From Atopomonas hussainii (GTDB lineage Bacteria > Pseudomonadota > Gammaproteobacteria > Pseudomonadales > Pseudomonadaceae): DNA of 64,000 bases. The position numbers and the translations under genes are program-made. The DNA lies in assembly GCF_900109735.1 (NCBI RefSeq), contig NZ_FOAS01000003.1, positions 1-64,000 of the forward strand. The letters are read 5' to 3'. The notes beneath the pieces are model-generated. The model worked only from the letters and a program-made list of their open reading frames with translations. It was not told the origin of the DNA and did no database searches. Positions 1 to 64,000 of the stretch are shown one piece after another (the stretch's first letter is position 1; each line of letters begins with the position of its first letter).

Positions 1-1
1 A

Positions 2-208
2 GAGCAAATAGAACGCCTGAAAGCCAAAGTGCGCGCCAAAGTCGAGCATCCCTTTCACGTGGTTAAAAATCTGTTTCATTACCGCAAAACGCGCTATCGC
101 GGTCTGACGAAAAACACGGCGCAGCTGTTCAGCCTGTTTGGCTTCGCGAATTTGCTGCTATCCAAGCGACATTTGATGCGTGCTCACGGGATAAATCCGT
201 CTTGCTGA
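2..208 (+). CDS. IS5-family transposase, C-terminal fragment (cut by window edge)
   Basis: An open frame enters from the left edge and stops with TGA at 206-208, giving 68 residues. It reads EHPFHVVKNLF, then YRKTRYRGLTKNTAQLF, then a hydrophobic end with FANLLLSKRHL. This is the usual C-terminal block of IS5-group DDE transposases, containing the catalytic Glu region followed by the YRG and KNTAQL motifs. The N-terminal part lies outside the window, so whether the element is intact cannot be judged. The right end of the element probably lies within 209-330, which has no gene, but I could not fix the terminal inverted repeat without the left end. It abuts the 3' end of a convergent glycosyltransferase gene. 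Confidence 0.8.
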   Translation, partial: EQIERLKAKVRAKVEHPFHVVKNLFHYRKTRYRGLTKNTAQLFSLFGFANLLLSKRHLMRAHGINPSC

Positions 209-323
209 CGGGAAATGGCCTCTACGGAGGCTGCGCTAACGCCAAAAGGCGCTAGTCATGCGGGGAATCGAGCTGGTTTTCTGATTTTGCGCTGCGAATC
301 GGCACTGGTGCTGGTGTGAGGCT

Positions 324-344
324 TAATAAATCAGCGTTTCCCTA
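324..344. repeat. Possible remnant of the short interspersed repeat (right terminus only)
   Basis: The bases AATAAATCAGCGTTTCCCTAA match the right terminus of the repeat at 9489-9622, which ends ATTAAATCGGCGTTTCCCC. The interior of that repeat is absent to the left, where the presumed IS5 end lies. The simplest reading is that the IS inserted in or replaced most of a third copy. The stop codon of the convergent glycosyltransferase falls inside this segment. The match is short, so this is tentative. Confidence 0.35.
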
Positions 345-1185
345 AGCGCAAGGCTAATACATAGTAATGGCGAGCTTGACCACTCTCTCCTGCACTCTGT
401 GACGCACGAAACAACGACAGATAGCGCTGTGCGGTATAGCGCTGACGCAATGACTGGCAGTCAACCGGCAGACTAGCAAACACTTCTTCAACTATGCCCA
501 GCGCATATTCTTCAGCCTTGTCTCGGCTATGCCTCAGGCTCCCTGCATGCTTATAAATACGTGCCAATGGCGTACTAATCACCGCTACTGGGGCACTGAT
601 CAGCAAATAAGCAAACACGGCTATGTCTTCACCGCTGCGTAAGTGAGTCGGATAGGGACGCTGCAACAATAGGTCACGACGAAATAACGAACAGCCATGG
701 GAGATACTGATGCGCTTTTGTAACAAATAGCGAAAAATCAAGGCTCGTGAATCGACAGCAGGCACAGCTGGTGGAGTCCGTAGACGCTCGCGGCCATTAG
801 CGCGCACAGATATTTGCGCTCCTAGAACCATACCCAACATCGGCTGTGCCAACACCCGCCTCCGCAGAGTTTCCAAAGCCTCGGGCATCAACTCGTCATC
901 AGCGTCCAGCAATAACACATAGCGGCCAGCCGCCTCATCGACGCCTCTATTGCGTGCTGCAGCAGCGCCCGCATTAACCTGACTAATTACCCGCAAAGTG
1001 GGGTGACGCGACTGGTAATCCGCCAGCACGACAGGCGTACTGTCTGTCGAGCCATCATCCACCACAATCAGCTCAGAATCATCACTCAACTGCTCGAGCA
1101 CTGAGTTCAAAGCACGCGGCAGCATGTCCGCATAGTTATAGGTAGGAATAACAACGCTAATCAGCAATCCATCAGAGCGCGTCAT
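331..1185 (-). CDS. Family 2 glycosyltransferase, LPS core region
   Basis: A predicted cytoplasmic GT-A fold glycosyltransferase of 284 residues. The N-terminus has ISVVIPTYNYADMLPRAL, followed by IVVDDGSTD and the DXD-type LLDADDEL, which bind the nucleotide sugar and metal. It probably adds a sugar to the LPS core or a related surface glycan, since it lies at the end of the LPS core gene run; the sugar and acceptor cannot be read from sequence. I chose the ATG at 1183-1185, one base after the stop of the upstream small gene and behind AAGGA; an ATG 15 bases further upstream would overlap that gene. The last residues lie in sequence resembling a mobile repeat end, so the natural C-terminus may have been altered. 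Confidence 0.8.
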   Translation of the reverse strand: MTRSDGLLISVVIPTYNYADMLPRALNSVLEQLSDDSELIVVDDGSTDSTPVVLADYQSRHPTLRVISQVNAGAAAARNRGVDEAAGRYVLLLDADDELMPEALETLRRRVLAQPMLGMVLGAQISVRANGRERLRTPPAVPAVDSRALIFRYLLQKRISISHGCSLFRRDLLLQRPYPTHLRSGEDIAVFAYLLISAPVAVISTPLARIYKHAGSLRHSRDKAEEYALGIVEEVFASLPVDCQSLRQRYTAQRYLSLFRASQSAGESGQARHYYVLALRLGKR

Positions 1186-1186
1186 G

Positions 1187-1423
1187 TCAGTCACATCCAT
1201 CCTTGTTCGACGAACAAATCACCGGTTCGCCAAGGCTATTTAGCGAGATAGTTAGCGGCACACCGTTGCAGGTGAAATTTTCCAGTTCTTTCTTCAGGTC
1301 ACACCAGCGCTGGTTGTATTCACGCAGGAGTACCTGCGTACGTGAAGTGCCGTCTTTATGCACTTCAAAGGTAAAAGCCATAAAGGGGCTCGAGCGATCA
1401 ACCGTGAGCATTTGCGCCGCCAC
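1187..1423 (-). CDS. Small putative secreted four-cysteine protein, start uncertain
   Basis: I do not recognise a family. The minimum frame from a GTG at 1423 gives 78 residues ending CNGVPLTISLNSLGEPVICSSNKDGCD-like, with four cysteines (in RWCDL, FTCNG, VICSS and DGCD), compatible with two disulfides. The same frame is open back to a TAA at 1469-1471 and there encodes a signal-peptide-like stretch, SRLFCAALLGTVAAQ, but no ATG, GTG or TTG precedes it. Either an unusual start such as CTG is used, or the 5' end carries a small frameshift: an overlapping frame begins with TTG/GTG near 1500. Its TGA lies one base before the glycosyltransferase ATG, suggesting coupling. Possibly a decaying gene. 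Confidence 0.45.
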   Translation of the reverse strand: MAAQMLTVDRSSPFMAFTFEVHKDGTSRTQVLLREYNQRWCDLKKELENFTCNGVPLTISLNSLGEPVICSSNKDGCD

Positions 1424-1583
1424 GGTACCGAGCAGCGCCGCGCAGAATAGCCGCGAAGGGGGCGTGAATTAAGGCGCCAGAAAGGCTAGGCACGGTCAAT
1501 GCCACTGGGTTTGCCTCTTGGTTGTGTGGCTACTGAGCCACCGCTAAAACAGTATTCGTTAACGCCGACTGGCGTGCGGCAGA

Positions 1584-3002
1584 TTAGTCTGCCGTCGGTA
1601 ATACGTGATCCAGCTGCTTGTGCAGCGGCGAGTCGCTCGGCCAATTGCGCAGCAGGCGGGCCCGATCGCGGGCAAATGCCTTGGCAAAACGCCGCTGGCA
1701 ACGGTGCTGCTGCATGGCATCGAGGTCGATCAGGCCAAAGCCCGACGCCATCCAGAACACGTTGTGCCCTTTCAAATCGCCATGACTGAGACGCTGCGCC
1801 TTCATCTGCGTTAGCAGCTGCGCCAACGCAGCCAACTCATCGTCGGGCGGCAATTGCTGCCCGGCAGGATCGAAACGGGCGATTATATCCCCACCCGGAC
1901 AATATTCGGTAATCAGGTAGGCCGTGCGGCGCAAACCCCAGCTGCGCCGCTCGATCACCGCCAATGGCGTGGGCGTGGCGATGCCTAAATGCAGCAGCCG
2001 ATTGCCTTCGATCCAGCTGTGCCATGCACGACTCGGTCGCCAGCAGCGCTTGAGCCAGTGCGCGGTGTTTTTGATGTTGTAGCGCTTGACCAACAACGGC
2101 CGCCCGTCGACCTCCACCCGCGCCACCGTGGCGGCGCCGCCGGTTTTGTAGATGTGCCCGGCGTCGATAAAGCGGTCTGGCTCAGCCAAGAGCGGCGCCA
2201 AGACCGTTAGCCACTCGCGGCGCACCGCCAGAATGCCGGTGGCGCTTTTGCTAAAGGCAAACAGGCTGCAATCACGCGCGCATTTTTTTAAGTAATCGCG
2301 CAGGCGCCATTGGCGCAGCTTGCGCTCCGCCTCGCGCAAGGCATCGAGGGCAATCGCCTGCGGGTTATGCGCCATGTAACTCACCAGCAGCAGTTCAAGC
2401 TGGTCGTCCGACAGCGGCGGCAGCTGAGCAAAAAACACCGCCAAATTGGCCTGACACTGCGCGGCAGACAGCGGCTGCCCCAAGGCTTGCTGACGAATGC
2501 CGCCAGCATCAATCAAGTACAACTGCGCGCCATCGGCAAGTAGATTGTCTAAGTGCAGGTCTTCTTGCCAAAGCCCTTGGGCGTGCAGCTGGCCGATACA
2601 GGTCAAGGCCTTTTGCAGCAATGTCGCTTGCTCAGCGCTGAGCAGCGGCTGCGCAGCCAACGCTTGCCAGCGTGTGCCTAAACTTTGCCCCTGCTCGATA
2701 AACCGATACAGCAGCCATGCGCCGTGCTCGTTTTGCCCGCTGGTGAGCAGCTCTGGTGTCGCCACGCCTGCCTGCTGCAGAGCGGCAAAACCATCGCGCT
2801 CTTGCTGAGCGTCGCGTGCCGCTTTGTCGCCGACCAGCAATTTGGCCAACACTGTCTGCCCCTGCCACTGTGCGCGCGCGACATAACGCTTGCCCGGCAG
2901 CACGCGCAGCCACTGTTCAAGCAGTACGCTTTGATCAGCCAGCGGCACAGACATGGGCAATGCAGGATTGCGCCCGGCCTTACGCAACAGCGCCAGACTC
3001 AT
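1584..3002 (-). CDS. LPS-core kinase-like protein with two kinase domains (PA5006-like)
   Basis: A 472-residue protein of the InaA/Kdo-kinase-like superfamily, about twice the length of its neighbours. Two complete kinase cores can be read. The first has LLYRFIEQG, the catalytic loop EDLHLDNLL and the metal-binding IDAGG. The second has an ITEYCPGGD hinge, the catalytic loop SHGDLKGHN and LIDLDAM. Both therefore keep the catalytic and metal-binding Asp residues. The last four bases overlap the start of wapQ, and the order waaP-wapP-wapQ-this gene matches PA5009-PA5006 as I remember it. A role in phosphorylating inner-core sugars follows from the neighbours; the actual substrate is not known from sequence. 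No signal peptide is seen, so it is expected to be cytoplasmic. Confidence 0.8.
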   Translation of the reverse strand: MSLALLRKAGRNPALPMSVPLADQSVLLEQWLRVLPGKRYVARAQWQGQTVLAKLLVGDKAARDAQQERDGFAALQQAGVATPELLTSGQNEHGAWLLYRFIEQGQSLGTRWQALAAQPLLSAEQATLLQKALTCIGQLHAQGLWQEDLHLDNLLADGAQLYLIDAGGIRQQALGQPLSAAQCQANLAVFFAQLPPLSDDQLELLLVSYMAHNPQAIALDALREAERKLRQWRLRDYLKKCARDCSLFAFSKSATGILAVRREWLTVLAPLLAEPDRFIDAGHIYKTGGAATVARVEVDGRPLLVKRYNIKNTAHWLKRCWRPSRAWHSWIEGNRLLHLGIATPTPLAVIERRSWGLRRTAYLITEYCPGGDIIARFDPAGQQLPPDDELAALAQLLTQMKAQRLSHGDLKGHNVFWMASGFGLIDLDAMQQHRCQRRFAKAFARDRARLLRNWPSDSPLHKQLDHVLPTAD

Positions 3003-3754
3003 GCGCGCTCCTTATGAGCGCGGCGTTTGGCCAAGGCCTGCTGCCATCGCGCCAGCTGCGCCGACTGGCCGAGCGCAGCCAGATACGCAATCAAAAAGGC
3101 ACTGACCTGCTCGTCACCCCAGCGCGCACCGATGCGGCGCAGCAGGGTGTCGATATCCCGCACGCGGTCACGGTTACGCAACACGCTTTTGCGGGTTTTT
3201 TCCAAGTCGATAAAGCACGCCTTGAACGCCGCGCCACTGGGCTGCAAAAAAATATGCTTGGGGTACAAACAAGCATGATAGAGGCCCGCCGCGTGCAGCT
3301 GTGCCACCAGTGCGGCACATGCCTGAACAATCGCCATGTTTTGCGCGGCCGATTGCTGACCGCGGTTTTCTAGGTAGTCATGCAGGTCTTGCCAGCCATC
3401 CAGCGCATGGGTCAGCAAGATCGCGCGCCACTCTTTGCCCACTTTACGCTCGGCATAAAACGCCGCACTCAGCGCAGGCACTGCCAGCTGGGCATAGCGG
3501 CGAATATTACGCAGCTCGCGCGCGAAGGTTGGCTCGCCAAAGGGTCGCGCCGGGCTTAGGGTCAGATGGTTACTTTGCCGTTTAAGGTAGTAGGCGCGGC
3601 CATCCACTTCGAGCCGACAAACACTGCTCCAGCCGCCGCGCTCGGTATTGGGCAAATCGACAGCGGGCAGCTGCAGCGCCCACAACGCCTCAAAGCTATC
3701 CAGCCCAGCCGCTTGCAACACGGGCTGATCTTGCGCGGCAATAAAGTCGTTCAT
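2999..3754 (-). CDS. wapQ: InaA-type LPS core protein WapQ
   Basis: A 251-residue kinase-fold protein. Features include VDGRAYYLKRQSNHL (the nucleotide-anchoring Lys region), RPFGEPTFARELRNI and FIDLEKTR, which carries the metal-binding Asp. The catalytic loop reads YHACLYPKHIF, where WaaP has NHRDFYICHF: the catalytic Asp is a Cys here. I recall the same H-x-C-x-Y-x-x-H-I pattern and the LDLEK motif in E. coli InaA, so this looks like a subfamily trait rather than a random mutation. It overlaps wapP by four bases and is co-transcribed with the core genes. Whether it phosphorylates the LPS core or acts as a pseudokinase partner cannot be decided here. Confidence 0.8.
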   Translation of the reverse strand: MNDFIAAQDQPVLQAAGLDSFEALWALQLPAVDLPNTERGGWSSVCRLEVDGRAYYLKRQSNHLTLSPARPFGEPTFARELRNIRRYAQLAVPALSAAFYAERKVGKEWRAILLTHALDGWQDLHDYLENRGQQSAAQNMAIVQACAALVAQLHAAGLYHACLYPKHIFLQPSGAAFKACFIDLEKTRKSVLRNRDRVRDIDTLLRRIGARWGDEQVSAFLIAYLAALGQSAQLARWQQALAKRRAHKERA

Positions 3755-4485
3755 TCGCGCCCCGCAAAGAAACCGAGAATACGCCGCAGCATTTTTTTAT
3801 CCGCCGGGGTGAGCTTAGTATGCCCGCGATACTGCAGAAAAAAGCGCAAGCGAACGCTGCGCGGCAGCTGGTACTTGGCCACTTTATCGAGGCAGGCTAA
3901 GTCTTTGATGATGCGATAACGCAGCATGGGGCCAAACCAGAAGCTGCCACCGGGGCAATCAATAAAAAACAGCCGCGCTTGGTCATCGACGAGCAAGTTG
4001 CGCCACTTTAAGTCGTTATGCACGAAGTGATGTGCATGCATGGTGGCCGTGGCGCTAGCCAACTGCTGACTAATACCGGCCAGCCATTGGCGGTCTTGCA
4101 GGCGCGGGTCTTTGGCATGAGCAATCGCTGATAAATCCTGAGTATTGGGCAGCTCTCGGGTAATCAACGCCCCGCGCAAAAATTGGCCTTTGTTACGCTC
4201 CAAGCCATAAGCCACCAAAGTGGCGGTAGGCATGCCCCAACGTGCAAAGTGGCGGAGATTCTGCCACTCGGCCTTAACCCGAGGACGCCCCAAATAGCGG
4301 CGTAAGTGCTTGCCCGCCCCCCAATAGCGTTTGACGTAATAGCGCACGCCAGCCAGCTCAAGCACGATCACTTCACTGAGTGGATCTTTGGTCAGACGCT
4401 TGCCCTGCAAGGCAAACACCGCCTCCAACGAGCCAAACTCATTGTGCAAATGCTGGTAGTCGGCATTGAGCTTCCAGCTAGCCAT
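3751..4485 (-). CDS. wapP: LPS core heptose kinase family protein WapP
   Basis: A 244-residue cytoplasmic protein of the LPS-kinase family. It has VRYYVKRYWGAGKHLRRYLG at the N-terminal lobe, ALITRELPN at the hinge, the canonical catalytic loop VHNDLKWRNLL and the metal-binding FIDCPGG. All expected kinase residues are present. It lies between waaP and wapQ with one- to four-base overlaps, the position of PA5008 in PAO1. By family it is expected to act on inner-core heptose of LPS or support that phosphorylation, which in Pseudomonas matters for outer-membrane stability and LPS export. The exact phosphorylation site is not readable from sequence. Confidence 0.85.
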   Translation of the reverse strand: MASWKLNADYQHLHNEFGSLEAVFALQGKRLTKDPLSEVIVLELAGVRYYVKRYWGAGKHLRRYLGRPRVKAEWQNLRHFARWGMPTATLVAYGLERNKGQFLRGALITRELPNTQDLSAIAHAKDPRLQDRQWLAGISQQLASATATMHAHHFVHNDLKWRNLLVDDQARLFFIDCPGGSFWFGPMLRYRIIKDLACLDKVAKYQLPRSVRLRFFLQYRGHTKLTPADKKMLRRILGFFAGRE

Positions 4486-5288
4486 CAGAGCGCATCTCCA
4501 TAGCGCTGCTTGCGCGCATACAATTTGGCGGCCTTGCCTTCTAACCAGGTGAATAAACGCGCTTCGTCAGCCAGCGTTTTACGCAGTGGCTGAGCAAAAT
4601 AATCGCGCAAGAAGCGCAGACGGTCGCGGCGCGTGAGGCCTATATCCAGCACCGAGAAATACAGCGCGGCGAGGTCTTTATTGCGCCAGCGCTTAGGCGT
4701 GGCCGTGCGGGTTTGCGCGCGGTGCAGGTCGATCAGCGACAAGCGCAGGCTACCTGCCTGTACCGGCTGATCGGTGTGCAGCAAAAAGTGGCAGATATAA
4801 AAGTCGCGGTGGTTAACCCCGCCACGGTGCATGCGCCCGGCCATGTCCGCCACCTTGGCGATTAGCGCGTGTTTCAACGCAGGCGCTGGTGGCTGCTTGG
4901 CCCAGTGAAGACTGAACTGTTCCAGATCGGTGGTCGGCGCCAGCTCTTCGGTGATGATAAAGCTGTGCTGCGCCGCTGGATTAGCACCACGCACGCCGTA
5001 AGCCACGCTGCGCATACTTGGCACACCGAGTGCTGCCAAACGCTGTAAAGCCACCTGTTCGTTACGCGCGCCGAGCACCGGCAATTTGGCGCTAAGCAAA
5101 TTTTTGGCGATTTCGCCCCAGCCGATGCCGCGATGAATTTTTACGAAATAACCGCGCTCAGCCACTTCGGTGCGTAGCGTGCGGCGGCCTTCCAGCTCGC
5201 GGTAGACCTGCCCCTCAAGACGTTCGACCTCAACAAACGGGTCTTTGCCTTGCCACAGGCTGGCGAACGGTTCGTGCAGTTCGATCAC
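4485..5288 (-). CDS. waaP: LPS core heptose(I) kinase WaaP
   Basis: WaaP (RfaP) phosphorylates heptose I of the LPS inner core in the cytoplasm before core completion; the family is essential in P. aeruginosa. The 267-residue length fits. Visible motifs are RRTLRTEVAERGYFVKIHRGIGW near the N-terminus, IITEEL at the hinge, the catalytic loop VNHRDFYICHFLL and the metal-binding LSLIDLHRAQ. It begins within four bases of the end of waaG and is followed directly by wapP, the conserved waaF-waaC-waaG-waaP order. Starts at ATG 5286-5288, in the usual overlap arrangement. Confidence 0.95.
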   Translation of the reverse strand: MIELHEPFASLWQGKDPFVEVERLEGQVYRELEGRRTLRTEVAERGYFVKIHRGIGWGEIAKNLLSAKLPVLGARNEQVALQRLAALGVPSMRSVAYGVRGANPAAQHSFIITEELAPTTDLEQFSLHWAKQPPAPALKHALIAKVADMAGRMHRGGVNHRDFYICHFLLHTDQPVQAGSLRLSLIDLHRAQTRTATPKRWRNKDLAALYFSVLDIGLTRRDRLRFLRDYFAQPLRKTLADEARLFTWLEGKAAKLYARKQRYGDAL

Positions 5289-6406
5289 GCCGCGCCCCCA
5301 ACGATCAAATCGGCGGCATGCTGCGCCATGCTGTAGATATCAGCCTGCTCGGCAAAGCGCAGGCCATTGTCGGCATAGCGTGCGCGACGCTGGTCATCAG
5401 CCAAAACAGCAGCCAACTGGGCGTTCATGGCTTTTTGCTGGAACGGCATGACGATCAGCTCGCCCGCCTCGGCCTCGGCCACGTAATGGGCGTAACCGCA
5501 GACATTGGTAACCAACACCGGCAGCCCAGCGACCAACGCCTCAAGCAGCACAGTGCCGGTGTTTTCGTTATAGGCCGGGTGAATCAGCAGATCGGCGCCA
5601 AGCAAGAAGCGTGGAATATCGCTACGCCCTTTAAGGATTTGCACTTGCTCGGACACACCCAGCGCCTTGGCTTGCAGCAAGAAAGGCTTAGGGTCGTCTT
5701 GGCCGATGGCGATCAAGCGGGTGCGTTTTTTCAGCGTTTTCGGCAGTGCATCGAGCGCTTTTAAGCTGCGATCCAGCCCCTTGGTTTTAAACCCTGAGCC
5801 AATCTGCACTAACAGCAAGTCGTCGTCGGCCAAATTAAACTCGGCGCGAAACTCAGCGCGAATCTCTGCCGCATTAGTTGGCGCACGACGATCCAGCGCG
5901 ATGCCCGGCGGCAGCAGGTGAAAACGCTCAGCCGGAGTTTGATAGTGCTTCACGAACAGCGGCTGCTGTAGTTGAGAAATCATCAGCACTTGGGTACGTG
6001 CCTCGCGGCCAAACACGGCACGCTCGTAATCGGCAAAGTGCTTATAGCGGCCCCACTTGCGATACAGGCCGCCGCGCAGGGTTTGCGCTTTGTCCTCAAA
6101 GCACGGGTCGGCGGCGTAGTACCAGTCGAGGCCCGGCATTTTGTTAAAACCGATCACTTGATCGACCGGGCGCTGCGCTAAGTCGCGCTGCACCCAGGCG
6201 GTGAATTTCTCGTTGCGCTTGTGATTGAACAGCGCCTTGACTGGCGCGACCAGCACCTCGAAGCCCGGCGGCACGTCGCCTTCCCAAATCAGGGTGTAGA
6301 CGCGAACCGTGTGGCCGCGCGCCTGACACTCTTGGGCGATGCGCATAAAGTCGCGCTGCAGGCCGCCAAACGGAAAGTATTTGTACAGCACAAACGCCAA
6401 CTGCAT
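5285..6406 (-). CDS. waaG: LPS core alpha-1,3-glucosyltransferase-type GT4 enzyme WaaG
   Basis: A GT-B fold, family 4 glycosyltransferase of 373 residues. By homology it adds the first hexose of the outer core (in Pseudomonas reported to be galactosamine rather than glucose) to heptose II. Motifs: MQLAFVLYKYFPFGGLQRD at the N-terminus, VQIGSGFKTKGLDRSL in the middle, and ENTGTVLLEALVAGLPVL, the nucleotide-sugar binding region with the E-x7-E pattern. The ATG at 6404-6406 overlaps the waaC stop by four bases (ATGA), which is preferred over the ATG 39 bases upstream. It is part of the single minus-strand core operon. Confidence 0.93.
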   Translation of the reverse strand: MQLAFVLYKYFPFGGLQRDFMRIAQECQARGHTVRVYTLIWEGDVPPGFEVLVAPVKALFNHKRNEKFTAWVQRDLAQRPVDQVIGFNKMPGLDWYYAADPCFEDKAQTLRGGLYRKWGRYKHFADYERAVFGREARTQVLMISQLQQPLFVKHYQTPAERFHLLPPGIALDRRAPTNAAEIRAEFRAEFNLADDDLLLVQIGSGFKTKGLDRSLKALDALPKTLKKRTRLIAIGQDDPKPFLLQAKALGVSEQVQILKGRSDIPRFLLGADLLIHPAYNENTGTVLLEALVAGLPVLVTNVCGYAHYVAEAEAGELIVMPFQQKAMNAQLAAVLADDQRRARYADNGLRFAEQADIYSMAQHAADLIVGGAA

Positions 6407-7404
6407 CAGGCGGGTTCCTTTATTAACGGCGCCAACGCCTGCCACACTTCGGCATGCCCTAAGCCCTCGAAACAGGGCTGTTCACGGTTGCCCTGCCCGG
6501 CCAACGGCCCGGTGGCACACAGGTGCACTTGACCGCGACCGTAAGCACCGACTTTGGCCGGCAAGGTGGGGCCGTAGAGTGAAATGCTCGGCACATCCAA
6601 CGCGGCGGCTAAATGGCCTAGGCCGGTATCCACGGCCACACAGGCGCGCGCACCGGCGATCACCTGCGCGACGCCGGCGAGGTTCATTTTCGGCAGCACG
6701 CTGACCAGCGGCAGCTTAGCCGCGATGCGTTCGGCACGGGCTTTTTCTGCCGAGTTGCCCCACGGCAAACGCACGGCCATGCCGACGCTATTTAACTGTT
6801 CAGCCAAGGCACGCCAGTCGTTTTCTGGCCAATGTTTACTGGGCCATGTGGTGCCATGCAAAAACAGCACATAAGGGCTAGCCGGAGCTTGGCCTGCCAG
6901 CTGCGCTCGCGGCAGGCCGTAATCGCCGATACTGCTGGGCAGTGGGTAATTTAAGGCCTGAGCAAACAGCTGGCGGGTACGCTCCACCGCATGCTGACCC
7001 CACGCTACGGGGTAGCCATGGTCATAAAAACGGCTCGCCAACGGCTCGCGTGCAGAGTCTTTATTGAGCCCTGCCACGGGGGCGTTGGCGTAACGGGTTA
7101 GCCAGGCACTTTTCAACAAGCCTTGAGCGTCAAGCACTAAATCATAGCGACCACGGCGCAAGCGCTGTTTAAACGCCGCCCAGTCGCCACTGCGCCACGT
7201 TTGTACAAGGTTCTTGCGCCAGCGGCGAATGGCCACGGGGATCACTTCGTGCACGGCGGGGTGCCAGCGGGGGATCTCGGCAAAGCCTTCTTCCACCACC
7301 CAGTCGAACTGAATGCTGGGCAAGGCACGGGCGGCATCGGTGAGCGCGGGCAAGGTATGCACCACATCGCCCAGCGAGGAGGTTTTAATCAACAGCACCC
7401 GCAC
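6406..7404 (-). CDS. waaC: LPS heptosyltransferase I
   Basis: A 332-residue family 9 glycosyltransferase that transfers the first L-glycero-D-manno-heptose from ADP-heptose to Kdo2-lipid A at the inner face of the cytoplasmic membrane. The N-terminus MRVLLIKTSSLGDVVHTLPAL is the classic WaaC start. Further on are DLVLDAQGLLKSA, YVLFLHGTTWPSKHWP and ACVAVDTGLGHLAAALDVPSISLYG, the ADP-heptose binding part. Its start overlaps the waaF stop and its stop overlaps the waaG start, so the three are translationally coupled. Confidence 0.95.
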   Translation of the reverse strand: MRVLLIKTSSLGDVVHTLPALTDAARALPSIQFDWVVEEGFAEIPRWHPAVHEVIPVAIRRWRKNLVQTWRSGDWAAFKQRLRRGRYDLVLDAQGLLKSAWLTRYANAPVAGLNKDSAREPLASRFYDHGYPVAWGQHAVERTRQLFAQALNYPLPSSIGDYGLPRAQLAGQAPASPYVLFLHGTTWPSKHWPENDWRALAEQLNSVGMAVRLPWGNSAEKARAERIAAKLPLVSVLPKMNLAGVAQVIAGARACVAVDTGLGHLAAALDVPSISLYGPTLPAKVGAYGRGQVHLCATGPLAGQGNREQPCFEGLGHAEVWQALAPLIKEPA

Positions 7405-8438
7405 TAGCGAACCTCAACCGGGTCGCCGACCAGGCGGTCCAAGGCTTCCACCACCGGGCGTGGCTTGAGCTGGCGCAGGCAGTCGTAATGACCAAAGCGG
7501 CAAGTGCGCTCAAAGCACGGGCTGCATTCCAAGCCCAAACGCACCACTTCTACCTGCTCAGCCAACGGCGGAGTGAACTGGTCGGACGTCGAGCCATACA
7601 CCGCCACCAACGGGCGATTAAGCGCCGCGGCGACGTGCATCAGGCCAGAATCATTGCTGACCACCGCCGTTGCGGCCGATAGCAAGTCCACTGCTTGGGC
7701 CAGCGAGGTCTGCCCGGCGAGATTGAAGCACTCCTCGCGCAGACCGGGAATCAGCCGCTGACGCAGTTCTTCGCAACCGGGGTGATCGTTGCTGGAACCA
7801 AACAGCCACACCTGCCAACCGGCACGAATTTTCAGCTCAGCGACTTTGGCGTAGTGCTCGGCGGGCCAGCGCTTGGCCTCACCAAACTCGGCGCCGGGGC
7901 ACAGGGCCAACACGGGGCGATCCAGATGCAGGCCAAACGCAGCCAAGGCGGCATCGCGGCTGGCCGGATCAATCTGCAACGTGGGGCGCGGATACGGTTT
8001 AGGCAGCTCGGCATCGGGCGCATAACCCAGCGCCATAAAGCGCTCGATCATCAGCGGGTAGCGCTGTTTATCCAGCACGCGCACATCGTTCAGCAGGCCG
8101 TAGCGCATTTCGCCACGCCAGCCGGTGCGCTTGGGGATTTTGGCGAAAAACGGCGTGAGGGCCGACTTCAACGAGTTCGGCAGCAGAATCGCCTGATCGT
8201 AAGCGCCGCGCATGCCCTGCCCGAGCTTGCGGCGGGTGGCCAAATCGAGCACGCCATGGCCCAGCGGCATGCTGATGGCTTGGCGCACTTCCGGCATGCG
8301 CGCCAGCAGCGGCTCACTCCACGCGGGGGCGAGCACGTCTATTTGGCAATCCGGATACTGCTGTTTCAGGCAGGTGAACAGGGTCTGCGCCATGACCATG
8401 TCGCCTACCCAGCTCGGGCCTACAATCAGGATATTCAT
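7404..8438 (-). CDS. waaF: LPS heptosyltransferase II
   Basis: A 344-residue family 9 glycosyltransferase adding the second heptose to the inner core. It starts MNILIVGPSWVGDMVMAQTLF and contains LCPGAEFGEAKRWP and VSNDSGLMHVAAALNRPLVAVYG, the donor-binding loops of the family. It is the first gene of the waaF-waaC-waaG-waaP run, reads away from ilvE, and is separated from it by a strong hairpin. The last base of waaF overlaps the first of waaC. Confidence 0.95.
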   Translation of the reverse strand: MNILIVGPSWVGDMVMAQTLFTCLKQQYPDCQIDVLAPAWSEPLLARMPEVRQAISMPLGHGVLDLATRRKLGQGMRGAYDQAILLPNSLKSALTPFFAKIPKRTGWRGEMRYGLLNDVRVLDKQRYPLMIERFMALGYAPDAELPKPYPRPTLQIDPASRDAALAAFGLHLDRPVLALCPGAEFGEAKRWPAEHYAKVAELKIRAGWQVWLFGSSNDHPGCEELRQRLIPGLREECFNLAGQTSLAQAVDLLSAATAVVSNDSGLMHVAAALNRPLVAVYGSTSDQFTPPLAEQVEVVRLGLECSPCFERTCRFGHYDCLRQLKPRPVVEALDRLVGDPVEVR

Positions 8439-8460
8439 AGAGTACTTAAGCGGTTTCGCC

Positions 8461-8487
8461 GCGCCGCTGCCATCAATGCAGCGGCGC
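8461..8487. terminator. Strong inverted repeat between ilvE and waaF
   Basis: A perfect 10-base stem, GCGCCGCTGC and GCAGCGGCGC, with a 7-base loop lies just after the ilvE stop and before the waaF ATG. Neither strand has a clear T-run after it, so it may be a weak or Rho-assisted terminator or an RNA-stability hairpin rather than a textbook intrinsic terminator. Confidence 0.5.
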
Positions 8488-8494
8488 GAGCGCT

Positions 8495-9418
8495 TTACTT
8501 AACCAGCGTGCGCCACTGCGCGTGGTCTTCCGTGCGACCGCTGACCAGATCGAAGTAACGGCTCTGCAGCTTCTCGGTGATCGGGCCACGTTGACCGGCG
8601 CCTATCACGCGGCCGTCCAGCTCGCGAATCGGTGTTACTTCCGCAGCGGTGCCGGTGAAGAAAGCCTCGTCAGCGATGTACACCTCGTCGCGGGTGATGC
8701 GCTTCTCGACCAGCTTCAGACCCAGCTCGTTAGCCAGGGTGAGGATGGTGTTACGGGTAATGCCGTTCAGGCAGGCAGTCACCTCGGGGGTGTAAATCAC
8801 GCCGTCTTTAACGATGAAGATATTCTCGCCAGAACCTTCGGCCACGTAGCCTTCCGGGTCGAGTAGCAGGGCTTCGTCGGCGCCGCCAGAAATCGCTTCC
8901 TGCAGGGCCAGCATCGAGTTGATGTAATGACCGTTGGCCTTAGCGCGGGTCATCGAGATGTTCACGTGGTGACGGGTGAACGAGCTGGTACGCACCTTGA
9001 TGCCGGTCTTCAGGGCTTCTTCGCCCATGTAGGCGCCCCAGTGCCACGCAGCAACAATCACGTGCACTTTCAGGCCAGTGGCGCGCAGGCCCATGCCTTC
9101 GCTGCCGAAGAACACCATCGGGCGCAGGTAAGCCGAGGCCAAGCCGTTTTCAGCCACCGCAGCGCGCTGCGCTTCGTTGATCTCGTCCTTAGTGAACGGG
9201 ATCTGCATGTTCATGATCTTGGCGGAATCAAACAGGCGGTTGGTGTGCTCTTGCAGGCGGAAGATCGCCGTACCCTTGGGGGTTTCGTACGCACGCACGC
9301 CTTCGAACACGCCCATGCCGTAGTGCAGGGTGTGGGTGAGTACGTGGGTGGTGGCGTCACGCCAAGGCACCATTTTACCGTCATACCAGATCAGACCATC
9401 GCGGTCGGACATCGACAT
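8495..9418 (-). CDS. ilvE: Branched-chain amino acid aminotransferase
   Basis: A PLP-dependent class IV aminotransferase of 307 residues that interconverts branched-chain amino acids and their 2-oxo acids. It starts MSMSDRDGLIWYDGKMVPW, has the family signature THTLHYGMGVFEGVRAYET, the PLP-lysine region TRAKANGHYINSM and EGYVAEGSGENIFIVKDG. AGGAG lies nine bases before the ATG. The position between waaF and glnE matches PA5013. Expected in the cytosol as an oligomer. Confidence 0.95.
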   Translation of the reverse strand: MSMSDRDGLIWYDGKMVPWRDATTHVLTHTLHYGMGVFEGVRAYETPKGTAIFRLQEHTNRLFDSAKIMNMQIPFTKDEINEAQRAAVAENGLASAYLRPMVFFGSEGMGLRATGLKVHVIVAAWHWGAYMGEEALKTGIKVRTSSFTRHHVNISMTRAKANGHYINSMLALQEAISGGADEALLLDPEGYVAEGSGENIFIVKDGVIYTPEVTACLNGITRNTILTLANELGLKLVEKRITRDEVYIADEAFFTGTAAEVTPIRELDGRVIGAGQRGPITEKLQSRYFDLVSGRTEDHAQWRTLVK

Positions 9419-9488
9419 AGCTGCCAGCTCCTAAAAAGCATCCAAATTACAAAATGTAAGTAAAAAACTATCAGTCCACTGAGGGAAG

Positions 9489-9622
9489 CGATTGATTTAT
9501 TCGGCGAACGACTCAAGCACAAGGCGTACGGAGCGCAGCAACCGAGACATACCGCCTTGGTAGGCGAGGTTGCGAGCACCGCACAACGCGGTGATTGAGT
9601 TGTGCAGCCATTAAATCGGCGT
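9489..9622. repeat. Short interspersed inverted-repeat element, copy A (MITE-like)
   Basis: About 134 bp, clearly related to the element at 31724-31854: shared blocks include CGGCGAACGA, AAGGCGTACGG, GCGCAGCAACCGAGACATACC, GTAGGCGAG and GAGCACCGCACAAC. The ends are degenerate inverted repeats, CGATTGATTTATT at left and ATTAAATCGGCG at right. It sits between the ilvE promoter region and the glnE stop codon, immediately downstream of glnE. There is no open frame of note, so it is a non-autonomous element or an RNA-structured repeat. Confidence 0.75.
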
Positions 9623-9627
9623 TTCCC

Positions 9628-12579
9628 CTAACCGAGCCCAAGGCTTTGCCATATGCGACGCACCCCATGGCGTTCATCGTGAAAAAGATCACCGCTGACC
9701 ACACCCGGCAGTTGCTGCAATGCTAGGCGGTGCGCGGCTGCGCGATAGGCTTTGTAGGCCTCTTGCAGGAGACGGACGTCCTCGCTGGCGATCAGGCCAG
9801 CCCGTTCCAGCTCTTCCAGGATGCGGATATTGTCAGTGAAGCGCAGTAGCGCCGGGCACTGTGCGGACCAAGCTAAGACGGCATATTGCACCATAAATTC
9901 AATATCGACGATACCGCCGGCGTCATGCTTCAAGTCAAACGGCGCTGTTGCGCTAAAGGCGTTGTCCGCTGTACCAGCGGCGGTTTCGCGACTGCCTAAG
10001 TTGTCGCGCATCTTCGCGCGCATGCCGGCGACTTCTTGCTGCAGCGCCGCTAGCTCGCGCGCTTGCCCCAGCACTTCGCAGCGAATCGCCTCAAAGGCGG
10101 TGGCCACCGACTCGCTGCCAGCGAGCATGCGCGCGCGCACCAGCGCTTGGTGCTCCCACGTCCACGCTTCCAGCTGCTGGTATTTATGGAAGGCTGCCAG
10201 CGAGCTGACTAACAGGCCCGACGCGCCCGACGGACGCAGACGCATATCCACTTCATAGAGCTGGCCCGAGGTGGTTTGTGTGGTTAACAGGTGAATAATC
10301 CGCTGACCTAACCGAGTAAAGAACTGCGCGCCGTCGATTGAGCGCTCGCCATCGGTTTCCGCTTGCGGGTCGGCGCCGTGGATAAACACTAAGTCGAGGT
10401 CGGAGCTGTGCCCCAGTTCGATGCCCCCCACTTTGCCGTAACCGACGATGATGAAGTCCGGATCACACACCCCGCCATCGGCACGCCGTGGCCGCCCATG
10501 ACGCAGCACCATTTGCTGCCACGCCAAGTTAAGCACTTCGCGCAGAATCGCTTCGGCGAGCCAGGTTAAATAGTCACTGACCTTCATCAGCGGCAGGGTG
10601 CCGGCGACTTCCGAGGCGGCTACGCGCAGGCTGTGCGCCAGTTTAAAGTGGCGCAGCGCTTCCATTTGCTGCTCGAGGTCTTCTTCGGGGATGCGCAACA
10701 AGCGTTGCCGCAGCTCACTGGCTAGCTCATCGGCTTGCGGCGGGCTGTACAGGCGCCCTTCATTTAACAGCTCGTCAAGCAATAGCGGATAACGCGCCAT
10801 TTGCGCAGCAATGTACGGGCTAGCCGCACAAAGGATGACCAGCTGCTGCAAGGCGCCGGGGTTTTCGGTGAGCAGCACTAAATAAGCCGAGCGGCGCAGC
10901 ACCGCCTCGACCAAGGGCAGTACACGCGCCAAGGCTAAGTCTGGCTGGGCATGCTCGCTGATTTGCGCCAGCAAACGCGGCACGAAAGCATCCAAGCGCT
11001 CGCGCCCGACCCGCTGCACTTGGCGCAGCGCGGGGCTGGCCTGCAAGCCGCAGAGCTTGCGCCACGCTTCATCCGCATCGGCGAAACCGGCGTCGCGCAG
11101 CTGCTCCAGCGCTGCCGCCTCATCTTGATTCGGCCCACTGAGCCACAAGGGCTGCCACTCATCGGCAGGGTGCGCTTGGGCTTTCGGCGCATCGTCGTCG
11201 GGGTCGGCAATCACTTGTGCGAAGTGCCATGCCACGCGCTCGCGCCAATGCGCGAGGTCGTCGTAAAAGCTGGCCCAGTCGCTGTACCCCATCAACCAAG
11301 CGATGCGTGCACGCGCTTCGGGCGCCTCGGGGAGCATTTGCGTTTGCTGGTCGGCCACCGCCTGCAGGGCGTGCTCGACGTAGCGCAGAAAGCCGTAGGC
11401 TTCTTTTAATTCACTCACCACGTCATCGGGCAGATAGCCTTGATCGCACAGGGTATCCAACACGCCCAGCAATGGGCGCTGCTGCAGGGATAGATCGCGC
11501 CCGCCGTGAATCAGCTGGAAGGCTTGCGCGATAAACTCCACCTCACGAATCCCGCCGGCGCCGAGCTTGATGTTTTGCGCCATGCCGCGCCGCTGCACTT
11601 CTTGCTGGATCAAGCCCTTCATGGTGCGCAGCGCTTCAATCGCGGAGAAATCCAAATAGCGGCGATACACAAACGGCCGCAGCTGTTCGAGCAAGTGCGC
11701 GCCGGCCACAGCATCACCGCCAACCACCCGCGCTTTGATCATCGCGTAGCGTTCCCAGTCGCGGCCTTGGTCTTGGTAGTACTGCTCCATCGCCGCGAAG
11801 CTGTACACCAACGGGCCGCTGGAGCCATACGGGCGCAAGCGCATGTCGGTGCGGAACACGAAGCCATCCACGGTGTGCGCATCCAAGGCTTTGATGAGGC
11901 GCTGACCTAAGCGGGTGAAGAACTCTTGGTTATCTAAGCTGCGCCGCCCGCCTTCAGTTTCGCCGCCTTCGGGGTATGCAAAGATCAGGTCAATATCGGA
12001 GGACAAATTCAGCTCGCCCGCGCCCAACTTGCCCATGCCGAGAATGACTAAATGCTGCGCTTGCTGCGAATAGCGCCCTAGCGGCGTGCCGAACTGCGCA
12101 CAGTGTTTGGGGTATAGCCAGTGGTAGGCCAAGTCGATACAGGCATCGGCCAGGTCGGATAGGTCGCGGCAGGTCTCGGCCAAGTCCGCTTGGCGAGTCA
12201 CGTCGCGCCAAATGATGCGCACCTGCTGAGCATTACGAAAGTTGCGCAGCAGCGCGCCGAGCTGATCGTCATCGGCTTGTTCGCCTAGCTCGCCCAACTG
12301 TGCTGCCAGCGCCGCACGCAGCTCGCCAGCGGCCAAGGCACGGGCTAGCCAACCGCTGCCGTGAAGGTTTGCCAACATCGCCGGCAGACGGCGCGCTTGC
12401 TCGACGACAAAATCACTGCCCGCCAACACGCGATTTAATTGCTCGCGCGCAGGCGCTTGCCAAGCGTGATAGGCAGCGCGCTCGCCATCCTCAGCGGCGC
12501 GCTCATCCAACGCTTGCAACGCCCAATCGGCGCGGCTTTGCCAAGCCTCGGTGAGCGCGGCCAGTGCTGGTCGATTCAT
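9628..12579 (-). CDS. glnE: Bifunctional glutamine synthetase adenylyltransferase/deadenylase
   Basis: GlnE adds and removes AMP on glutamine synthetase in response to PII, setting nitrogen assimilation. At 983 residues it is full length. Two nucleotidyltransferase cores are visible: ILGMGKLGAGELNLSSDIDL around residues 180-200 (N-terminal, deadenylase) and VGYGKVGGIELGHSSDLDL in the C-terminal half (adenylylase), each with the G-G/S-D-x-D metal triad. It reads away from aceE, with which it shares a 237-bp upstream region, and ends directly at an interspersed repeat. The order ilvE-glnE-aceE matches PA5013-PA5015. Confidence 0.96.
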   Translation of the reverse strand: MNRPALAALTEAWQSRADWALQALDERAAEDGERAAYHAWQAPAREQLNRVLAGSDFVVEQARRLPAMLANLHGSGWLARALAAGELRAALAAQLGELGEQADDDQLGALLRNFRNAQQVRIIWRDVTRQADLAETCRDLSDLADACIDLAYHWLYPKHCAQFGTPLGRYSQQAQHLVILGMGKLGAGELNLSSDIDLIFAYPEGGETEGGRRSLDNQEFFTRLGQRLIKALDAHTVDGFVFRTDMRLRPYGSSGPLVYSFAAMEQYYQDQGRDWERYAMIKARVVGGDAVAGAHLLEQLRPFVYRRYLDFSAIEALRTMKGLIQQEVQRRGMAQNIKLGAGGIREVEFIAQAFQLIHGGRDLSLQQRPLLGVLDTLCDQGYLPDDVVSELKEAYGFLRYVEHALQAVADQQTQMLPEAPEARARIAWLMGYSDWASFYDDLAHWRERVAWHFAQVIADPDDDAPKAQAHPADEWQPLWLSGPNQDEAAALEQLRDAGFADADEAWRKLCGLQASPALRQVQRVGRERLDAFVPRLLAQISEHAQPDLALARVLPLVEAVLRRSAYLVLLTENPGALQQLVILCAASPYIAAQMARYPLLLDELLNEGRLYSPPQADELASELRQRLLRIPEEDLEQQMEALRHFKLAHSLRVAASEVAGTLPLMKVSDYLTWLAEAILREVLNLAWQQMVLRHGRPRRADGGVCDPDFIIVGYGKVGGIELGHSSDLDLVFIHGADPQAETDGERSIDGAQFFTRLGQRIIHLLTTQTTSGQLYEVDMRLRPSGASGLLVSSLAAFHKYQQLEAWTWEHQALVRARMLAGSESVATAFEAIRCEVLGQARELAALQQEVAGMRAKMRDNLGSRETAAGTADNAFSATAPFDLKHDAGGIVDIEFMVQYAVLAWSAQCPALLRFTDNIRILEELERAGLIASEDVRLLQEAYKAYRAAAHRLALQQLPGVVSGDLFHDERHGVRRIWQSLGLG

Positions 12580-12634
12580 GGTCTATCCTTTTCGGTGCTG
12601 ACGCGCTCAGAGCCCAGATGTAGCGAAAACAAAC

Positions 12635-12648
12635 CTGATCGCGATCAA
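12635..12648. promoter_or_regulatory. Candidate ANR/FNR box in the glnE-aceE region
   Basis: CTGATCGCGATCAA matches the FNR/ANR consensus TTGAT-N4-ATCAA at nine of ten fixed positions. It lies 168 bases upstream of the aceE ATG and just before the first TGTAGT repeat. FNR repression of pyruvate dehydrogenase is known in E. coli, so oxygen control of aceEF is plausible; regulation of the divergent glnE is also possible. Confidence 0.4.
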
Positions 12649-12651
12649 TTT

Positions 12652-12666
12652 TGTAGTTTTCCTACC
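12652..12666. promoter_or_regulatory. Imperfect TGTAGT inverted repeat (distal aceE operator candidate)
   Basis: TGTAGTTTTCCTACC has the same arrangement as the perfect palindrome at 12704-12718, with ten of twelve arm bases symmetric. The two sites are 52 bases apart, about five helical turns, which would suit cooperative binding on one face. Same regulator proposed as for the proximal site. Confidence 0.4.
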
Positions 12667-12703
12667 TTAGTCGGTGTCTTCAGGGCTGACCGGCGCGTCA
12701 TTT

Positions 12704-12718
12704 TGTAGTAAAACTACA
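12704..12718. promoter_or_regulatory. Perfect palindrome TGTAGT-AAA-ACTACA upstream of aceE
   Basis: A perfect 15-base palindrome 98 bases before the aceE ATG. It resembles operators of RpiR-family regulators such as HexR and RccR (TTGTARTnnnAYTACAA type). RccR is reported to control aceE, gap and glyoxylate genes in Pseudomonas fluorescens in response to KDPG. Assignment to RccR is from memory of that motif; the palindrome itself is directly seen. Confidence 0.6.
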
Positions 12719-12816
12719 TGCCGGACAGAATCCTCCGGTTTCCCGAACCTGATCCTCACGCCAAAAGCCCGAGGGTTGCCTCGATTCTGGAAGCCTTTTT
12801 GCCCTGGAGCAACCAC

Positions 12817-15465
12817 ATGCAAGACCTTGATCCGATTGAAACGCAGGAATGGCTGGACGCCCTGGAATCCGTTCTCGAGCACGAAGGCGAGAGCCGCGCC
12901 CAGTACCTGCTAACCCGCATGGCCGAGCTCGCTAGCCGCACCGGCACTGAGCTGCCCTATGCCATCACCACGCCGTATCGCAACACCATCCCGGTGACCC
13001 ACGAGGCACGCATGCCGGGCGATTTGTTCATGGAGCGCCGCATCCGCTCGCTGGTGCGCTGGAACGCGCTGGCCATGGTGATGCGCACCAATATGGCGGA
13101 CCCGGATCTGGGCGGGCACATCTCTACTTTCGCCTCCAGCGCCACCCTGTATGACGTGGGCTTTAACTACTTCTTCCAAGCCCCCACCGAAGAGCACGGC
13201 GGCGACCTGATCTATTTCCAAGGTCACGCAGCACCGGGCATTTACGCCCGCGCCTTCTTAGAAGGCCGCATCAGCGAAGACCAACTGAATAACTTCCGCC
13301 GCGAAGTGGATGGCCAAGGCCTGTCGTCTTACCCCCACCCATGGCTGATGCCAGACTTCTGGCAGTTCCCCACCGTATCGATGGGCCTGGGCCCGATCCA
13401 AGCCATCTATCAAGCGCGCTTTATGAAGTACCTCGAGCACCGCGGCTTTATTCCCGCTGGCAAGCAGAAGGTCTGGTGCTTCTTGGGCGACGGCGAGTGC
13501 GACGAGCCAGAATCCTTAGGCGCTATCTCACTGGCAGGCCGCGAAAAGCTCGACAACCTGATATTCGTCATCAACTGTAACCTGCAGCGCCTCGACGGCC
13601 CCGTGCGCGGTAACGGCAAGATCATTCAAGAACTGGAAGGCGTGTTCCGCGGCGCCGACTGGAACGTAACGAAAGTTATCTGGGGCCGCTTCTGGGACCC
13701 GCTGTTTGCCAAAGATCACCACGGCCTGCTGCAAGCGCGCATGGACGAAGTGGTCGACGGCGAATACCAAAACTACAAAGCCAAAGACGGCGCCTACGTG
13801 CGCGAACACTTCTTTGGCGCGCGCCCAGAGCTGAAAGAGATGGTCAAAGACCTCTCTGACCAAGAAATCTGGAAGCTCAACCGCGGCGGCCACGACCCGT
13901 ACAAGGTGTATGCCGCGTACCACGATGCGGTGAACCACAAGGGTCAGCCGAGCGTGATTCTCGCCAAGACCATTAAAGGCTACGGCACCGGCTCTGGTGA
14001 GGCGAAGAACATCGCCCACAACGTGAAGAAGGTGGATATCGACAGCCTGAAGAAATTCCGCGACCGCTTCGATATTCCGGTACAAGACGCCGACTTGGAA
14101 AAACTGCCCTTCTACCGCCCGGAAGAAGGCAGCGCCGAAGCCCGTTACCTGCTACAGCGCCGCGAAAGCCTCGGCGGCTTTATGCCGCAGCGGCGCAGCA
14201 AGAGCTTCAGCATCCCCACGCCGCCGCTGGATACTTTAAAAGCCATTCTGGATGGCAGTGGCGACCGCGAAATCTCCACCACCATGGCCTTCGTACGCAT
14301 CTTGGCGCAGCTGGTGAAAGATAAAGAGCTGGGCGAGCGCATCGTGCCCATCGTGCCGGACGAAGCGCGCACCTTCGGTATGGAAGGTATGTTCCGTCAG
14401 CTGGGCATCTACTCCTCGGTCGGCCAGCTGTATGAGCCGGTGGATAAAGACCAAGTCATGTTCTACCGCGAGGACATGAAGGGGCAGATTCTCGAAGAAG
14501 GCATCAACGAAGCCGGCGCCATGTCGAGCTGGATTGCCGCTGCCACCAGTTACAGCACGCACAACCAGCCGATGCTGCCGTTCTACATCTTCTATTCGAT
14601 GTTCGGCTTCCAGCGTATTGGCGACTTGGCTTGGGCCGCCGGCGACAGCCGCGCCCGTGGCTTCTTGGTCGGCGGCACCGCTGGCCGCACTACGCTGAAC
14701 GGCGAAGGCTTGCAGCACGAAGATGGCCATAGCCACATTCTGGCCTCGACCATCCCCAACTGCCGCAGCTACGACCCCACCTACGGCTACGAGCTGGCGG
14801 TGATTATCCGCGAAGGTATCCGCCGCATGACCGAGGAGCAGGAGAACGTCTTCTACTACCTCACCGTGATGAACGAGGCCTACACCCAACCCGCCATGCC
14901 GGCAGGCTGTGAAGACGGCATCATCAAAGGCATGTATCTGCTGGAAGAAGACAAGCGCGACGCCGCCTGCCGCGTGCAGCTGCTGGGCAGCGGCACCATC
15001 CTGCGCGAAGTGCGCGAAGCAGCGCAGATTCTGCGCGATGAGTTCGGCATCGGCGCCGATGTGTGGAGCGTCACCAGCTTTAACGAGCTGCGCCGCGATG
15101 GCTTAGCGGTCGAGCGCTACAACCGCTTGCACCCCGAGCAAAAACCGCAGCAAAGCTATATCGAGCAGTGCCTAAGCGGCCGCAAAGGGCCAGTCGTCGC
15201 CAGCACCGATTACATGAAGCTGTTCGCCGACCAAGTGCGCCAATGGGTACCGAGCAAAGAGTACAAGGTACTCGGTACCGACGGTTTTGGCCGCAGCGAC
15301 AGCCGCGCCAAGCTGCGGCACTTCTTTGAAGTGGACCGTTACTTCGTCGTCCTCGCGGCGCTGGAAGCGCTGGCGGATCGTGGCGAGATTGAGCCGAAAG
15401 TGGTCGCCGAGGCGATCGCCAAATTCGGCATCGACCCGAACAAGATCAACCCGCTGGACTGCTAA
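12817..15465 (+). CDS. aceE: Pyruvate dehydrogenase E1 component
   Basis: A homodimeric, thiamine-diphosphate-dependent E1 of 882 residues; it decarboxylates pyruvate and acetylates the lipoyl groups of AceF. The start MQDLDPIETQEWLDALESV is typical and has GGAG seven bases upstream; the frame is open further upstream but would run through the operator palindrome. Visible are the ThDP motif GDGECDEPES through NLIFVINCN, HAAPGIYARAFLEGRI near the N-terminus, and the C-terminal transketolase domain (VPDEARTFGMEGMFRQLGI). aceF follows after 11 bases. Likely controlled by the upstream RpiR-type and ANR-like sites. Confidence 0.97.
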   Translation: MQDLDPIETQEWLDALESVLEHEGESRAQYLLTRMAELASRTGTELPYAITTPYRNTIPVTHEARMPGDLFMERRIRSLVRWNALAMVMRTNMADPDLGGHISTFASSATLYDVGFNYFFQAPTEEHGGDLIYFQGHAAPGIYARAFLEGRISEDQLNNFRREVDGQGLSSYPHPWLMPDFWQFPTVSMGLGPIQAIYQARFMKYLEHRGFIPAGKQKVWCFLGDGECDEPESLGAISLAGREKLDNLIFVINCNLQRLDGPVRGNGKIIQELEGVFRGADWNVTKVIWGRFWDPLFAKDHHGLLQARMDEVVDGEYQNYKAKDGAYVREHFFGARPELKEMVKDLSDQEIWKLNRGGHDPYKVYAAYHDAVNHKGQPSVILAKTIKGYGTGSGEAKNIAHNVKKVDIDSLKKFRDRFDIPVQDADLEKLPFYRPEEGSAEARYLLQRRESLGGFMPQRRSKSFSIPTPPLDTLKAILDGSGDREISTTMAFVRILAQLVKDKELGERIVPIVPDEARTFGMEGMFRQLGIYSSVGQLYEPVDKDQVMFYREDMKGQILEEGINEAGAMSSWIAAATSYSTHNQPMLPFYIFYSMFGFQRIGDLAWAAGDSRARGFLVGGTAGRTTLNGEGLQHEDGHSHILASTIPNCRSYDPTYGYELAVIIREGIRRMTEEQENVFYYLTVMNEAYTQPAMPAGCEDGIIKGMYLLEEDKRDAACRVQLLGSGTILREVREAAQILRDEFGIGADVWSVTSFNELRRDGLAVERYNRLHPEQKPQQSYIEQCLSGRKGPVVASTDYMKLFADQVRQWVPSKEYKVLGTDGFGRSDSRAKLRHFFEVDRYFVVLAALEALADRGEIEPKVVAEAIAKFGIDPNKINPLDC

Positions 15466-15476
15466 GGAGAGAAGCG

Positions 15477-17105
15477 ATGAGTGAAGTGATTCGCGTACCC
15501 GATATCGGCACCGGCGAAGGTGAAGTGATTGAGCTGTTCGTCAAAGTCGGCGACCGCATCGAAGCCGATCAAAGCCTGCTAACGCTGGAATCTGACAAGG
15601 CCAGCATGGAAATCCCCGCCCCTAAAGCGGGGGTAATTACCGCGCTAAAAATTAAACTGGGCGACAAACTCAAAGAAGGCGACGAGCTGCTGGTACTCGA
15701 CAGCGGCGAAGCGGCGACAGCTGCGCCTGCCGAAGCCAGCCCTACCGCCGCACCGGCTGCTGAACCAGCACCAGCGCCTGCCCCGGCTGCCGCTGCGCCC
15801 AGCCCAGCCGCCAGTCAAAGCCAGCCGATTCATGTGCCGGATATTGGTTCATCCGGCAAAGCCAAAATCATCGAAGTGCTGGTCAAAGCGGGCGACAGCG
15901 TCAGCGCCGAGCAGTCGCTGATCGTGCTGGAGTCCGACAAGGCGAGCATGGAAATCCCCTGCCCCGCCGATGGCGTGGTGGAGTCTGTGGCGATCAAGCT
16001 GGACGACGAAGTCGGCACCGGCGACCTGATCCTGACCCTGAAAACCGCCGGTGCCGCGCCCGCAGCCAGTACACCGGCACCCGCCGCTGCGCCTGCCGCG
16101 CCCAGCGCTAGTTCCGCTCCCGCTGCAGCACCTGCTCCAGCCGAAGCAGCGGAAGAGCCAGCTCCGGTAGGCGCGCCCACACCGGGCGGTAGCAAAGCAC
16201 ACGCCGGCCCTGCGGTACGCAAGCTGGCGCGCGAAATGGGCGTGGAGCTGAGCGACTTAAGCGGCACCGGCCGTCATGGCCGCGTGGTCAAAGAAGACGT
16301 GCAAGCTTATGTGAAAGCGCAGCTGGCCAAAGCCAAACAAGCGGGCAGCGGCACCGTCAGTGGCGGCATGGGTATTCCGCCGATTCCTGAGGTCGACTTC
16401 AGCAAGTTCGGCCCAGTGGAAGAGGTGCCGATGACCCGCCTGATGCAAATCGGCGCAGCCAATTTGCACCGCAGCTGGCTCAACGTGCCGCACGTGACCC
16501 AGTTCGATCTGGCGGATATCAGCAGCCTTGAAGCCTTCCGCGTCAGCCAAAAAGGCGCCGCAGAAAAAGCCGGGGTGAAGCTGACCATTCTGCCGTTCTT
16601 GATCATGGCCTGCGCTCGCGCGCTGAAAGAACTGCCGGACTTCAACAGCTCGCTTGCCCCCAACGGCAAAGCGGTCATCCGTAAGGGCTATGTGCATATC
16701 GGCTTTGCCGTAGACACCCCGGACGGCTTGCTGGTGCCAGTGATTCGCGACGCCGACAAAAAAGGCCTGCTGCAATTAGCCGCCGAGGCCGCCGAACTGG
16801 CCGACAAGGCGCGCAACAAAAAGCTCAGCCCGGATGCCATGCAAGGCGCTTGCTTCACTATCTCCAGCCTCGGCCACATTGGCGGCACCGGCTTTACGCC
16901 GATCGTCAACGCGCCAGAAGTAGCGATCTTGGGCGTCAGCAAAGCCAGCATGCAGCCAGTGTGGGACGGCAAAGCCTTCCAGCCGCACCTGATGCTGCCG
17001 CTGTCGCTATCTTACGACCACCGGGTGATCAACGGCGCTTCGGCAGCGCGCTTCACTAAGCTGCTGGGTGATTTGCTCGGCGAGATCCGCACCTTATTGC
17101 TGTAA
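15477..17105 (+). CDS. aceF: Pyruvate dehydrogenase E2, dihydrolipoamide acetyltransferase
   Basis: The 542-residue core of the pyruvate dehydrogenase complex, moving the acetyl group from E1 to CoA. Domain order: lipoyl domain 1 (ESDKASMEIPAP, Lys near residue 41), an Ala/Pro-rich linker, lipoyl domain 2 (ESDKASMEIPCP, Lys near 154), a second linker, a peripheral-subunit binding domain (AGPAVRKLAREMGVELSDL) and the catalytic domain ending with the active-site LSYDHRVINGASAARF (His near 513). A strong AAGGAGAG precedes the ATG. The gene ends at an intrinsic terminator, so aceEF is a two-gene operon without lpd. Confidence 0.97.
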   Translation: MSEVIRVPDIGTGEGEVIELFVKVGDRIEADQSLLTLESDKASMEIPAPKAGVITALKIKLGDKLKEGDELLVLDSGEAATAAPAEASPTAAPAAEPAPAPAPAAAAPSPAASQSQPIHVPDIGSSGKAKIIEVLVKAGDSVSAEQSLIVLESDKASMEIPCPADGVVESVAIKLDDEVGTGDLILTLKTAGAAPAASTPAPAAAPAAPSASSAPAAAPAPAEAAEEPAPVGAPTPGGSKAHAGPAVRKLAREMGVELSDLSGTGRHGRVVKEDVQAYVKAQLAKAKQAGSGTVSGGMGIPPIPEVDFSKFGPVEEVPMTRLMQIGAANLHRSWLNVPHVTQFDLADISSLEAFRVSQKGAAEKAGVKLTILPFLIMACARALKELPDFNSSLAPNGKAVIRKGYVHIGFAVDTPDGLLVPVIRDADKKGLLQLAAEAAELADKARNKKLSPDAMQGACFTISSLGHIGGTGFTPIVNAPEVAILGVSKASMQPVWDGKAFQPHLMLPLSLSYDHRVINGASAARFTKLLGDLLGEIRTLLL

Positions 17106-17131
17106 ACCGGTTTGTTTCATCCACGCCTTAT

Positions 17132-17155
17132 GCCCCGCTTTGCGGGGCTTTTTTT
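17132..17155 (+). terminator. Intrinsic terminator of aceEF
   Basis: GCCCCGC-TTT-GCGGGGC forms a perfect 7-base stem followed by seven T residues, 27 bases after the aceF stop. Confidence 0.93.
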
Positions 17156-17210
17156 CGCCCAGCTTTAACCAAGTTGCTATCATGCCGGCAAATTTTTACG
17201 GCGGATTCCC

Positions 17211-18275
17211 ATGAAGATTTTACTCACCGGCGGCGCCGGCTTTATTGGCTCGGCGCTGGTGCGTCACCTGATTAACGACACTGAGCACCAGGTGCTCAAC
17301 CTCGACAAACTCACCTACGCCGGCAATCTAGAATCGTTGGCCAGTGTCGCCGATCATCCGCGCTACCGCTTTGTGCAGGGTGACATCGCTGACAGCGCCT
17401 TAGTCGGCCAACTGCTCAGCGAGTTTCAGCCTGATGCGGTGATGCATTTAGCGGCGGAAAGCCATGTGGATCGTTCCATCGACGGCCCCGCCGAGTTTAT
17501 CCAGACCAATATCGTCGGCACCTACGCCCTGCTGGAAAGCGTGCGCCGCTACTGGGGCACGCTGCCGGCGGACACGAAGAGCGCGTTTCGCTTTCACCAT
17601 ATCTCTACCGATGAGGTGTATGGCGACTTGCACGGCAGCGATGATTTCTTCACCGAAACCACGCCCTACGCGCCCAGCTCGCCTTACTCGGCCAGCAAAG
17701 CGGCATCCGATCACTTAGTCCGCGCCTGGCAACGCACCTACGGCCTGCCGGTGCTGATCACCAACTGTTCGAATAACTACGGGCCGTTCCATTTCCCGGA
17801 AAAGCTCATTCCGTTGATGATTTTGAATGCCCTGCAAGGCAAACCGCTGCCGGTGTATGGCGACGGTCAGCAGATTCGCGACTGGTTGTACGTGGAAGAC
17901 CACGCCCGCGCACTGCTCACCGTGGTTAGCCAAGGCAAGGTCGGCGAGACCTACAACATCGGCGGGCATAACGAGCAAACCAACCTGCATGTGGTGCAGA
18001 GCTTGTGTGACCTGCTGGAAGAACTCGCCCCCGAGAAGCCCGCAGGCATCGCCCACTACTGCGACCTAATTACCTTCGTCACCGATCGCCCTGGGCACGA
18101 TGTGCGCTACGCCATCGACGCGAGCAAGATCCAGCGCGAACTCGGCTGGGTACCGCAAGAAACCTTCGCCAGCGGCCTGCGTAAAACCGTGCAGTGGTAT
18201 TTGGCCAACGCCACCTGGTGCCAGCATGTTCAGGATGGCAGTTATCAAGGGCAACGTTTAGGAGCATCGAGTTAA
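17211..18275 (+). CDS. rmlB: dTDP-glucose 4,6-dehydratase
   Basis: Second step of dTDP-L-rhamnose synthesis: dTDP-glucose to dTDP-4-keto-6-deoxyglucose, with a tightly bound NAD. It has 354 residues, starts [20 protein letters not shown] (Rossmann GxxGxxG), and has the extended-SDR active site ISTDEVYGD and YSASKAASD (YxxxK), plus [17 protein letters not shown]. It opens a four-gene operon in which each stop overlaps the next start. It stands directly after the aceEF terminator, where PAO1 as I remember it continues to dipA. Confidence 0.96.
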
Positions 18276-19147
18276 TGAAAGGCATCGTCCTCGCCGGCGG
18301 CTCTGGCACGCGCTTGCATCCGCTGACCCTCGGCACCTCCAAGCAGATGCTGCCGATTTACGACAAGCCGATGATCTACTACCCGATCTCGGTGCTGATG
18401 CTCGCTGGCATCCGCGAGATTCTGATCATCTCCACCCCGCACGACCTGCCTAACTTCGAAAAACTGCTCGGCGATGGCAGCCAGTTCGGCGTGCGTTTTA
18501 GCTACGTCGAGCAACCCTCGCCGGACGGCCTCGCACAGGCGTTTATCCTCGGTGAAGACTTTATCGGCGACGACAGCGTGTGCCTGATCCTCGGCGACAA
18601 TATCTTCCACGGTCAGCACTTCACGGAAAAGCTGCAGCGCGCCGCGCACCATCCGCAAGGCGCCACCGTATTCGGTTACTGGGTCAGCGACCCGGAGCGT
18701 TTCGGTGTGGTGGAGTTCGACGCGCAAGGCAAAGCCATCTCGATTGAAGAAAAGCCCAGCCAACCCAAGTCGCCCTACGCAGTCACCGGCCTGTACTTCT
18801 ACGACAACAGCGTGGTCGAGATCGCCAAAGCCGTGCAGCCTTCACCGCGCGGCGAGCTGGAAATCACCGATGTGAACAACGCCTACCTCAAACGCGGCGA
18901 TTTACGTGTGGAGAAACTTGGCCGTGGCTTTGCTTGGCTCGACACCGGCACCCACGACAGCCTGCTCGAAGCCTCGCATTACGTACAAACCATCGAGGCG
19001 CGCCAAGGCCTGAAGGTCGCCTGCTTGGAAGAAATCGCCTACCAACACGGCTGGATTAGCCGCGAGCAACTGCTCAGCCAAGCCAACGCACTGGGCAAAA
19101 CCGGCTACGGCCAATACCTCAAGCGTCTGGCCGGAGAAAAGGCATGA
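18275..19147 (+). CDS. rmlA: Glucose-1-phosphate thymidylyltransferase
   Basis: First step of the dTDP-rhamnose pathway: glucose-1-phosphate plus dTTP to dTDP-glucose. 290 residues, with [20 protein letters not shown] and [16 protein letters not shown], the nucleotidyltransferase signature, and [10 protein letters not shown] with the metal-binding Asp. The ATG overlaps the rmlB stop (TAATG), so the apparent longer frame upstream is not used. Family members are feedback-inhibited by dTDP-L-rhamnose. Confidence 0.96.
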
Positions 19148-19692
19148 AGGCCACCGCTACCGCGCTGCCGGAAGTACTGATTCTCGAACCTAAGGTGTTC
19201 GGTGACAGTCGTGGTTTTTTTCTGGAAAGTTTCAACGCCAAAACCTTTGCCGAAGTCACCGGGCTTAACGTGAACTTTGTGCAAGACAACCACTCGCGCT
19301 CGCAACAAGGCGTGCTGCGTGGCTTGCACTATCAACTGGAGCAGGCACAGGGCAAGTTGGTGCGTGTCACCCAAGGCCGCGTGTTCGATGTAGCGGTGGA
19401 TATCCGCCGCAGCTCACCGCGTTTTGGTCAGTGGGTGGGCGTCGAATTAACCGGCGACAATCACCGTCAACTGTGGGTGCCCGCCGGCTTTGCCCACGGC
19501 TTTGTGGTGCTTAGCGAGTCAGCCGACTTTCTTTACAAAACCACCGACTACTACGCCCCCGAGCACGAACGAGCGATTCGCTGGGACGACCCGGCACTGG
19601 CGATTGAGTGGCCGCTGGACGGCATCACCCCGCAACTCTCGGGTAAAGACCAAGCGGCTTGCACATTGGCCGCGGCCGAGGTGTACCCGTGA
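19144..19692 (+). CDS. rmlC: dTDP-4-dehydrorhamnose 3,5-epimerase
   Basis: A 182-residue cupin enzyme epimerising C3 and C5 of dTDP-4-keto-6-deoxyglucose. It shows [38 protein letters not shown] (the catalytic His region) and [16 protein letters not shown]. It overlaps rmlA by four bases (ATGA) and rmlD by four (GTGA). Confidence 0.96.
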
Positions 19693-20552
19693 AGATTCTC
19701 CTCACCGGCATCAACGGCCAAGTCGGCGCCGCCATCCAGCAGGCGCTGAGCCGCAGCACGCTGCCGCATGAGCTGATTGCCTTAGATCGCCACAGGCTGG
19801 ACCTTAGCGAGTCCACCAGCATTGAGCGCGCGCTGGACGCGCATCAGCCGGACATCATCATCAACCCGGCCGCCTACACCGCCGTCGATCAAGCAGAGAG
19901 CGACCAAGATGCCGCCTTCGCCATCAACGCCATCGCACCCAAGCAGCTGGCCGAAGGAGCGGCGCGTTTAGGCATCCCGCTGATTCACTTCTCCACCGAC
20001 TATGTGTTCAATGGCAGCAAGCAAGGCGCTTGGCTAGAAAGCGACACGCCGCAGCCGCTCAACGTGTACGGCGCCAGCAAGTTAGCCGGCGAGCAAGCGA
20101 TTGCGGCCAGCGGCTGCGCCCATGTGATTTTACGCACCAGCTGGGTGTACAGCGGCGGCGGAAAGAATTTCTACCTCACCATGCGCCGCCTGCTTAGCCA
20201 GCGCGATGCGGTGAATGTAGTGGATGACCAATTCGGCACCCCGACGCCCGCAGGCTGGCTGGCCGAGGTGGTGCTGCAGCTGCTCGATCGCTGGCAAGCC
20301 GGGCAATGGCACAGCGGCATTTATCACTGCACGCCCACAGGGGTTACCCACTGGCTGGGCTTTGCCGAAGCGATTGCCGCACAACTGGCTAGCGAGCAGC
20401 GCCTTACCGCTAAGCTGTCCGGCATTCCCAGTAGCGACTACCCCACCCCAGCGCAACGCCCAGCCAACTCGCAACTGTGCTGTAACAAGCTGCGCGGCAC
20501 CTGGGCCATCGCCCTGCCGGATTGGCAGAGCGCTTTTACCACCTACCTATAA
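19689..20552 (+). CDS. rmlD: dTDP-4-dehydrorhamnose reductase
   Basis: The last step, reducing the 4-keto group to give dTDP-L-rhamnose. 287 residues starting at GTG 19689 within the rmlC stop (GTGA); the sequence begins [13 protein letters not shown], the NAD(P)H site, then STDYVFNG and YGASKLAGEQAI, the SDR active site. The operon order here is B-A-C-D, unlike the B-D-A-C order I remember for PAO1, where the operon also lies elsewhere. The product probably feeds the LPS core or O-antigen made by the nearby waa genes. Confidence 0.95.
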   Translation: MKILLTGINGQVGAAIQQALSRSTLPHELIALDRHRLDLSESTSIERALDAHQPDIIINPAAYTAVDQAESDQDAAFAINAIAPKQLAEGAARLGIPLIHFSTDYVFNGSKQGAWLESDTPQPLNVYGASKLAGEQAIAASGCAHVILRTSWVYSGGGKNFYLTMRRLLSQRDAVNVVDDQFGTPTPAGWLAEVVLQLLDRWQAGQWHSGIYHCTPTGVTHWLGFAEAIAAQLASEQRLTAKLSGIPSSDYPTPAQRPANSQLCCNKLRGTWAIALPDWQSAFTTYL

Positions 20553-20583
20553 AAAACCTGCGGCGCGGCTTAACCGCGCTGCA
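20551..20583 (-). terminator. Terminator of the 172-residue periplasmic gene, converging with rmlD
   Basis: The stem TGCGGCGCGG and CCGCGCTGCA (one G-T pair) encloses CTTAA and is preceded on the plus strand by six A residues, so a T-run follows it on the minus strand. The stop codon of the minus-strand gene lies in the loop, an economical overlap of coding end and terminator. Confidence 0.7.
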
Positions 20584-21088
20584 AGTTGCGAATCAAGAAC
20601 GACAAGGTTTTCGCCAGCTCTGCTGCGCCCGCGTGATCACGCACTATGGTCAGCCATACGCTGTTATCGCGCGGGCTGAGAATCTGGCAAACCGGCTTGC
20701 TGGCCTCGCAGCGGTACTCAATAAACGGGTCGATACCAAACACCGCCAACTGGCTGTTGCGTACCTGCACACGGCCTTGCTGGCGGCGCTCTTCACGCGC
20801 TTGCAGCACACCCTTCTCGGGGCTGTTGAGCTGATAAATCAAGTCTTGCGCATCGGCTTGCCCCACCTGATAGCCAGCCCGGTACGCATGGGTCTGCAAC
20901 AAGCTGTTGGCGTGCCGTAGCAAGGCTTCACGGTCGCTCTTGGTCAGATAAAGCGTGCGCAGCTCTTGCAGATATTGCTGCTGCTCGTCACTCTGCAAGG
21001 CAGACTCAGCCTGCACCGCCCAGCTAAAGCTGAGAATGACTAGGCCGATACAGGCTTTATGGAGTTGTTTTTTTAGTTGCCTAACCAT
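20570..21088 (-). CDS. Putative periplasmic protein of unknown function
   Basis: I do not recognise the family. 172 residues with a signal peptide: MVRQLKKQLHKACIG, a hydrophobic core IGLVILSFSWAVQA, cleavage likely after VQA. The mature part starts with a charged helical region (QQQYLQELRTLYLTKSDREA) followed by a segment with two cysteines (YRCEASKPVCQIL), likely a disulfide, and ends DHAGAAELAKTLSFLIRNL. It is transcribed divergently from dipA with 95 bases between and converges with rmlD, overlapping its own terminator. A link to c-di-GMP control is only suggested by position. Confidence 0.7.
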   Translation of the reverse strand: MVRQLKKQLHKACIGLVILSFSWAVQAESALQSDEQQQYLQELRTLYLTKSDREALLRHANSLLQTHAYRAGYQVGQADAQDLIYQLNSPEKGVLQAREERRQQGRVQVRNSQLAVFGIDPFIEYRCEASKPVCQILSPRDNSVWLTIVRDHAGAAELAKTLSFLIRNLQRG

Positions 21089-21183
21089 GCTTCACCTTCG
21101 CCGGATTGCTACATTGCTGTTAGATGCCCCAAAGAGAATACCGCAGGCCCTGCCACGGCAGCGCGCCTCGTTGAGAAGCGAGC

Positions 21184-23862
21184 ATGGAAAAACCCGCCAA
21201 CGCGCCGCATAGCGCAGGCTTAGACAACGCTCAAGCGTTACCGCACCTCGCGCAGCTGGGGCTGCTGCGCTATGTGCGCCGCAATGATGCCAGCTGGCAG
21301 ATGCTCTCGGTGGACGAAGCCTGCAGCGCCATTCTAGGCCTTAACGCCGAGCAGTTGTGCTGCAGCGAGCACAGTTATGCGCGCTGCCTGTATGCCTGCA
21401 ATCGCGAGCAACTGCACGCCGAAGTGCAACAGCAGCTGAGTAAACGCGGCTTTTTTCGTCTGCATTACTACCTGCAAACCCCCGGCGGCTTACATCGGGT
21501 TTGCGAAACCGGACAACGCCAAGCAGCCGACCACGACACCCTGCGCGGCTACCTCTGGCTAGAACCAGCGCCCGAAGAAGCTCGCCAACTACAAACACTG
21601 CAGACCGATAACGAACGCCTGCGCAGCTCGCTGGAGCTATACCGCAAAGCACAGGACAGCCACCTCGAACACCTTGCCCGTTCGCGCGCGCAGCAAGATT
21701 TGTTGCTGGCGATCACCAAGCACGCTTACCACACCGCAAGCCCGCTGTTAGAGGCTGGGCAGATGATCACCCGCGCCGCCTGTGAGGTGTTCAACGTCAA
21801 CCGTATTGGCGCGTGGCGGCTACAAGGCTCACTGCTGATCCCCATCGCCTTGTATCAGCGTGACGAGGGCTGCTTTGCCAAAGTCGATACGCTGGATATT
21901 CAACTCTTTCCGCGTTACCTCAAAGCCCTGCAAAGCGGCCGCAGTATTGATGCGCACAACGCCCAGCAAGACCCGCGCACCAGCGAATTAACCCTGAACT
22001 ACCTCAAGCCGCTGAATATCAGCTCGATGCTGGATGCCGCCATTCGCGCCGAGGGCCAAGTGGTCGGCGTGCTGTGCCTTGAGCGCCAAGGCGAGACCCG
22101 CCATTGGCAAGCCGACGAAATCGCGTTTGCCGCCGCGCTGGCCGACCAGCTCAGCCAAGCGCTGCTGCTCGAAGAGCGCCAGCAGGCCAGCAGCACGCTC
22201 AACCTGTTCCGTCGTGCGCTGGAGCAAAGCGCCAGTGCGGTGATTCTGGTCGACCGCTTGGGGCGCATCGAATACACCAACAGCCGCTTTAGCGACATCA
22301 CCCAATACGAGCCCGAACAACTGAACGGGCAGCTGCTCAGCGAACAAGAGTTCCTCGCCCCACTTGCCGCCTTATTGCGCCAGCCGCACCAAACCTTCGG
22401 CGCCGATCATCGCTGGCAAGGCGAATTCAAAAGCTATCGCAAAGACTTAGCGCCTTATTGGGCACAGCTGTCGCTGTCGCGCGTACTCAGCGAGCATGGC
22501 GAACTGACCCACTACCTGGGCATCTTTGAAGACATCACGCAAAGCAAGCTCGACCAGCAGCGTATCGAACGTTTGGCCTACGTCGACGACCTCACTGGCC
22601 TCGGCAATCGCGCTTACTTCCTGCAAGAGTTGGATGACTTTTTTGGCAGCCGCGATGCCCACGGCGAACGCGAAGCCTGCTTGATGCTCATCGACGTGGA
22701 CAACTTCAAGCGCATCAACGACAGCCTCGGCCACCAGACCGGCGACAAACTGCTGATGGCCTTGGCCAAGCGACTGGGCAACAGCGTGCGGCAAATGGGC
22801 AAGCTGGCGCGGCTGGCCGGCAATGAGTTTGCCGTGCTGTTGGAAGACTGCGACCTCAGCGCCGCGCACAGCGTGGCCGATGAGGCGCTAGACACCCTGA
22901 GCAAACCGCTGTTTTTCGATAACCAGCTGATTAACCTCACCGTGTCACTGGGCTTGGCCTGCGCCAAACAACACGCCGAAGACCCGCCGACCCTGCTGAA
23001 GCATGCAGGCCTTGCCCTGCACAAAGCCAAATCAAGCGGCAAAAATCGCGCCTGCGCCTTTGATGAAAGCCTGATTGCTGAAGCCTCTTACCGCCTGTTC
23101 TTAGAAAACAACCTGCACCGTGCTCTAGAGCTGGGCGAGCTGGAAGTGCATTACCAGCCGAAAATCCACCTTGGCCACGGCAAGCTGCAAGGGCTCGAAG
23201 CCCTGCTGCGCTGGCGCCACCCGGAAAAAGGCATGATTCGCCCTGATCAGTTCATCAGCGTGGCGGAAGAAACCGGGCTGATCCTGCCGATTGGCAAGTG
23301 GGTGATCCGCGAAGCCTGCCAAATGCTCAAGCGCTTAGGCAGCCATGGTCTAGATCAAGTCAAAATCGCCATCAACTTATCGCCTAAGCAATTCTCCGAA
23401 CCCGATCTTGCTGGCGCGATTGCGAAAATTCTCCAAGAAGAAAACATCGACGGCACACGGATCGAACTGGAACTCACCGAAAGCCTGCTGATGGACGCCA
23501 GCCAACCGCTCTTGGATGTGCTCGAGTCCCTCAAATCCCTAGGCTTAAGCCTAGCCATGGACGACTTCGGCACCGGCTACTCATCGCTCAGCTACCTGAA
23601 AAAATTCCCCATCGACGTGCTGAAAATCGATCGCAGCTTCGTCATGGATATTCCTCAGCAAGAGGAAGACATGGAAATCACCGCCGCGGTGATCGCCATG
23701 GCGCACAACCTACGCCTGAACGTGGTCGCCGAGGGCATCGAAACCCGCGAGCAGCTGCAGTTCTTACGCCTGCACAAATGCGACATCGGCCAAGGCTACC
23801 TGTTTGACAAGCCACTGCCGCCGGATGAGTTGATCGAACGCCTGAAACGCTACCAGCGCTAA
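21184..23862 (+). CDS. dipA: c-di-GMP phosphodiesterase with PAS, GAF, degenerate GGDEF and EAL domains (DipA)
   Basis: An 892-residue cytoplasmic signalling protein with no membrane segment. Order: an N-terminal PAS-like region, GAF (about 170-330), PAS (about 345-455, ILVDRLGRIEYTNSRF), GGDEF (about 460-625) and EAL (about 640-890). The GGDEF signature is degenerate, LAGNEF near residue 543, so cyclase activity is unlikely. The EAL domain keeps EALLRW near 670 and DDFGTGYSS near 793, and NLSPKQF, so it should hydrolyse c-di-GMP. This matches P. aeruginosa DipA (PA5017), needed for biofilm dispersion, and it has the expected neighbour msrA. Confidence 0.9.
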   Translation: MEKPANAPHSAGLDNAQALPHLAQLGLLRYVRRNDASWQMLSVDEACSAILGLNAEQLCCSEHSYARCLYACNREQLHAEVQQQLSKRGFFRLHYYLQTPGGLHRVCETGQRQAADHDTLRGYLWLEPAPEEARQLQTLQTDNERLRSSLELYRKAQDSHLEHLARSRAQQDLLLAITKHAYHTASPLLEAGQMITRAACEVFNVNRIGAWRLQGSLLIPIALYQRDEGCFAKVDTLDIQLFPRYLKALQSGRSIDAHNAQQDPRTSELTLNYLKPLNISSMLDAAIRAEGQVVGVLCLERQGETRHWQADEIAFAAALADQLSQALLLEERQQASSTLNLFRRALEQSASAVILVDRLGRIEYTNSRFSDITQYEPEQLNGQLLSEQEFLAPLAALLRQPHQTFGADHRWQGEFKSYRKDLAPYWAQLSLSRVLSEHGELTHYLGIFEDITQSKLDQQRIERLAYVDDLTGLGNRAYFLQELDDFFGSRDAHGEREACLMLIDVDNFKRINDSLGHQTGDKLLMALAKRLGNSVRQMGKLARLAGNEFAVLLEDCDLSAAHSVADEALDTLSKPLFFDNQLINLTVSLGLACAKQHAEDPPTLLKHAGLALHKAKSSGKNRACAFDESLIAEASYRLFLENNLHRALELGELEVHYQPKIHLGHGKLQGLEALLRWRHPEKGMIRPDQFISVAEETGLILPIGKWVIREACQMLKRLGSHGLDQVKIAINLSPKQFSEPDLAGAIAKILQEENIDGTRIELELTESLLMDASQPLLDVLESLKSLGLSLAMDDFGTGYSSLSYLKKFPIDVLKIDRSFVMDIPQQEEDMEITAAVIAMAHNLRLNVVAEGIETREQLQFLRLHKCDIGQGYLFDKPLPPDELIERLKRYQR

Positions 23863-23969
23863 ACGCCTGCTGCGCGTACTATCGACGTAACAGGCAACGC
23901 CGCACGCACTCTGAATAAGAGCACCGCACCCAAACGGCCGTCGCCATCGCAACAACCGAGGAGACTGAC

Positions 23970-24599
23970 ATGAGCGATAAGTCCAGCCTACCCACCGCCG
24001 AGCAAGCCTTACCCGGCCGGCCTACTCCCCTGCCGCTGCACAATGTGCATGCTGTTAACGGCAACCCGTTAATCGGCCCCTTTCCCGAGCACTTAGAGGT
24101 TGCACAGTTTGGCATGGGCTGTTTTTGGGGGGCCGAGCGGCGCTTCTGGCAGCAACCCGGCGTGTGGAGCACCGCAGCAGGCTATGCCGGCGGCTATACG
24201 CCAAACCCTACCTATGAAGAAACCTGCACCGGGCTAACCGGGCACACCGAAGTGGTACAGGTAGTGTTTGACCCGGGCAAAATCAGCTTTGCCGACTTGC
24301 TGACGCTGTTCTGGGAAGCCCACGACCCCACCCAAGGCATGCGCCAAGGCAACGACCGCGGCAGCCAATACCGCTCCGCGATCTATTGCCACACCCCAGC
24401 GCAATTACAAGCCGCCCAAGCCAGCGCCGCCGTTTTTGAAGCCGAACTGCGCCGCGCCGGCTTCGGCTCCATCACCACAGAAATCCGCGATAACGTGCCC
24501 TTTTATGCCGCCGAGGATTACCACCAGCAATACCTGCACAAGAACCCCGGCGGTTACTGTGGGCTGCGCGGTACGGGCGTGTGTTTTGGCGAAAGCTAA
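23970..24599 (+). CDS. msrA: Peptide-methionine (S)-S-oxide reductase
   Basis: A 209-residue repair enzyme reducing the S-epimer of methionine sulfoxide in proteins. The active site [13 protein letters not shown] with the catalytic Cys is followed by [26 protein letters not shown] and [17 protein letters not shown], which are diagnostic. GGAG is placed before the ATG (CCGAGGAGACTGAC). It follows dipA in the PA5017-PA5018 order. Confidence 0.96.
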
Positions 24600-24700
24600 G
24601 TGCAAAACCGCGCAACACCTCACTCGACAGGACAACGCGGCCAGCTAGACTAGGTCAGCCGCGCTCAGCCCGAGTGCGGCCCTACGACACGGAGTGTCTT

Positions 24701-25360
24701 ATGCAAAAAAGCCTTATCGGCGCGGCTATGCTTGCCGCCGCTTTTACCTCCAGCGCCTACGCCGAATCATCCCTCAAACTTTTCAGTGAGCCAGGGGACT
24801 ATATCGGTGGCGGTAAGCAATACAGCTACAGCGAACCTGCAGCGACTTTCCAATACACCGAGAACTACCACAAAGGCATTACCGTCAATATTAACGCGGG
24901 CAATGAGTGGTGGTCGTTGATCTTAGTCAGTGGCGACAAAACGCAACTCAAGCCCGGCGTGTATCTCAATGCCGAGCGCTTCCCATTTCAAAGTGCCGGT
25001 AAACCCGGCTTGAACTTCAGCGGTTCAGGCCGTGGCTGTAATACGCTCACCGGGCAATTCGAAGTACTCGAAGTGGGTTATGACGAAGCCGGCAAGCTAA
25101 AAAGCCTCGGGGTAAACTTTGAGCAGCACTGTGAAGGCGGAGTACCTGCTTTGTACGGCAGCCTGTACTTCAATTCGCTACCCGCAGTAGGGGCAAGCAC
25201 GCAGGGCGTTTCAGTACAGCGCGTCATTTGCCGTAACGTGACCACCGGGCAACGTGTTCGCTTTAACAGTGACGCGCCCACCTTTGACTGCCGCAAGCAG
25301 GGTTTACAGGTGAATACCGGGGATCGCGTCACCATTACCGTGCAAGGTGCTGCGTACTAA
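24701..25360 (+). CDS. Secreted beta-rich protein of unknown function
   Basis: 219 residues starting at ATG 24701 behind GGAG, with a clear signal peptide (MQKSLIGAAMLAAAFTSSAYA, cleavage after AYA). The mature part is rich in Gly, Tyr, Ser and Thr and probably all beta. Four cysteines could pair: RGCNTL, QHCEGG, VICRNV and FDCRKQ. The block NFEQHCEGGVPALYGSLYFNS resembles a motif I recall recurring in secreted proteins of unknown role (F-x-Q-x-C-E-G...L-x-G). It is not part of the remembered PA5018-PA5019 neighbourhood and could be a lineage-specific addition between msrA and rlmJ. Function unknown. Confidence 0.8.
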   Translation: MQKSLIGAAMLAAAFTSSAYAESSLKLFSEPGDYIGGGKQYSYSEPAATFQYTENYHKGITVNINAGNEWWSLILVSGDKTQLKPGVYLNAERFPFQSAGKPGLNFSGSGRGCNTLTGQFEVLEVGYDEAGKLKSLGVNFEQHCEGGVPALYGSLYFNSLPAVGASTQGVSVQRVICRNVTTGQRVRFNSDAPTFDCRKQGLQVNTGDRVTITVQGAAY

Positions 25361-25371
25361 TAATCGCTGCA

Positions 25372-25398
25372 GAGCCTTGAGGGCTTCCCTCAAGGCTC
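25372..25398. terminator. Inverted repeat between convergent genes
   Basis: GAGCCTTGAGG and CCTCAAGGCTC form an 11-base perfect stem with a 5-base spacer between the secreted-protein gene and rlmJ, touching the rlmJ stop. No long T-run follows on either strand. It is best placed as a shared terminator-like hairpin. Confidence 0.6.
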
Positions 25399-26287
25399 AA
25401 CGTGCTTTTTGCCGCGGCTTACGCGGCTTCGCTCCCGGAGTCGGTGCCAGCACCGGCTCTTCGATCAACCAGTCGAGGCGATAGCCGCCGCCACCTTGAT
25501 CGAGCAGCTTTAGCAGCTCCGGCAGGCCAGTACGCAGCTCCTCTTCCAGCGGCCACGGCGGGTTCACAATCGCTAAGCCACTGCCATTGAGTGACGCGGC
25601 GTTATCCGCCGGGCGTACCCACAACTCGGCACGCAACAGCTTTGGCGCGCCACTGTTCGCCAGCGCTTGGTAAAAGCCTTTGAGCTGCTTTTCGGCCTTG
25701 ATCGGGTACCAGATAGCCACTACCACTTGCCGCATGCGGCCAATGGCCTCTTGCAGGGTGTTAACCGCTTGGCTGAATTCGTCTTCCGCTTCAAACGGCG
25801 GGTCGATCAGCAACAATGCGCGCTTTTCTTCTGTCGGCAGCAAGGCTTTACCAATCTGCCAGCCGTCACGCTGATGGCAGATCACCCGCTCGTCGTGGCG
25901 CATGTTGTCTTTGAGCAAAGCAAAATCTTGCGGATGTTTTTCACACAGCTGCAGGCTGTCGTACTCGCGCAATACACGGCGCGCCAGCTCTGGGGAGCCC
26001 GGGTAATAGCGCCGCTCTCCCTCGCTATTTAGCGCCGCCACTTGCGCGAGGTAATCGGCCAACAAGGGGCTGTTACTCTGCGCAGGCAAACGACCAATGC
26101 CGCTGTGCCACTCGCCAGTTTTACCCGCCTCCACACCGTGCAAGTCATATAAACCAACGCCGGCATGGCTATCCAAATAAGCGATGGGCGCCTCTTTGCG
26201 CTGCATCAGCACTAACATGCGTTGCAGCACGGCGTGTTTTAAGACATCAGCAAAATTGCCGGCGTGGTAGGCGTGGCGATAATTCAT
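25397..26287 (-). CDS. rlmJ: 23S rRNA (adenine(2030)-N6)-methyltransferase
   Basis: RlmJ methylates A2030 of 23S rRNA using SAM. 296 residues; the start MNYRHAYHAGNFADVLKHAVL is highly characteristic, followed by YLDSHAGVGLYDL (SAM site) and the catalytic LLIDPPFEAEDEF (DPPF/Y). The C-terminal tail is basic (KPRKPRQKAR). Position matches PA5019. Confidence 0.95.
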   Translation of the reverse strand: MNYRHAYHAGNFADVLKHAVLQRMLVLMQRKEAPIAYLDSHAGVGLYDLHGVEAGKTGEWHSGIGRLPAQSNSPLLADYLAQVAALNSEGERRYYPGSPELARRVLREYDSLQLCEKHPQDFALLKDNMRHDERVICHQRDGWQIGKALLPTEEKRALLLIDPPFEAEDEFSQAVNTLQEAIGRMRQVVVAIWYPIKAEKQLKGFYQALANSGAPKLLRAELWVRPADNAASLNGSGLAIVNPPWPLEEELRTGLPELLKLLDQGGGGYRLDWLIEEPVLAPTPGAKPRKPRQKAR

Positions 26288-26426
26288 ACAAACCTCATTG
26301 AGCAGGTGCGCATTGTAGCGCTGCCAGCTTAATTATCGCCCGCCATTCCCGCTTGCCATGATGATTTGCGCCCCTCTTGTGGTGGCGTACTCTGCCAAAA
26401 CTGACCCTCAACGAAGGCACGCACAC

Positions 26427-28229
26427 ATGGCCGACACCCTACTTTGCCGCCGTAACTTGGCGTTTGAACTGTACGAAATGCACAACGCCGAAGCGCTGTG
26501 CGAGCGCCCGCGGTTTGCCGAGCACAACCGCGAAACCTTCGACGCCGCCTTAGGCACCGCGCACAGCATCGCCCGTGATTTGTTCGCCCCGCACAATCGC
26601 AAAGGCGATGAGCACGAGCCGCAGTATGTGAATGGCGCCGCCGAGCTGATCCCAGAGGTCGCACCGGCGCTGACCGCGTTTATCGAAGCGGGTTTTTTAA
26701 ATGCCACGCGCGACTTCGAGGTCGGCGGCATGCAGCTGCCTAACTTGCTCTCGCAGGCCTGCTTTGCGCATTTTCAGTCGGCCAATATTGCCTCTAGCTC
26801 GTACGCCATGCTGACCATGGGCGCCAGTAATCTGATCGAAGCCTTTGGCAGCGCCGAGCAACAGCAGCGCTTTTTAACCCCAATGATCGAAGGCCGCTTC
26901 TTCGGCACCATGGCGCTCACCGAGCCGCATGCTGGCTCGTCCCTATCGGACATCCGCACCAAGGCCGAGCCCGCCGCCGATGGCAGCTACCGGATCAAAG
27001 GCAACAAGATTTTTATCTCCGGCGGCGATCAGCCGATCTCCGAGAACATCGTACACATGGTGCTCGCCAAGCTGCCCGACGCCCCAGCCGGGGTGAAGGG
27101 CATCAGCTTGTTTATCGTGCCCAAGTTTTTAGTCAACGACGACGGCAGCCTCGGCGCGCGTAACGATGTGGCGCTGGCGGGTTTGTTCCACAAAATGGGC
27201 TGGCGCGGCACCACCTCCACGGCGCTGAACTTTGGCGATAACGACAACTGCGTGGGTTACTTGGTCGGCAAGCCACACCACGGCTTGGCGTATATGTTCC
27301 AGATGATGAACGAAGCGCGCATCGGCGTCGGCATGGGCGCCACTATGCTTGGCTACGCCGGCTATTTGTATTCGCTGGATTACGCCCGCAACCGCCCACA
27401 GGGCCGCCACCCCGATGGCAAAAACCCGAGCAGCGCGCAGGTCAGCATCGTCGAACATGCCGATGTACGGCGTATGCTGCTCACCCAGAAAGCCTATGTC
27501 GAAGGCGCCTTCGATTTGGGCCTGCTCGGTGCGCGACTGTTTGATGACAGCCTGACCCTGCCGACTGAAGACGAGCGCCAGCAAGCATTGGAGCTGCTCG
27601 ACCTGCTCACGCCGATTATTAAATCGTGGCCGTCGGAGTTCTGCCTCAAGGCCAACGAGCTGGCGATACAAATCCTCGGCGGCCATGGCTACACCCGCGA
27701 ATACCCGGTGGAGCAGTACTACCGCGACAACCGCCTGAACCCCATCCACGAAGGCACGCACGGCATTCAGTCGCTGGACTTGCTCGGCCGCAAAGTATCG
27801 ATGAACGGCGGCGCGGCGCTGAAAGCCTTGCTCAAGCAAATCCACAGCACTTGCGCACAAGCGGCCGAAATGCCCGAGCTGAACGGTCTGCGTACGCCAC
27901 TGGAACAACTGGTCAACCGCTTACAAACGGTCACCTTGGCACTGCTCGGCGACTTAATAGCCGGCAAGGTCAACCAAGGCTTGGCCAACTCGGCGCTGTA
28001 CCTCAAAGCCTTTGGTCACGCGGTGGTCGGCTGGCGTTGGCTGGCGCAAGCGGTGGTCGCACAACAGGCTCTAAACACGGCTCAAGGCGACGACGTGGCT
28101 TTCTATCAGGGCAAGCTGCAAGCGGCACGCTACTTCCTCACCTGGGAAGTGCCCAGCTGCCAGCACGAACTGGCCCTACTGGAAGCGCGCGACGACACCT
28201 GTTTAGCCATGCAGGATGCGTGGTTCTAA
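26427..28229 (+). CDS. Acyl-CoA dehydrogenase (PA5020-like)
   Basis: A 600-residue FAD-dependent dehydrogenase of the long bacterial FadE-like type with a C-terminal extension. It forms the alpha-beta double bond of acyl-CoA in fatty-acid oxidation. Seen are [21 protein letters not shown] (FAD/substrate loop), [37 protein letters not shown] and the C-terminal [34 protein letters not shown] with the catalytic Glu region. The ATG at 26427 gives the normal N-terminus; the longer frame upstream is not needed. Divergent from rlmJ, as PA5020 is from PA5019. Confidence 0.92.
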
Positions 28230-28264
28230 TCGCCCCGCGCCCCACTTCGCACTGGCGCCGCTTC

Positions 28265-28283
28265 TAACCCTGCACTAGGGTTA
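28265..28283. promoter_or_regulatory. Perfect inverted repeat upstream of the tubulin-like gene
   Basis: TAACCCT-GCACT-AGGGTTA, 7-base arms, lies 36 bases after the acyl-CoA dehydrogenase stop and about 200 bases before the tubulin-like gene. There is no T-run, so it may be an operator or a stabilising hairpin. The rest of the 253-bp gap holds no gene I can support. Confidence 0.35.
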
Positions 28284-28482
28284 AACCTGATGCTTGCTTG
28301 AAAGCACGCACACCATTAGGTTTAGAGACAAGGCGTCAGTGCGAGGTGGCTTGTGTAGGAAACGCGTTTCACCCCTGTGAGCTGCTACTTATTTATCAGT
28401 GCAGCACCCCGGACGTTTTCTACCGCCATCACCCTCTGCCGGCTGCAATAACAAAAAGCTTGGCACACCCAAGGAGTAGGTG

Positions 28483-30627
28483 ATGGCAAAACAAGAAGAG
28501 CAAGGCACCGTCGAGGCGAGCCAAGACGACAACACCGTCGAAAAAACCAACAAAGCCAAAAGCGCCAGCAAGCGCAAAGTCAGCGCCCCAGAAACCCTGC
28601 CGGTGGATGGCCGCAAGCCGCTGTATTTTGTCGAGCGCGATCTGGAAGAAATTCTTCAGCACTTAGACGGCCTGCGCAGCGAAATTTACCCGCGCCCCGA
28701 TAGCGAAGAATTTATCCCCTCGGAAAACCACTTTCCCTCGGTGTGCTTGATTGGCCTGGGCCGCTGCGGTTCTAACATCGCGCTCGATGTGGCCAGCCTC
28801 GTTTACAACGCGCGAATGTTTTATCTAAACGAAGCGTTTAACGAAGAAAAAGCCCAGCAAGACCCCGAAGGCACCTCGCTACGCTGGATTCGCCGCCAGC
28901 TGCACATGCCGCGCAACAAGATTAATCCGGTGTATTTGATCGAGCCCATCGTGCTGCTCGGCGATTTGGACAAAGACATCAGCGGGCGCATTCGCCTCTC
29001 CACCCGCAATAATCAGAACAACTTCCTGCGCGACTACCGCAAGATGCAGGTCATGGACCTCTCGGAAGTTCACGCCGGCGGCGCCGGTAACGCGCCGATT
29101 TTGGGCCAGTACTTGGGCCGCATTATTCTGAATCGCGAGGCCGCGCAGTTCAGTCATGAAAGCTGGCGCCAATTGCACGCCTACCTCATCGACTCGTGCG
29201 GCATTAAAGCCAACCAATCGCGGCTGTATTTCTATATTTTCAGCGCCGGCGGCGGCACCGGCTCGGGCATGGCCTCAGAATTCGGCCTCGCCCAGCAAAA
29301 CGCCTATCTGACCAAAACCTTCGAAGTGGCCGAGCCAGAAGCCGAAGACAACCAGCGCCACTCGTTTGTCTTCGAGCCTATCTTCACCAGTGGCATCTGC
29401 ATTCTGCCCAATATCAGCGACGACAAGGTCGAGCTGTCCGAAGCGCTGCACATCAACGCCGGCCGTCTGCTGTGTAAATACCTGTCGGAGGAGTGGGACT
29501 TCTCCTACAACTACGAAGACGAACGCGAACGCGATGGCGTAGAAAACGTCATGCAGCGCATTCGCCCGTGGAACGCCATGATGCTGATCTCCAACGACAT
29601 CATGCGCTACGCCGAAGCCAGCGACGACGCGGTGACCCGCGACATCGACGTCAATTCGATGGAGCGATACGCCAACCAGTACATCTCGCAGCAGATCTTC
29701 AACATTCTTACTGCGCAAGCGGTGACCTCGGACTACGACGATCACTACTTCCGCCGCGCCGGCATCGACATTGGCGAAACCATTCGCCTCGACGCCAACG
29801 ACCTGTTTATGAGCCTCGCCGGCCCCGTGGCGATTGCCTACGCCGAAAGCGTGGTGCCAGACCTCAACGGCGAGAAGCGCAGCGGGCAGATCGATATCGA
29901 CGACCTGTTCTGCCGCTCCATCGACCTACCGCACTTTAACGAGCAAACACGCGCCATTGAGGGCATTAGCTTGCTGCCGGTGGAGGCAGGACACTACCGC
30001 GAGGCCCTGCAAAGCTTCCGCGAAGGTGACTACAACGCCGCCAGCCTGCGCGAGCTGCACTTCTTCAAGAACTGCTCGTCGGTGGTGTCGATTGTCTCGC
30101 TGCCCAAGGACTACAAGCTGTCGTACGTAGACCTCAACCGCCTGAAAACGCACCTGAATAACTTATTTCCCAACACCACGCTTAAGCGCTACGCGCTGGT
30201 AATTGGCGCCTCCGCCAACCTGTCGCTGACCACCTTAGTGGCGAAAAGTCCGTGCCTGTCGGATGACTTCCTCACCCTGCTGGTGGCCTATATCAAGCGC
30301 TGCTTCGCCAAGGACGAATACCGTTTTGACGAGCGCCTCGACCAACGCATTCTCGATTTGATTCAGAACGATGACTTCGACGAAGCGCAGATCGACGAAC
30401 TGGTCAACGCCTACGAAAACCCGGCGAAGATTCTCGACACCAACTGGTTTGCCATTAAGCCGATGTACGAGCGCAAGTACCGCGAGTTGATTCGCGATGA
30501 CGAACGCTTTACCTCGATTAACGACATCCGCCTCAGTGCCACCAACATCAAGAAGGCCATCCGTTACCTGCGCGAGATCTATCGCCACCGCATCAGCCGT
30601 ATCCGTATGCTGAGCCTTAGCCACTAA
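28483..30627 (+). CDS. Tubulin/FtsZ-superfamily GTPase-like protein, 714 residues
   Basis: Start at the ATG behind AAGGAG with six bases spacing. Residues 1-45 are charged and low in complexity. A tubulin-type nucleotide fold follows: T1-like CLIGLGRCGSN (88-98), T3-like HAGGAGNAP (197-205) and the tubulin signature SAGGGTGSG (254-262). Then comes MLISNDIMRYAE (368-378), which aligns with FtsZ IVIPNDRLLEV, a long H7-like helix (391-411), and IRLDANDLF (434-442), the T7 synergy loop with both Asp residues (437, 440) of FtsZ N-x-D-x-x-D. The C-terminal 270 residues are unlike FtsZ. No membrane segment or signal peptide. It best fits the bacterial tubulin-like group (Pfam Tubulin_2/FtsZl type), with polymerisation predicted but the role unknown. 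It stands alone between two terminator-separated units. Confidence 0.72.
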   Translation: MAKQEEQGTVEASQDDNTVEKTNKAKSASKRKVSAPETLPVDGRKPLYFVERDLEEILQHLDGLRSEIYPRPDSEEFIPSENHFPSVCLIGLGRCGSNIALDVASLVYNARMFYLNEAFNEEKAQQDPEGTSLRWIRRQLHMPRNKINPVYLIEPIVLLGDLDKDISGRIRLSTRNNQNNFLRDYRKMQVMDLSEVHAGGAGNAPILGQYLGRIILNREAAQFSHESWRQLHAYLIDSCGIKANQSRLYFYIFSAGGGTGSGMASEFGLAQQNAYLTKTFEVAEPEAEDNQRHSFVFEPIFTSGICILPNISDDKVELSEALHINAGRLLCKYLSEEWDFSYNYEDERERDGVENVMQRIRPWNAMMLISNDIMRYAEASDDAVTRDIDVNSMERYANQYISQQIFNILTAQAVTSDYDDHYFRRAGIDIGETIRLDANDLFMSLAGPVAIAYAESVVPDLNGEKRSGQIDIDDLFCRSIDLPHFNEQTRAIEGISLLPVEAGHYREALQSFREGDYNAASLRELHFFKNCSSVVSIVSLPKDYKLSYVDLNRLKTHLNNLFPNTTLKRYALVIGASANLSLTTLVAKSPCLSDDFLTLLVAYIKRCFAKDEYRFDERLDQRILDLIQNDDFDEAQIDELVNAYENPAKILDTNWFAIKPMYERKYRELIRDDERFTSINDIRLSATNIKKAIRYLREIYRHRISRIRMLSLSH

Positions 30628-30644
30628 ACCGTCGGCTAGAAACG

Positions 30645-30678
30645 ACAAAGCCCGCAGTATTCAACCTGCGGGCTTTGT
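30645..30678 (+). terminator. Terminator of the tubulin-like gene
   Basis: ACAAAGCCCGCAG and CTGCGGGCTTTGT form a perfect 13-base stem with an 8-base loop, 18 bases after the stop codon, followed by CACTTTTC. It separates this gene from the convergent small RNA. Confidence 0.88.
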
Positions 30679-30693
30679 CACTTTTCTCTGGGC

Positions 30694-30821
30694 AAAAAAG
30701 AAACCCCGCCGAGGCGGGGTTTGCAGACTAAAAATTCTGACAATCCTTGATCAGAGTGCCGTCCTAGCACTGTTCCCTTCAATCCCTTTGCTGTGTGTGC
30801 GTCCTGCACAACGTCCTTGTG
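30694..30821 (-). ncRNA. rsmY: RsmY-type regulatory small RNA
   Basis: On the minus strand, from about 30821, the RNA begins ACAAGGACGTTGTGCAGGACGC, close to the 5' end of Pseudomonas RsmY as I recall it. Six GGA motifs occur in about 90 bases (AAGGAC, CAGGAC, AAGGGAT, AAGGGAA, TAGGAC, AAGGAT). At least two are in loops of short stems (TGTGC-AGGAC-GCACA and AGTGC-TAGGACG-GCACT), the arrangement that binds and titrates RsmA/CsrA. It ends with AAACCCCGCC/GGCGGGGTTT and a T-run, about 128 nt in all. A -10-like TATCTT lies at 30833-30828 and a perfect GacA box about 65 bases upstream of the proposed +1. The +1 is estimated, not measured. Confidence 0.88.
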
Positions 30822-30877
30822 TGAGTAAAGATACGGGTTACACGGGGTGAGCAAAAGCAGCCATTGCCGCCACGTTG

Positions 30878-30895
30878 TGTAAGCCAAAACTTACA
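30878..30895. promoter_or_regulatory. GacA box (upstream activating sequence of rsmY)
   Basis: TGTAAGCCAAAACTTACA is a perfect 18-base match to the GacA-binding consensus TGTAAG-N6-CTTACA. Its centre is about 65 bases before the estimated rsmY start, the normal distance. The GacS/GacA system would activate rsmY from here. The divergent endA gene begins 110 bases to the right and might also be affected. Confidence 0.92.
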
Positions 30896-31004
30896 CGGCG
30901 TCAGCAAGAATAAAAGGCGCAGGTGTTTTCTAACTAAAAGCTCTGTTCTAGACTCAGTTCACACTTATAAAAATAAACAGATCAGCATTCATGCGAGGTC
31001 TACT

Positions 31005-31661
31005 ATGCGCCAAAGCTATGCCGTGTTGGCTCTCTGCCTGCTTTCACCTTGGGCCTTTGCCTCTGGAGGTGGTCAAGAGCGTTTGAGTGATCCCAAACAA
31101 GCCGAGCAAGAGTTCTTCTGGCCTGTGGTGTATGCCAATGGCGGCAGTTCGCTGTATTGCGACAAGGCCTTCAATGAAGAGGGTGGCTTGTTTACCGCCT
31201 CGGCGGTGTACACCAAGAAGCAAATCAAAAGTGCGCTGCGCTGCTTGACCGACAAGCAATGTGCGCTGAAGTCGGGCCGCTACCAGCACATGCTGTCGGA
31301 TTTACATAACCTGTACCCGGCCCTCTCCCGCGTTGAGCTAAGCCGGCGCAATGCCAATTTTGGCGACTTGGCCGACAGCGTGCCGAGTAAGTTTGCCGAT
31401 ATCGACTGCGAGTTCCGCACCACCTTCCAAGTGGTCGAGCCGCGTGATGCCGCCAAGGGCAACATCGCCCGCGCCATCTTCTACATGCATCGCGAATACG
31501 GCCTGCCGATTATTGGGCAGGAGCAAATGTACAAAGAATGGCACCAGCTCGACCCTGTGGATGACGCCGAACGCGCCCGAAACGATGTTATTGAAGGCAT
31601 ACAAGGCAACCGCAATGCGTTTATCGACAACCCGGCACTGGTCAACGAGTTAGTGCCTTAA
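31005..31661 (+). CDS. endA: Periplasmic or secreted endonuclease I
   Basis: A non-specific DNase of 218 residues. It starts MRQSYAVLALCLLSPWAFASGGG with a signal peptide and GAGG six bases before the ATG. The mature protein has HNLYPALSRVELSRRNANFGDL and GNIARAIFYMHREYGL, the conserved R-G-x-x-A-R-x-x-x-Y-M segment of the endonuclease I family (beta-beta-alpha metal fold), plus cysteines in YCDKAF, LRCLTDKQCAL and IDCEF that would form disulfides. Likely exported and active on DNA outside the cytoplasm. Ends at its own terminator. Confidence 0.9.
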   Translation: MRQSYAVLALCLLSPWAFASGGGQERLSDPKQAEQEFFWPVVYANGGSSLYCDKAFNEEGGLFTASAVYTKKQIKSALRCLTDKQCALKSGRYQHMLSDLHNLYPALSRVELSRRNANFGDLADSVPSKFADIDCEFRTTFQVVEPRDAAKGNIARAIFYMHREYGLPIIGQEQMYKEWHQLDPVDDAERARNDVIEGIQGNRNAFIDNPALVNELVP

Positions 31662-31671
31662 CCGCAGCCCC

Positions 31672-31703
31672 AATAAAAAACCCGCCGAAGCGGGTTTTTT
31701 ATT
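31672..31703. terminator. Bidirectional intrinsic terminator after endA
   Basis: AAAAAACCCGC-CGAA-GCGGGTTTTTT, extending as a near-perfect 14-base stem with A-run and T-run on both sides, 11 bases after the endA stop. Confidence 0.93.
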
Positions 31704-31723
31704 GCCTAACGAACGCCAAGGGG

Positions 31724-31854
31724 CGCTGACTTAATCGGCGAACGAATCAAGCGCAAGGCGTACGGCGCGCAGCAACCGAGACATACCGTCAGGTAGGCGA
31801 GATTGTGAGCACCGCACAACACAGCGATTGAGTCGTGCAGGCATTAAATCAGCG
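31724..31854. repeat. Short interspersed inverted-repeat element, copy B (MITE-like)
   Basis: 131 bp bounded by inverted ends CGCTGACTTAAT (31724-31735) and ATTAAATCAGCG (31843-31854), which differ at one position. By eye it is roughly 85% identical to copy A at 9489-9622. Like copy A it lies directly downstream of a minus-strand gene, here between endA and an acyl-CoA dehydrogenase. An internal hairpin can form from GCACAAC and a weaker partner near 31836. No open frame; a non-autonomous element seems likely. Confidence 0.78.
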
Positions 31855-31859
31855 TCTCC

Positions 31860-33638
31860 TTAGAACTGCGCAGCGTCGAGCAGATACAGTGACTCGCTAC
31901 CGGCTTTAACCGATGCGGTCAGCGATTGCGTACGCGGCAGCAGGCGCGCGAAGAAGAAGCGCGCGGTGCCCAACTTGCTCACGTAGAACTCGTCCTGATC
32001 TTGCTTGGCCAGCGCAGTACGCGCCATCAATGCCCACATATAGGCATAGGCGGTGTAGCCAAACACTTGCAGGTACTCGACCGACGCCGCACCGATTTCG
32101 TTGGGGTTTTGCTTGGCTTGCGCCAGTACCCAGTTGGTCAGCTCGTCGAGGTTTTCTACCGCGGCCTTCAGCGGCGCGGTGAACTCGGTCAAATTGGCGT
32201 CAGCACCGGCGATGAAGGTTTTGATTTCATCGGCGAAGTGCTTGTAGAAGCTGCCACCGTTACCCACCACCTTACGCCCCATCAGGTCCAGCGACTGAAT
32301 GCCATTGGTGCCTTCGTAGATCTGGGTGATGCGGCAATCGCGAATCAGCTGCTCTTGGCCCCACTCACGAATGAAGCCGTGGCCGCCGAAAATTTGCTGG
32401 CCATGCACCGTGGTTTCCAGACCCATGTCGGTCAGGAAGGCCTTGGCAACCGGGGTCAGCAGTGCCACCAATTCTTCGGCGCGGGTAGCAACGGCTTTGT
32501 CTTCGCTGTACTTGGCAGTGTCCAGCTGCATAGCCACGTAGCTGGAGAAAGCACGGCCGCCTTCGTTCAGCGCTTTCATGGTCAGCAACATGCGGCGCAC
32601 GTCCGGATGCACGATGATCGGGTCGGCGGCCTTGTCTTTCGCCACCGGGCCAGTCGGCGCACGGCTCTGGATACGGTCACGAGCGTACTCAATGGCGTTC
32701 TGGTAAGAGCGCTCACCCAGCGACAAACCTTGGATGCCTACACCCAAACGCTCGTAGTTCATCATGGTGAACATGGCATTCAGGCCCTTGTTCACTTCAC
32801 CGATCAGGTAACCGGTAGCGCCATCGAAGTTCATCACACAGGTAGCCGAAGCCTTGATGCCCATCTTGTGTTCGATAGAGCCACAGCCCAAGGTGTTCTT
32901 CTCACCCAGCGAGCCATCGGCGTTGACCATCACTTTCGGCACCAGGAACAGCGAGATACCTTTCGGGCCAGCTGGCGCGTCAGGCAGCTTGGCCAGTACC
33001 AAGTGAATGATGTTTTCGGTCAGGTCGTGCTCACCGCCGGTGATGAAAATCTTCGTACCGGAGATTTTGTAGCTGCCATCGGCTTGCGGCTCGGCCTTAG
33101 TACGGATGATGCCCAAGTCGGTGCCGGCATGCGGCTCGGTCAAGCACATGGAGCCCGCCCACACGCCGGAGTACATGTTCGGCAGGTACTGCGCTTTCAG
33201 CTCTTCGCTGGCGTGGTTGAGGATCGACAGACAGGCGCCAGCGGTCAGCATCGGGTACAGACCGAACGACAGGTTGGCCGAGTTGACCATTTCTTCGACT
33301 TGCGCGCCGATCACCTTGGGCATGCCCATGCCGCCGAACTCCGGCGAGCCGCCAACACCCACCCAGCCGCCTTCGGCATAGGTGTTATAGGCTGCGGGGA
33401 AGCCGGCCGGGGTCTTCACCACGCCGTCAGTCCAGGAGCAGCCTTCTTCGTCACCGCTACGGTTTAGCGGAGCGATGGTGCCGGCCATGACTTTGCCGGC
33501 TTCTTCCAGAATGGCGCTGGCGGTTTCTTCATCCACCACCTCGGCCAGGCCTGGCAACTGTGCCCACAGCTTGGACACTTCAAAAACTTCATTGAGCACA
33601 AAGCGCATGTCGCGCAGCGGGGCCTGATAATCTGCCAT
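31860..33638 (-). CDS. Acyl-CoA dehydrogenase, 592 residues (PA0508/FadE2-like)
   Basis: An FAD-dependent acyl-CoA dehydrogenase of the large bacterial type. It starts MADYQAPLRDMRFVLNEVFEV, then MCLTEPHAGTDLGIIRTKAEP, KIFITGGEHDLTENIIHLVLA, GIQGLSLGERSYQNAIEYARDR and IFGGHGFIREWGQEQLIRDCRI. The pair with the next gene and the neighbouring bio operon match PA0506-PA0508. I recall PA0506 and PA0508 described as FadE enzymes for long and medium chains, so this one may prefer medium-chain acyl-CoA. Its stop codon abuts the repeat element. Confidence 0.92.
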   Translation of the reverse strand: MADYQAPLRDMRFVLNEVFEVSKLWAQLPGLAEVVDEETASAILEEAGKVMAGTIAPLNRSGDEEGCSWTDGVVKTPAGFPAAYNTYAEGGWVGVGGSPEFGGMGMPKVIGAQVEEMVNSANLSFGLYPMLTAGACLSILNHASEELKAQYLPNMYSGVWAGSMCLTEPHAGTDLGIIRTKAEPQADGSYKISGTKIFITGGEHDLTENIIHLVLAKLPDAPAGPKGISLFLVPKVMVNADGSLGEKNTLGCGSIEHKMGIKASATCVMNFDGATGYLIGEVNKGLNAMFTMMNYERLGVGIQGLSLGERSYQNAIEYARDRIQSRAPTGPVAKDKAADPIIVHPDVRRMLLTMKALNEGGRAFSSYVAMQLDTAKYSEDKAVATRAEELVALLTPVAKAFLTDMGLETTVHGQQIFGGHGFIREWGQEQLIRDCRITQIYEGTNGIQSLDLMGRKVVGNGGSFYKHFADEIKTFIAGADANLTEFTAPLKAAVENLDELTNWVLAQAKQNPNEIGAASVEYLQVFGYTAYAYMWALMARTALAKQDQDEFYVSKLGTARFFFARLLPRTQSLTASVKAGSESLYLLDAAQF

Positions 33639-33775
33639 GGTGCGTTCCTCTATCCGGTTCAGGGCATGCTCGCGCCAGCGCTAGCATGAGTGTGACTGCA
33701 ATTCTAGCCGAACAACGAATCAGGCCTGTAGCGTCACATTAAGACCGAAAGGTCACGCCATTAGTTGCCGCCCAA

Positions 33776-33811
33776 TAAAAAACGCCCACCGAAGCGGCGG
33801 GCGTTTTTTGA
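33776..33811 (-). terminator. Terminator of the 601-residue acyl-CoA dehydrogenase gene
   Basis: AAAAAACGCCC-aCCG-AAG-CGG-cGGGCGTTTTTT: a stem with one internal mismatch and T-runs on both strands, located in the 191-bp gap between the two dehydrogenase genes. It terminates the upstream minus-strand gene, so the two dehydrogenases are probably separate transcripts. Confidence 0.85.
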
Positions 33812-33829
33812 CTCAGACAACGCGGGCGA

Positions 33830-35635
33830 TTAGTAGCCCAGCGCGAAGTCTTCTTCAGCCAAATCCATCAGGTTGCCAGCACCGGACAGCATAGCTTCAG
33901 CATGCATGCGGGTACGCGGCAGGATACGGTCGAAGTAGAACTTAGCGGTCTGCAGCTTAGCCTTGTAGAAGGCCTCTTCGCTGGTGCCGGCTGCCAGCTT
34001 CTCAGCTGCCAAGCGCGCCATGTCAGCCCAGAAGTAAGCCAAGCAGGCGTAACCGGAGTACATCAGGTAGTCCACCGAGGCGGCACCGACTTCTTCGCGG
34101 TCTTTCATCGCGGCCATACCAACCTTCATGGTCAGATCGCCCCACTCTTTGTTCAACGGCGCCAGCTTAGCCAGCAACGGCTTGATCGCTTCGTTGCCTT
34201 CGTTGGCCTGGATGAACTTGTGCACGATCTTGGTGAAGCCTTTCAGGGCTTCGCCTTGGGTCATCAGAACCTTACGACCCAGCAGGTCGATCGCCTGAAC
34301 ACCGGTGGTGCCTTCGTACAGCATAGAGATACGGCTGTCGCGGACGTTCTGCTCCATGCCCCACTCAGCGATAAAGCCGTGGCCGCCGTAGATTTGTACG
34401 CCGTGGTTAGCAGCTTCGAAACCCACTTCAGTCATGAAGGCTTTAGCAATCGGCGTCATGAAGGCCAGCAGCGCATCGGCTTGCTTAACGGCTTCTTCGT
34501 CTTTGCTGTACTTAACCACGTCAACCAGCTTGGCGGTGAAGTACACCATCGCACGGTTACCTTCAGCGAAGGCTTTCATGGTCAGCAGCATACGACGCAC
34601 GTCTGGGTGCACGATGATCGGGTCAGCGGCTTTTTCCGGCGCTTTCGGGCCAGTCAGCGAACGCATTTGCAGACGCTCACGAGCGTACTTCAGACCACCT
34701 TGGAAACCGATTTCGGCGTGCGCCAAACCTTGCAGAGCAGTACCCAGACGGGCAGTGTTCATGAAGGTGAACATGCAGTTCAGACCTTTGTTGGCGGGGC
34801 CGATCAGATAACCGGTGGCGCCATCAAAGTTCATCACGCAAGTAGCGTTACCGTGGATACCCATCTTGTGCTCGATCGAGCCACAAGAAACAGCGTTACG
34901 CTCGCCGGCATCGCCCGCAGCGTTCGGCAGAAACTTCGGCACGATGAACAGGGAGATACCCTTAGTGCCAGCCGGTGCGTCGGGCAGACGCGCCAGTACG
35001 ATGTGCACGATGTTCTCAGACATGTCGTGCTCACCGGCAGAAATAAAGATCTTGGTGCCGGTCACTTTGTAAGAGCCGTCAGCCTGCGGCTCGGCCTTGG
35101 TGCGCAGCATGCCCAAGTCAGTACCGCAATGCGGCTCGGTCAAGCACATGGTGCCGGTCCACTCGCCGGTTACCAGCTTGGTCAGGTAGGCATGCTTCTG
35201 CTCGTCGGTACCGTGCTCGGCCAGCGTATTCATAGCGCCGTGCGACAGACCTGGGTACATGCCCCACGACCAGTTGGATTCACCAACCAGCTCGCTGATC
35301 ACCAGACCCAGCGACTCTGGCAGGCCTTGACCACCATGCTCAACAGAGTGAGCCAAGCTCGGCCAGCCGCCTTCAACGTACTGCTGGTAAGCTGCTTTAA
35401 AACCAGTCGGGGTTTTTACGCCGTCTTCCGACCAAGTACAGCCTTCGAGGTCACCAACGCGGTTCAGCGGAGCAAGAACCTGCTCACAGAACTTAGCGCC
35501 TTCCTCAAGAATGGCGTTGCACATGTCCGGGGTGGCTTCTTCGCAACCTGGCAGGCTTGCGTAGTGGGCTTCATAGCCCAGCAATTCGTCACGTACGAAG
35601 CGGATATCACGCAAGGGAGCCTTGTACTCGGGCAT
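33830..35635 (-). CDS. Acyl-CoA dehydrogenase, 601 residues (PA0506/FadE1-like)
   Basis: A second large acyl-CoA dehydrogenase, clearly paralogous to the 592-residue protein. It starts [25 protein letters not shown] at ATG 35633-35635; a longer open frame upstream has no family resemblance. Motifs: [64 protein letters not shown] and [23 protein letters not shown]. By analogy with PA0506 it may act on long-chain acyl-CoA. The 168-bp region upstream holds its promoter and no gene. Confidence 0.92.
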
Positions 35636-35803
35636 ATCGGTAAACCTCAGAGATTGAGTCCTTGGAAGACGAACGCACCATGCGTTCGCGTCTGGGGATG
35701 GGCGGTGCCACCCCATCCGGCGCTAGAACTTTTTCAGCGTAGCAGGCCGGATATCAAACAGGCGTTTGAAACATACGTTTACGCCAGCAAACTTGTCAAG
35801 CCC

Positions 35804-36595
35804 TCAGGCCTCAGCACTGAAACCGACACCCTCAGCGGGCGATAACGCCGACAGGCGTCGGTACAAGGTTAAATCAAACGGCGAGCGAGTTAAGCGCTCG
35901 CTTTGCTCACGGTCTTGCTGGCGTTGCTGATCATCTTCTTCGGCCGCTAAACGATCGGCTTCGCGCTGCTCTTGCGCCTGCACTTGCTCGTTGCGGTTTT
36001 TCTCCGCCAGCTCGGCACGCGCCTCAGTCAGCGCCGCCTGCGCTTGCGCGGCAATACGTAAGTCGGCCGAGGACGGCTCCGCCGGTGCCAACGCGGCACG
36101 CAGCACCTGCTGCATTTTGGCTAACGTAGCCTCGGGGTCGCCATTAACCGGCGAAGCATCAATCGACACTTCGCCCGCAACGGCATAGCTACGCCCATCC
36201 GGGCCGCGCTTAAAGGTGTAGGACGGCGCGCCGGCATATTGCCCACCCACCGCCGCATGCGCTTGCTCGTGGGCACGCACTTCGGCATCGCGCGCAGATA
36301 AACGGCTGATCTCTTGCTGATCCTTTTGCTGCTGCTCAGCGTCTTGCTGATCGCGCACCTTGGCTTCTTGCGCTTCTTGCTCCTGCTGAGCGCGCAGCTG
36401 TTCAGCTTGAGATTGCTCGCGCTGCGCACGCCCCTGCTCGTCCGGCGAGCGCGCAGAGCCCAGCGCCGCACTGCCTTCATTCACTGGTGGCAGCGTGGTT
36501 TGGCTGGGATCAGCAATCACAGGGGCTTGCGTAGTGCGTACCGGCGCAACCGCTACGCTTTGCACAGGCAGCGCCGGGAGCGGCGAGACGTTCAT
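35804..36595 (-). CDS. SprA-related putative zinc metalloprotease-like protein
   Basis: 263 residues in three parts: a Pro/Ala/Gln-rich N-terminus, a long charged Gln/Glu/Arg coiled-coil-like stretch, and a conserved core EVRAHEQAHAAVGGQYAGAP then SYTFKRGPDGRSYAVAGEVSID. HEQAH is an HExxH zinc motif, and the core fits the SprA-related family. A second charged, coiled region follows. No signal peptide is evident. I know no substrate or partner. It precedes the small PA0505-like gene in the same direction; both are probably co-expressed. A catalytic role is inferred only from the motif. Confidence 0.72.
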   Translation of the reverse strand: MNVSPLPALPVQSVAVAPVRTTQAPVIADPSQTTLPPVNEGSAALGSARSPDEQGRAQREQSQAEQLRAQQEQEAQEAKVRDQQDAEQQQKDQQEISRLSARDAEVRAHEQAHAAVGGQYAGAPSYTFKRGPDGRSYAVAGEVSIDASPVNGDPEATLAKMQQVLRAALAPAEPSSADLRIAAQAQAALTEARAELAEKNRNEQVQAQEQREADRLAAEEDDQQRQQDREQSERLTRSPFDLTLYRRLSALSPAEGVGFSAEA

Positions 36596-36613
36596 GACCT
36601 TGCTCGCAGTGCC

Positions 36614-36937
36614 TTAGGCGCGCACGTCCACCAGCGTACCGAGCACTTCGTCAGCGGTGGTGATGACTTGCGCACCGGCCTGCGCTTCGGTTTGCCCGAC
36701 GCGCAGTTCGACGAGGCTATCGGCCACATCAGCGGTGGGTTCTGGCGCACGCACTGGCGGGGTGTTCTGCGCTGGGTCAGGTCGATTGGCCTGCTGCGCT
36801 TGCGCCGCTGCGGCTGGCTGCTCTTCACGCTGCGGCAGGGTTTGCCGGGCGATGTCACTGCCTGCCTGATCGATACGGCGCTGCCCTGCCTGCACGGCGC
36901 CAAGGCCGGCACTCAGTGCACTTCCGGAAATTTGCAT
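36614..36937 (-). CDS. Small conserved protein of unknown function (PA0505-like)
   Basis: 107 residues starting MQISGSALSAGLGAVQAGQRR behind a perfect GGAGGT. The ends are conserved-looking helices: an N-terminal QAGQRRIDQAGSDIA and a C-terminal DSLVELRVGQTEAQAGAQVITTADEVLGTLVDVRA, joined by an Ala/Gln/Pro-rich linker. This pattern of conserved amphipathic ends resembles flagellar rod/hook-type proteins, and homologues in databases are sometimes mislabelled PqqE. It lies 18 bases upstream of the SprA-like gene in transcription order, suggesting an operon. No function assigned. Confidence 0.72.
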   Translation of the reverse strand: MQISGSALSAGLGAVQAGQRRIDQAGSDIARQTLPQREEQPAAAAQAQQANRPDPAQNTPPVRAPEPTADVADSLVELRVGQTEAQAGAQVITTADEVLGTLVDVRA

Positions 36938-36996
36938 GGTGATACCTCCGTCAGGCGGATGGATTCACCTTGATTAAAACAAGGATTGATCGTTTT

Positions 36997-37695
36997 TTAT
37001 ACAACCGAAGCCAGCGCACCGACCAATGGCGCCAGTTCAAGATGACCGGCCACGGTAGCCGCGTTGGCGTCCTGCAAATAAGGCACCTCGCCCAGGCAAG
37101 GCGCCGGCAACAGGCTGTGCAGGGTATTGAGGTTTTCCGCCAAGCGAGTGGTATTGGGATCGACAACATTGGCCACCCAGCCCGCAAGGCGTAAGCCATC
37201 GCGCTGAATGGCTTCAGCGGTGAGTAACGCATGGTTGATGCAGCCCAAGCGCACGCCCACCACCAGAATCACCGGAAACCGCAGCGCCTTGGCCAAATCC
37301 GCCAAGGTCTCATGCTTATATAAAGGCACGCGCCAACCACCTGCGCCTTCAACTATGGTGAAGTCGGCACCGCGCTTAAGCACCGTTTCTAGCGCTTGTT
37401 TTAGGCGCGCAACGGACAAATCCTCGCCGGCTTCACGCGCGGCAATGTGCGGAGCAATCGCCGGAAAGAAGGCAAACGGATTGACCTGCTCATAGGTTAA
37501 CGGCGGAAAGCATTGGGCTTGCAGCGCCAGCGCATCTTCATTGCGCAGCCCTTGTGGCGTGACAATGCTGCCAGAGGCGACCGGCTTGCCGGCAGCGGTG
37601 GTCATGCCTTCTTGCCGCGCCTTGCACAGCAGGCCCGCGGCGATGGTGGTTTTACCGACTTCGGTGTCTGTACCGGTAACAAAAAACGCTGCCAT
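36997..37695 (-). CDS. bioD: Dethiobiotin synthetase
   Basis: Third committed step of biotin ring synthesis: ATP-dependent carboxylation of DAPA to dethiobiotin. 232 residues, starting MAAFFVTGTDTEVGKTTIAAGLL with the P-loop, then KPVASGS and TIVEGAGGWRVPL, the family's substrate-binding motifs. It is the last gene of the bioBFHCD run, nine bases after bioC. Confidence 0.95.
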   Translation of the reverse strand: MAAFFVTGTDTEVGKTTIAAGLLCKARQEGMTTAAGKPVASGSIVTPQGLRNEDALALQAQCFPPLTYEQVNPFAFFPAIAPHIAAREAGEDLSVARLKQALETVLKRGADFTIVEGAGGWRVPLYKHETLADLAKALRFPVILVVGVRLGCINHALLTAEAIQRDGLRLAGWVANVVDPNTTRLAENLNTLHSLLPAPCLGEVPYLQDANAATVAGHLELAPLVGALASVV

Positions 37696-37704
37696 GTTCG
37701 CTCC

Positions 37705-38493
37705 TTAAACCTTGCGTAATAGGCCGTAGACTACCCGGTAGGTTGCTGGCAAACCGTCTTCCGTGCGAAAGCTTTCATACGCCTGCTGTAAGGCCCGCAG
37801 GCGAGCACGACCAGTTAAACCCTCAGGGCGCCCCTGATTAATATTGTGCGCACCGACTTCTTTTAACGAACGCGTTAAGCTGCGCAAATCATTAAAGCAC
37901 AGGATATGCGCCTGCTCCTGTAACCCGATCAGCTGCATGTCACAGTCTGCGACCAAGTTCTGATAATCATCCCAACGGCGAAAACGATTGACGTGTACAC
38001 CGCCATCCACCGCCTGCCAGCTGCTGCGTAACTCGTGCAAGGTGCCTTGGCACAAACTACTAAACGCCAGCACACCGCCGGGACGTAAAACTCGCCGCGC
38101 CTCGCTGAGCACGGCGGCAAAATCGCCACACCACTGCACCGCCAAACTACTGATGAGCAAATCGACACTGTCGCTGGCCAGCGGCAGCGCCTCCGCATCG
38201 CCTTGCACATACGCAGACGCAGCCTCTTGCTGGCGCGCCACCTGCAGCATGCCCATAGCCAGATCCAGCGCCACACCCTGCGCGTGTGGATAACGGCAGG
38301 CCAAGGCGCGCGAGCAATACCCAGTGCCAACGCCGACATCCAACCAACGCTGCACCGTGTGCGTTGGCAGGCGCGCCAGCAGCGCATCGGCGACTTGCCG
38401 TTGTAGCTCGGCAACACCGTCGTAACTGCCCGCCGCCTTAGAGAACGAGGCAGCCACTAAGGCTTTATCCGGCAGGCGATAGGCCTCAGACAT
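37705..38493 (-). CDS. bioC: Malonyl-ACP O-methyltransferase BioC
   Basis: A 262-residue SAM methyltransferase that masks malonyl-ACP so that the fatty-acid pathway can build pimeloyl-ACP. It starts [28 protein letters not shown] at ATG 38491-38493, overlapping the bioH end by eight bases; earlier ATGs lie inside bioH. Motif [16 protein letters not shown] and [10 protein letters not shown] are typical of BioC. Confidence 0.93.
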
Positions 38494-39205
38494 CGGCGGC
38501 CTCATGGACAAACACATCGACCAGCTCAGCCAACAACTCCGGTTGTTCCAACAGCAAGGCGTGGCTTAGGTCTTCAATCAGCTGCACTTCGACATCCGGC
38601 AGAATCGCCAGCAGATCGGGCGCGACCTCGGCTGGCACCAACGCATCATTACCGGCCAAAACATACAACTGCGGGCCGAGATAGCTGGCTAACGCCGCGC
38701 GGTTATCCAGCGCGGCCAAGTGCGCCAAGCCCGCCGGCAGCGCAGTGCACTCGGTTAGCGCGTGGCTTTGCAGAGCTCGCGCTAGCGCTCGCGGTTCGGC
38801 AGCGCCTTGGCTACACAGCAGACCAAAGCGCTTCAGCGTGGCCTGCAGGGCTTGGCTTAAACCCTCGCTAAACGCCTGCAATGTGGCAGGCGGCATACCA
38901 TGCGGCCAATCAGGGCGCGCGACAAAACTAGGGCTGGCCGCCAGGCTGATCACGCCGGGGCAATGCTCGCCGCGCTGCGCCGCTAAAGCCTGCGCCAACT
39001 GCCCTCCCAACGACCAACCGAGCAGCCAAGCGTCTGCCGGCACATCCTGCTCCAGCGCGGCCAGCCAGTGCTCCGCTGGCACTTCCGGCAAACGATGCAC
39101 ACTGATGTGCCAGTGCGGGTTACGCGCCAACAAGGCTTGCCGTAAGGGCTCAAGCACATCAACCGAGAAACCCCAGCCGGGCAACAAGGCCAAATGATTA
39201 CGCAT
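38486..39205 (-). CDS. bioH: Pimeloyl-ACP methyl ester carboxylesterase BioH
   Basis: A 239-residue alpha/beta hydrolase that removes the methyl group and releases pimeloyl-ACP for BioF. It starts [21 protein letters not shown]; the nucleophile elbow is [14 protein letters not shown], the acid is in [11 protein letters not shown] and the His in [11 protein letters not shown]. It overlaps bioF and bioC by eight bases each, so translation is coupled. Confidence 0.92.
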
Positions 39206-40376
39206 GCTCACACTCCTGCCGCAGGGCACGCCACGCGATATCGAGCGCGCTCAGCAAGCGATCTACCTGTGCCGAGCTATGCGCCGCCGACAACGTCACG
39301 CGCAGGCGCGCACTGCCGGCAGGCACGGTGGGCGGGCGAATCGCGCCGACCAGCACGCCTTGCTCACGCAGGTGCGCCGCTAAGCGCAACGCATGCCCGC
39401 TCTCACCCACCACGATGGGCTGAATCGGCGTATCACTGGGCATCAAGGTCAAACCCAACTGCTCGGCGCCATGGCGGAACTGCTTGATCAGCGCCTGCAA
39501 ATGCTCGCGACGCCAGGTTTCGCCTTGCAGCAACTGCAAACTCTTTAATGAGGCACAGGCCACCGCCGGCGGCTGGCTGGTGGTGTAAATGTACGGACGA
39601 GCAAATTGAATCAGGGTTTCGATTAGCTCATCGCTGCCGGCGACAAACGCGCCGGCGGTGCCGAAGGCTTTACCCAGCGTACCGACCAGCACAGGCACAT
39701 CCTCGATGCTCAGCTGATAGTGTTCCACCACACCACCACCGTGCGCGCCGAGCGGGCCAAAGCCGTGGGCGTCATCCACCATCAGCCACGCGCCATGCTG
39801 CTTGGCGGTGGCGCACAAGGCGGGCAAGTCGGCGCAGTCGCCATCCATGCTGAACACGCCATCGGTGACCACTAAGGTATTGCCCTGCGCCTTGGCTAAA
39901 CGACTCGCCAAGCTGTTCGCATCGTTGTGCAGATAACGACTAAAGCGCGCGCCGCTGAGCAAACCAGCATCCAGCAAAGACGCATGATTAAGGCGATCTT
40001 CCAGCACGGTATCGCCCTGCCCGACCAGCGCCGTGACAGCGGCCAGATTGGCCATATAGCCGGTGGAAAACAGCAGTGCACGCGGGCGGCCGGTGAATGC
40101 CGCGAGCGCCTCTTCCAGCTCATGGTGCGGCGCGCTATGGCCGATGACTAAATGCGAAGCGCCACCGCCCACGCCCCAGCGCTCAATGCCTACGTTAAAG
40201 GCAGCGCGCACCTCGGGGTGATTAGCGAGGCCCAGATAATCATTCGAGCAGAACGCCAACAGCGGCTGACCATCGACCACCACCTCGGGCCCTTGCGGGG
40301 TTTGCAGCAGCGGCCGCTGGCGGTACAAATCGGCCGCGCGGCGCTCGGCAAGGCGGCTAGTCAGATCAAACGGCAT
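39198..40376 (-). CDS. bioF: 8-amino-7-oxononanoate synthase
   Basis: PLP enzyme condensing pimeloyl-ACP with alanine. 392 residues starting [19 protein letters not shown]; later [31 protein letters not shown] and the PLP-lysine motif [13 protein letters not shown]. The ATG at 40374-40376 is chosen because the frame upstream lacks similarity. It follows bioB by about 90 bases. Confidence 0.95.
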
Positions 40377-40466
40377 AGCGATACTCGCGCATCCAAAGGA
40401 AAACACCCCTCGCCCACTTAAGGCGAGGAGTTCAGCGTGTCGCACTCGCCCGCAGGCGAGCGGCGT

Positions 40467-41525
40467 TTAGGCCGATGCAGCGTCGTAAAACAGCTTAGTG
40501 TCGCGCTGCTCGACCAAGGCTTGTTCGATGGCGGCTTGATGCACTTCATCGGCGTGCTCTTCGCGCTCTTCGGGCTTGATGCCTAAACGCTTGAACAGGG
40601 CCATGTCTTTATCGGCTTGCGGATTGGCGGTGGTGAGCAGTTTTTCGCCGTAGAAAATCGAGTTAGCGCCCGCCAAGAAAGCCAGCGCCTGCATTTGCTC
40701 GTTCATCTGTTCTCGCCCGGCGGACAGGCGCACGTGCGACTTAGGCATCATGATGCGCGCCACCGCCAGCATGCGAATGAAGTCAAACGGGGCGACATCC
40801 TGCTCTTCCGCCAGCGGCGTGCCCTTGACCTTAACCAGCATGTTGATAGGTACGGATTCCGGGTGTTCCGGCAGGTTAGCCAGCTGAATCAGCAAGCCCG
40901 CGCGGTCATCCAGCGACTCACCCATGCCCAAGATGCCGCCTGAGCAAATCTTCATCCCCGCATCACGCACATAGCTCAGCGTTTGCAGGCGCTCGCTGTA
41001 GGTGCGAGTGGTGATGATGTTGCCGTAGAACTCGGGCGAGGTGTCCAGATTGTGGTTGTAGTAATCCAGCCCCGCCTTGGCCAGCGCGCGGGTTTGCTCT
41101 TCGTCGAGCTTGCCTAAGGTCATGCAGGTTTCCAGCCCCATGGCCTTCACGCCTTCGACCATTTTCAGCACGTAGGGCATGTCTTTGGCCGACGGGTGCT
41201 TCCACGCCGCGCCCATGCAGAAGCGCGTCGAGCCGATGCTCTTCGCCTCGGCTGCGGCCTGCAGCACCTTCTCGACTTCCATCAGCTTTTCTTTATCGAG
41301 GCCGGTGTTGTAGTGCCCCGACTGCGGACAATATTTGCAGTCTTCGGGGCAAGCGCCGGTCTTGATCGATAGCAAGGTCGAGACCTGCACGCGATTGGGG
41401 TCGAAATGCGCGCGGTGCACGCTCTGCGCTTGAAACAGCAAATCGTTGAACGGCTGAGTGAACAGCGCTTTTACCTCGTCGAGGCTCCAGTCGTGACGAA
41501 GCGGCGCGGCGGCAGTAGCGGACAT
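40467..41525 (-). CDS. bioB: Biotin synthase
   Basis: A radical-SAM enzyme inserting sulfur into dethiobiotin. 352 residues; the [4Fe-4S] motif is [15 protein letters not shown] (CxxxCxxC), with [12 protein letters not shown] before it and [26 protein letters not shown] and [27 protein letters not shown] further on. It starts at ATG 41523-41525, about 55 bases after a predicted promoter that carries a BirA-like operator, so the whole bioBFHCD operon is probably repressed when biotin is ample. Confidence 0.97.
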
Positions 41526-41586
41526 AGCGGGTTCCTTGCAGCAAGACGGGGCCCGGCCTAAGGTAAATGCCGGACAGGATGTCTGG

Positions 41587-41614
41587 ATAATAACGAGGCA
41601 ATATGGACTGTCAA
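41587..41614 (-). promoter_or_regulatory. Predicted sigma-70 promoter of the bio operon
   Basis: On the minus strand, TTGACA (41614-41609), a 16-base spacer, then TATTAT (41592-41587). The -35 hexamer is perfect, and it overlaps the left arm of the BirA-like palindrome. Confidence 0.6.
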
Positions 41615-42331
41615 CCAAGATCACTTTGCAAGGTTTACAGCTGGTTAAAAATCAACCATAACTGTTTACTGTGTGATGAGCCAAGCGACGGCACTCTGCC
41701 TCTGTGTCATGGCTGTGAAGACGACTTACCCTGGCTACTGAGTCACTGCCCTTGCTGCGCCGAGCCGCTACCGAGCGCGCAGTTATGCCCCCGCTGCCAA
41801 CGCAAACAGCCGGCTTTTCATCAGGTGATCAGCCCGCTGCGCTACGCCTTTCCAGTCGATGCGCTGGTAGCACGCTTTAAAGCCGACCACGCCAGCCACT
41901 ATGGCCGCCTGCTCTGCCAGCTACTGGCCCGCGAGCTACAACACCGCTTTAACGACGGCCTAGCCCGCCCCGACCTGCTCCTGCCTGTGCCGCAAAGCCC
42001 GCAACGCCTGCGCCAGCGCGGCTTTAACCAAGCCCTGTGGCTAACCCGCTGGCTGAGCCGCGAGTTAAAACTGCCGTGGCAAAAACACTGGCTCAGCGAT
42101 AACGGCCAACACCTGAGCCAGAAAACCCTCGACGCCAAAGCCCGTGCGCGCAACCTCAACAGTGCCTTCAGTTTGACGAAACAGGCGCAGCCGCAAGGCC
42201 TGCACATTGCCCTGGTGGATGACATTGTCACCACCGGCAGCACCGCCAACGCCATCAGCCAAGTGCTGCTCAAGGCCGGCGCGCAGCAGGTGGATATTTA
42301 CTGTTTGGCGCGCACCGCCAGAAGCCAATAA
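41603..42331 (+). CDS. comF: ComF-family phosphoribosyltransferase-like protein
   Basis: 242 residues. The N-terminal zinc-binding part has paired cysteines ([23 protein letters not shown]) and the C-terminal part has the PRPP-binding motif [18 protein letters not shown], preceded by [19 protein letters not shown]. ComF proteins support DNA uptake in competent bacteria, but the biochemical role is still poorly defined and many non-competent species carry one. Divergent from bioB with 77 bases between the starts. The start at 41603 places its first codons inside the BirA-like operator; no later start keeps the conserved N-terminus. Confidence 0.88.
41609..41639. promoter_or_regulatory. Candidate BirA operator between bioB and comF
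   Basis: TGTCAACC-N15-GGTTTACA: arms match at seven of eight positions and fit the BirA consensus TTGTAAACC-N15/16-GGTTTACAA. It overlaps the bioB -35 box on one side and the first codons of comF on the other, so BirA-biotinyl-AMP would block bioB transcription. Confidence 0.7.
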
Positions 42332-42356
42332 GCCGCCAGCGCAGTACACTGCGCCG

Positions 42357-43319
42357 ATGAACGCACATCCTTACGACGCCTTAACCCCCGACCTTATCCT
42401 GGATGCGGTGGACAGCCTCGGCCTGATCACCGACGGCCGCCTGCTGGCACTGAACAGCTACGAAAATCGTGTCTATCAAGTGGGTATCGACGAGCAAACG
42501 CCGCTGATCGCCAAGTTCTATCGCCCCGAGCGCTGGAGCGATGCAGCGATTGCCGAGGAGCACGCCTTCGCCCTTGAGCTGGCCGCCCACGAGCTACCGG
42601 TGGTGGCGCCCTTGGTGATCGACGGCAGTAGCTTGTTCAGCCACCAAGGCTTTCGTTTTGCACTGTTTCCGCGGCGCGGCGGGCATTCCCCGGAAGCCGA
42701 AGACCCGGAACTGCTGTATCGCCTCGGCCAATTTCTCGGCCGTCTGCATAACATCGGTGCCACCCAGCCGTTTGCCCATCGCGAGTCGTTAACCCCGGCG
42801 CTGGCGCAGCACGCGCTGGCAGCACTCGAGGCCTTTACCGGGCACGAAAGTGGGTATTTAACCGCCGCCCGGCAGCTTATCGAGCAGGCCCAAGCACGCT
42901 TTAACGCCGTGAACCCCAGCCTGCTGCGCGGCCACGGCGACTGCCATATCGGCAACTTGCTGTACCGCGACGAACAGCTGTGGCTGGTCGACTTAGACGA
43001 CACCCGCATGGCGCCGGCCATGCAAGACCTCTGGCTGCTATTAAGCCCCGAGCCGGACAGCCAGCGCCGCCAACTCACCGAGCTGCTGGATGGCTATGAA
43101 GAATTCCGCGATTTTCCGCGTGCCGAGCTAGCGCTGATCGAACCGCTGCGTGCCCTGCGCTTGGTGCTGCACGATGCGTGGCTGGCCAAACGCTGGAGCG
43201 ACCCGGCGTTTCCCAAAGCCTTCCCGTGGTTTGACCAAAACGGCTACTGGGCCTCCCAAGCCCGGCGTTTTGACGAGCAGCGCCGCGCCTTAGACCAGCC
43301 AACTGTTACGCTCTATTAA
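42357..43319 (+). CDS. srkA: Stress response kinase A (YihE family)
   Basis: A 320-residue Ser/Thr kinase of the YihE/SrkA type, which in E. coli counters MazEF-linked stress death. It starts MNAHPYDALTPDLILDAVDSLG and contains LNSYENRVYQV, LIAKFYRPERWS (ATP lysine), the catalytic loop RGHGDCHIGNLLY and LVDLDDTRMAPAMQDLW with the metal Asp. Starts at ATG 42357, 25 bases after comF; a longer open frame through comF is an artefact. Confidence 0.92.
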   Translation: MNAHPYDALTPDLILDAVDSLGLITDGRLLALNSYENRVYQVGIDEQTPLIAKFYRPERWSDAAIAEEHAFALELAAHELPVVAPLVIDGSSLFSHQGFRFALFPRRGGHSPEAEDPELLYRLGQFLGRLHNIGATQPFAHRESLTPALAQHALAALEAFTGHESGYLTAARQLIEQAQARFNAVNPSLLRGHGDCHIGNLLYRDEQLWLVDLDDTRMAPAMQDLWLLLSPEPDSQRRQLTELLDGYEEFRDFPRAELALIEPLRALRLVLHDAWLAKRWSDPAFPKAFPWFDQNGYWASQARRFDEQRRALDQPTVTLY

Positions 43320-43387
43320 GGCGCCGCTGTTAGGTGTTCACCTCTGGTGCAACCTCTAGACTGCGTTTTTAACGCATAGGTGTGCGC

Positions 43388-44272
43388 ATGGCTTCGCTTC
43401 GCCAAGGCTATTTACTCGGCCTGACGTCCTACGTTCTGTGGGGATTATTTCCGTTTTACTTCAAACCACTGGAAAGCATTCCGGCGCTGGAAATCATCGT
43501 CCAGCGCGTGCTCGGCTGCGCCTTGGTCGGCAGCTTGCTCCTGCTGTGGTGGCGTCACCCCGGCTGGTGGCGCGAACTGCGCGACAACCCTAAACGCCTG
43601 CTGGCCTTAGCAGCCAGCGGCTTGCTGATTGGTTTTAACTGGACGCTCTATGTCTGGGCAGTGACCAACGAGCGCATGGTGGAAGCCAGCCTTGGCTACT
43701 ACATCAACCCCTTGATTAACGTGTTGCTCGGTCTACTGCTGCTCGGCGAGCGCTTACGCCCGCTGCAATGGTTAGCCGTGGGCCTAGCCGCCGCCGGCGT
43801 GGTGACGCAAGTCATCCAATACGGCGCCGTGCCGTGGGTATCGCTGGGGCTGGCGTTCTCGTTTGGCTTTTATGCGCTGATTCGCAAGCAAGCGCAGGTC
43901 AGCGCCCTGCCGGGTTTAGTGGTGGAAACCTGGTTTATGGTGCCGCTGGCGCTAATCTGGTGGCTGGGCTTTAGCCAAGGGCCGACGCAAACCAGCGAAC
44001 TGTGGTTAAGCCCGCTGGGTTTATGGTTAAGCCTTGCCGGCCTGGTGACCTTAGTGCCCTTACTCTGTTTTGCCGCTGCGGCGCGGCAGTTACCGCTCTC
44101 GACCTTAGGCTTCTTGCAGTACATCGCGCCGACCTTAGTGTTGATGGCGGCGGTGTGGGTATACGACGAGCCCTTCGACGTGCATCGCCTGTTCGCCTTT
44201 GCCTGCATTTGGGTCGCCTTGTTGGTGTTCAGTTTCGACAGCTGGCGCTGGCTGACCCGCAAAGCCCTGTAG
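43388..44272 (+). CDS. rarD: RarD-type EamA/DMT permease
   Basis: 294 residues with about ten hydrophobic helices, an inner-membrane transporter of the drug/metabolite superfamily. The start MASLRQGYLLGLTSYVLWGLFPFYFKPL and GLLIGFNWTLYVWAVTN are typical of RarD. The substrate is unknown. An in-frame GTG six bases earlier is an alternative start. It matches the PA0485-PA0486 pairing with srkA. Confidence 0.88.
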   Translation: MASLRQGYLLGLTSYVLWGLFPFYFKPLESIPALEIIVQRVLGCALVGSLLLLWWRHPGWWRELRDNPKRLLALAASGLLIGFNWTLYVWAVTNERMVEASLGYYINPLINVLLGLLLLGERLRPLQWLAVGLAAAGVVTQVIQYGAVPWVSLGLAFSFGFYALIRKQAQVSALPGLVVETWFMVPLALIWWLGFSQGPTQTSELWLSPLGLWLSLAGLVTLVPLLCFAAAARQLPLSTLGFLQYIAPTLVLMAAVWVYDEPFDVHRLFAFACIWVALLVFSFDSWRWLTRKAL

Positions 44273-44695
44273 CTGGTGAAAAAACAACCAGCGCTGGCCA
44301 GCCCAGAACTGGCGCTGGCCGGCGCTAGTCTTCCCAAACTCACTCACAGAGTTATCCACAACATCCGGGGATAACCCGAGCCAGCTAGAGCCTGTGCGCA
44401 GAATTCTGCCGGCCACTTCACAAAACCCTACAGAAACCTCTGCCGAGCCCGCAAAACTCCAATAAATGGCTATTTTTCAATCACTTAAAAACAGCGACCA
44501 GCCAGTCAGACAATCTTTGGTTATTTCTTGAGCAACCTTGCCCAGCCCACGCCCGACAAGGCCTGCACGCAGTCACGCAAAGCTTATCCACAGACTTACC
44601 CCACACTTCTGGGGAGAAACCAGCGTCTGTACACAGGGGCAACGCTGCCTAAGCAAAGCCACCGCTAAACCACCACGCTTTACACAGCGCCCACG
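44273..44695. other. Non-coding stretch with two perfect DnaA boxes
   Basis: No gene is visible in this region. TTATCCACA, the E. coli-type R1 DnaA box, occurs at 44352-44360 and 44584-44592 on the same strand, and a weaker relative (TTATCCCCG on the other strand) at 44366-44374. An A+T-richer block lies between them around 44455-44500. This is not the usual dnaA/rpmH oriC context, so a DnaA-binding or titration site is more likely than an origin. The remainder shows nothing I can assign. Confidence 0.45.
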
Positions 44696-44726
44696 CAAAA
44701 AAGCCGCAACGTAAAACGCTGCGGCT
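44696..44726 (-). terminator. Terminator of the 62-residue gene
   Basis: AGCCGCA and TGCGGCT (44702-44708 and 44720-44726) form a 7-base stem preceded on the plus strand by six A residues, giving a T-run on the minus strand, 29 bases past the stop codon. Confidence 0.8.
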
Positions 44727-44754
44727 GATGAGAAGTCTGTATCGAAAAGGTGGA

Positions 44755-44943
44755 TCAGCTGGCCAAACGGCCTGGGAAACCGACTTCGCTGATCAACATG
44801 CCATGGCGCACGATGCAGCGCTGGCCTTCGTGTTCCAAACGCAGTGGCACACGGGAAACAACCACCCAGCCATCGCTGAAGAGTTGTTCTATGTGTTTAC
44901 GCAGAGCGTGAAACTGACGCTGCTCGGTTCTTGTCGAGTCCAT
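44755..44943 (-). CDS. Small conserved Pseudomonas protein of unknown function
   Basis: 62 residues beginning MDSTRTEQRQFHALRKHIEQLF, with a mixed helix-strand look (GWVVVSRVPLRLEHEGQRCIVRHGMLISEVGF). A perfect GGAGGT stands five bases before the ATG and a terminator follows, which supports it being real despite its size. It corresponds to a small hypothetical gene next to rarD in P. aeruginosa (PA0484 as I recall). The 244 bases upstream contain no other gene. Confidence 0.75.
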   Translation of the reverse strand: MDSTRTEQRQFHALRKHIEQLFSDGWVVVSRVPLRLEHEGQRCIVRHGMLISEVGFPGRLAS

Positions 44944-45187
44944 TCGCTACCTCCTGGCTTTCGCCGTTACTGCTATCCGTTTCCAAGAAAGAAAAGTGCT
45001 GACCTCATGCTCAGCAGAGCGGCAGCCCCCGATTTTCGTGGGCGCCATCACAGTGTAGACGCGAAACAGGTCACACAAAACACAAGCAAACGTGAATCGC
45101 TTCACATTTTTGGCTTTTTTACCTTAAGCCGGCCACAGCCCCTACGGAGCCTGCCTTGGCGCACGCTCAGGCTATGGCCTTGGCGAC

Positions 45188-45703
45188 TTAATCGATGCCG
45201 AGTTTTAGCTCCACCATCAGGTCATCGGCCAGCGCTTCTAGATGCTCTTTCAAATCGGCCGTGGATAAGCTTGCCGGCACCGCCAGTAACGCCTCGGCAT
45301 GGAACAGCGGCTCGCCCGACATCGGCGCCGGACGCACCTCGGTGGTGAGGCTTTCCACGTTCACGCCGCGTTCGGCCAAGTGCCGGCTGATATCCCGCAC
45401 GATACCGGCGCGATCGTTGCCCAGCAGGTCTAAACGCATGGCTTGCCACTGACCACCGGGGTTATCGCCACTGGCGGCCACTTGCACGCGAATATTGTGC
45501 GCGGCCAAGCCTTCCAGCTCGGCGAGTAGCGGCTGGCTATCCGCCTCAGCCACGGCCACGCGCAGAATGCCGGCGAACTGCCCAGCCATACGCGCCATGC
45601 GGCTTTCCAACCAGTTGCCACCGTGGGCGGCCACCACTTTCGCCAGTCGCTCGACCAAGCCGGGCTGATCCGGCGCCATCACGGTTAAGATCCAATGCTG
45701 CAT
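45188..45703 (-). CDS. ACT-domain protein, GcvR-like glycine cleavage regulator
   Basis: 171 residues made of two ACT domains: MQHWILTVMAPDQPGLVERLAKVVAAHGGNW at the start and RLDLLGNDRAGIVRDISRHLAERGVNVESL in the second half. In E. coli GcvR binds glycine and restrains the activator GcvA; whether this protein does the same is inferred from domain layout only. The acetyltransferase gene precedes it closely in the same direction. Confidence 0.8.
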   Translation of the reverse strand: MQHWILTVMAPDQPGLVERLAKVVAAHGGNWLESRMARMAGQFAGILRVAVAEADSQPLLAELEGLAAHNIRVQVAASGDNPGGQWQAMRLDLLGNDRAGIVRDISRHLAERGVNVESLTTEVRPAPMSGEPLFHAEALLAVPASLSTADLKEHLEALADDLMVELKLGID

Positions 45704-45706
45704 GCT

Positions 45707-46174
45707 TTACTCCTCTGCCATGGCCGGCGGCAGGGCCAACCAATAGGTAAAAAACTCCTCATCGCGCACAAAGCCCAGCTGCTCATACAAGCCTTGCGCG
45801 GCGAAATTGCTGTGCGCGGTTTCTAACTGCACGCCACACGCGCCACTGGCCTCGGCCTGTTTGCGCACCGCTTGCAGCAAGGTTTTGCCCACGCCTTGGC
45901 GGCGCACTGAGCTATCCACATACATATCATGCAGCAGCCAAGCCGGGCTCAGTTGCAGCGAGGCGAAGAAGGGATAGAGCAAGGCGAAACCGAGCATCTT
46001 GCCCTGTTGCTCGAGCAACAGAATCACCGCCTCACGGTGCTGCAAACGCTCGGCTAAAAAGGCACGAATATCTTTTAAAGGCGCGGGGCGCTCATAGAAG
46101 GTCAGATAGGCGGCGAACAAGGGCACTAAGGCGGCGACATCCGCCTCTTCGGCTTTACGCACGGTAAAGGTCAC
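45707..46174 (-). CDS. GNAT-family N-acetyltransferase
   Basis: 155 residues with the GNAT acetyl-CoA fold: MTFTVRKAEEADVAAL-type start (GTG at 46174, overlapping the HDOD gene's stop as GTGA), WLLHDMYVDSSVRRQGVGKTLL (motif A, Q/RxxGxG/A) and HSNFAAQGLYEQLGF (motif B). The substrate cannot be predicted. Three bases separate it from the ACT protein gene, so the HDOD protein, this enzyme and the ACT protein probably form one transcript. Confidence 0.85.
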   Translation of the reverse strand: MTFTVRKAEEADVAALVPLFAAYLTFYERPAPLKDIRAFLAERLQHREAVILLLEQQGKMLGFALLYPFFASLQLSPAWLLHDMYVDSSVRRQGVGKTLLQAVRKQAEASGACGVQLETAHSNFAAQGLYEQLGFVRDEEFFTYWLALPPAMAEE

Positions 46175-47040
46175 AGTGAGCCGCCCATGTCGCGCAGGGT
46201 TTCTTTGATTTGCTCGAAGTCGTATTCCGACAGGCCCATGTACTCCAGCACAAAGGTTTGAATCGACGCCCACTCACGGTCTTCGGTTTGATTGCCCAAG
46301 GTGCGCGAGGTCTGGCAAATGTGCTCGGCCATTTTCAAAATCGCCAGCAAGGTGCGCAGGTTAGAGTCGCGACTGGACGACTCGGAGAAAATCGACAGCG
46401 CATTGTGGTGATTGGCAATCGCATCGCACAAATGTTTGGGCAGGCGCCACGACTTAGCGGTGTAAAAACCCACCACCGCATGGTTGGTGTTGTAGCGGCG
46501 ATTTTCCGTATCGACGATACGCCACTCAGGACTGGCACTGGCGTAGGCCTCTTCCATCACGCTGATGAAATCGGCAAAGCGCCCGAGCATCAGCGGAATG
46601 CCGCAGTTGTGGAACAAGCCCAGCGAATAGGCCTCGTCCGGTGCTTGGTAGCCGAGGCGCTTGGCCAAGCTCATGCAAGTCATGGCCACGTCTTGTGCGG
46701 TGTCCCAAAAGCGATTGAGCTGGACGATGGTTTCATCGCTCATCTCGCCTTTGATCGACAGCGCGTTGACCAAGTTGATGACCATCTTGCTGCCCAGCAG
46801 GTTGACCGCCTGCTGGATCGAACTAATCGTGTTCGACAAGCCAAAAAAAGGTGAGTTGACGACCTTCAATAAGGCGCCAGAAAGCCCTGGGTCTTGGCTG
46901 ATTAATTTAGCGATATTGCGCAAATCTGGCTCAGGCATGACTTGCTCCATCTGCAAGTCGACCATGATTTGCGGTTGCGGCGGCACGCTGATGCCTTGCA
47001 GTGCCTGGAGGATTTGCGCCTCATCCAGTTCGTAGCTCAT
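46171..47040 (-). CDS. HDOD-domain signalling protein
   Basis: 289 residues when started at MSYELDEAQILQALQGI, which has GGGAG eight bases upstream; two in-frame ATGs further upstream (47082 and 47121) are possible. The HDOD core is seen in LISQDPGLSGALLKVVNSPFFG, SIQQAVNLLGSKMVINLVNAL and LGLFHNCGIPLML, and ALSIFSESSSRDSNLRTLLAILKMAEHI near the C-terminus. HDOD proteins lack the catalytic HD pair and act in signalling, motility or biofilm control in pseudomonads. No output domain is attached. Confidence 0.85.
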   Translation of the reverse strand: MSYELDEAQILQALQGISVPPQPQIMVDLQMEQVMPEPDLRNIAKLISQDPGLSGALLKVVNSPFFGLSNTISSIQQAVNLLGSKMVINLVNALSIKGEMSDETIVQLNRFWDTAQDVAMTCMSLAKRLGYQAPDEAYSLGLFHNCGIPLMLGRFADFISVMEEAYASASPEWRIVDTENRRYNTNHAVVGFYTAKSWRLPKHLCDAIANHHNALSIFSESSSRDSNLRTLLAILKMAEHICQTSRTLGNQTEDREWASIQTFVLEYMGLSEYDFEQIKETLRDMGGSL

Positions 47041-47223
47041 GCCGAGCACTCCCTCAGCGGTAACCTCTGCAGTGTAATCCATGCTGGGCTTTCTCTCCGG
47101 AAACAAACTGTACACGGTCAACGCCGGCGTACTTCCTGACTAACACGCGAGCTACAGGCGGATAAATTCGACCATCGGCCGGCAGTGCGACGGGTATAAT
47201 CGCGCTTTTTGCGGAGCCGAGCC

Positions 47224-48417
47224 ATGTCCCTGCCTATCCTCAGTTTGAAAAATAATGCCGAGCGCCGTCTGCGCGCTGGCCACCTGTGGATTTACAGCAA
47301 CGAAGTGGACGTTGCCTTGACCCCTCTCAATGCTTTTGAGGCTGGCGACCAAGCGCTGGTGCAAACCGCCTCGGGCAAGCCGCTGGGCATTGCCGTACTC
47401 AGCCCGAAGAACCTGATTTGCGGCCGCCTGATCAGCCGCGACGCCAAGCACAAGCTGGATAAGTCGCTGCTGGTGCACCGCTTCAACATCGCCTTAAGCC
47501 TGCGTGAGCGCGCCTTTAGCGAGCCCTGCTACCGCCTGATCTACGGCGACAGCGACCTGCTGCCGGGGCTGGTGGTTGACCGCTTCTTCGATATCGCCGT
47601 GGTGCAAATCAGCTCGGCCGCCATGGAACTGCACAAAGACGCCATCGTCGACGCCTTGGTGCAGGTGCTTAAACCTAGCGGCATCGTGTTTAAAAACGAT
47701 GGCAGCGCGCGTGCCGCCGAAGAACTGCCCAGCTATGTAGACGTCGCCTACGGCGAAGTGCCCGACTGGGTGCCGCTGGTGGAAAACGGCGTGCGCTTTG
47801 AAGCCCCCGTACTGGCTGGGCAGAAAACCGGCTGGTTCTACGATCACCGCATGAACCGCGCCCGTCTGGCGCCCTATGTGGCCGGTAAGCGCGTGCTGGA
47901 TTTATTCAGCTACATCGGCGGTTGGGGTATTCAGGCTGCGGCGTTTGGCGCCAGCGAAGTGATGTGCGTGGATGCCTCGGGCTTTGCCTTAGATGGCGTC
48001 GAGCGCAACGCCGCACTGAACGGTTTGAGCGAAAGCGTGGTTGCCGTCGAAGGCGATGTGTTCGCCGCCCTGCGCGAGCTGAAAGCCGCCGAAGAGCGCT
48101 TCGACGTGATCGTTGCCGATCCGCCGGCCTTTATTAAGCGCAAAAAAGACATCAAAAACGGTGAGGCCGCCTACCGCCGCCTCAACGAGCAAGCCATGCG
48201 CCTGCTCAATAAAGACGGCATTCTGGTCAGCGCCAGCTGCTCGATGCACTTGGCCGAAGACAACCTGCAGAACATCCTCTTGGCCAGCAGCCGCCATCTG
48301 GATCGCCACCTGCAAATTCTCGAGCGCGGCGCACAAGGCCCCGATCACCCGGTGCACCCGGCCATCGCCGAAACCCGCTATATCAAGAGCCTGACGTGTC
48401 GCTTACTCCCTAGCTAA
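47224..48417 (+). CDS. Class I SAM-dependent 23S rRNA methyltransferase (RlmI/RlmO family)
   Basis: 397 residues. N-terminal PUA-like domain (SLKNNAERRLRAGHLWIYSNEVD), a central strand region (LIYGDSDLLPGLVVDRF), and a Rossmann methyltransferase with VLDLFSYIGGWGIQAAAFGA (SAM site) and VADPPAFIKRKKD (catalytic DPP). The layout is that of RlmI, which makes m5C1962 in 23S rRNA, but the family has several members and the exact site is uncertain. ATG 47224 follows GGAG. Confidence 0.88.
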   Translation: MSLPILSLKNNAERRLRAGHLWIYSNEVDVALTPLNAFEAGDQALVQTASGKPLGIAVLSPKNLICGRLISRDAKHKLDKSLLVHRFNIALSLRERAFSEPCYRLIYGDSDLLPGLVVDRFFDIAVVQISSAAMELHKDAIVDALVQVLKPSGIVFKNDGSARAAEELPSYVDVAYGEVPDWVPLVENGVRFEAPVLAGQKTGWFYDHRMNRARLAPYVAGKRVLDLFSYIGGWGIQAAAFGASEVMCVDASGFALDGVERNAALNGLSESVVAVEGDVFAALRELKAAEERFDVIVADPPAFIKRKKDIKNGEAAYRRLNEQAMRLLNKDGILVSASCSMHLAEDNLQNILLASSRHLDRHLQILERGAQGPDHPVHPAIAETRYIKSLTCRLLPS

Positions 48418-48486
48418 TCGCTCATGCCACAGCGGCAGCTGCCATACTCACTGGCAGCTGCCCAATGCCGAGGACTCCCCGCCTTC

Positions 48487-50235
48487 ATGGATGCCGTAAC
48501 CGTCAACAACCTGTTTCTGATCGGCGCCTTATTGGTCGGCGCGAGCATTTTGGTCAGCTCGTTGTCGTCACGCTTAGGTGTGCCGTTGCTGTTGGTGTTT
48601 CTCGGTATTGGCATGCTCGCCGGTGAAGATGGCCCCGGCGATATTCTGTTCGACAACTACCCGTTGGCCTACCTAATCGGCAACTTGGCGCTGGCGATCA
48701 TTCTCTTTGATGGCGGCCTGCGCACTAAGGTGGAAACCTTCCGCGTGGGTTTAAAGCCGGCGCTGTCGCTGGCCACCGTCGGTGTGCTGGTCACCGCCGG
48801 GCTGACTGGCTGGGCGGCGATGTGGCTTTTTGACTTAAGCCTGATGGAAGGCTTACTGCTGGGCGCGATTGTCAGCTCGACCGATGCCGCGGCGGTGTTT
48901 TCGCTGCTCAGCGGCCACGGCTTGTCACTCAACCAGCGGGTGTCTTCCACGCTGGAGATCGAATCCGGCAGCAACGACCCGATGGCGGTGTTTCTTACCA
49001 TCAGCCTGATCGACATCATCCGTTTGGATGGCAGCTTTAGCAGCAGCTTTTTGCTGGCCTTAGTGCAGCAGTTTTCCATCGGCATCTTGTTTGGCTTAGG
49101 CGGCGGCTGGTTGCTGGTGCGTTTAATCAACCGCATGCAATTGGCGCAAGGCTTGTACCCGCTATTGGCGATCAGCGCCGGGCTTACTGTGTTTGCCGGC
49201 ACCAACGCGGTGGGCGGCAGCGGTTTCTTGGCGATTTATCTGGCCGGTTTAATGCTCGGCAACCACGCGGTGCGCAGCCGTCACGGCATTTTGCACATGA
49301 GCGACGGCCTCGCTTGGCTTGGGCAAATCGGCATGTTCTTGGTGCTAGGTTTGTTAGTTACCCCGCACGAACTGCTGCCCATCGCCCTGCCGGCACTCGG
49401 CCTTGCCCTGTGGTTGATGCTCGTGGCGCGGCCATTGTCGGTGGTGCTGGGCTTGCTGCCCTTTCGCAGCTTTCACCTGCCCGAGCGCGGCTTTATCAGC
49501 TGGGTGGGGCTGCGCGGAGCGGTGCCGATTATTCTCGCGGTGTTCCCCATGATGGCCGGCCTTGAGCAGGCGCAGCTGTTCTTTAACGTGGCGTTTTTTA
49601 TCGTGCTGATCTCGCTGCTGCTGCAAGGCACCAGCCTGCCTTTGGCGGCGCGCATCGCCAAGGTTGAAGTGCCGCCGCAGCTCACCCCCACCAGCCGCGC
49701 CGGGCTAGAGCCGTGGCCAACCAGCGACTGGGAGCTATTCACCTATCAGCTGGGCAAAGACAACTGGTGCGTCGGCGCGCCACTGCGTGACCTGCACATG
49801 CCACCGGGCACCCGCGTGGCGATTCTGTTTCGCGGTGATGACTCTCTGCCGCCCACCGGCAGCACTGTGCTGGAGGTGAGCGATATCTTGTGCGTGGTCG
49901 GTCGCGAGAGCGATATTCCCGCCCTCGGCAAGCTGTTTAGCCAAGCGCCCGAGCGCAAGCTGGGCACCCGTTTCTTCGGTGACTTCGTGCTGGAAAGCGG
50001 CGCGCCGCTGCTCGATGTCGCGCGCCTGTATGGCTTAAAGCTCGGCGAAGACGACGACCCGCAAATGCTGCTGGGGGCAAAAATTGCTCAGCTGATTGGC
50101 GGGGAACCTGTGGTCGGTGATGCCGTCGAATGGCTACAACTAACTTGGACCGTTGCCGCGCTGGATGACGGCCAGATCCGCAAAATCGGCGTGCGTCTGC
50201 CGCATGGCAGCCAAGGGCCAAAATTGTTTTTCTAA
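48487..50235 (+). CDS. cvrA: Potassium/proton antiporter, CvrA/NhaP2 type
   Basis: 582 residues: an N-terminal CPA1 antiporter with about 12 membrane helices ([65 protein letters not shown] with the conserved Asp motif, [20 protein letters not shown]) and a cytoplasmic C-terminal RCK_C/transporter-associated region from about residue 400 ([20 protein letters not shown]). It protects against high K+ or osmotic stress in relatives. The ATG at 48487 begins the conserved N-terminus. Begins the PA5021-PA5028 block. Confidence 0.92.
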
Positions 50236-50358
50236 CATGGCACTGATTAAATCGCGGCAACAAAACGCCGTGTCTTACGGCCGCGCGGCGTAGTGCAACC
50301 TGTGCCCTTCTGCTCAATCAACAACCCAAGCCCATTGCGCCTCGGCGCTAGGAACTTT

Positions 50359-53300
50359 ATGCGTTTGACCACCCTGCTTGTCAGCCTGCTGTTCACCTTG
50401 CAACTCGGCTTAGTGCACGCCGAGGAGCAACCGCTGCCTAAGCGCGATGCGCTGCAGCAACAGCTCGAAAGCCTGCCTGAACGCAAACTCAGCGAAGCCG
50501 ATGAAAAGATCGTGCGCAACGCGCTGGAAAAGTCTGTGATATTTATCGACCAGCTCAGCGAAACCCGCGAGCGGCGCAACCAGCTCACCGAGCAGCTGGA
50601 TAAAGCGCCCAAGCAGATCAGCGATGCGCAGCGCGAAATGGGCCGCTTGCAAGAACTCTCGGAAGAAGCACTGCTACAACGCCACCAAGCCCTCGACCTG
50701 AATACCCTAACCAGTCGCTTGGGCGAGAAAACCAGTCAGCTGTCGGTGTGGCAAAGTGACTTGTCAGCCGCCAACAACCTGCTGATCACCACCCAGACCC
50801 GCCCCGAACGCGCGCAAAACGAGCTGACCGCCGCACAAGCGCGCCTGATCACGGTCAACACCCAGCTTATCAGCGGGCGCAACAGCAGCCGCGAACTGCG
50901 CAGCGAAGAAATTCAGCGCCTGAAAATCGAACGCCAAGCGTTAGAAGAACGCTCGCAGCTGAACCGCGACGAGCTGGCCAGTAACGGCGTGCTGCAAGAG
51001 TTAGCCAACAATCGCCGCAACTTGCTGACCAAGCGCATCGCCCTGAGCGAGCAGGAAATTCAAATTCTGCAGCAGATGATCAGCCAAAAGCGCTTGGCCG
51101 AAAGCGAAGCCGCCGTCGCTCAAGCCAACAGCGGCGCCCAAGGCGCGCCCGACAGCGTGTTGGCCAGACAGAGCCGCCTCAACCAGCAGCTCAGCGAATA
51201 CCTGCTGAGCACCACCGCGCGCCTCAATGAATTAAACCGCCTGACCCAAGAAGGTCGCCAACAGCTGGATAACCTGCGACAAATCGAGCGCGCGCTGGAT
51301 GAGCAAATCAACGTGCTCAAAGGCAGCCTGCTGCTGTCGAAAATCCTCTACCAGCAGAAGCAAGCCCTGCCCAAACTGCACTTGGATAACCGCCTCACCG
51401 ACGAAATTGGCGACTTGCGCCTCTACCAATTCGAGCTGGGCAAGCGCCGCCAAGAGCTCAGCAACCCCGATGTGTATCTCGATGCACAACTGGAAAAAGA
51501 GCCGCCAGAAAACATCACCCCGCTGCTGCGCGATGAGCTACAGCGCTTGGTCAGCAACCGCCGCGATTTAATGGAGCGTTTGAACGGCGAGCTAAACAGC
51601 GTGCTCACCCAAGCGATTAACCTGCAGCTGATTCAAAAAGACCTGCAGCGCAGCAGCACGCACTTAAGCGAAACCTTAGAAGCGCAGATGTTCTGGATTC
51701 CCAGCAACCGCCCGCTGGACTGGAAATGGCTGCAAAGCGTGCCGGAACTGTTTGTTGCCGAGGTCGAAGACCTGCCTGGTCTGCGCTCGCTGCAAGAAGC
51801 GGGCGGCAGCATCGACAACCCACTGTTTTACTTCCCGGCCATCGCGCTGATTCTGTTTTTGCTGCAGCGCCGCAATGCCATCAAGGCCAAGCTGGAAGAG
51901 TTAAAAAGCAAAGTCGGCCACTACCAGCACGACAATCAACTGGTCACGCCGTATGCCCTGCTGCTGCACAGTTTGTTAGCGCTGCCCATTCCGTTGATTT
52001 TCCTCTGCACCAGCTACTTGCTAACCAGCACGCCGGGGCACGACCCGGTGATGGTGCAGACATTAGTGGAAATGGCCGCCCTGTGGTGGGCGATGGCCTT
52101 TGCCCGACGCATCCTCAGCCATAACAAGGTGGCCGAACGGCATTTCCGCTGGGACCCGGCCCGCGTGCAGCTGATTCGCCGCAAGATCTTTCTCATCGGC
52201 TGCCTGCTGTTCCCGCTGATTCTGGTGGTCAACGTGGCCGCCCTGCAGCCTGCGCGCTTGGCCAGCGATGTGATTGGCATCTTCTTTTGCCTAATCAGCT
52301 TCTCGGCGCTGAGCGTGATTTCGTGGCAGCTGTTCCGCAAGCAACCGCCGCTACTGAATTCGCACACCATTCACTTTTTTGCCGGGCTAACCATGGTCTG
52401 CCTGCCGCTGGCTCTGCTGGCGATGGTTTTCATGGGCTACTTCTACACCGCACTGAAACTATTCGGCCTGTATGTCCTGACCTTGGCCATGCTCGCCGGC
52501 TGGATTCTGCTCGAAGCCATGTTTGTGCGCGGCATGAGCTTGGCCGCGCGCCGTTTGGCCTACCAACGCGCCCTCAAACGCCGCGAAGGCAACACCCGCG
52601 AAGGCGCCGACGGCAGCGAACTGAGCGACGACAACGAGCTGGATATCGAGCAAATCAACCAGCAATCGCTGCGTCTGATTCGCCTCGCGCTGATGGCGAT
52701 CTTCTTTATCAGCCTGTACTGGGTGTGGGCCGACCTGCTCAGCGTGGTGAATTACCTCGAAACCGTCACCCTGTGGGAATACAGCAGCGAAACCCCAGAA
52801 GGCCCCGCCTTAGTGCCGATCAGCGTGCGCGATGTGCTGGCTGCCTTGCTGGTGGTGGCCGTCACCGTCGCCTTGGGGCGCAACCTGCCCGGCCTCTTGG
52901 AAGTGCTGGTGCTGTCGAAGATGCACTTAAAGCAAGGCAGCTCCTACGCCATTACCACCTTGCTGTCGTATGTGATTACCGCCATCGGTATTGTCAGCGC
53001 CATGAGTTCGCTCGGGGTCAGCTGGGACAAACTGCAATGGCTGGTCGCCGCGCTCTCGGTGGGTTTGGGCTTTGGCTTGCAGGAAATCTTCGCCAACTTT
53101 GTCTCGGGCCTGATCATTCTGTTCGAGCGCCCGGTGCGCATTGGTGACACCGTCACCCTCGGCAATCTGTCTGGCACAGTCAGCCGCATTCGTATCCGCG
53201 CCACCACCATCACCGACTTCGACCGCAAAGAAATCATCGTGCCGAACAAGGTGTTCGTCACCGATCAGCTGATCAACTGGACGCTCACCGACGCCGTCAC

Positions 53301-53649
53301 CCGCGTGGTGCTAAATGTCGGCGTGGCCTATGGCTCAGACCTTGCGCTAACCAAACAACTGCTGCTGCAAGCGGTGCGCGAAAACAGCCGGGTGATGAGC
53401 GAGCCCGAGCCGCAAGTGCTGTTCTTGGTGTTCGGCGAAAGCACGTTGGATCACGAAGTGCGCTTCCATGTGCGCGAGTTGGGCGACCGCTTAGCGGCCA
53501 CCGACGAAATCAACCGGCGCATCGATCAGCTGTTCCGTGAGCACCACATCGAGATCGCCTTCCGTCAGCTGGATATCTTCGTGAAAAACTTCAAAGGCGA
53601 AGAACAGCAGCTAGTCGACAAGCGCGAACTACCGCCCAGCCAAGGCTAA
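50359..53649 (+). CDS. mscK: Mechanosensitive channel MscK
   Basis: 1096 residues, the large K+-regulated MscS-family channel. A signal peptide (MRLTTLLVSLLFTLQLGLVHA) precedes about 480 residues of periplasmic coiled coil, followed by many membrane helices and the MscS core near the C-terminus: LVAALSVGLGFGLQEIFANFVSGLIILFERPVRIGDTV is the pore helix plus beta domain start, then VPNKVFVTDQLINWTL. AGGA is six bases before the ATG. The gene ends at a strong terminator. Same order cvrA-mscK-selO as PA5021-PA5023. Confidence 0.93.
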   Translation: MRLTTLLVSLLFTLQLGLVHAEEQPLPKRDALQQQLESLPERKLSEADEKIVRNALEKSVIFIDQLSETRERRNQLTEQLDKAPKQISDAQREMGRLQELSEEALLQRHQALDLNTLTSRLGEKTSQLSVWQSDLSAANNLLITTQTRPERAQNELTAAQARLITVNTQLISGRNSSRELRSEEIQRLKIERQALEERSQLNRDELASNGVLQELANNRRNLLTKRIALSEQEIQILQQMISQKRLAESEAAVAQANSGAQGAPDSVLARQSRLNQQLSEYLLSTTARLNELNRLTQEGRQQLDNLRQIERALDEQINVLKGSLLLSKILYQQKQALPKLHLDNRLTDEIGDLRLYQFELGKRRQELSNPDVYLDAQLEKEPPENITPLLRDELQRLVSNRRDLMERLNGELNSVLTQAINLQLIQKDLQRSSTHLSETLEAQMFWIPSNRPLDWKWLQSVPELFVAEVEDLPGLRSLQEAGGSIDNPLFYFPAIALILFLLQRRNAIKAKLEELKSKVGHYQHDNQLVTPYALLLHSLLALPIPLIFLCTSYLLTSTPGHDPVMVQTLVEMAALWWAMAFARRILSHNKVAERHFRWDPARVQLIRRKIFLIGCLLFPLILVVNVAALQPARLASDVIGIFFCLISFSALSVISWQLFRKQPPLLNSHTIHFFAGLTMVCLPLALLAMVFMGYFYTALKLFGLYVLTLAMLAGWILLEAMFVRGMSLAARRLAYQRALKRREGNTREGADGSELSDDNELDIEQINQQSLRLIRLALMAIFFISLYWVWADLLSVVNYLETVTLWEYSSETPEGPALVPISVRDVLAALLVVAVTVALGRNLPGLLEVLVLSKMHLKQGSSYAITTLLSYVITAIGIVSAMSSLGVSWDKLQWLVAALSVGLGFGLQEIFANFVSGLIILFERPVRIGDTVTLGNLSGTVSRIRIRATTITDFDRKEIIVPNKVFVTDQLINWTLTDAVTRVVLNVGVAYGSDLALTKQLLLQAVRENSRVMSEPEPQVLFLVFGESTLDHEVRFHVRELGDRLAATDEINRRIDQLFREHHIEIAFRQLDIFVKNFKGEEQQLVDKRELPPSQG

Positions 53650-53690
53650 GCGGAGCAAACGCAGCCCCGCGCCAACTGGCCAGCCAGCAC

Positions 53691-53715
53691 AAACCCGAGC
53701 ACAATGCTCGGGTTT
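53691..53715 (+). terminator. Intrinsic terminator of mscK
   Basis: AAACCCGAGCA-CAA-TGCTCGGGTTT is a perfect 11-base stem followed by GTTGTT. It lies 22 bases before the selO GTG and shows that an upstream in-frame ATG at 53704 is not the selO start. Confidence 0.85.
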
Positions 53716-53736
53716 GTTGTTGCAGGAGCCGCTGTC

Positions 53737-55191
53737 GTGCGCTGGGCCGAATTACCCTTTGATAATCACTTTGCCCGTCTTGGCGAGGCCTTCTACACCC
53801 GCGTAGAACCCACCCCGCTGCGCGAACCGCAACTGGCCGTGGTCAGCCCCAGCGTGCTGGAGTTACTCGGCCTCGACGCCGACACCGCCAACGACCCAGC
53901 CTTAGTCAGCGTGTGCGCCGGAGCGCAGCGCTGGGCCGACAGCGACCCGCTGGCGATGATCTACGCCGGCCACCAGTTTGGCGGCTACAACCCGCAGCTT
54001 GGCGATGGCCGTGGCTTGCTACTCGGCCAAGTGCGCGACGCCCACGGCAGCTCATGGGACTTGCACCTAAAAGGAGCGGGCTTAACACCCTATTCACGCA
54101 TGGGCGATGGCCGCGCGGTGCTGCGCTCGTCGATTCGTGAATTTCTCGCCAGCGAATACTTAGCCGCCCTAGGCATTCCCACCACCCGCGCGCTGTGCGT
54201 GATCAGCTCCAACTCGCCGGTACAGCGCGAGCAGCTGGAGCGCGGTGCTAGCCTGCTGCGCGTGGCGCCCTGTCACCTGCGCTTTGGCCACTTCGAGCTG
54301 TTCTATTACCGCCAACAGTTCGACCGGCTCAAACAGCTCGCTGACTACGCCCTTGAGCACTACTTCCCCAGCGCGCAACAGCAAGCCCAGCCCTACGCCG
54401 CGCTGTATACCGAGGTGGTGCAGCGCACCGCCAACTTGCTCGCGTATTGGCAAGCCTATGGCTTCTGTCATGGCGTGATGAACACCGACAACATGGCGCT
54501 CACCGGGCAAACCTTCGACTTCGGCCCCTACGCCTTTCTCGATGATTACGAGCCGGGCTATATCTGCAACGCCTCCGACGACTACGGCCGCTACGCCTTT
54601 AACCGTCAGGTGGATATCGCCGCGTGGAACCTCGCCGCCTTCGCCCAAGCGCTCACCCCGCTGGTGGACGGCGAACAGCTACGCAGCCTGCACGCGCAGT
54701 TTTTACCGCAGTACCAAAATGCCTTCTTGGCCCTCATGCGCCAGCGCTTGGGCTTAAGCAGCGCGCTAGCCGGTGATGACGAGCTGACCCGCGACTGGCT
54801 GAGCCTGCTCGCCCGTAGCCAAGCGGACTTTCACTTAAGCCACCGCCGCCTAAGCAGCACGCCGCAAGCCGAGCTTATGCAGCAGGCCGAGCACTTCGCC
54901 GATTTAACCGGCGCCCGCCAGTGGCTCAGCGCCTACCAACAGCGCCTGCAGCAACAACCCGGCGACGACAGCCAACGCATGGCCGCCATGCAAGCGGTTA
55001 ACCCACTGTATGTGCTGCGCAATCACCTAGCGCAACAGGTCATCCGCGCCGCGGAAAACAACGACTTCGCCCCACTGCGCCGCCTGCACCGCGTGCTCAG
55101 CCAACCCTTTAGCGCACAACCGGGCTGCGACGACTTAAGCAGCGCCCCGCCGGAAGACGGTAAGCGCTTGTGCATTAGCTGCTCGTCTTAA
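53737..55191 (+). CDS. selO: Protein adenylyltransferase SelO (YdiU)
   Basis: A pseudokinase-fold enzyme that AMPylates proteins and protects from oxidative stress. 484 residues from GTG 53737, with AGGAG eight bases upstream; it reads VRWAELPFDNHFARLGEAFYT. Conserved segments: MIYAGHQFGGYNPQLGDGRG, LHLKGAGLTPYSRMGDGRAVLRSSIREFL, GVMNTDNMALTGQTFDFGPYAFLDDY. It ends KRLCISCSS; the last Cys corresponds to the selenocysteine of animal SelO. Matches PA5023. Confidence 0.94.
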   Translation: MRWAELPFDNHFARLGEAFYTRVEPTPLREPQLAVVSPSVLELLGLDADTANDPALVSVCAGAQRWADSDPLAMIYAGHQFGGYNPQLGDGRGLLLGQVRDAHGSSWDLHLKGAGLTPYSRMGDGRAVLRSSIREFLASEYLAALGIPTTRALCVISSNSPVQREQLERGASLLRVAPCHLRFGHFELFYYRQQFDRLKQLADYALEHYFPSAQQQAQPYAALYTEVVQRTANLLAYWQAYGFCHGVMNTDNMALTGQTFDFGPYAFLDDYEPGYICNASDDYGRYAFNRQVDIAAWNLAAFAQALTPLVDGEQLRSLHAQFLPQYQNAFLALMRQRLGLSSALAGDDELTRDWLSLLARSQADFHLSHRRLSSTPQAELMQQAEHFADLTGARQWLSAYQQRLQQQPGDDSQRMAAMQAVNPLYVLRNHLAQQVIRAAENNDFAPLRRLHRVLSQPFSAQPGCDDLSSAPPEDGKRLCISCSS

Positions 55192-55206
55192 GGCATACGC
55201 AGAACC

Positions 55207-55611
55207 ATGGCTCGCCTGTCCACCTTTCAAAGCGCAAAAACGCTGCTGCGCTGCCTAGCGGCTCTCTTCATGGCCGCTCTGTTAGCGGGCTGCACTGTGA
55301 AAACCGACTCGATAAGCCAAGCCAGCGTCACTCAGTGGCAAAACGGCAAACTGCAGGGCGAGGTAAAACCGCTGTCGCCCGTCGCCACCGCTCAGTTTGA
55401 CGCGTGGCTAACAGACCACCGCTGGGGCTGGCTGCCGGTGCACGGCACTTTTTTACCCGCGCTTACCATCAGCCTCACCCATACCGACGGCACAGTCTCT
55501 ACCGCGAACCTGCGCAAAGACTCATTGGTAATTGGCGACTATCAGCTCCGCCTTGCGGATGCCGAGTATGAATACCTGCGCAACCTACTTAGCTCCCCTG
55601 AAAACCGCTAA
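55207..55611 (+). CDS. Putative lipoprotein of unknown function
   Basis: 134 residues. The N-terminus has a basic-hydrophobic signal with lipobox LLAGC (ALFMAALLAGCTVKTDS), so it should be lipidated and anchored in the outer or inner membrane. The rest looks like a small beta domain with a Trp-rich centre (DAWLTDHRWGWLPVHG). I do not recognise a family. It lies 15 bases after selO and may be co-transcribed. Confidence 0.75.
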   Translation: MARLSTFQSAKTLLRCLAALFMAALLAGCTVKTDSISQASVTQWQNGKLQGEVKPLSPVATAQFDAWLTDHRWGWLPVHGTFLPALTISLTHTDGTVSTANLRKDSLVIGDYQLRLADAEYEYLRNLLSSPENR

Positions 55612-55684
55612 GCAGCATATTCCTCAAAAGCATATAAATTTCAGAAAACAGTCTTGGACATTCTAAGCCAAGCTTATTTATCGT

Positions 55685-55717
55685 GGCGCCCTCAGGAAAA
55701 CCGCCTTTGAGGGTGTC
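55685..55717 (+). promoter_or_regulatory. Hairpin hiding the Shine-Dalgarno of the SLC13 gene
   Basis: GGCGCCCTCA (55685-55694) can pair over ten bases with TGAGGGTGTC (55708-55717), two of the pairs being G-U. The right arm contains the GAGGG ribosome site and ends directly before the ATG at 55718. In the mRNA this would hold the site closed. No T-run follows, so it is not a terminator. Possible thermo- or ligand-controlled translation; the partner signal is unknown. Confidence 0.45.
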
Positions 55718-57499
55718 ATGCTCGGCGAAACAATGTCTCTGCTACTGGTCGCAGCCTTACTTATCGGTGTGCTGGTAGCGTTTGTCCGCGAAACCTGGAG
55801 CCCCGATGTGGTGGCCGGGATTGCCGTGGCCATTTTGCTTGCCGTGCAAATTCTCACCCCTGCCGAAGTGCTCAGCGTGCTGTCTAACCCGGCGCCGATC
55901 ACTATCGCCTGTATGTTCGTCTTGTCCGCCGCCTTAGAGCGCACCGGCTGTGTGGATGCCCTCGGCGCGTGGCTGAGCAACTTAGTCGGCGGCAGCCCGC
56001 TGAAAGCGCTGGCTGGTTTAATGGCCACCGCGATGCTGGTCTCGGCGTTTATCAACAACACCCCGGTGGTCGCCATCATGACCCCGGTAGCGATTGCCTT
56101 GGCCGCCCGCGCCGGCACTATGCCCTCTAAGCTGCTGATTCCGCTGTCGTACGCCACCATCATGGGCGGCACGCTAACGCTGATCGGCACCTCGACCAAT
56201 ATTCTGGTCGATGGCGTGGCGCGTAATGCCGGCCTGCCGCCGATTGGCATGTTCGACATCACCTTGCCGGGCCTAGTGATGGCCGCCGTGGGCTTCATCT
56301 ACATGCTCACCTTCGGCTATCGCCTGCTGCCTGATCGCGAGCCCTTCTCGCGCACCCTGCGCAGCAATACTGGCCGCACCTTTATGAGCGAGCTATTGGT
56401 GCCCGCAGGCTCGCCTGTGGTGGGCAAAAGCATCAGCGAGGCCAGCTTAAACGGCGGTTCTGGCCTTAAGGTACTGAAGATTTTCCGCGCCGATGAAGCC
56501 ATCACCGAGCCGGCCAACACCACTGTTCTGCAGGCCGGCGATCAGCTGGTGCTGCACACCACGCGGCAGGATGTGGTGGAGCTGCGCGAAAGCGGTCTAC
56601 TGGAGTTCAACCGTGGCGAGGCCTTCGAGACCATCAGCACCCGCGACGTGGTGCTGGCCGAAGCCATCGTGGGGCGAAACTCGCGCTACAGCCATCGCCC
56701 GATGCGCGACCTCGACTTAACCGCGCGTTACGGCATTCATGTGCTGGCCGTGCACCGCCAAGACGAAAATATTCAGGGCAACTTGGATGATTTCGAGCTG
56801 CAATTTGGCGATGTAATGCTGCTCGAAGGCACCCCCGCGCAGATCAAGCGTTTTGCCGATAACGGTGAGCTGATCAGCCTCAACACCGTGCAAGAGCGCG
56901 CCTACCGTCGCGATAAGGCACCGATTGCCATCATCGCTACCCTCGCGGTGATGGTGTTAGCCGCGTTTAAAGTCATGCCCATTGAAGGCTTGGCGATGAT
57001 CGCTGCCGTCACTGTGCTGGCCACCGGCTGCTTGGATGTCGAAGACGCCTACAAGGCGGTGGAATGGAAGATTCTCGGCCTGATTCTCGGCATGCTCGCG
57101 GTCAGTATCGCGATGGACAAGGTCGGGCTGGTGAGCGTGATTGTCGATGGCGTGATGGCGGTGACGCCCACCGCGCACCCGCTGATCATGCTGGCGTTTA
57201 TCTACTTTATGACCTCGGCGCTGACCGAAGTGCTGTCGAACAACGCCGTGGCGGTACTGATCGCGCCGATTGGTATTGGCTTGGCAGAAACCTTAGGCGT
57301 GAGCCCCATGCCCTTTGTGGTCGCGGTGATGTTCGCTGCCAGCGCCAGCTTTGCCACGCCGATTGGCTACCAAACCAACACCTTTGTGTATAACGCCGGC
57401 GGCTACCGCTTTACCGACTTTATGAAAGTCGGCAGCCCGCTGAACTTTTTAATGTGGATTGTGGGGATGATCGTCATCCCACTGTGTTTCCCTTTCTAA
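55718..57499 (+). CDS. SLC13-family (divalent anion/sodium symporter-type) permease with RCK_C domains
   Basis: 593 residues. N-terminal and C-terminal membrane halves (VAGIAVAILLAVQILTPAEVL, SAFINNTPVVAIMTPVAIALAARA, and SALTEVLSNNAVAVLIAPIGIGLAETLG) carry the SNT/NNT-type signature loops of the family. Two cytoplasmic TrkA-C-like domains lie between them (LLVPAGSPVVGKSISEASL and VGRNSRYSHRPMRDLDLTARYGI). Substrate may be sulfate, a dicarboxylate or another anion. I chose the first ATG, behind GAGGG; a second ATG at 55733 is possible. Fits the PA5024 position between selO and metY. Confidence 0.85.
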   Translation: MLGETMSLLLVAALLIGVLVAFVRETWSPDVVAGIAVAILLAVQILTPAEVLSVLSNPAPITIACMFVLSAALERTGCVDALGAWLSNLVGGSPLKALAGLMATAMLVSAFINNTPVVAIMTPVAIALAARAGTMPSKLLIPLSYATIMGGTLTLIGTSTNILVDGVARNAGLPPIGMFDITLPGLVMAAVGFIYMLTFGYRLLPDREPFSRTLRSNTGRTFMSELLVPAGSPVVGKSISEASLNGGSGLKVLKIFRADEAITEPANTTVLQAGDQLVLHTTRQDVVELRESGLLEFNRGEAFETISTRDVVLAEAIVGRNSRYSHRPMRDLDLTARYGIHVLAVHRQDENIQGNLDDFELQFGDVMLLEGTPAQIKRFADNGELISLNTVQERAYRRDKAPIAIIATLAVMVLAAFKVMPIEGLAMIAAVTVLATGCLDVEDAYKAVEWKILGLILGMLAVSIAMDKVGLVSVIVDGVMAVTPTAHPLIMLAFIYFMTSALTEVLSNNAVAVLIAPIGIGLAETLGVSPMPFVVAVMFAASASFATPIGYQTNTFVYNAGGYRFTDFMKVGSPLNFLMWIVGMIVIPLCFPF

Positions 57500-57649
57500 G
57501 CCCGCACTTGCTCCGTTGTAACCCCGTTTCATAGGCACGGCTTGCCGTGCCGAAACCAAGGGCTATCCCGTCACACCTCTTTGGATGTATTGAACCCTGC
57601 GCGCGGCTCGGCCATGCTCGGGGTTTTCTTGCCTGCTTCGAGGGACCCG

Positions 57650-58924
57650 ATGAAACGCGAAACCTTAGCCATCCACGCCGGTTACAGCCCAGACCCGACC
57701 ACTAAAGCGGTGGCGGTGCCTATCTACCAGACCAGCTCATACGCCTTCGATAGCACCCAACACGGCGCCGACCTGTTCGATTTAAAAGTGCCGGGCAATA
57801 TCTACACCCGGATCATGAACCCCACCCACGACGTGCTCGAACAGCGCATTGCCGCGCTGGAAGGCGGCGTCGGCGCACTGGCGGTGGCCTCGGGCATGGC
57901 GGCGATCACCTACGCGATTCTCACCTTGGCGCAGGCCGGCGATAACATCATCGCCAGCAGCAAGCTGTACGGCGGCACCTACAACCTGTTTGCCCACACC
58001 CTGCCGCGCTACGGCATCGAAGTCCGCTTCGCCGCACACGACGATATCGCCGGCATGGAGCAACTGATCGACGCCAACACCCGCGCGGTGTTCTGTGAGT
58101 CGATCGGCAACCCCGCCGGTAATATCACCGACCTCGCCGCGCTAAGCAGCATGGCGCACAGTCACGGCGTACCGGTGATTGTCGACAACACCGTGGCCAG
58201 TCCGGCGCTGTGCCGGCCGTTTGAGCACGGCGCGGATATCGTGGTGCACTCGCTGACCAAATACATCGGCGGCCACGGCACCAGCATCGGCGGCATGGTG
58301 GTCGACTCCGGTAAATTCCCATGGACCGAGCAGCGCGAGCGCTTCCCGCATTTCAATACCCCGGATGCCTCGTACCACGGCGTGGTGTACACCGAGGCCT
58401 TCGGCCCTGCGGCTTTTATCGGCCGCTGCCGTGTGGTGCCGCTGCGCAACATGGGCGCGGCACTGTCACCGTTTAATGCCTTCCTGATTTTGCAGGGGCT
58501 GGAAACCTTGCCGCTGCGCATGGAGCGTCACTGCGAAAACGCGCTGAAAGTCGCCGAATTTCTGCAAAACCACGCGCAAGTGGAGTGGGTCAGCTATGCC
58601 GGCCTGCCTAGCCACCCCGACCACGCCCTCGCACAGCGCTATATGCAGGGTACCCCAGCGTCGATTCTAAGCTTCGGCATCAAAGGCGGCGCCGAGGCGG
58701 GCGCGCGCTTTATCGACGCCCTACAGCTCATCGTGCGCTTGGTTAACATCGGCGATGCCAAATCGCTGGCCTGCCACCCCGCCAGCACCACCCACCGCCA
58801 GCTGAATGCCGAAGAACTGGCCCGCGCCGGGGTGAGTGCCGACATGGTGCGCTTGTCGATTGGCATCGAGCACAGCGACGACATTCTCGCCGACCTCGAC
58901 CAAGCCCTACGCGCCAGCGCTTAA
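57650..58924 (+). CDS. metY: O-acetylhomoserine sulfhydrylase
   Basis: A 424-residue PLP enzyme of the Cys/Met metabolism family that makes homocysteine directly from an acylated homoserine and sulfide. It starts MKRETLAIHAGYSPDPTTKAVAVPIYQTSSYAF and contains YTRIMNPTHDVLEQRIAALEGG, NTVASPALCRPFEHGADIVVHSLTKYIGGHG (PLP Lys near residue 204) and the Arg of the C-terminal SIGIEHSDDILADL. ATG 57650 follows GAGGG; the open frame before it has no similarity. The 150-bp leader contains GGCACGG-CTTG-CCGTGCC at about 57532-57549, perhaps the end of the transporter transcript. Confidence 0.92.
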   Translation: MKRETLAIHAGYSPDPTTKAVAVPIYQTSSYAFDSTQHGADLFDLKVPGNIYTRIMNPTHDVLEQRIAALEGGVGALAVASGMAAITYAILTLAQAGDNIIASSKLYGGTYNLFAHTLPRYGIEVRFAAHDDIAGMEQLIDANTRAVFCESIGNPAGNITDLAALSSMAHSHGVPVIVDNTVASPALCRPFEHGADIVVHSLTKYIGGHGTSIGGMVVDSGKFPWTEQRERFPHFNTPDASYHGVVYTEAFGPAAFIGRCRVVPLRNMGAALSPFNAFLILQGLETLPLRMERHCENALKVAEFLQNHAQVEWVSYAGLPSHPDHALAQRYMQGTPASILSFGIKGGAEAGARFIDALQLIVRLVNIGDAKSLACHPASTTHRQLNAEELARAGVSADMVRLSIGIEHSDDILADLDQALRASA

Positions 58925-58987
58925 GCCCTAAGCCACACGGCGGCGCGCTCAACGCTGCGCCGCCGCAGCCCAGATAAGGAGAACCGC

Positions 58988-59419
58988 GTGCTGAAACAAC
59001 TGCTGGAAGAAAAAATCGACTTCGTTAAACGCATGGGCTTAAAGGCTGAAGTGCTGGAGCGCGGCCATGTCGAGCTACTGGCCCCCGCCGCCGGCAACCA
59101 AAACCACATCGGCAGCATGTACGCCGGCGCGCTGTTTACCTTGGCAGAAATCCCCGGTGGCGCGCTGTTTCTCACCAGCTTCAACACGCAGCGTTTTTAC
59201 CCGGTGCTTAAAGGCATGAACGTCGACTTTAAGCGCCCCGCCTTGGGCGATATTAGCGTTACCGCCCGCCTTAGCGATGCAGAAATTCAGCGCATCGAGC
59301 AACAGGCCGAAACCGACGGCAAAGCGCCTTACACCCTGACCCTAGAGCTAAAAGACGCCCAAGGCGCAGTCGTCGCCATCAGCCAAGGCCAGTACCAATT
59401 ACGCCAAATCGGCCGCTAA
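58988..59419 (+). CDS. Hotdog-fold thioesterase-like protein (YiiD C-terminal domain type)
   Basis: 143 residues starting at GTG 58988 behind AAGGAG. The hotdog helix is NHIGSMYAGALFTLAEIPGGALF, followed by the beta sheet with LKGMNVDFKRPALGDISVTARL. Such proteins usually cleave acyl-CoA or acyl-ACP thioesters, but the substrate is unknown here. It sits between metY and a universal stress protein, the place of PA5026. Confidence 0.8.
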   Translation: MLKQLLEEKIDFVKRMGLKAEVLERGHVELLAPAAGNQNHIGSMYAGALFTLAEIPGGALFLTSFNTQRFYPVLKGMNVDFKRPALGDISVTARLSDAEIQRIEQQAETDGKAPYTLTLELKDAQGAVVAISQGQYQLRQIGR

Positions 59420-59488
59420 ACTGTCACAGGTCAACGTAGCGTCACAACGCTGACGCATACTTAACGCACACCGCTAAAGGAGCAGCCC

Positions 59489-60313
59489 ATGCGTTCTCTG
59501 ATGATTGTTCACGACCTCAGCCATGAAGCCGACGCCGCGCTGCTGCGTGCCGTGCAGCTGAGCCGCCAGCATGATGCCGAGCTGCATGTGCTGCACGTCA
59601 TTCAAGGGCACTTACCGCCAGCCGTGATGGCCTCCGCCAAAGAAGCCGCTCAGCGCGCGCTGGATGAAAGCCTGCGTCGCACCGGCGCCCCCAGCGATAC
59701 CCAGCTGACCATCATCCAAGGCCGCGTGGCGGAAACCATCTTAGAGAACTCTCACGAAGGCGACGTCGATTTAATCGTCATGGGCCTGCACCACCAGAAA
59801 AGCCCCGAGATGTTTGTCGGCACCACGCTAGAGCGCGTGGTACGGCAAAGCGCCCTGCCGGTGCTGGTGGTGAAAAACGCCGACGGCCAACCCTACGGCC
59901 GCGCCAGCATTGCGCTAGATTTCTCGCTGTGCGCCACCCATGCCTTAGGCAACTTGTTCGACTTACTGCCCAGCAATGCCGACATCTTCGCCCTGCACGT
60001 GTTCGACCTGCCGGCCTCAGGCTTCTTAGGTCGCCCGCGCAGCACCGAGAAGATGATCGAAACGCAGAAACAAATGATCGCCCAACTGGTGAAAGACGAG
60101 CAGGAGCGCTTAGGTGTCGACGGCCCGACCATTCACCACGACGTGCGCCAAGGCGGCATCGCCAATGCGCTGGACGAAAGCATCTACACCCGTCACAGCC
60201 AACTTCTGGCCTTGGGCAGCCATGGCCGTGGAGTGATCTCCGAAGCCCTGCTGGGCAGCCTCACCCAGCACTACCTGCGCAATCCCCCGTGTGACTTGCT
60301 GATCTGTAAGTAA
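59489..60313 (+). CDS. Tandem universal stress protein
   Basis: 274 residues forming two Usp domains. Each ends with the ATP-binding pattern G-x2-G-x9-G-S/T: VMGLHHQKSPEMFVGTTLERVV in the first and LGSHGRGVISEALLGSLTQHYL in the second. Start ATG behind AAAGGAGC. An imperfect repeat AGCGT-CACA-ACGCT at 59438-59451 lies in its promoter region. Pseudomonas relatives are often induced in low oxygen or stationary phase, but no ANR box is visible here. Matches PA5027. Confidence 0.9.
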   Translation: MRSLMIVHDLSHEADAALLRAVQLSRQHDAELHVLHVIQGHLPPAVMASAKEAAQRALDESLRRTGAPSDTQLTIIQGRVAETILENSHEGDVDLIVMGLHHQKSPEMFVGTTLERVVRQSALPVLVVKNADGQPYGRASIALDFSLCATHALGNLFDLLPSNADIFALHVFDLPASGFLGRPRSTEKMIETQKQMIAQLVKDEQERLGVDGPTIHHDVRQGGIANALDESIYTRHSQLLALGSHGRGVISEALLGSLTQHYLRNPPCDLLICK

Positions 60314-60327
60314 TACAGAGTGCAGAT

Positions 60328-60358
60328 AAAACGAAGGGGCCTCGCGGCCCCTTCGATG
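60328..60358. terminator. Bidirectional terminator between the Usp and ParA genes
   Basis: CGAAGGGGCC-TCGC-GGCCCCTTCG, a perfect 10-base stem (60332-60355), with AAAA on the left and a short T-rich tail on the right. It serves both convergent genes, more convincingly the ParA side. Confidence 0.85.
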
Positions 60359-60362
60359 TTTC

Positions 60363-61130
60363 TTAACCTTCCAGATGCTCATACAGCGACACAAACTGCT
60401 GAGTGAGTTTATGCCGTGGGTCTAAGTAGATCAGCGGCTTACACAGCTGGTGCGATTCACGCATCTTCACCGAGCTGGTCAAGTGCACCGGCAGCACAGG
60501 CAACTCTTCGGCGATCAACTCATCCAGCAACTGCTGCGGCAAGCTCGCGCGCGGCTGAAACTGATTGACCACAATGCCTTCCACTTCGAGGTCTTCATTG
60601 TGGTCTTCTTTTAAATCCGCCAGCTCATGCAGCAAACCGTACAAGGCCTGGCGCGAGAAGCTGTCGCAATCGAAGGGAATCAAGCAGCGATCGGCGGCGA
60701 TCAGCGCGGAAACGGTATAAAAATTCAGCGCCGGCGGCGTATCGATATAAATCCGCTCGTAGTCCTTGCTCAAGTTCTCCAACAACTTTCGCAGGTTGTT
60801 GATCTTGTGTTTGGCTTCCAGCTTCGGCTGCAGCTCGGCCAACTCCGCCGAGGCAGTGATGATGTGCAGGTTTTCAAACTGGGTTTCATGGATCTGCGCT
60901 ACCGGCTTCTTAGCAAGAAGCCCAGAGGACAACACCTGCTTAAAAAACTCCGCCATGCCTTCGGGAATCTCATCACCCACCAGCCCAGTTAAGTAATGCG
61001 TGGTATTGGCCTGCGCATCCAAATCCACCACCAACGTGCGCAAGCCCTGCTGCGCACTCACCGCCGCCAAATTGCAGGTAATACTCGACTTACCCACCCC
61101 GCCTTTTTGGTTAAACACTACGCGTCGCAT
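60363..61130 (-). CDS. ParA/MinD-family ATPase (PA5028-like)
   Basis: 255 residues starting MRRVVFNQKGGVGKSSITCNL, with the deviant Walker A KGGVGKS, LRTLVVDLDAQANTTHYL (A') and YERIYIDTPPALNFY (Walker B). It has no ParB partner or centromere-like repeats nearby, so it is an orphan ParA, used in other bacteria to position protein clusters, chemoreceptors or flagellar parts. The ATG at 61128-61130 is chosen; an earlier ATG at 61145 has no ribosome site advantage. The aryl polyene cluster starts divergently to its right. Confidence 0.9.
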   Translation of the reverse strand: MRRVVFNQKGGVGKSSITCNLAAVSAQQGLRTLVVDLDAQANTTHYLTGLVGDEIPEGMAEFFKQVLSSGLLAKKPVAQIHETQFENLHIITASAELAELQPKLEAKHKINNLRKLLENLSKDYERIYIDTPPALNFYTVSALIAADRCLIPFDCDSFSRQALYGLLHELADLKEDHNEDLEVEGIVVNQFQPRASLPQQLLDELIAEELPVLPVHLTSSVKMRESHQLCKPLIYLDPRHKLTQQFVSLYEHLEG

Positions 61131-61281
61131 ACCTACCCCCAGCATTCCTGCAGACTAAACCCAGCTTATCGCACCCGTTTCCTTCAGGCCTTGCAGCGTG
61201 TATTGGGCACGTAATGTGCTGCGAGCATACGACAACCTGCTGTAGGCCGACAAAAGTTAGGGTGATATCATTCGCGCCCTT

Positions 61282-61296
61282 GAGTCGAGACGACTC
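61282..61296. promoter_or_regulatory. Perfect palindrome upstream of the aryl polyene cluster
   Basis: GAGTCG-AGA-CGACTC lies 40 bases before the apeC ATG, in the 206-bp region shared with the divergent ParA gene. An operator for an unknown regulator is plausible. The surrounding region has no gene. Confidence 0.4.
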
Positions 61297-61336
61297 TGCA
61301 AGCACTCCCGCAGGGAAGTATGAAGTAGCTCGCAGG

Positions 61337-62062
61337 ATGACCGTGCTGAACTTTTCTATTGCTGCCTGGCAAGCCTGGGCACCCGACATTGATACCTTCG
61401 ACCGTTGGCTACTTTGGGCCAAGGGTGAAGTGCGCGCGCAAAATGATTACAGCGCGCCCAAGGTCGACTTTTTGCCCGCCATGCAACGACGCCGCCTCAG
61501 CCCGCTCGCGCGCATGGCCTTTCACGTCGGCTGGCCGCTGGCGGAGGGCTGTGAGCAGCTGCCGTTAGTGTTTTATTCACGGCATGGCGAAACCGGCCGC
61601 ACGGCTGAGTTATTGCAATGCTTAGCTAACGCCGAACCACTCTCACCCACCCAGTTTGGCCTTTCTGTACACAACGCGATCATCGGCCAATGGTCAATTC
61701 TGCGCGGCGAAACGACCGAAATGACCGCGCTGTCCGGCGGTGAAGACGGCTTTGAACAGGCGCTTATCGAGGCAGCACTCCTGTTACAGGAGCATCCGCA
61801 GGTGTTACTCATCGCCGCCGAAGAACAGCCGGCGCCCCTGTATGCCGCCGCTATTGATGATATTCCGCACGCCTATGCATTGGGGCTGCTGTTAAGCCGC
61901 GGTTCACAGTGCCAACTGAGCTGGCAAGCCACGGCCAGCTCACCGGCCGCTTCTTTACCTAACCCATTGAACTGGCTACGCCACTGGCTGTTAAACACGC
62001 CAGCTTGGCAACACCACGGCACACAACGTAGTTGGAGCTGGCAATGCCACAGAGCGCAGTAA
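61337..62062 (+). CDS. apeC: Beta-ketoacyl synthase-like protein of the aryl polyene cluster (ApeC type)
   Basis: 241 residues starting MTVLNFSIAAWQAWAPDID. It matches the short, N-terminal-only ketoacyl-synthase-like proteins found at the front of aryl polyene/xanthomonadin clusters: LPAMQRRRLSPLARMAF, YSRHGETGRTAELLQCLAN and LSPTQFGLSVHNAIIGQWSI. The usual catalytic Cys-His-His set is not complete, so it likely pairs with another ketosynthase rather than acting alone. ATG 61337 is preceded closely by GCAGG; the ribosome site is weak. It overlaps apeD by 19 bases. Confidence 0.8.
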   Translation: MTVLNFSIAAWQAWAPDIDTFDRWLLWAKGEVRAQNDYSAPKVDFLPAMQRRRLSPLARMAFHVGWPLAEGCEQLPLVFYSRHGETGRTAELLQCLANAEPLSPTQFGLSVHNAIIGQWSILRGETTEMTALSGGEDGFEQALIEAALLLQEHPQVLLIAAEEQPAPLYAAAIDDIPHAYALGLLLSRGSQCQLSWQATASSPAASLPNPLNWLRHWLLNTPAWQHHGTQRSWSWQCHRAQ

Positions 62063-62820
62063 AACAAGACGCCTACTATTGGCGCCTCATCGCCACCGCG
62101 CTTAGCTTCAGCGTGTTCGGCATCGGTGGCGTGATCCTCTTACTGGTGGTGTTCCCGCTACAGAGCCTACTACCGGGCGACGCCTTGCAACGCCGCCGTC
62201 GTGCGCGCCTTACCGTCAGTCGCCTCTTTATGTTCTTTATTAAGTTCATGCGCGCCATGGGCGTGCTGACCTTTCAGTTCGACGGCGCCGAACGCCTCGG
62301 CCGCCCCGGCCAGCTGATTATTGCCAACCATCCTTCGCTACTGGATGTGGTGTTCTTAATTGCCCACCTGCGCGACACCGGCTGCGTGGTCAAAGAGAGC
62401 CTGTGGCGCAACCCTAGCATGCGCGGCCCAGTGCAAGCCTGCGGCTACATCAGCAATAACGGCAGCGCTGAGATGCTCGACGACGCCGCGCAAACCCTGC
62501 GCGATGGGCAAACCCTGATCATCTTCCCCGAAGGCACGCGCACCACGCCGGGCCTGCCGCCGACCTTCCATCGCGGCGCGGCAGCCATTGCCCTGCGCGG
62601 CGCGCAGGTCATTACCCCGGTCTACATCAGCGTTAACCCCACCACGCTGACCAAAGCCGAGCCCTGGTATCGCATCCCCGCACGCCGCATGCACTACCAG
62701 CTGCGCGTCGGCGCCGACCTGCAGCCGGCGCAGTATCTAGCGGGGCACTCGGCGCCCATTGCCTCGCGCCATCTCAACCAACAACTCCATCAGCAATACA
62801 CGCAGGAGCTCGCCGTATGA
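62044..62820 (+). CDS. apeD: 1-acyl-sn-glycerol-3-phosphate acyltransferase-like protein (ApeD type)
   Basis: 258 residues with one N-terminal membrane helix (FSVFGIGGVILLLVVFPLQSLL) and the PlsC active site: IIANHPSLLDVVF (NHx4D), then IFPEGTRTTPGL. In aryl polyene clusters such an enzyme is thought to attach the polyene to its lipid anchor. Start ATG 62044 with GGAG six bases before, within the apeC end. The next gene begins inside its stop. Confidence 0.87.
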   Translation: MPQSAVKQDAYYWRLIATALSFSVFGIGGVILLLVVFPLQSLLPGDALQRRRRARLTVSRLFMFFIKFMRAMGVLTFQFDGAERLGRPGQLIIANHPSLLDVVFLIAHLRDTGCVVKESLWRNPSMRGPVQACGYISNNGSAEMLDDAAQTLRDGQTLIIFPEGTRTTPGLPPTFHRGAAAIALRGAQVITPVYISVNPTTLTKAEPWYRIPARRMHYQLRVGADLQPAQYLAGHSAPIASRHLNQQLHQQYTQELAV

Positions 62821-63077
62821 GCCAACTGGAACAAGAGATCAAAACGCTCATCATTGAGTCCCTCGGCTTAGAGGATATGACGCCCAGCGATATCGACAGC
62901 CAAGCGGTTTTATTTGGCGACGGTTTGGGTCTCGACAGTGTCGACGCTTTGGAATTGGGCCTGGCGATTCAAAAGCGCTACGGCATTAAAATCGACGCGG
63001 AATCCAAAGACACCCGTGAGCATTTTCGCAACGTGGCCAGCCTAGCGGCCTTTGTCAGCCAGCACCGTAGCGCCTAA
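62817..63077 (+). CDS. apeE: Acyl carrier protein 1 (ApeE type)
   Basis: 86 residues, acidic, with the phosphopantetheine serine in DGLGLDSVDALELGLAI. It starts in a four-base overlap with apeD. A discrete carrier protein for the iterative aryl polyene synthase, paired with a second one downstream. Confidence 0.9.
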   Translation: MSQLEQEIKTLIIESLGLEDMTPSDIDSQAVLFGDGLGLDSVDALELGLAIQKRYGIKIDAESKDTREHFRNVASLAAFVSQHRSA

Positions 63078-63090
63078 GGACGCCCTCCCC

Positions 63091-63345
63091 ATGCAAAGCC
63101 GAGAAGACGTATTCAATACCCTGCGCGAAGCGCTGATCGAACTGTTTGAACTAAGCCCGGAGAGCATCACCGGCGACGCTAACCTGTATGAAGATTTGGA
63201 AATCGACAGCATCGACGCCGTCGACCTGATCGACCACATCAAGCGCCAGACCGGCAAAAAGCTGGCCGCCGAAGACTTTAAGAGCGTGCGCACCGTCGAC
63301 GACGTGGTCGATGCGGTGTTCCGCCTCGCCCAGCAAGACGCATGA
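63091..63345 (+). CDS. apeF: Acyl carrier protein 2 (ApeF type)
   Basis: 84 residues starting MQSREDVFNTLREALIELFEL; the pantetheine site is YEDLEIDSIDAVDLIDHI. It is more like fatty-acid ACPs than the first carrier. Two tandem carrier proteins are a hallmark of aryl polyene clusters. The start is at ATG 63091, 13 bases after apeE; the upstream in-frame ATG lies inside apeE. Confidence 0.9.
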   Translation: MQSREDVFNTLREALIELFELSPESITGDANLYEDLEIDSIDAVDLIDHIKRQTGKKLAAEDFKSVRTVDDVVDAVFRLAQQDA

Positions 63346-63887
63346 CACGCCTAGCCAGCACCGCTCTGGTGCTGGTGGGCTTGCTCTACCCGTTTGCCGT
63401 GTACTTTGGCCTAGAGCATGTTTCACCACGCTGGTTTGCCCTACTGCTGGCCGCCCTCTGGCTAATGCGGGCGCTGACGGCTACCCGCCAGCCGGGCACT
63501 TGGCAACTACCCGCACTGGCCTTGGTGTTTTGCGGCGTGTTGGCAATTAGCGCCGACGACCAGCTACTACGCCTCTACCCCGTGCTGATTAACGCCGGCC
63601 TCGCCGCCTTGTTCGCCCACAGTTTGTATCACGGCATGCCGGTCATTGAGCGCTTAGCGCGTCTGCAAGAGCCGGACTTACCACCGAGCGGCGTGCGTTA
63701 TACCCGGCAAGTGACCAAAGTCTGGCTGGCGTTTTTTCTCGCCAACGGCAGCGTTGCACTGCTGCTCAGCCTGTGGGCGCCGCTAAGTTGGTGGACGCTG
63801 TACAACGGCCTGATTGCCTACCTGCTAATGGGCTGTCTGTTTATTGTGGAATGGCTGGTGCGCCAGCGCGTTAAGGCCCAAGCATGA
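63342..63887 (+). CDS. apeG: Integral membrane protein of the aryl polyene cluster (ApeG type)
   Basis: 181 residues with five or so hydrophobic helices (STALVLVGLLYPFAVYFGLE, WFALLLAALWLMRAL, LPALALVFCGVLAIS, VWLAFFLANGSVALLLSLW, LYNGLIAYLLMGCLFIVEW). It matches the predicted membrane protein always found between the carrier proteins and the ligase of these clusters (COG4648 type). Its biochemical role is unknown. Both ends overlap neighbours by four bases. Confidence 0.85.
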   Translation: MTRLASTALVLVGLLYPFAVYFGLEHVSPRWFALLLAALWLMRALTATRQPGTWQLPALALVFCGVLAISADDQLLRLYPVLINAGLAALFAHSLYHGMPVIERLARLQEPDLPPSGVRYTRQVTKVWLAFFLANGSVALLLSLWAPLSWWTLYNGLIAYLLMGCLFIVEWLVRQRVKAQA

Positions 63888-64000
63888 GCTGGATTAATCT
63901 ACACGAGCTATTGCTCGCACCGACACACGACCGTCTGCTGTGCCAGCAACCCGAACTGAGCCTAAGCCAGTGGCAAGCGCGCACCTTGCGCTTGGCCGCC
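63884..64000 (+). CDS. apeH: Start of acyl/aryl-AMP ligase of the aryl polyene cluster (cut by window edge)
   Basis: 39 residues, MSWINLHELLLAPTHDRLLCQ and on, beginning in the ATGA overlap with apeG. Assignment to the AMP-dependent ligase that activates 4-hydroxybenzoate-type starters rests on position after apeG and on the N-terminal look; no adenylation motif is in the window. Confidence 0.6.
   Translation, partial: MSWINLHELLLAPTHDRLLCQQPELSLSQWQARTLRLAA

Follow-up and report, generated by a model that had tools for sequence, protein, structure and literature searches.

The tubulin-like gene of the window (the whole 64,000-nucleotide stretch of Atopomonas hussainii DNA analysed here) encodes a protein that fits the FtsZl2 family and is probably a GTP-binding member of the tubulin/FtsZ superfamily, assembling into a head-to-tail polymer that serves as an accessory, non-division filament beside FtsZ. 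GTP binding, polymerisation and role are what we infer for this protein; as FtsZl2 works beside ordinary FtsZ, it probably forms an accessory filament rather than the division ring. A filament had been proposed by the initial annotation, and it stands as a prediction; the available part of PMC2875224 reaches the same conclusion for FtsZl2. If FtsZl2 polymerises, a tubulin cytoskeleton exists in its carriers in addition to that of FtsZ, and the change of the T7 Asn to Arg is a natural variant of the catalytic site shared by the superfamily. Of the species sampled in one Pseudomonas-like genus, roughly two in three carry FtsZl2.

The gene and its family

The gene lies at 28483..30627 (+) and, as annotated at the outset, stays open for 714 codons plus the stop. 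A likely ribosome-binding site, AAGGAG (28471..28476, +), precedes ATG 28483 with a 6 nt spacer, and the homologous locus of Atopomonas sediminilitoris (L004) has AAGGAG at identical spacing before a GTG start codon. The gene has its own intrinsic terminator, as claimed earlier, with a 14-pair stem (30644..30679, +); a simple scan of 28200-30900 returned no sigma-70-like promoter. It is present in a single copy in its genome (assembly 3.68 Mb, 99.95% complete), on a 278,958-base contig among ordinary chromosomal neighbours, and its GC content is 0.555-0.583 in the 2-kb windows covering it (surrounding range 0.545-0.630).

FtsZl2 was described from sequence, with PFL_1302 of P. fluorescens Pf-5 as the type member (Makarova & Koonin, 2010; PMC2875224, available part). 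There the family is proteobacterial, encoded by a lone gene beside FtsZ, and keeps T1, T4, T6 and T7 with a GGGTG(S/T)G motif, while its C-terminal region of about 300 residues is mixed alpha/beta and like no other family, and a coiled-coil domain is lacking; FtsZl2 was predicted to form filaments, and a direct role in division was thought unlikely. In the features compared, no difference from this description was found. The GGGTG(S/T)G G-box is present in 105/105 family rows, T1, T6 and T7 are kept in the same rows (L92 of T1 in 103; equivalence to the FtsZ loops by eye), and the equivalence of T1, T3 and T4 to FtsZ appears also in a profile alignment. After T7 the window protein has 274 residues, modelled as mixed alpha/beta, and the gene has no constant partner, the commonest adjacent family occurring in 20/78 stretches. 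Among the best 80 of 471 loci, Pseudomonas homologues are 66-71% identical to the window protein (P. chlororaphis 69%). The protein thus fits FtsZl2, a family already known rather than new. The word 'undescribed' in the initial annotation therefore holds for the role, in the literature searched, but not for the family, known since 2010; its family guess, Tubulin_2/FtsZl, fits as regards FtsZl2, whereas Tubulin_2, whose cut-off is 27 bits, scores 16.7. Among the matches listed in the open-access literature there was no experimental study of FtsZl2 function. In one other paper, as far as its available part goes, 'FtsZl2' denotes the FtsZ L272E mutant and not the family, and a literature look for a link to unexplained cryo-tomography filaments gave nothing usable.

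The related FtsZl1, which we infer to be Pfam Tubulin_2 (PF13809), shares the T4 loop with FtsZl2 and is likewise a large, divergent member of the superfamily. However, FtsZl1 has no recognisable T6-H7, in most cases has a coiled coil and belongs to operons that also encode vWA proteins and kinases (PMC2875224, available part), whereas the window gene keeps T7 and none of the eight neighbouring ORFs scanned is a vWA, kinase or GTPase gene. The Tubulin_2 group is called FtsZ-like and set aside in the available part of PMC9871819. Three genomes of the phylum encode proteins above the PF13809 cut-off in frames of 1111-1540 residues (L137, L138, L139), which are presumably of the FtsZl1 kind.

Superfamily evidence from sequence profiles

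At E 0.1 the sole Pfam matches of the window protein are Tubulin (PF00091; E 0.004, 17.9 bits against a curated cut-off of 33) and Tubulin_2 (PF13809; E 0.0047, against the curated cut-off given above), both below cut-off; NCBIfam and a PDB sequence search returned no match to it. At E up to 0.5, both Pfam families match every one of the 47 family members in the scan, with best E-values of 0.00023 (Tubulin) and 0.0013 (Tubulin_2); one family alignment is a hand-made selection of 47 diverse rows. Since these weak matches recur in 47/47 members and the motifs are kept in 105/105 rows, the loops and superfamily matches are more than chance, and the earlier placement in the tubulin/FtsZ superfamily stands. 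Searched the other way, PF00091 at E 0.1 recovered from the own genome FtsZ only and not the FtsZl2 protein, and PF13809 at E 0.01 matched nothing in three carriers, namely the own genome, G029 and G575.

In hhalign comparisons with 31 FtsZ sequences, T1, T3 and T4 are paired correctly, at a statistically weak level. Profile against profile, the GTPase half matches FtsZ with P 0.0066, the best of 38 decoy families reaching 0.011; the C-terminal half gives no signal against FtsZ profiles (P 0.21-0.54; decoys reach 0.043 on the C-terminal part of FtsZ). Two further profile hits were read as chance: ribosomal protein L23 for the C-terminal end (E 0.36) and a leucine-rich repeat protein for the last 283 residues (E 0.074). 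A by-eye likeness to tubulin H11-H12 near residues 600-620 was dropped, as the PDB profile search listed no tubulin.

Conservation of the tubulin-type loops

Conservation was counted over 105 aligned family rows, the window protein included; the rows are close relatives and non-independent, with an effective number of about 2 at 62% identity. The set includes five loci that the first family alignment was without (L033, L052, L058, L075 and L079), while L085, L093 and L105, which duplicate the rows of the window, L002 and L003, were left out. The T1 loop GLGRCGSN (residues 91-98; 28753..28776, +) is invariant at 7/8 positions, with L92 in 103/105 rows. The T3-like HAGGAGNAPILG (residues 197-208; 29071..29106, +), which the profile alignment sets opposite T3 of FtsZ, is invariant bar A201 (101/105) and contains GGAGNAP at 199-205. 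The T4 loop (G-box) SAGGGTGSG (residues 254-262; 29242..29268, +), the T6-like LISND (residues 368-372; 29584..29598, +), equated with FtsZ by eye, and the T7 loop RLDAND (residues 435-440; 29785..29802, +) are each found in 105/105 rows. A putative H7 core helix was assigned by eye to residues 397-414 (29671..29724, +). The five motifs reported by the initial annotation, GLGRCGSN, GGAGNAP, SAGGGTGSG, LISND and LDAND (436-440), were all located where it had placed them, and the conservation of T4 and T7 in homologues, which it had proposed as a check, proved complete.

The FtsZ T7 motif is NxDxxD. In a gapless by-eye alignment with NVDFAD of the own FtsZ, D437 and D440 correspond to both T7 Asp, but R435 replaces the Asn, so that RLDAND has the Asp pair of an FtsZ-type T7 and not its Asn. 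Both catalytic Asp, said earlier to be intact, occur in 105/105 rows, and so does the Arg.

Overall, 289/714 residues are invariant across the 105 rows. The most variable parts are the charged N-terminal tail (residues 1-43; 28483..28611, +), with a mean majority-residue frequency of 0.41, residues 44-83, the insert at 112-148, the loops at 281-294, 344-357 and 458-471, and residues 613-646. The window protein is 61-71% identical to six homologues from other families and orders; the own FtsZ is 54-71% identical to seven others, a similar range, which suggests that the whole FtsZl2 chain is under strong constraint.

Predicted structure

Structure prediction, another check proposed by the initial annotation, was favourable for the C-terminal half; the full-length AlphaFold2 model (78 family rows), however, reached only pLDDT 41, with the GTPase half not folded, likely because the family diversity noted above is low. 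Among the matches listed in fold searches with this model, neither FtsZ nor tubulin chains occur, which, at pLDDT 41, is no evidence against a tubulin fold. A tubulin GTPase fold is suggested mainly by the motifs, and the model of the C-terminal domain also favours it.

That model covers residues 417-714 (298 residues; pLDDT 61, pTM 0.53) and was built without templates or FtsZ rows from 61 family rows, the 105-row set minus rows at least 97% identical to a kept row. It is mixed alpha/beta overall and runs, past residue 499, through helix, strand, helix, strand, strand, an order of main elements that we take to be that of the FtsZ C-terminal domain. VIA-align 2 placed FtsZ first (8gzv_A, Z 7.1, 85 residues, 2.4 Å; a Z below 8 may reflect a common arrangement), with 1ofu_A (P. 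aeruginosa SulA:FtsZ) at Z 6.9. The PDB is rich in FtsZ/tubulin entries, and 48/50 of the matches listed are FtsZ, TubZ (3j4s, Z 5.8; 2xkb, Z 5.6) or tubulin complexes, the remaining two being IspF at Z 5.5. After trimming of the low-confidence stretches, FtsZ of E. coli (8gzx_A) scores Z 7.1, model residues 52-174 (protein 468-590) lying on FtsZ 232-316, just after T7. Foldseek alone gave no match with E < 0.001, other folds (SiiA, 0.028) coming ahead of the best FtsZ (0.19). By eye, residues 531-587 align to FtsZ S8-H10-S9-S10, an alignment unsupported by sequence profiles and supported by the structure model.

On the strength of a medium-confidence AlphaFold2 model and VIA-align, residues about 447-590 (29821..30252, +) thus probably resemble the FtsZ/tubulin C-terminal domain. 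They are followed by a helical C-terminal extension (residues about 591-714; 30253..30624, +), with model helices and 39/124 invariant residues. The earlier view of a 270-residue C-terminal part unlike FtsZ accordingly gives way to a predicted FtsZ-like domain with only about 125 residues extra. This model and the Arg at the T7 Asn position are new relative to 2010; if the assignment is true, the statement made then that the region resembles no other family is revised.

The window protein and the own FtsZ (G000:C36) are alike in the order of the T loops and in the predicted C-terminal domain. They differ in length (714 versus 396 aa) and in T7 (RLDAND versus NVDFAD), and the window protein has inserts and the helical extension and falls below the PF00091 cut-off.

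Proposed mechanism

From N to C terminus, the chain would consist of the GTPase domain and its inserts, then T7, then a C-terminal domain of FtsZ type and lastly a helical end of ~125 residues, and head-to-tail polymerisation of such subunits is the likeliest mechanism. One subunit would hold GTP in a pocket formed by T1, T3, T4 and T6; T7 of the next would supply Asp437 and Asp440 to this GTP, and the resulting hydrolysis would destabilise the filament. Lateral or partner contacts would fall to the C-terminal extension and to the tail of variable sequence. Instead of forming the division ring, such a filament would probably serve positioning, cell shape or the organisation of the membrane.

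Some of these features also bear on another reading, in which a GTP-binding protein of tubulin fold forms no filaments and works as a nucleotide-switched monomer or small oligomer, its inserts, T7 Arg and extension blocking or replacing assembly. Arg in place of the T7 Asn in 105/105 rows, loop spacing longer than in the own FtsZ (by eye) and the extra helical end of the model would all agree with this; we nevertheless consider it unlikely. Both T7 Asp and the entire loop are invariant, and the C-terminal domain, which in tubulin/FtsZ carries half of the longitudinal contact, is apparently present in the model. Furthermore, all superfamily members characterised by 2010 form filaments, according to the available part of PMC2875224.

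Extended beyond the accessory filament preferred here, the proposal would be that many Gammaproteobacteria have a second, division-independent tubulin filament system, partly spread by horizontal transfer, with a complete tubulin core, a helical domain that decorates the filament and an Arg-modified T7, in which the invariant Arg of RLDAND could play the part of an arginine finger towards the GTP of the adjacent subunit. We put this forward tentatively, at clearly less than even chances.

Distribution and horizontal transfer

In tblastn searches of genome contigs, 471 stretches encode a relative, of which the best 80 were kept. These include Pseudomonas, Rheinheimera, Alkalimonas, Alishewanella, Paraglaciecola, Marinobacter, Cellvibrio and other genera and are Pseudomonadota by title, with origin labels for 75; the genome samples stayed inside this phylum. 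The closest named homologue among the matches listed is that of A. sediminilitoris (90%). FtsZl2 is carried by 3/57 genomes of relatives, 16/293 of the order, 2/369 of the class and 5/299 of the phylum, counts that include the own genome where drawn. Elsewhere it occurs in 1/3 genomes of the order of G092, 1/200 of the order of G840 and 3/6 of the family of G1257, and in the genus of G029, read as Pseudomonas-like because G029's copy groups with P. chlororaphis, in 130/199, two of these being partial or split matches. The distribution is thus patchy. Two copies of this Pseudomonas-like genus are possibly broken: G490:C18:346769-347800 matches only positions 380-723, and G498:C620:113-2286 matches in two overlapping pieces.

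These counts bear on the idea that FtsZl2 forms no structure of its own and modulates the Z ring by co-assembling with FtsZ or capping it. FtsZ is nearly always available for such a role (of 60 genomes sampled in the phylum, 59 have PF00091), and the two proteins probably have similar folds. However, FtsZl2 is patchily distributed, with 130/199 genomes in one genus, the FtsZl2 and FtsZ genes lie on different contigs in the own genome, and a direct role in division was judged unlikely in 2010 (PMC2875224, available part), so that we regard this idea as quite improbable beside a separate accessory filament.

A careful tree was built from 35 rows, those left of the 105 once any row at least 93% identical to a retained one is removed. 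In it, the copies from the window and from A. sediminilitoris cluster with Corallincola (100/99) and not with Pseudomonas. Neiella joins the Atopomonas-Corallincola group in a quick tree (100), a point that the careful tree does not decide; tree root and branch lengths are unsure, and L003 is a long branch. Holding the Atopomonas copies with the Pseudomonas rows was rejected without three nested rows (p-AU 4e-6) and with them (far smaller), in one-clade tests whose groups were chosen after tree inspection. The grouping with Corallincola instead of Pseudomonas suggests that the Atopomonas lineage acquired FtsZl2 horizontally.

Patchiness and tree evidence of transfer would also suit a domesticated segregation tubulin of the TubZ/PhuZ type, which are plasmid and phage genes. 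This origin is already disfavoured and is highly improbable: tblastn found no homologue in 72,556 plasmid records or in 50,697 phage records, none of 85 viral-contig candidates was confirmed as an FtsZl2 homologue, and the neighbourhoods are chromosomal and common to related species.

Genomic neighbourhood

The eight adjacent ORFs scanned are ordinary metabolic, repair or signalling genes, or are unmatched. In A. sediminilitoris (L004) the gene has RlmJ and acyl-CoA dehydrogenase genes upstream and endonuclease I and acyl-CoA dehydrogenase genes downstream, the same families as in the window; the synteny break reported by the initial annotation is therefore absent in this comparison. Its description of a lone gene with no obvious partner agrees with the neighbour clusters, in which no adjacent family exceeds 20/78 stretches (83 stretches, with the gene recognised in 78; L033, L052, L058, L075 and L079 not counted). 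The commonest adjacent family, ETF-quinone oxidoreductase (20/78), is restricted to Rheinheimera, Alkalimonas, Arsukibacterium and three records without a genus, and the second is MHYT-GGDEF-EAL (12/78); each was named by Pfam from one representative. As these adjacencies track related genera, they were read as synteny and the two families rejected as partners; conservation of any neighbour stops at the limits of such groups of genera. In L063, L069, L077, L078 and L083, all Pseudomonas/Ectopseudomonas, a gene of the MHYT-GGDEF-EAL type (726-728 aa) lies 58-71 nt downstream of FtsZl2 on the same strand; other Pseudomonas have MHYT-GGDEF-EAL just upstream, and the arrangement is possibly only synteny.

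In the window, a 259-aa ORF at 24581-25360 (+), with no above-cut-off Pfam match and no NCBIfam match, overlaps the end of msrA (23970-24599) by 19 nt. Three acyl-CoA dehydrogenase genes lie within 10 kb around the FtsZl2 gene, at 26358-28229 (+), 31860-33638 (-) and 33830-35716 (-). Opposite the last two are ORFs of 513 aa (31926-33467, +) and 647 aa (33902-35845, +), which are probably shadow ORFs of GC-rich genes.
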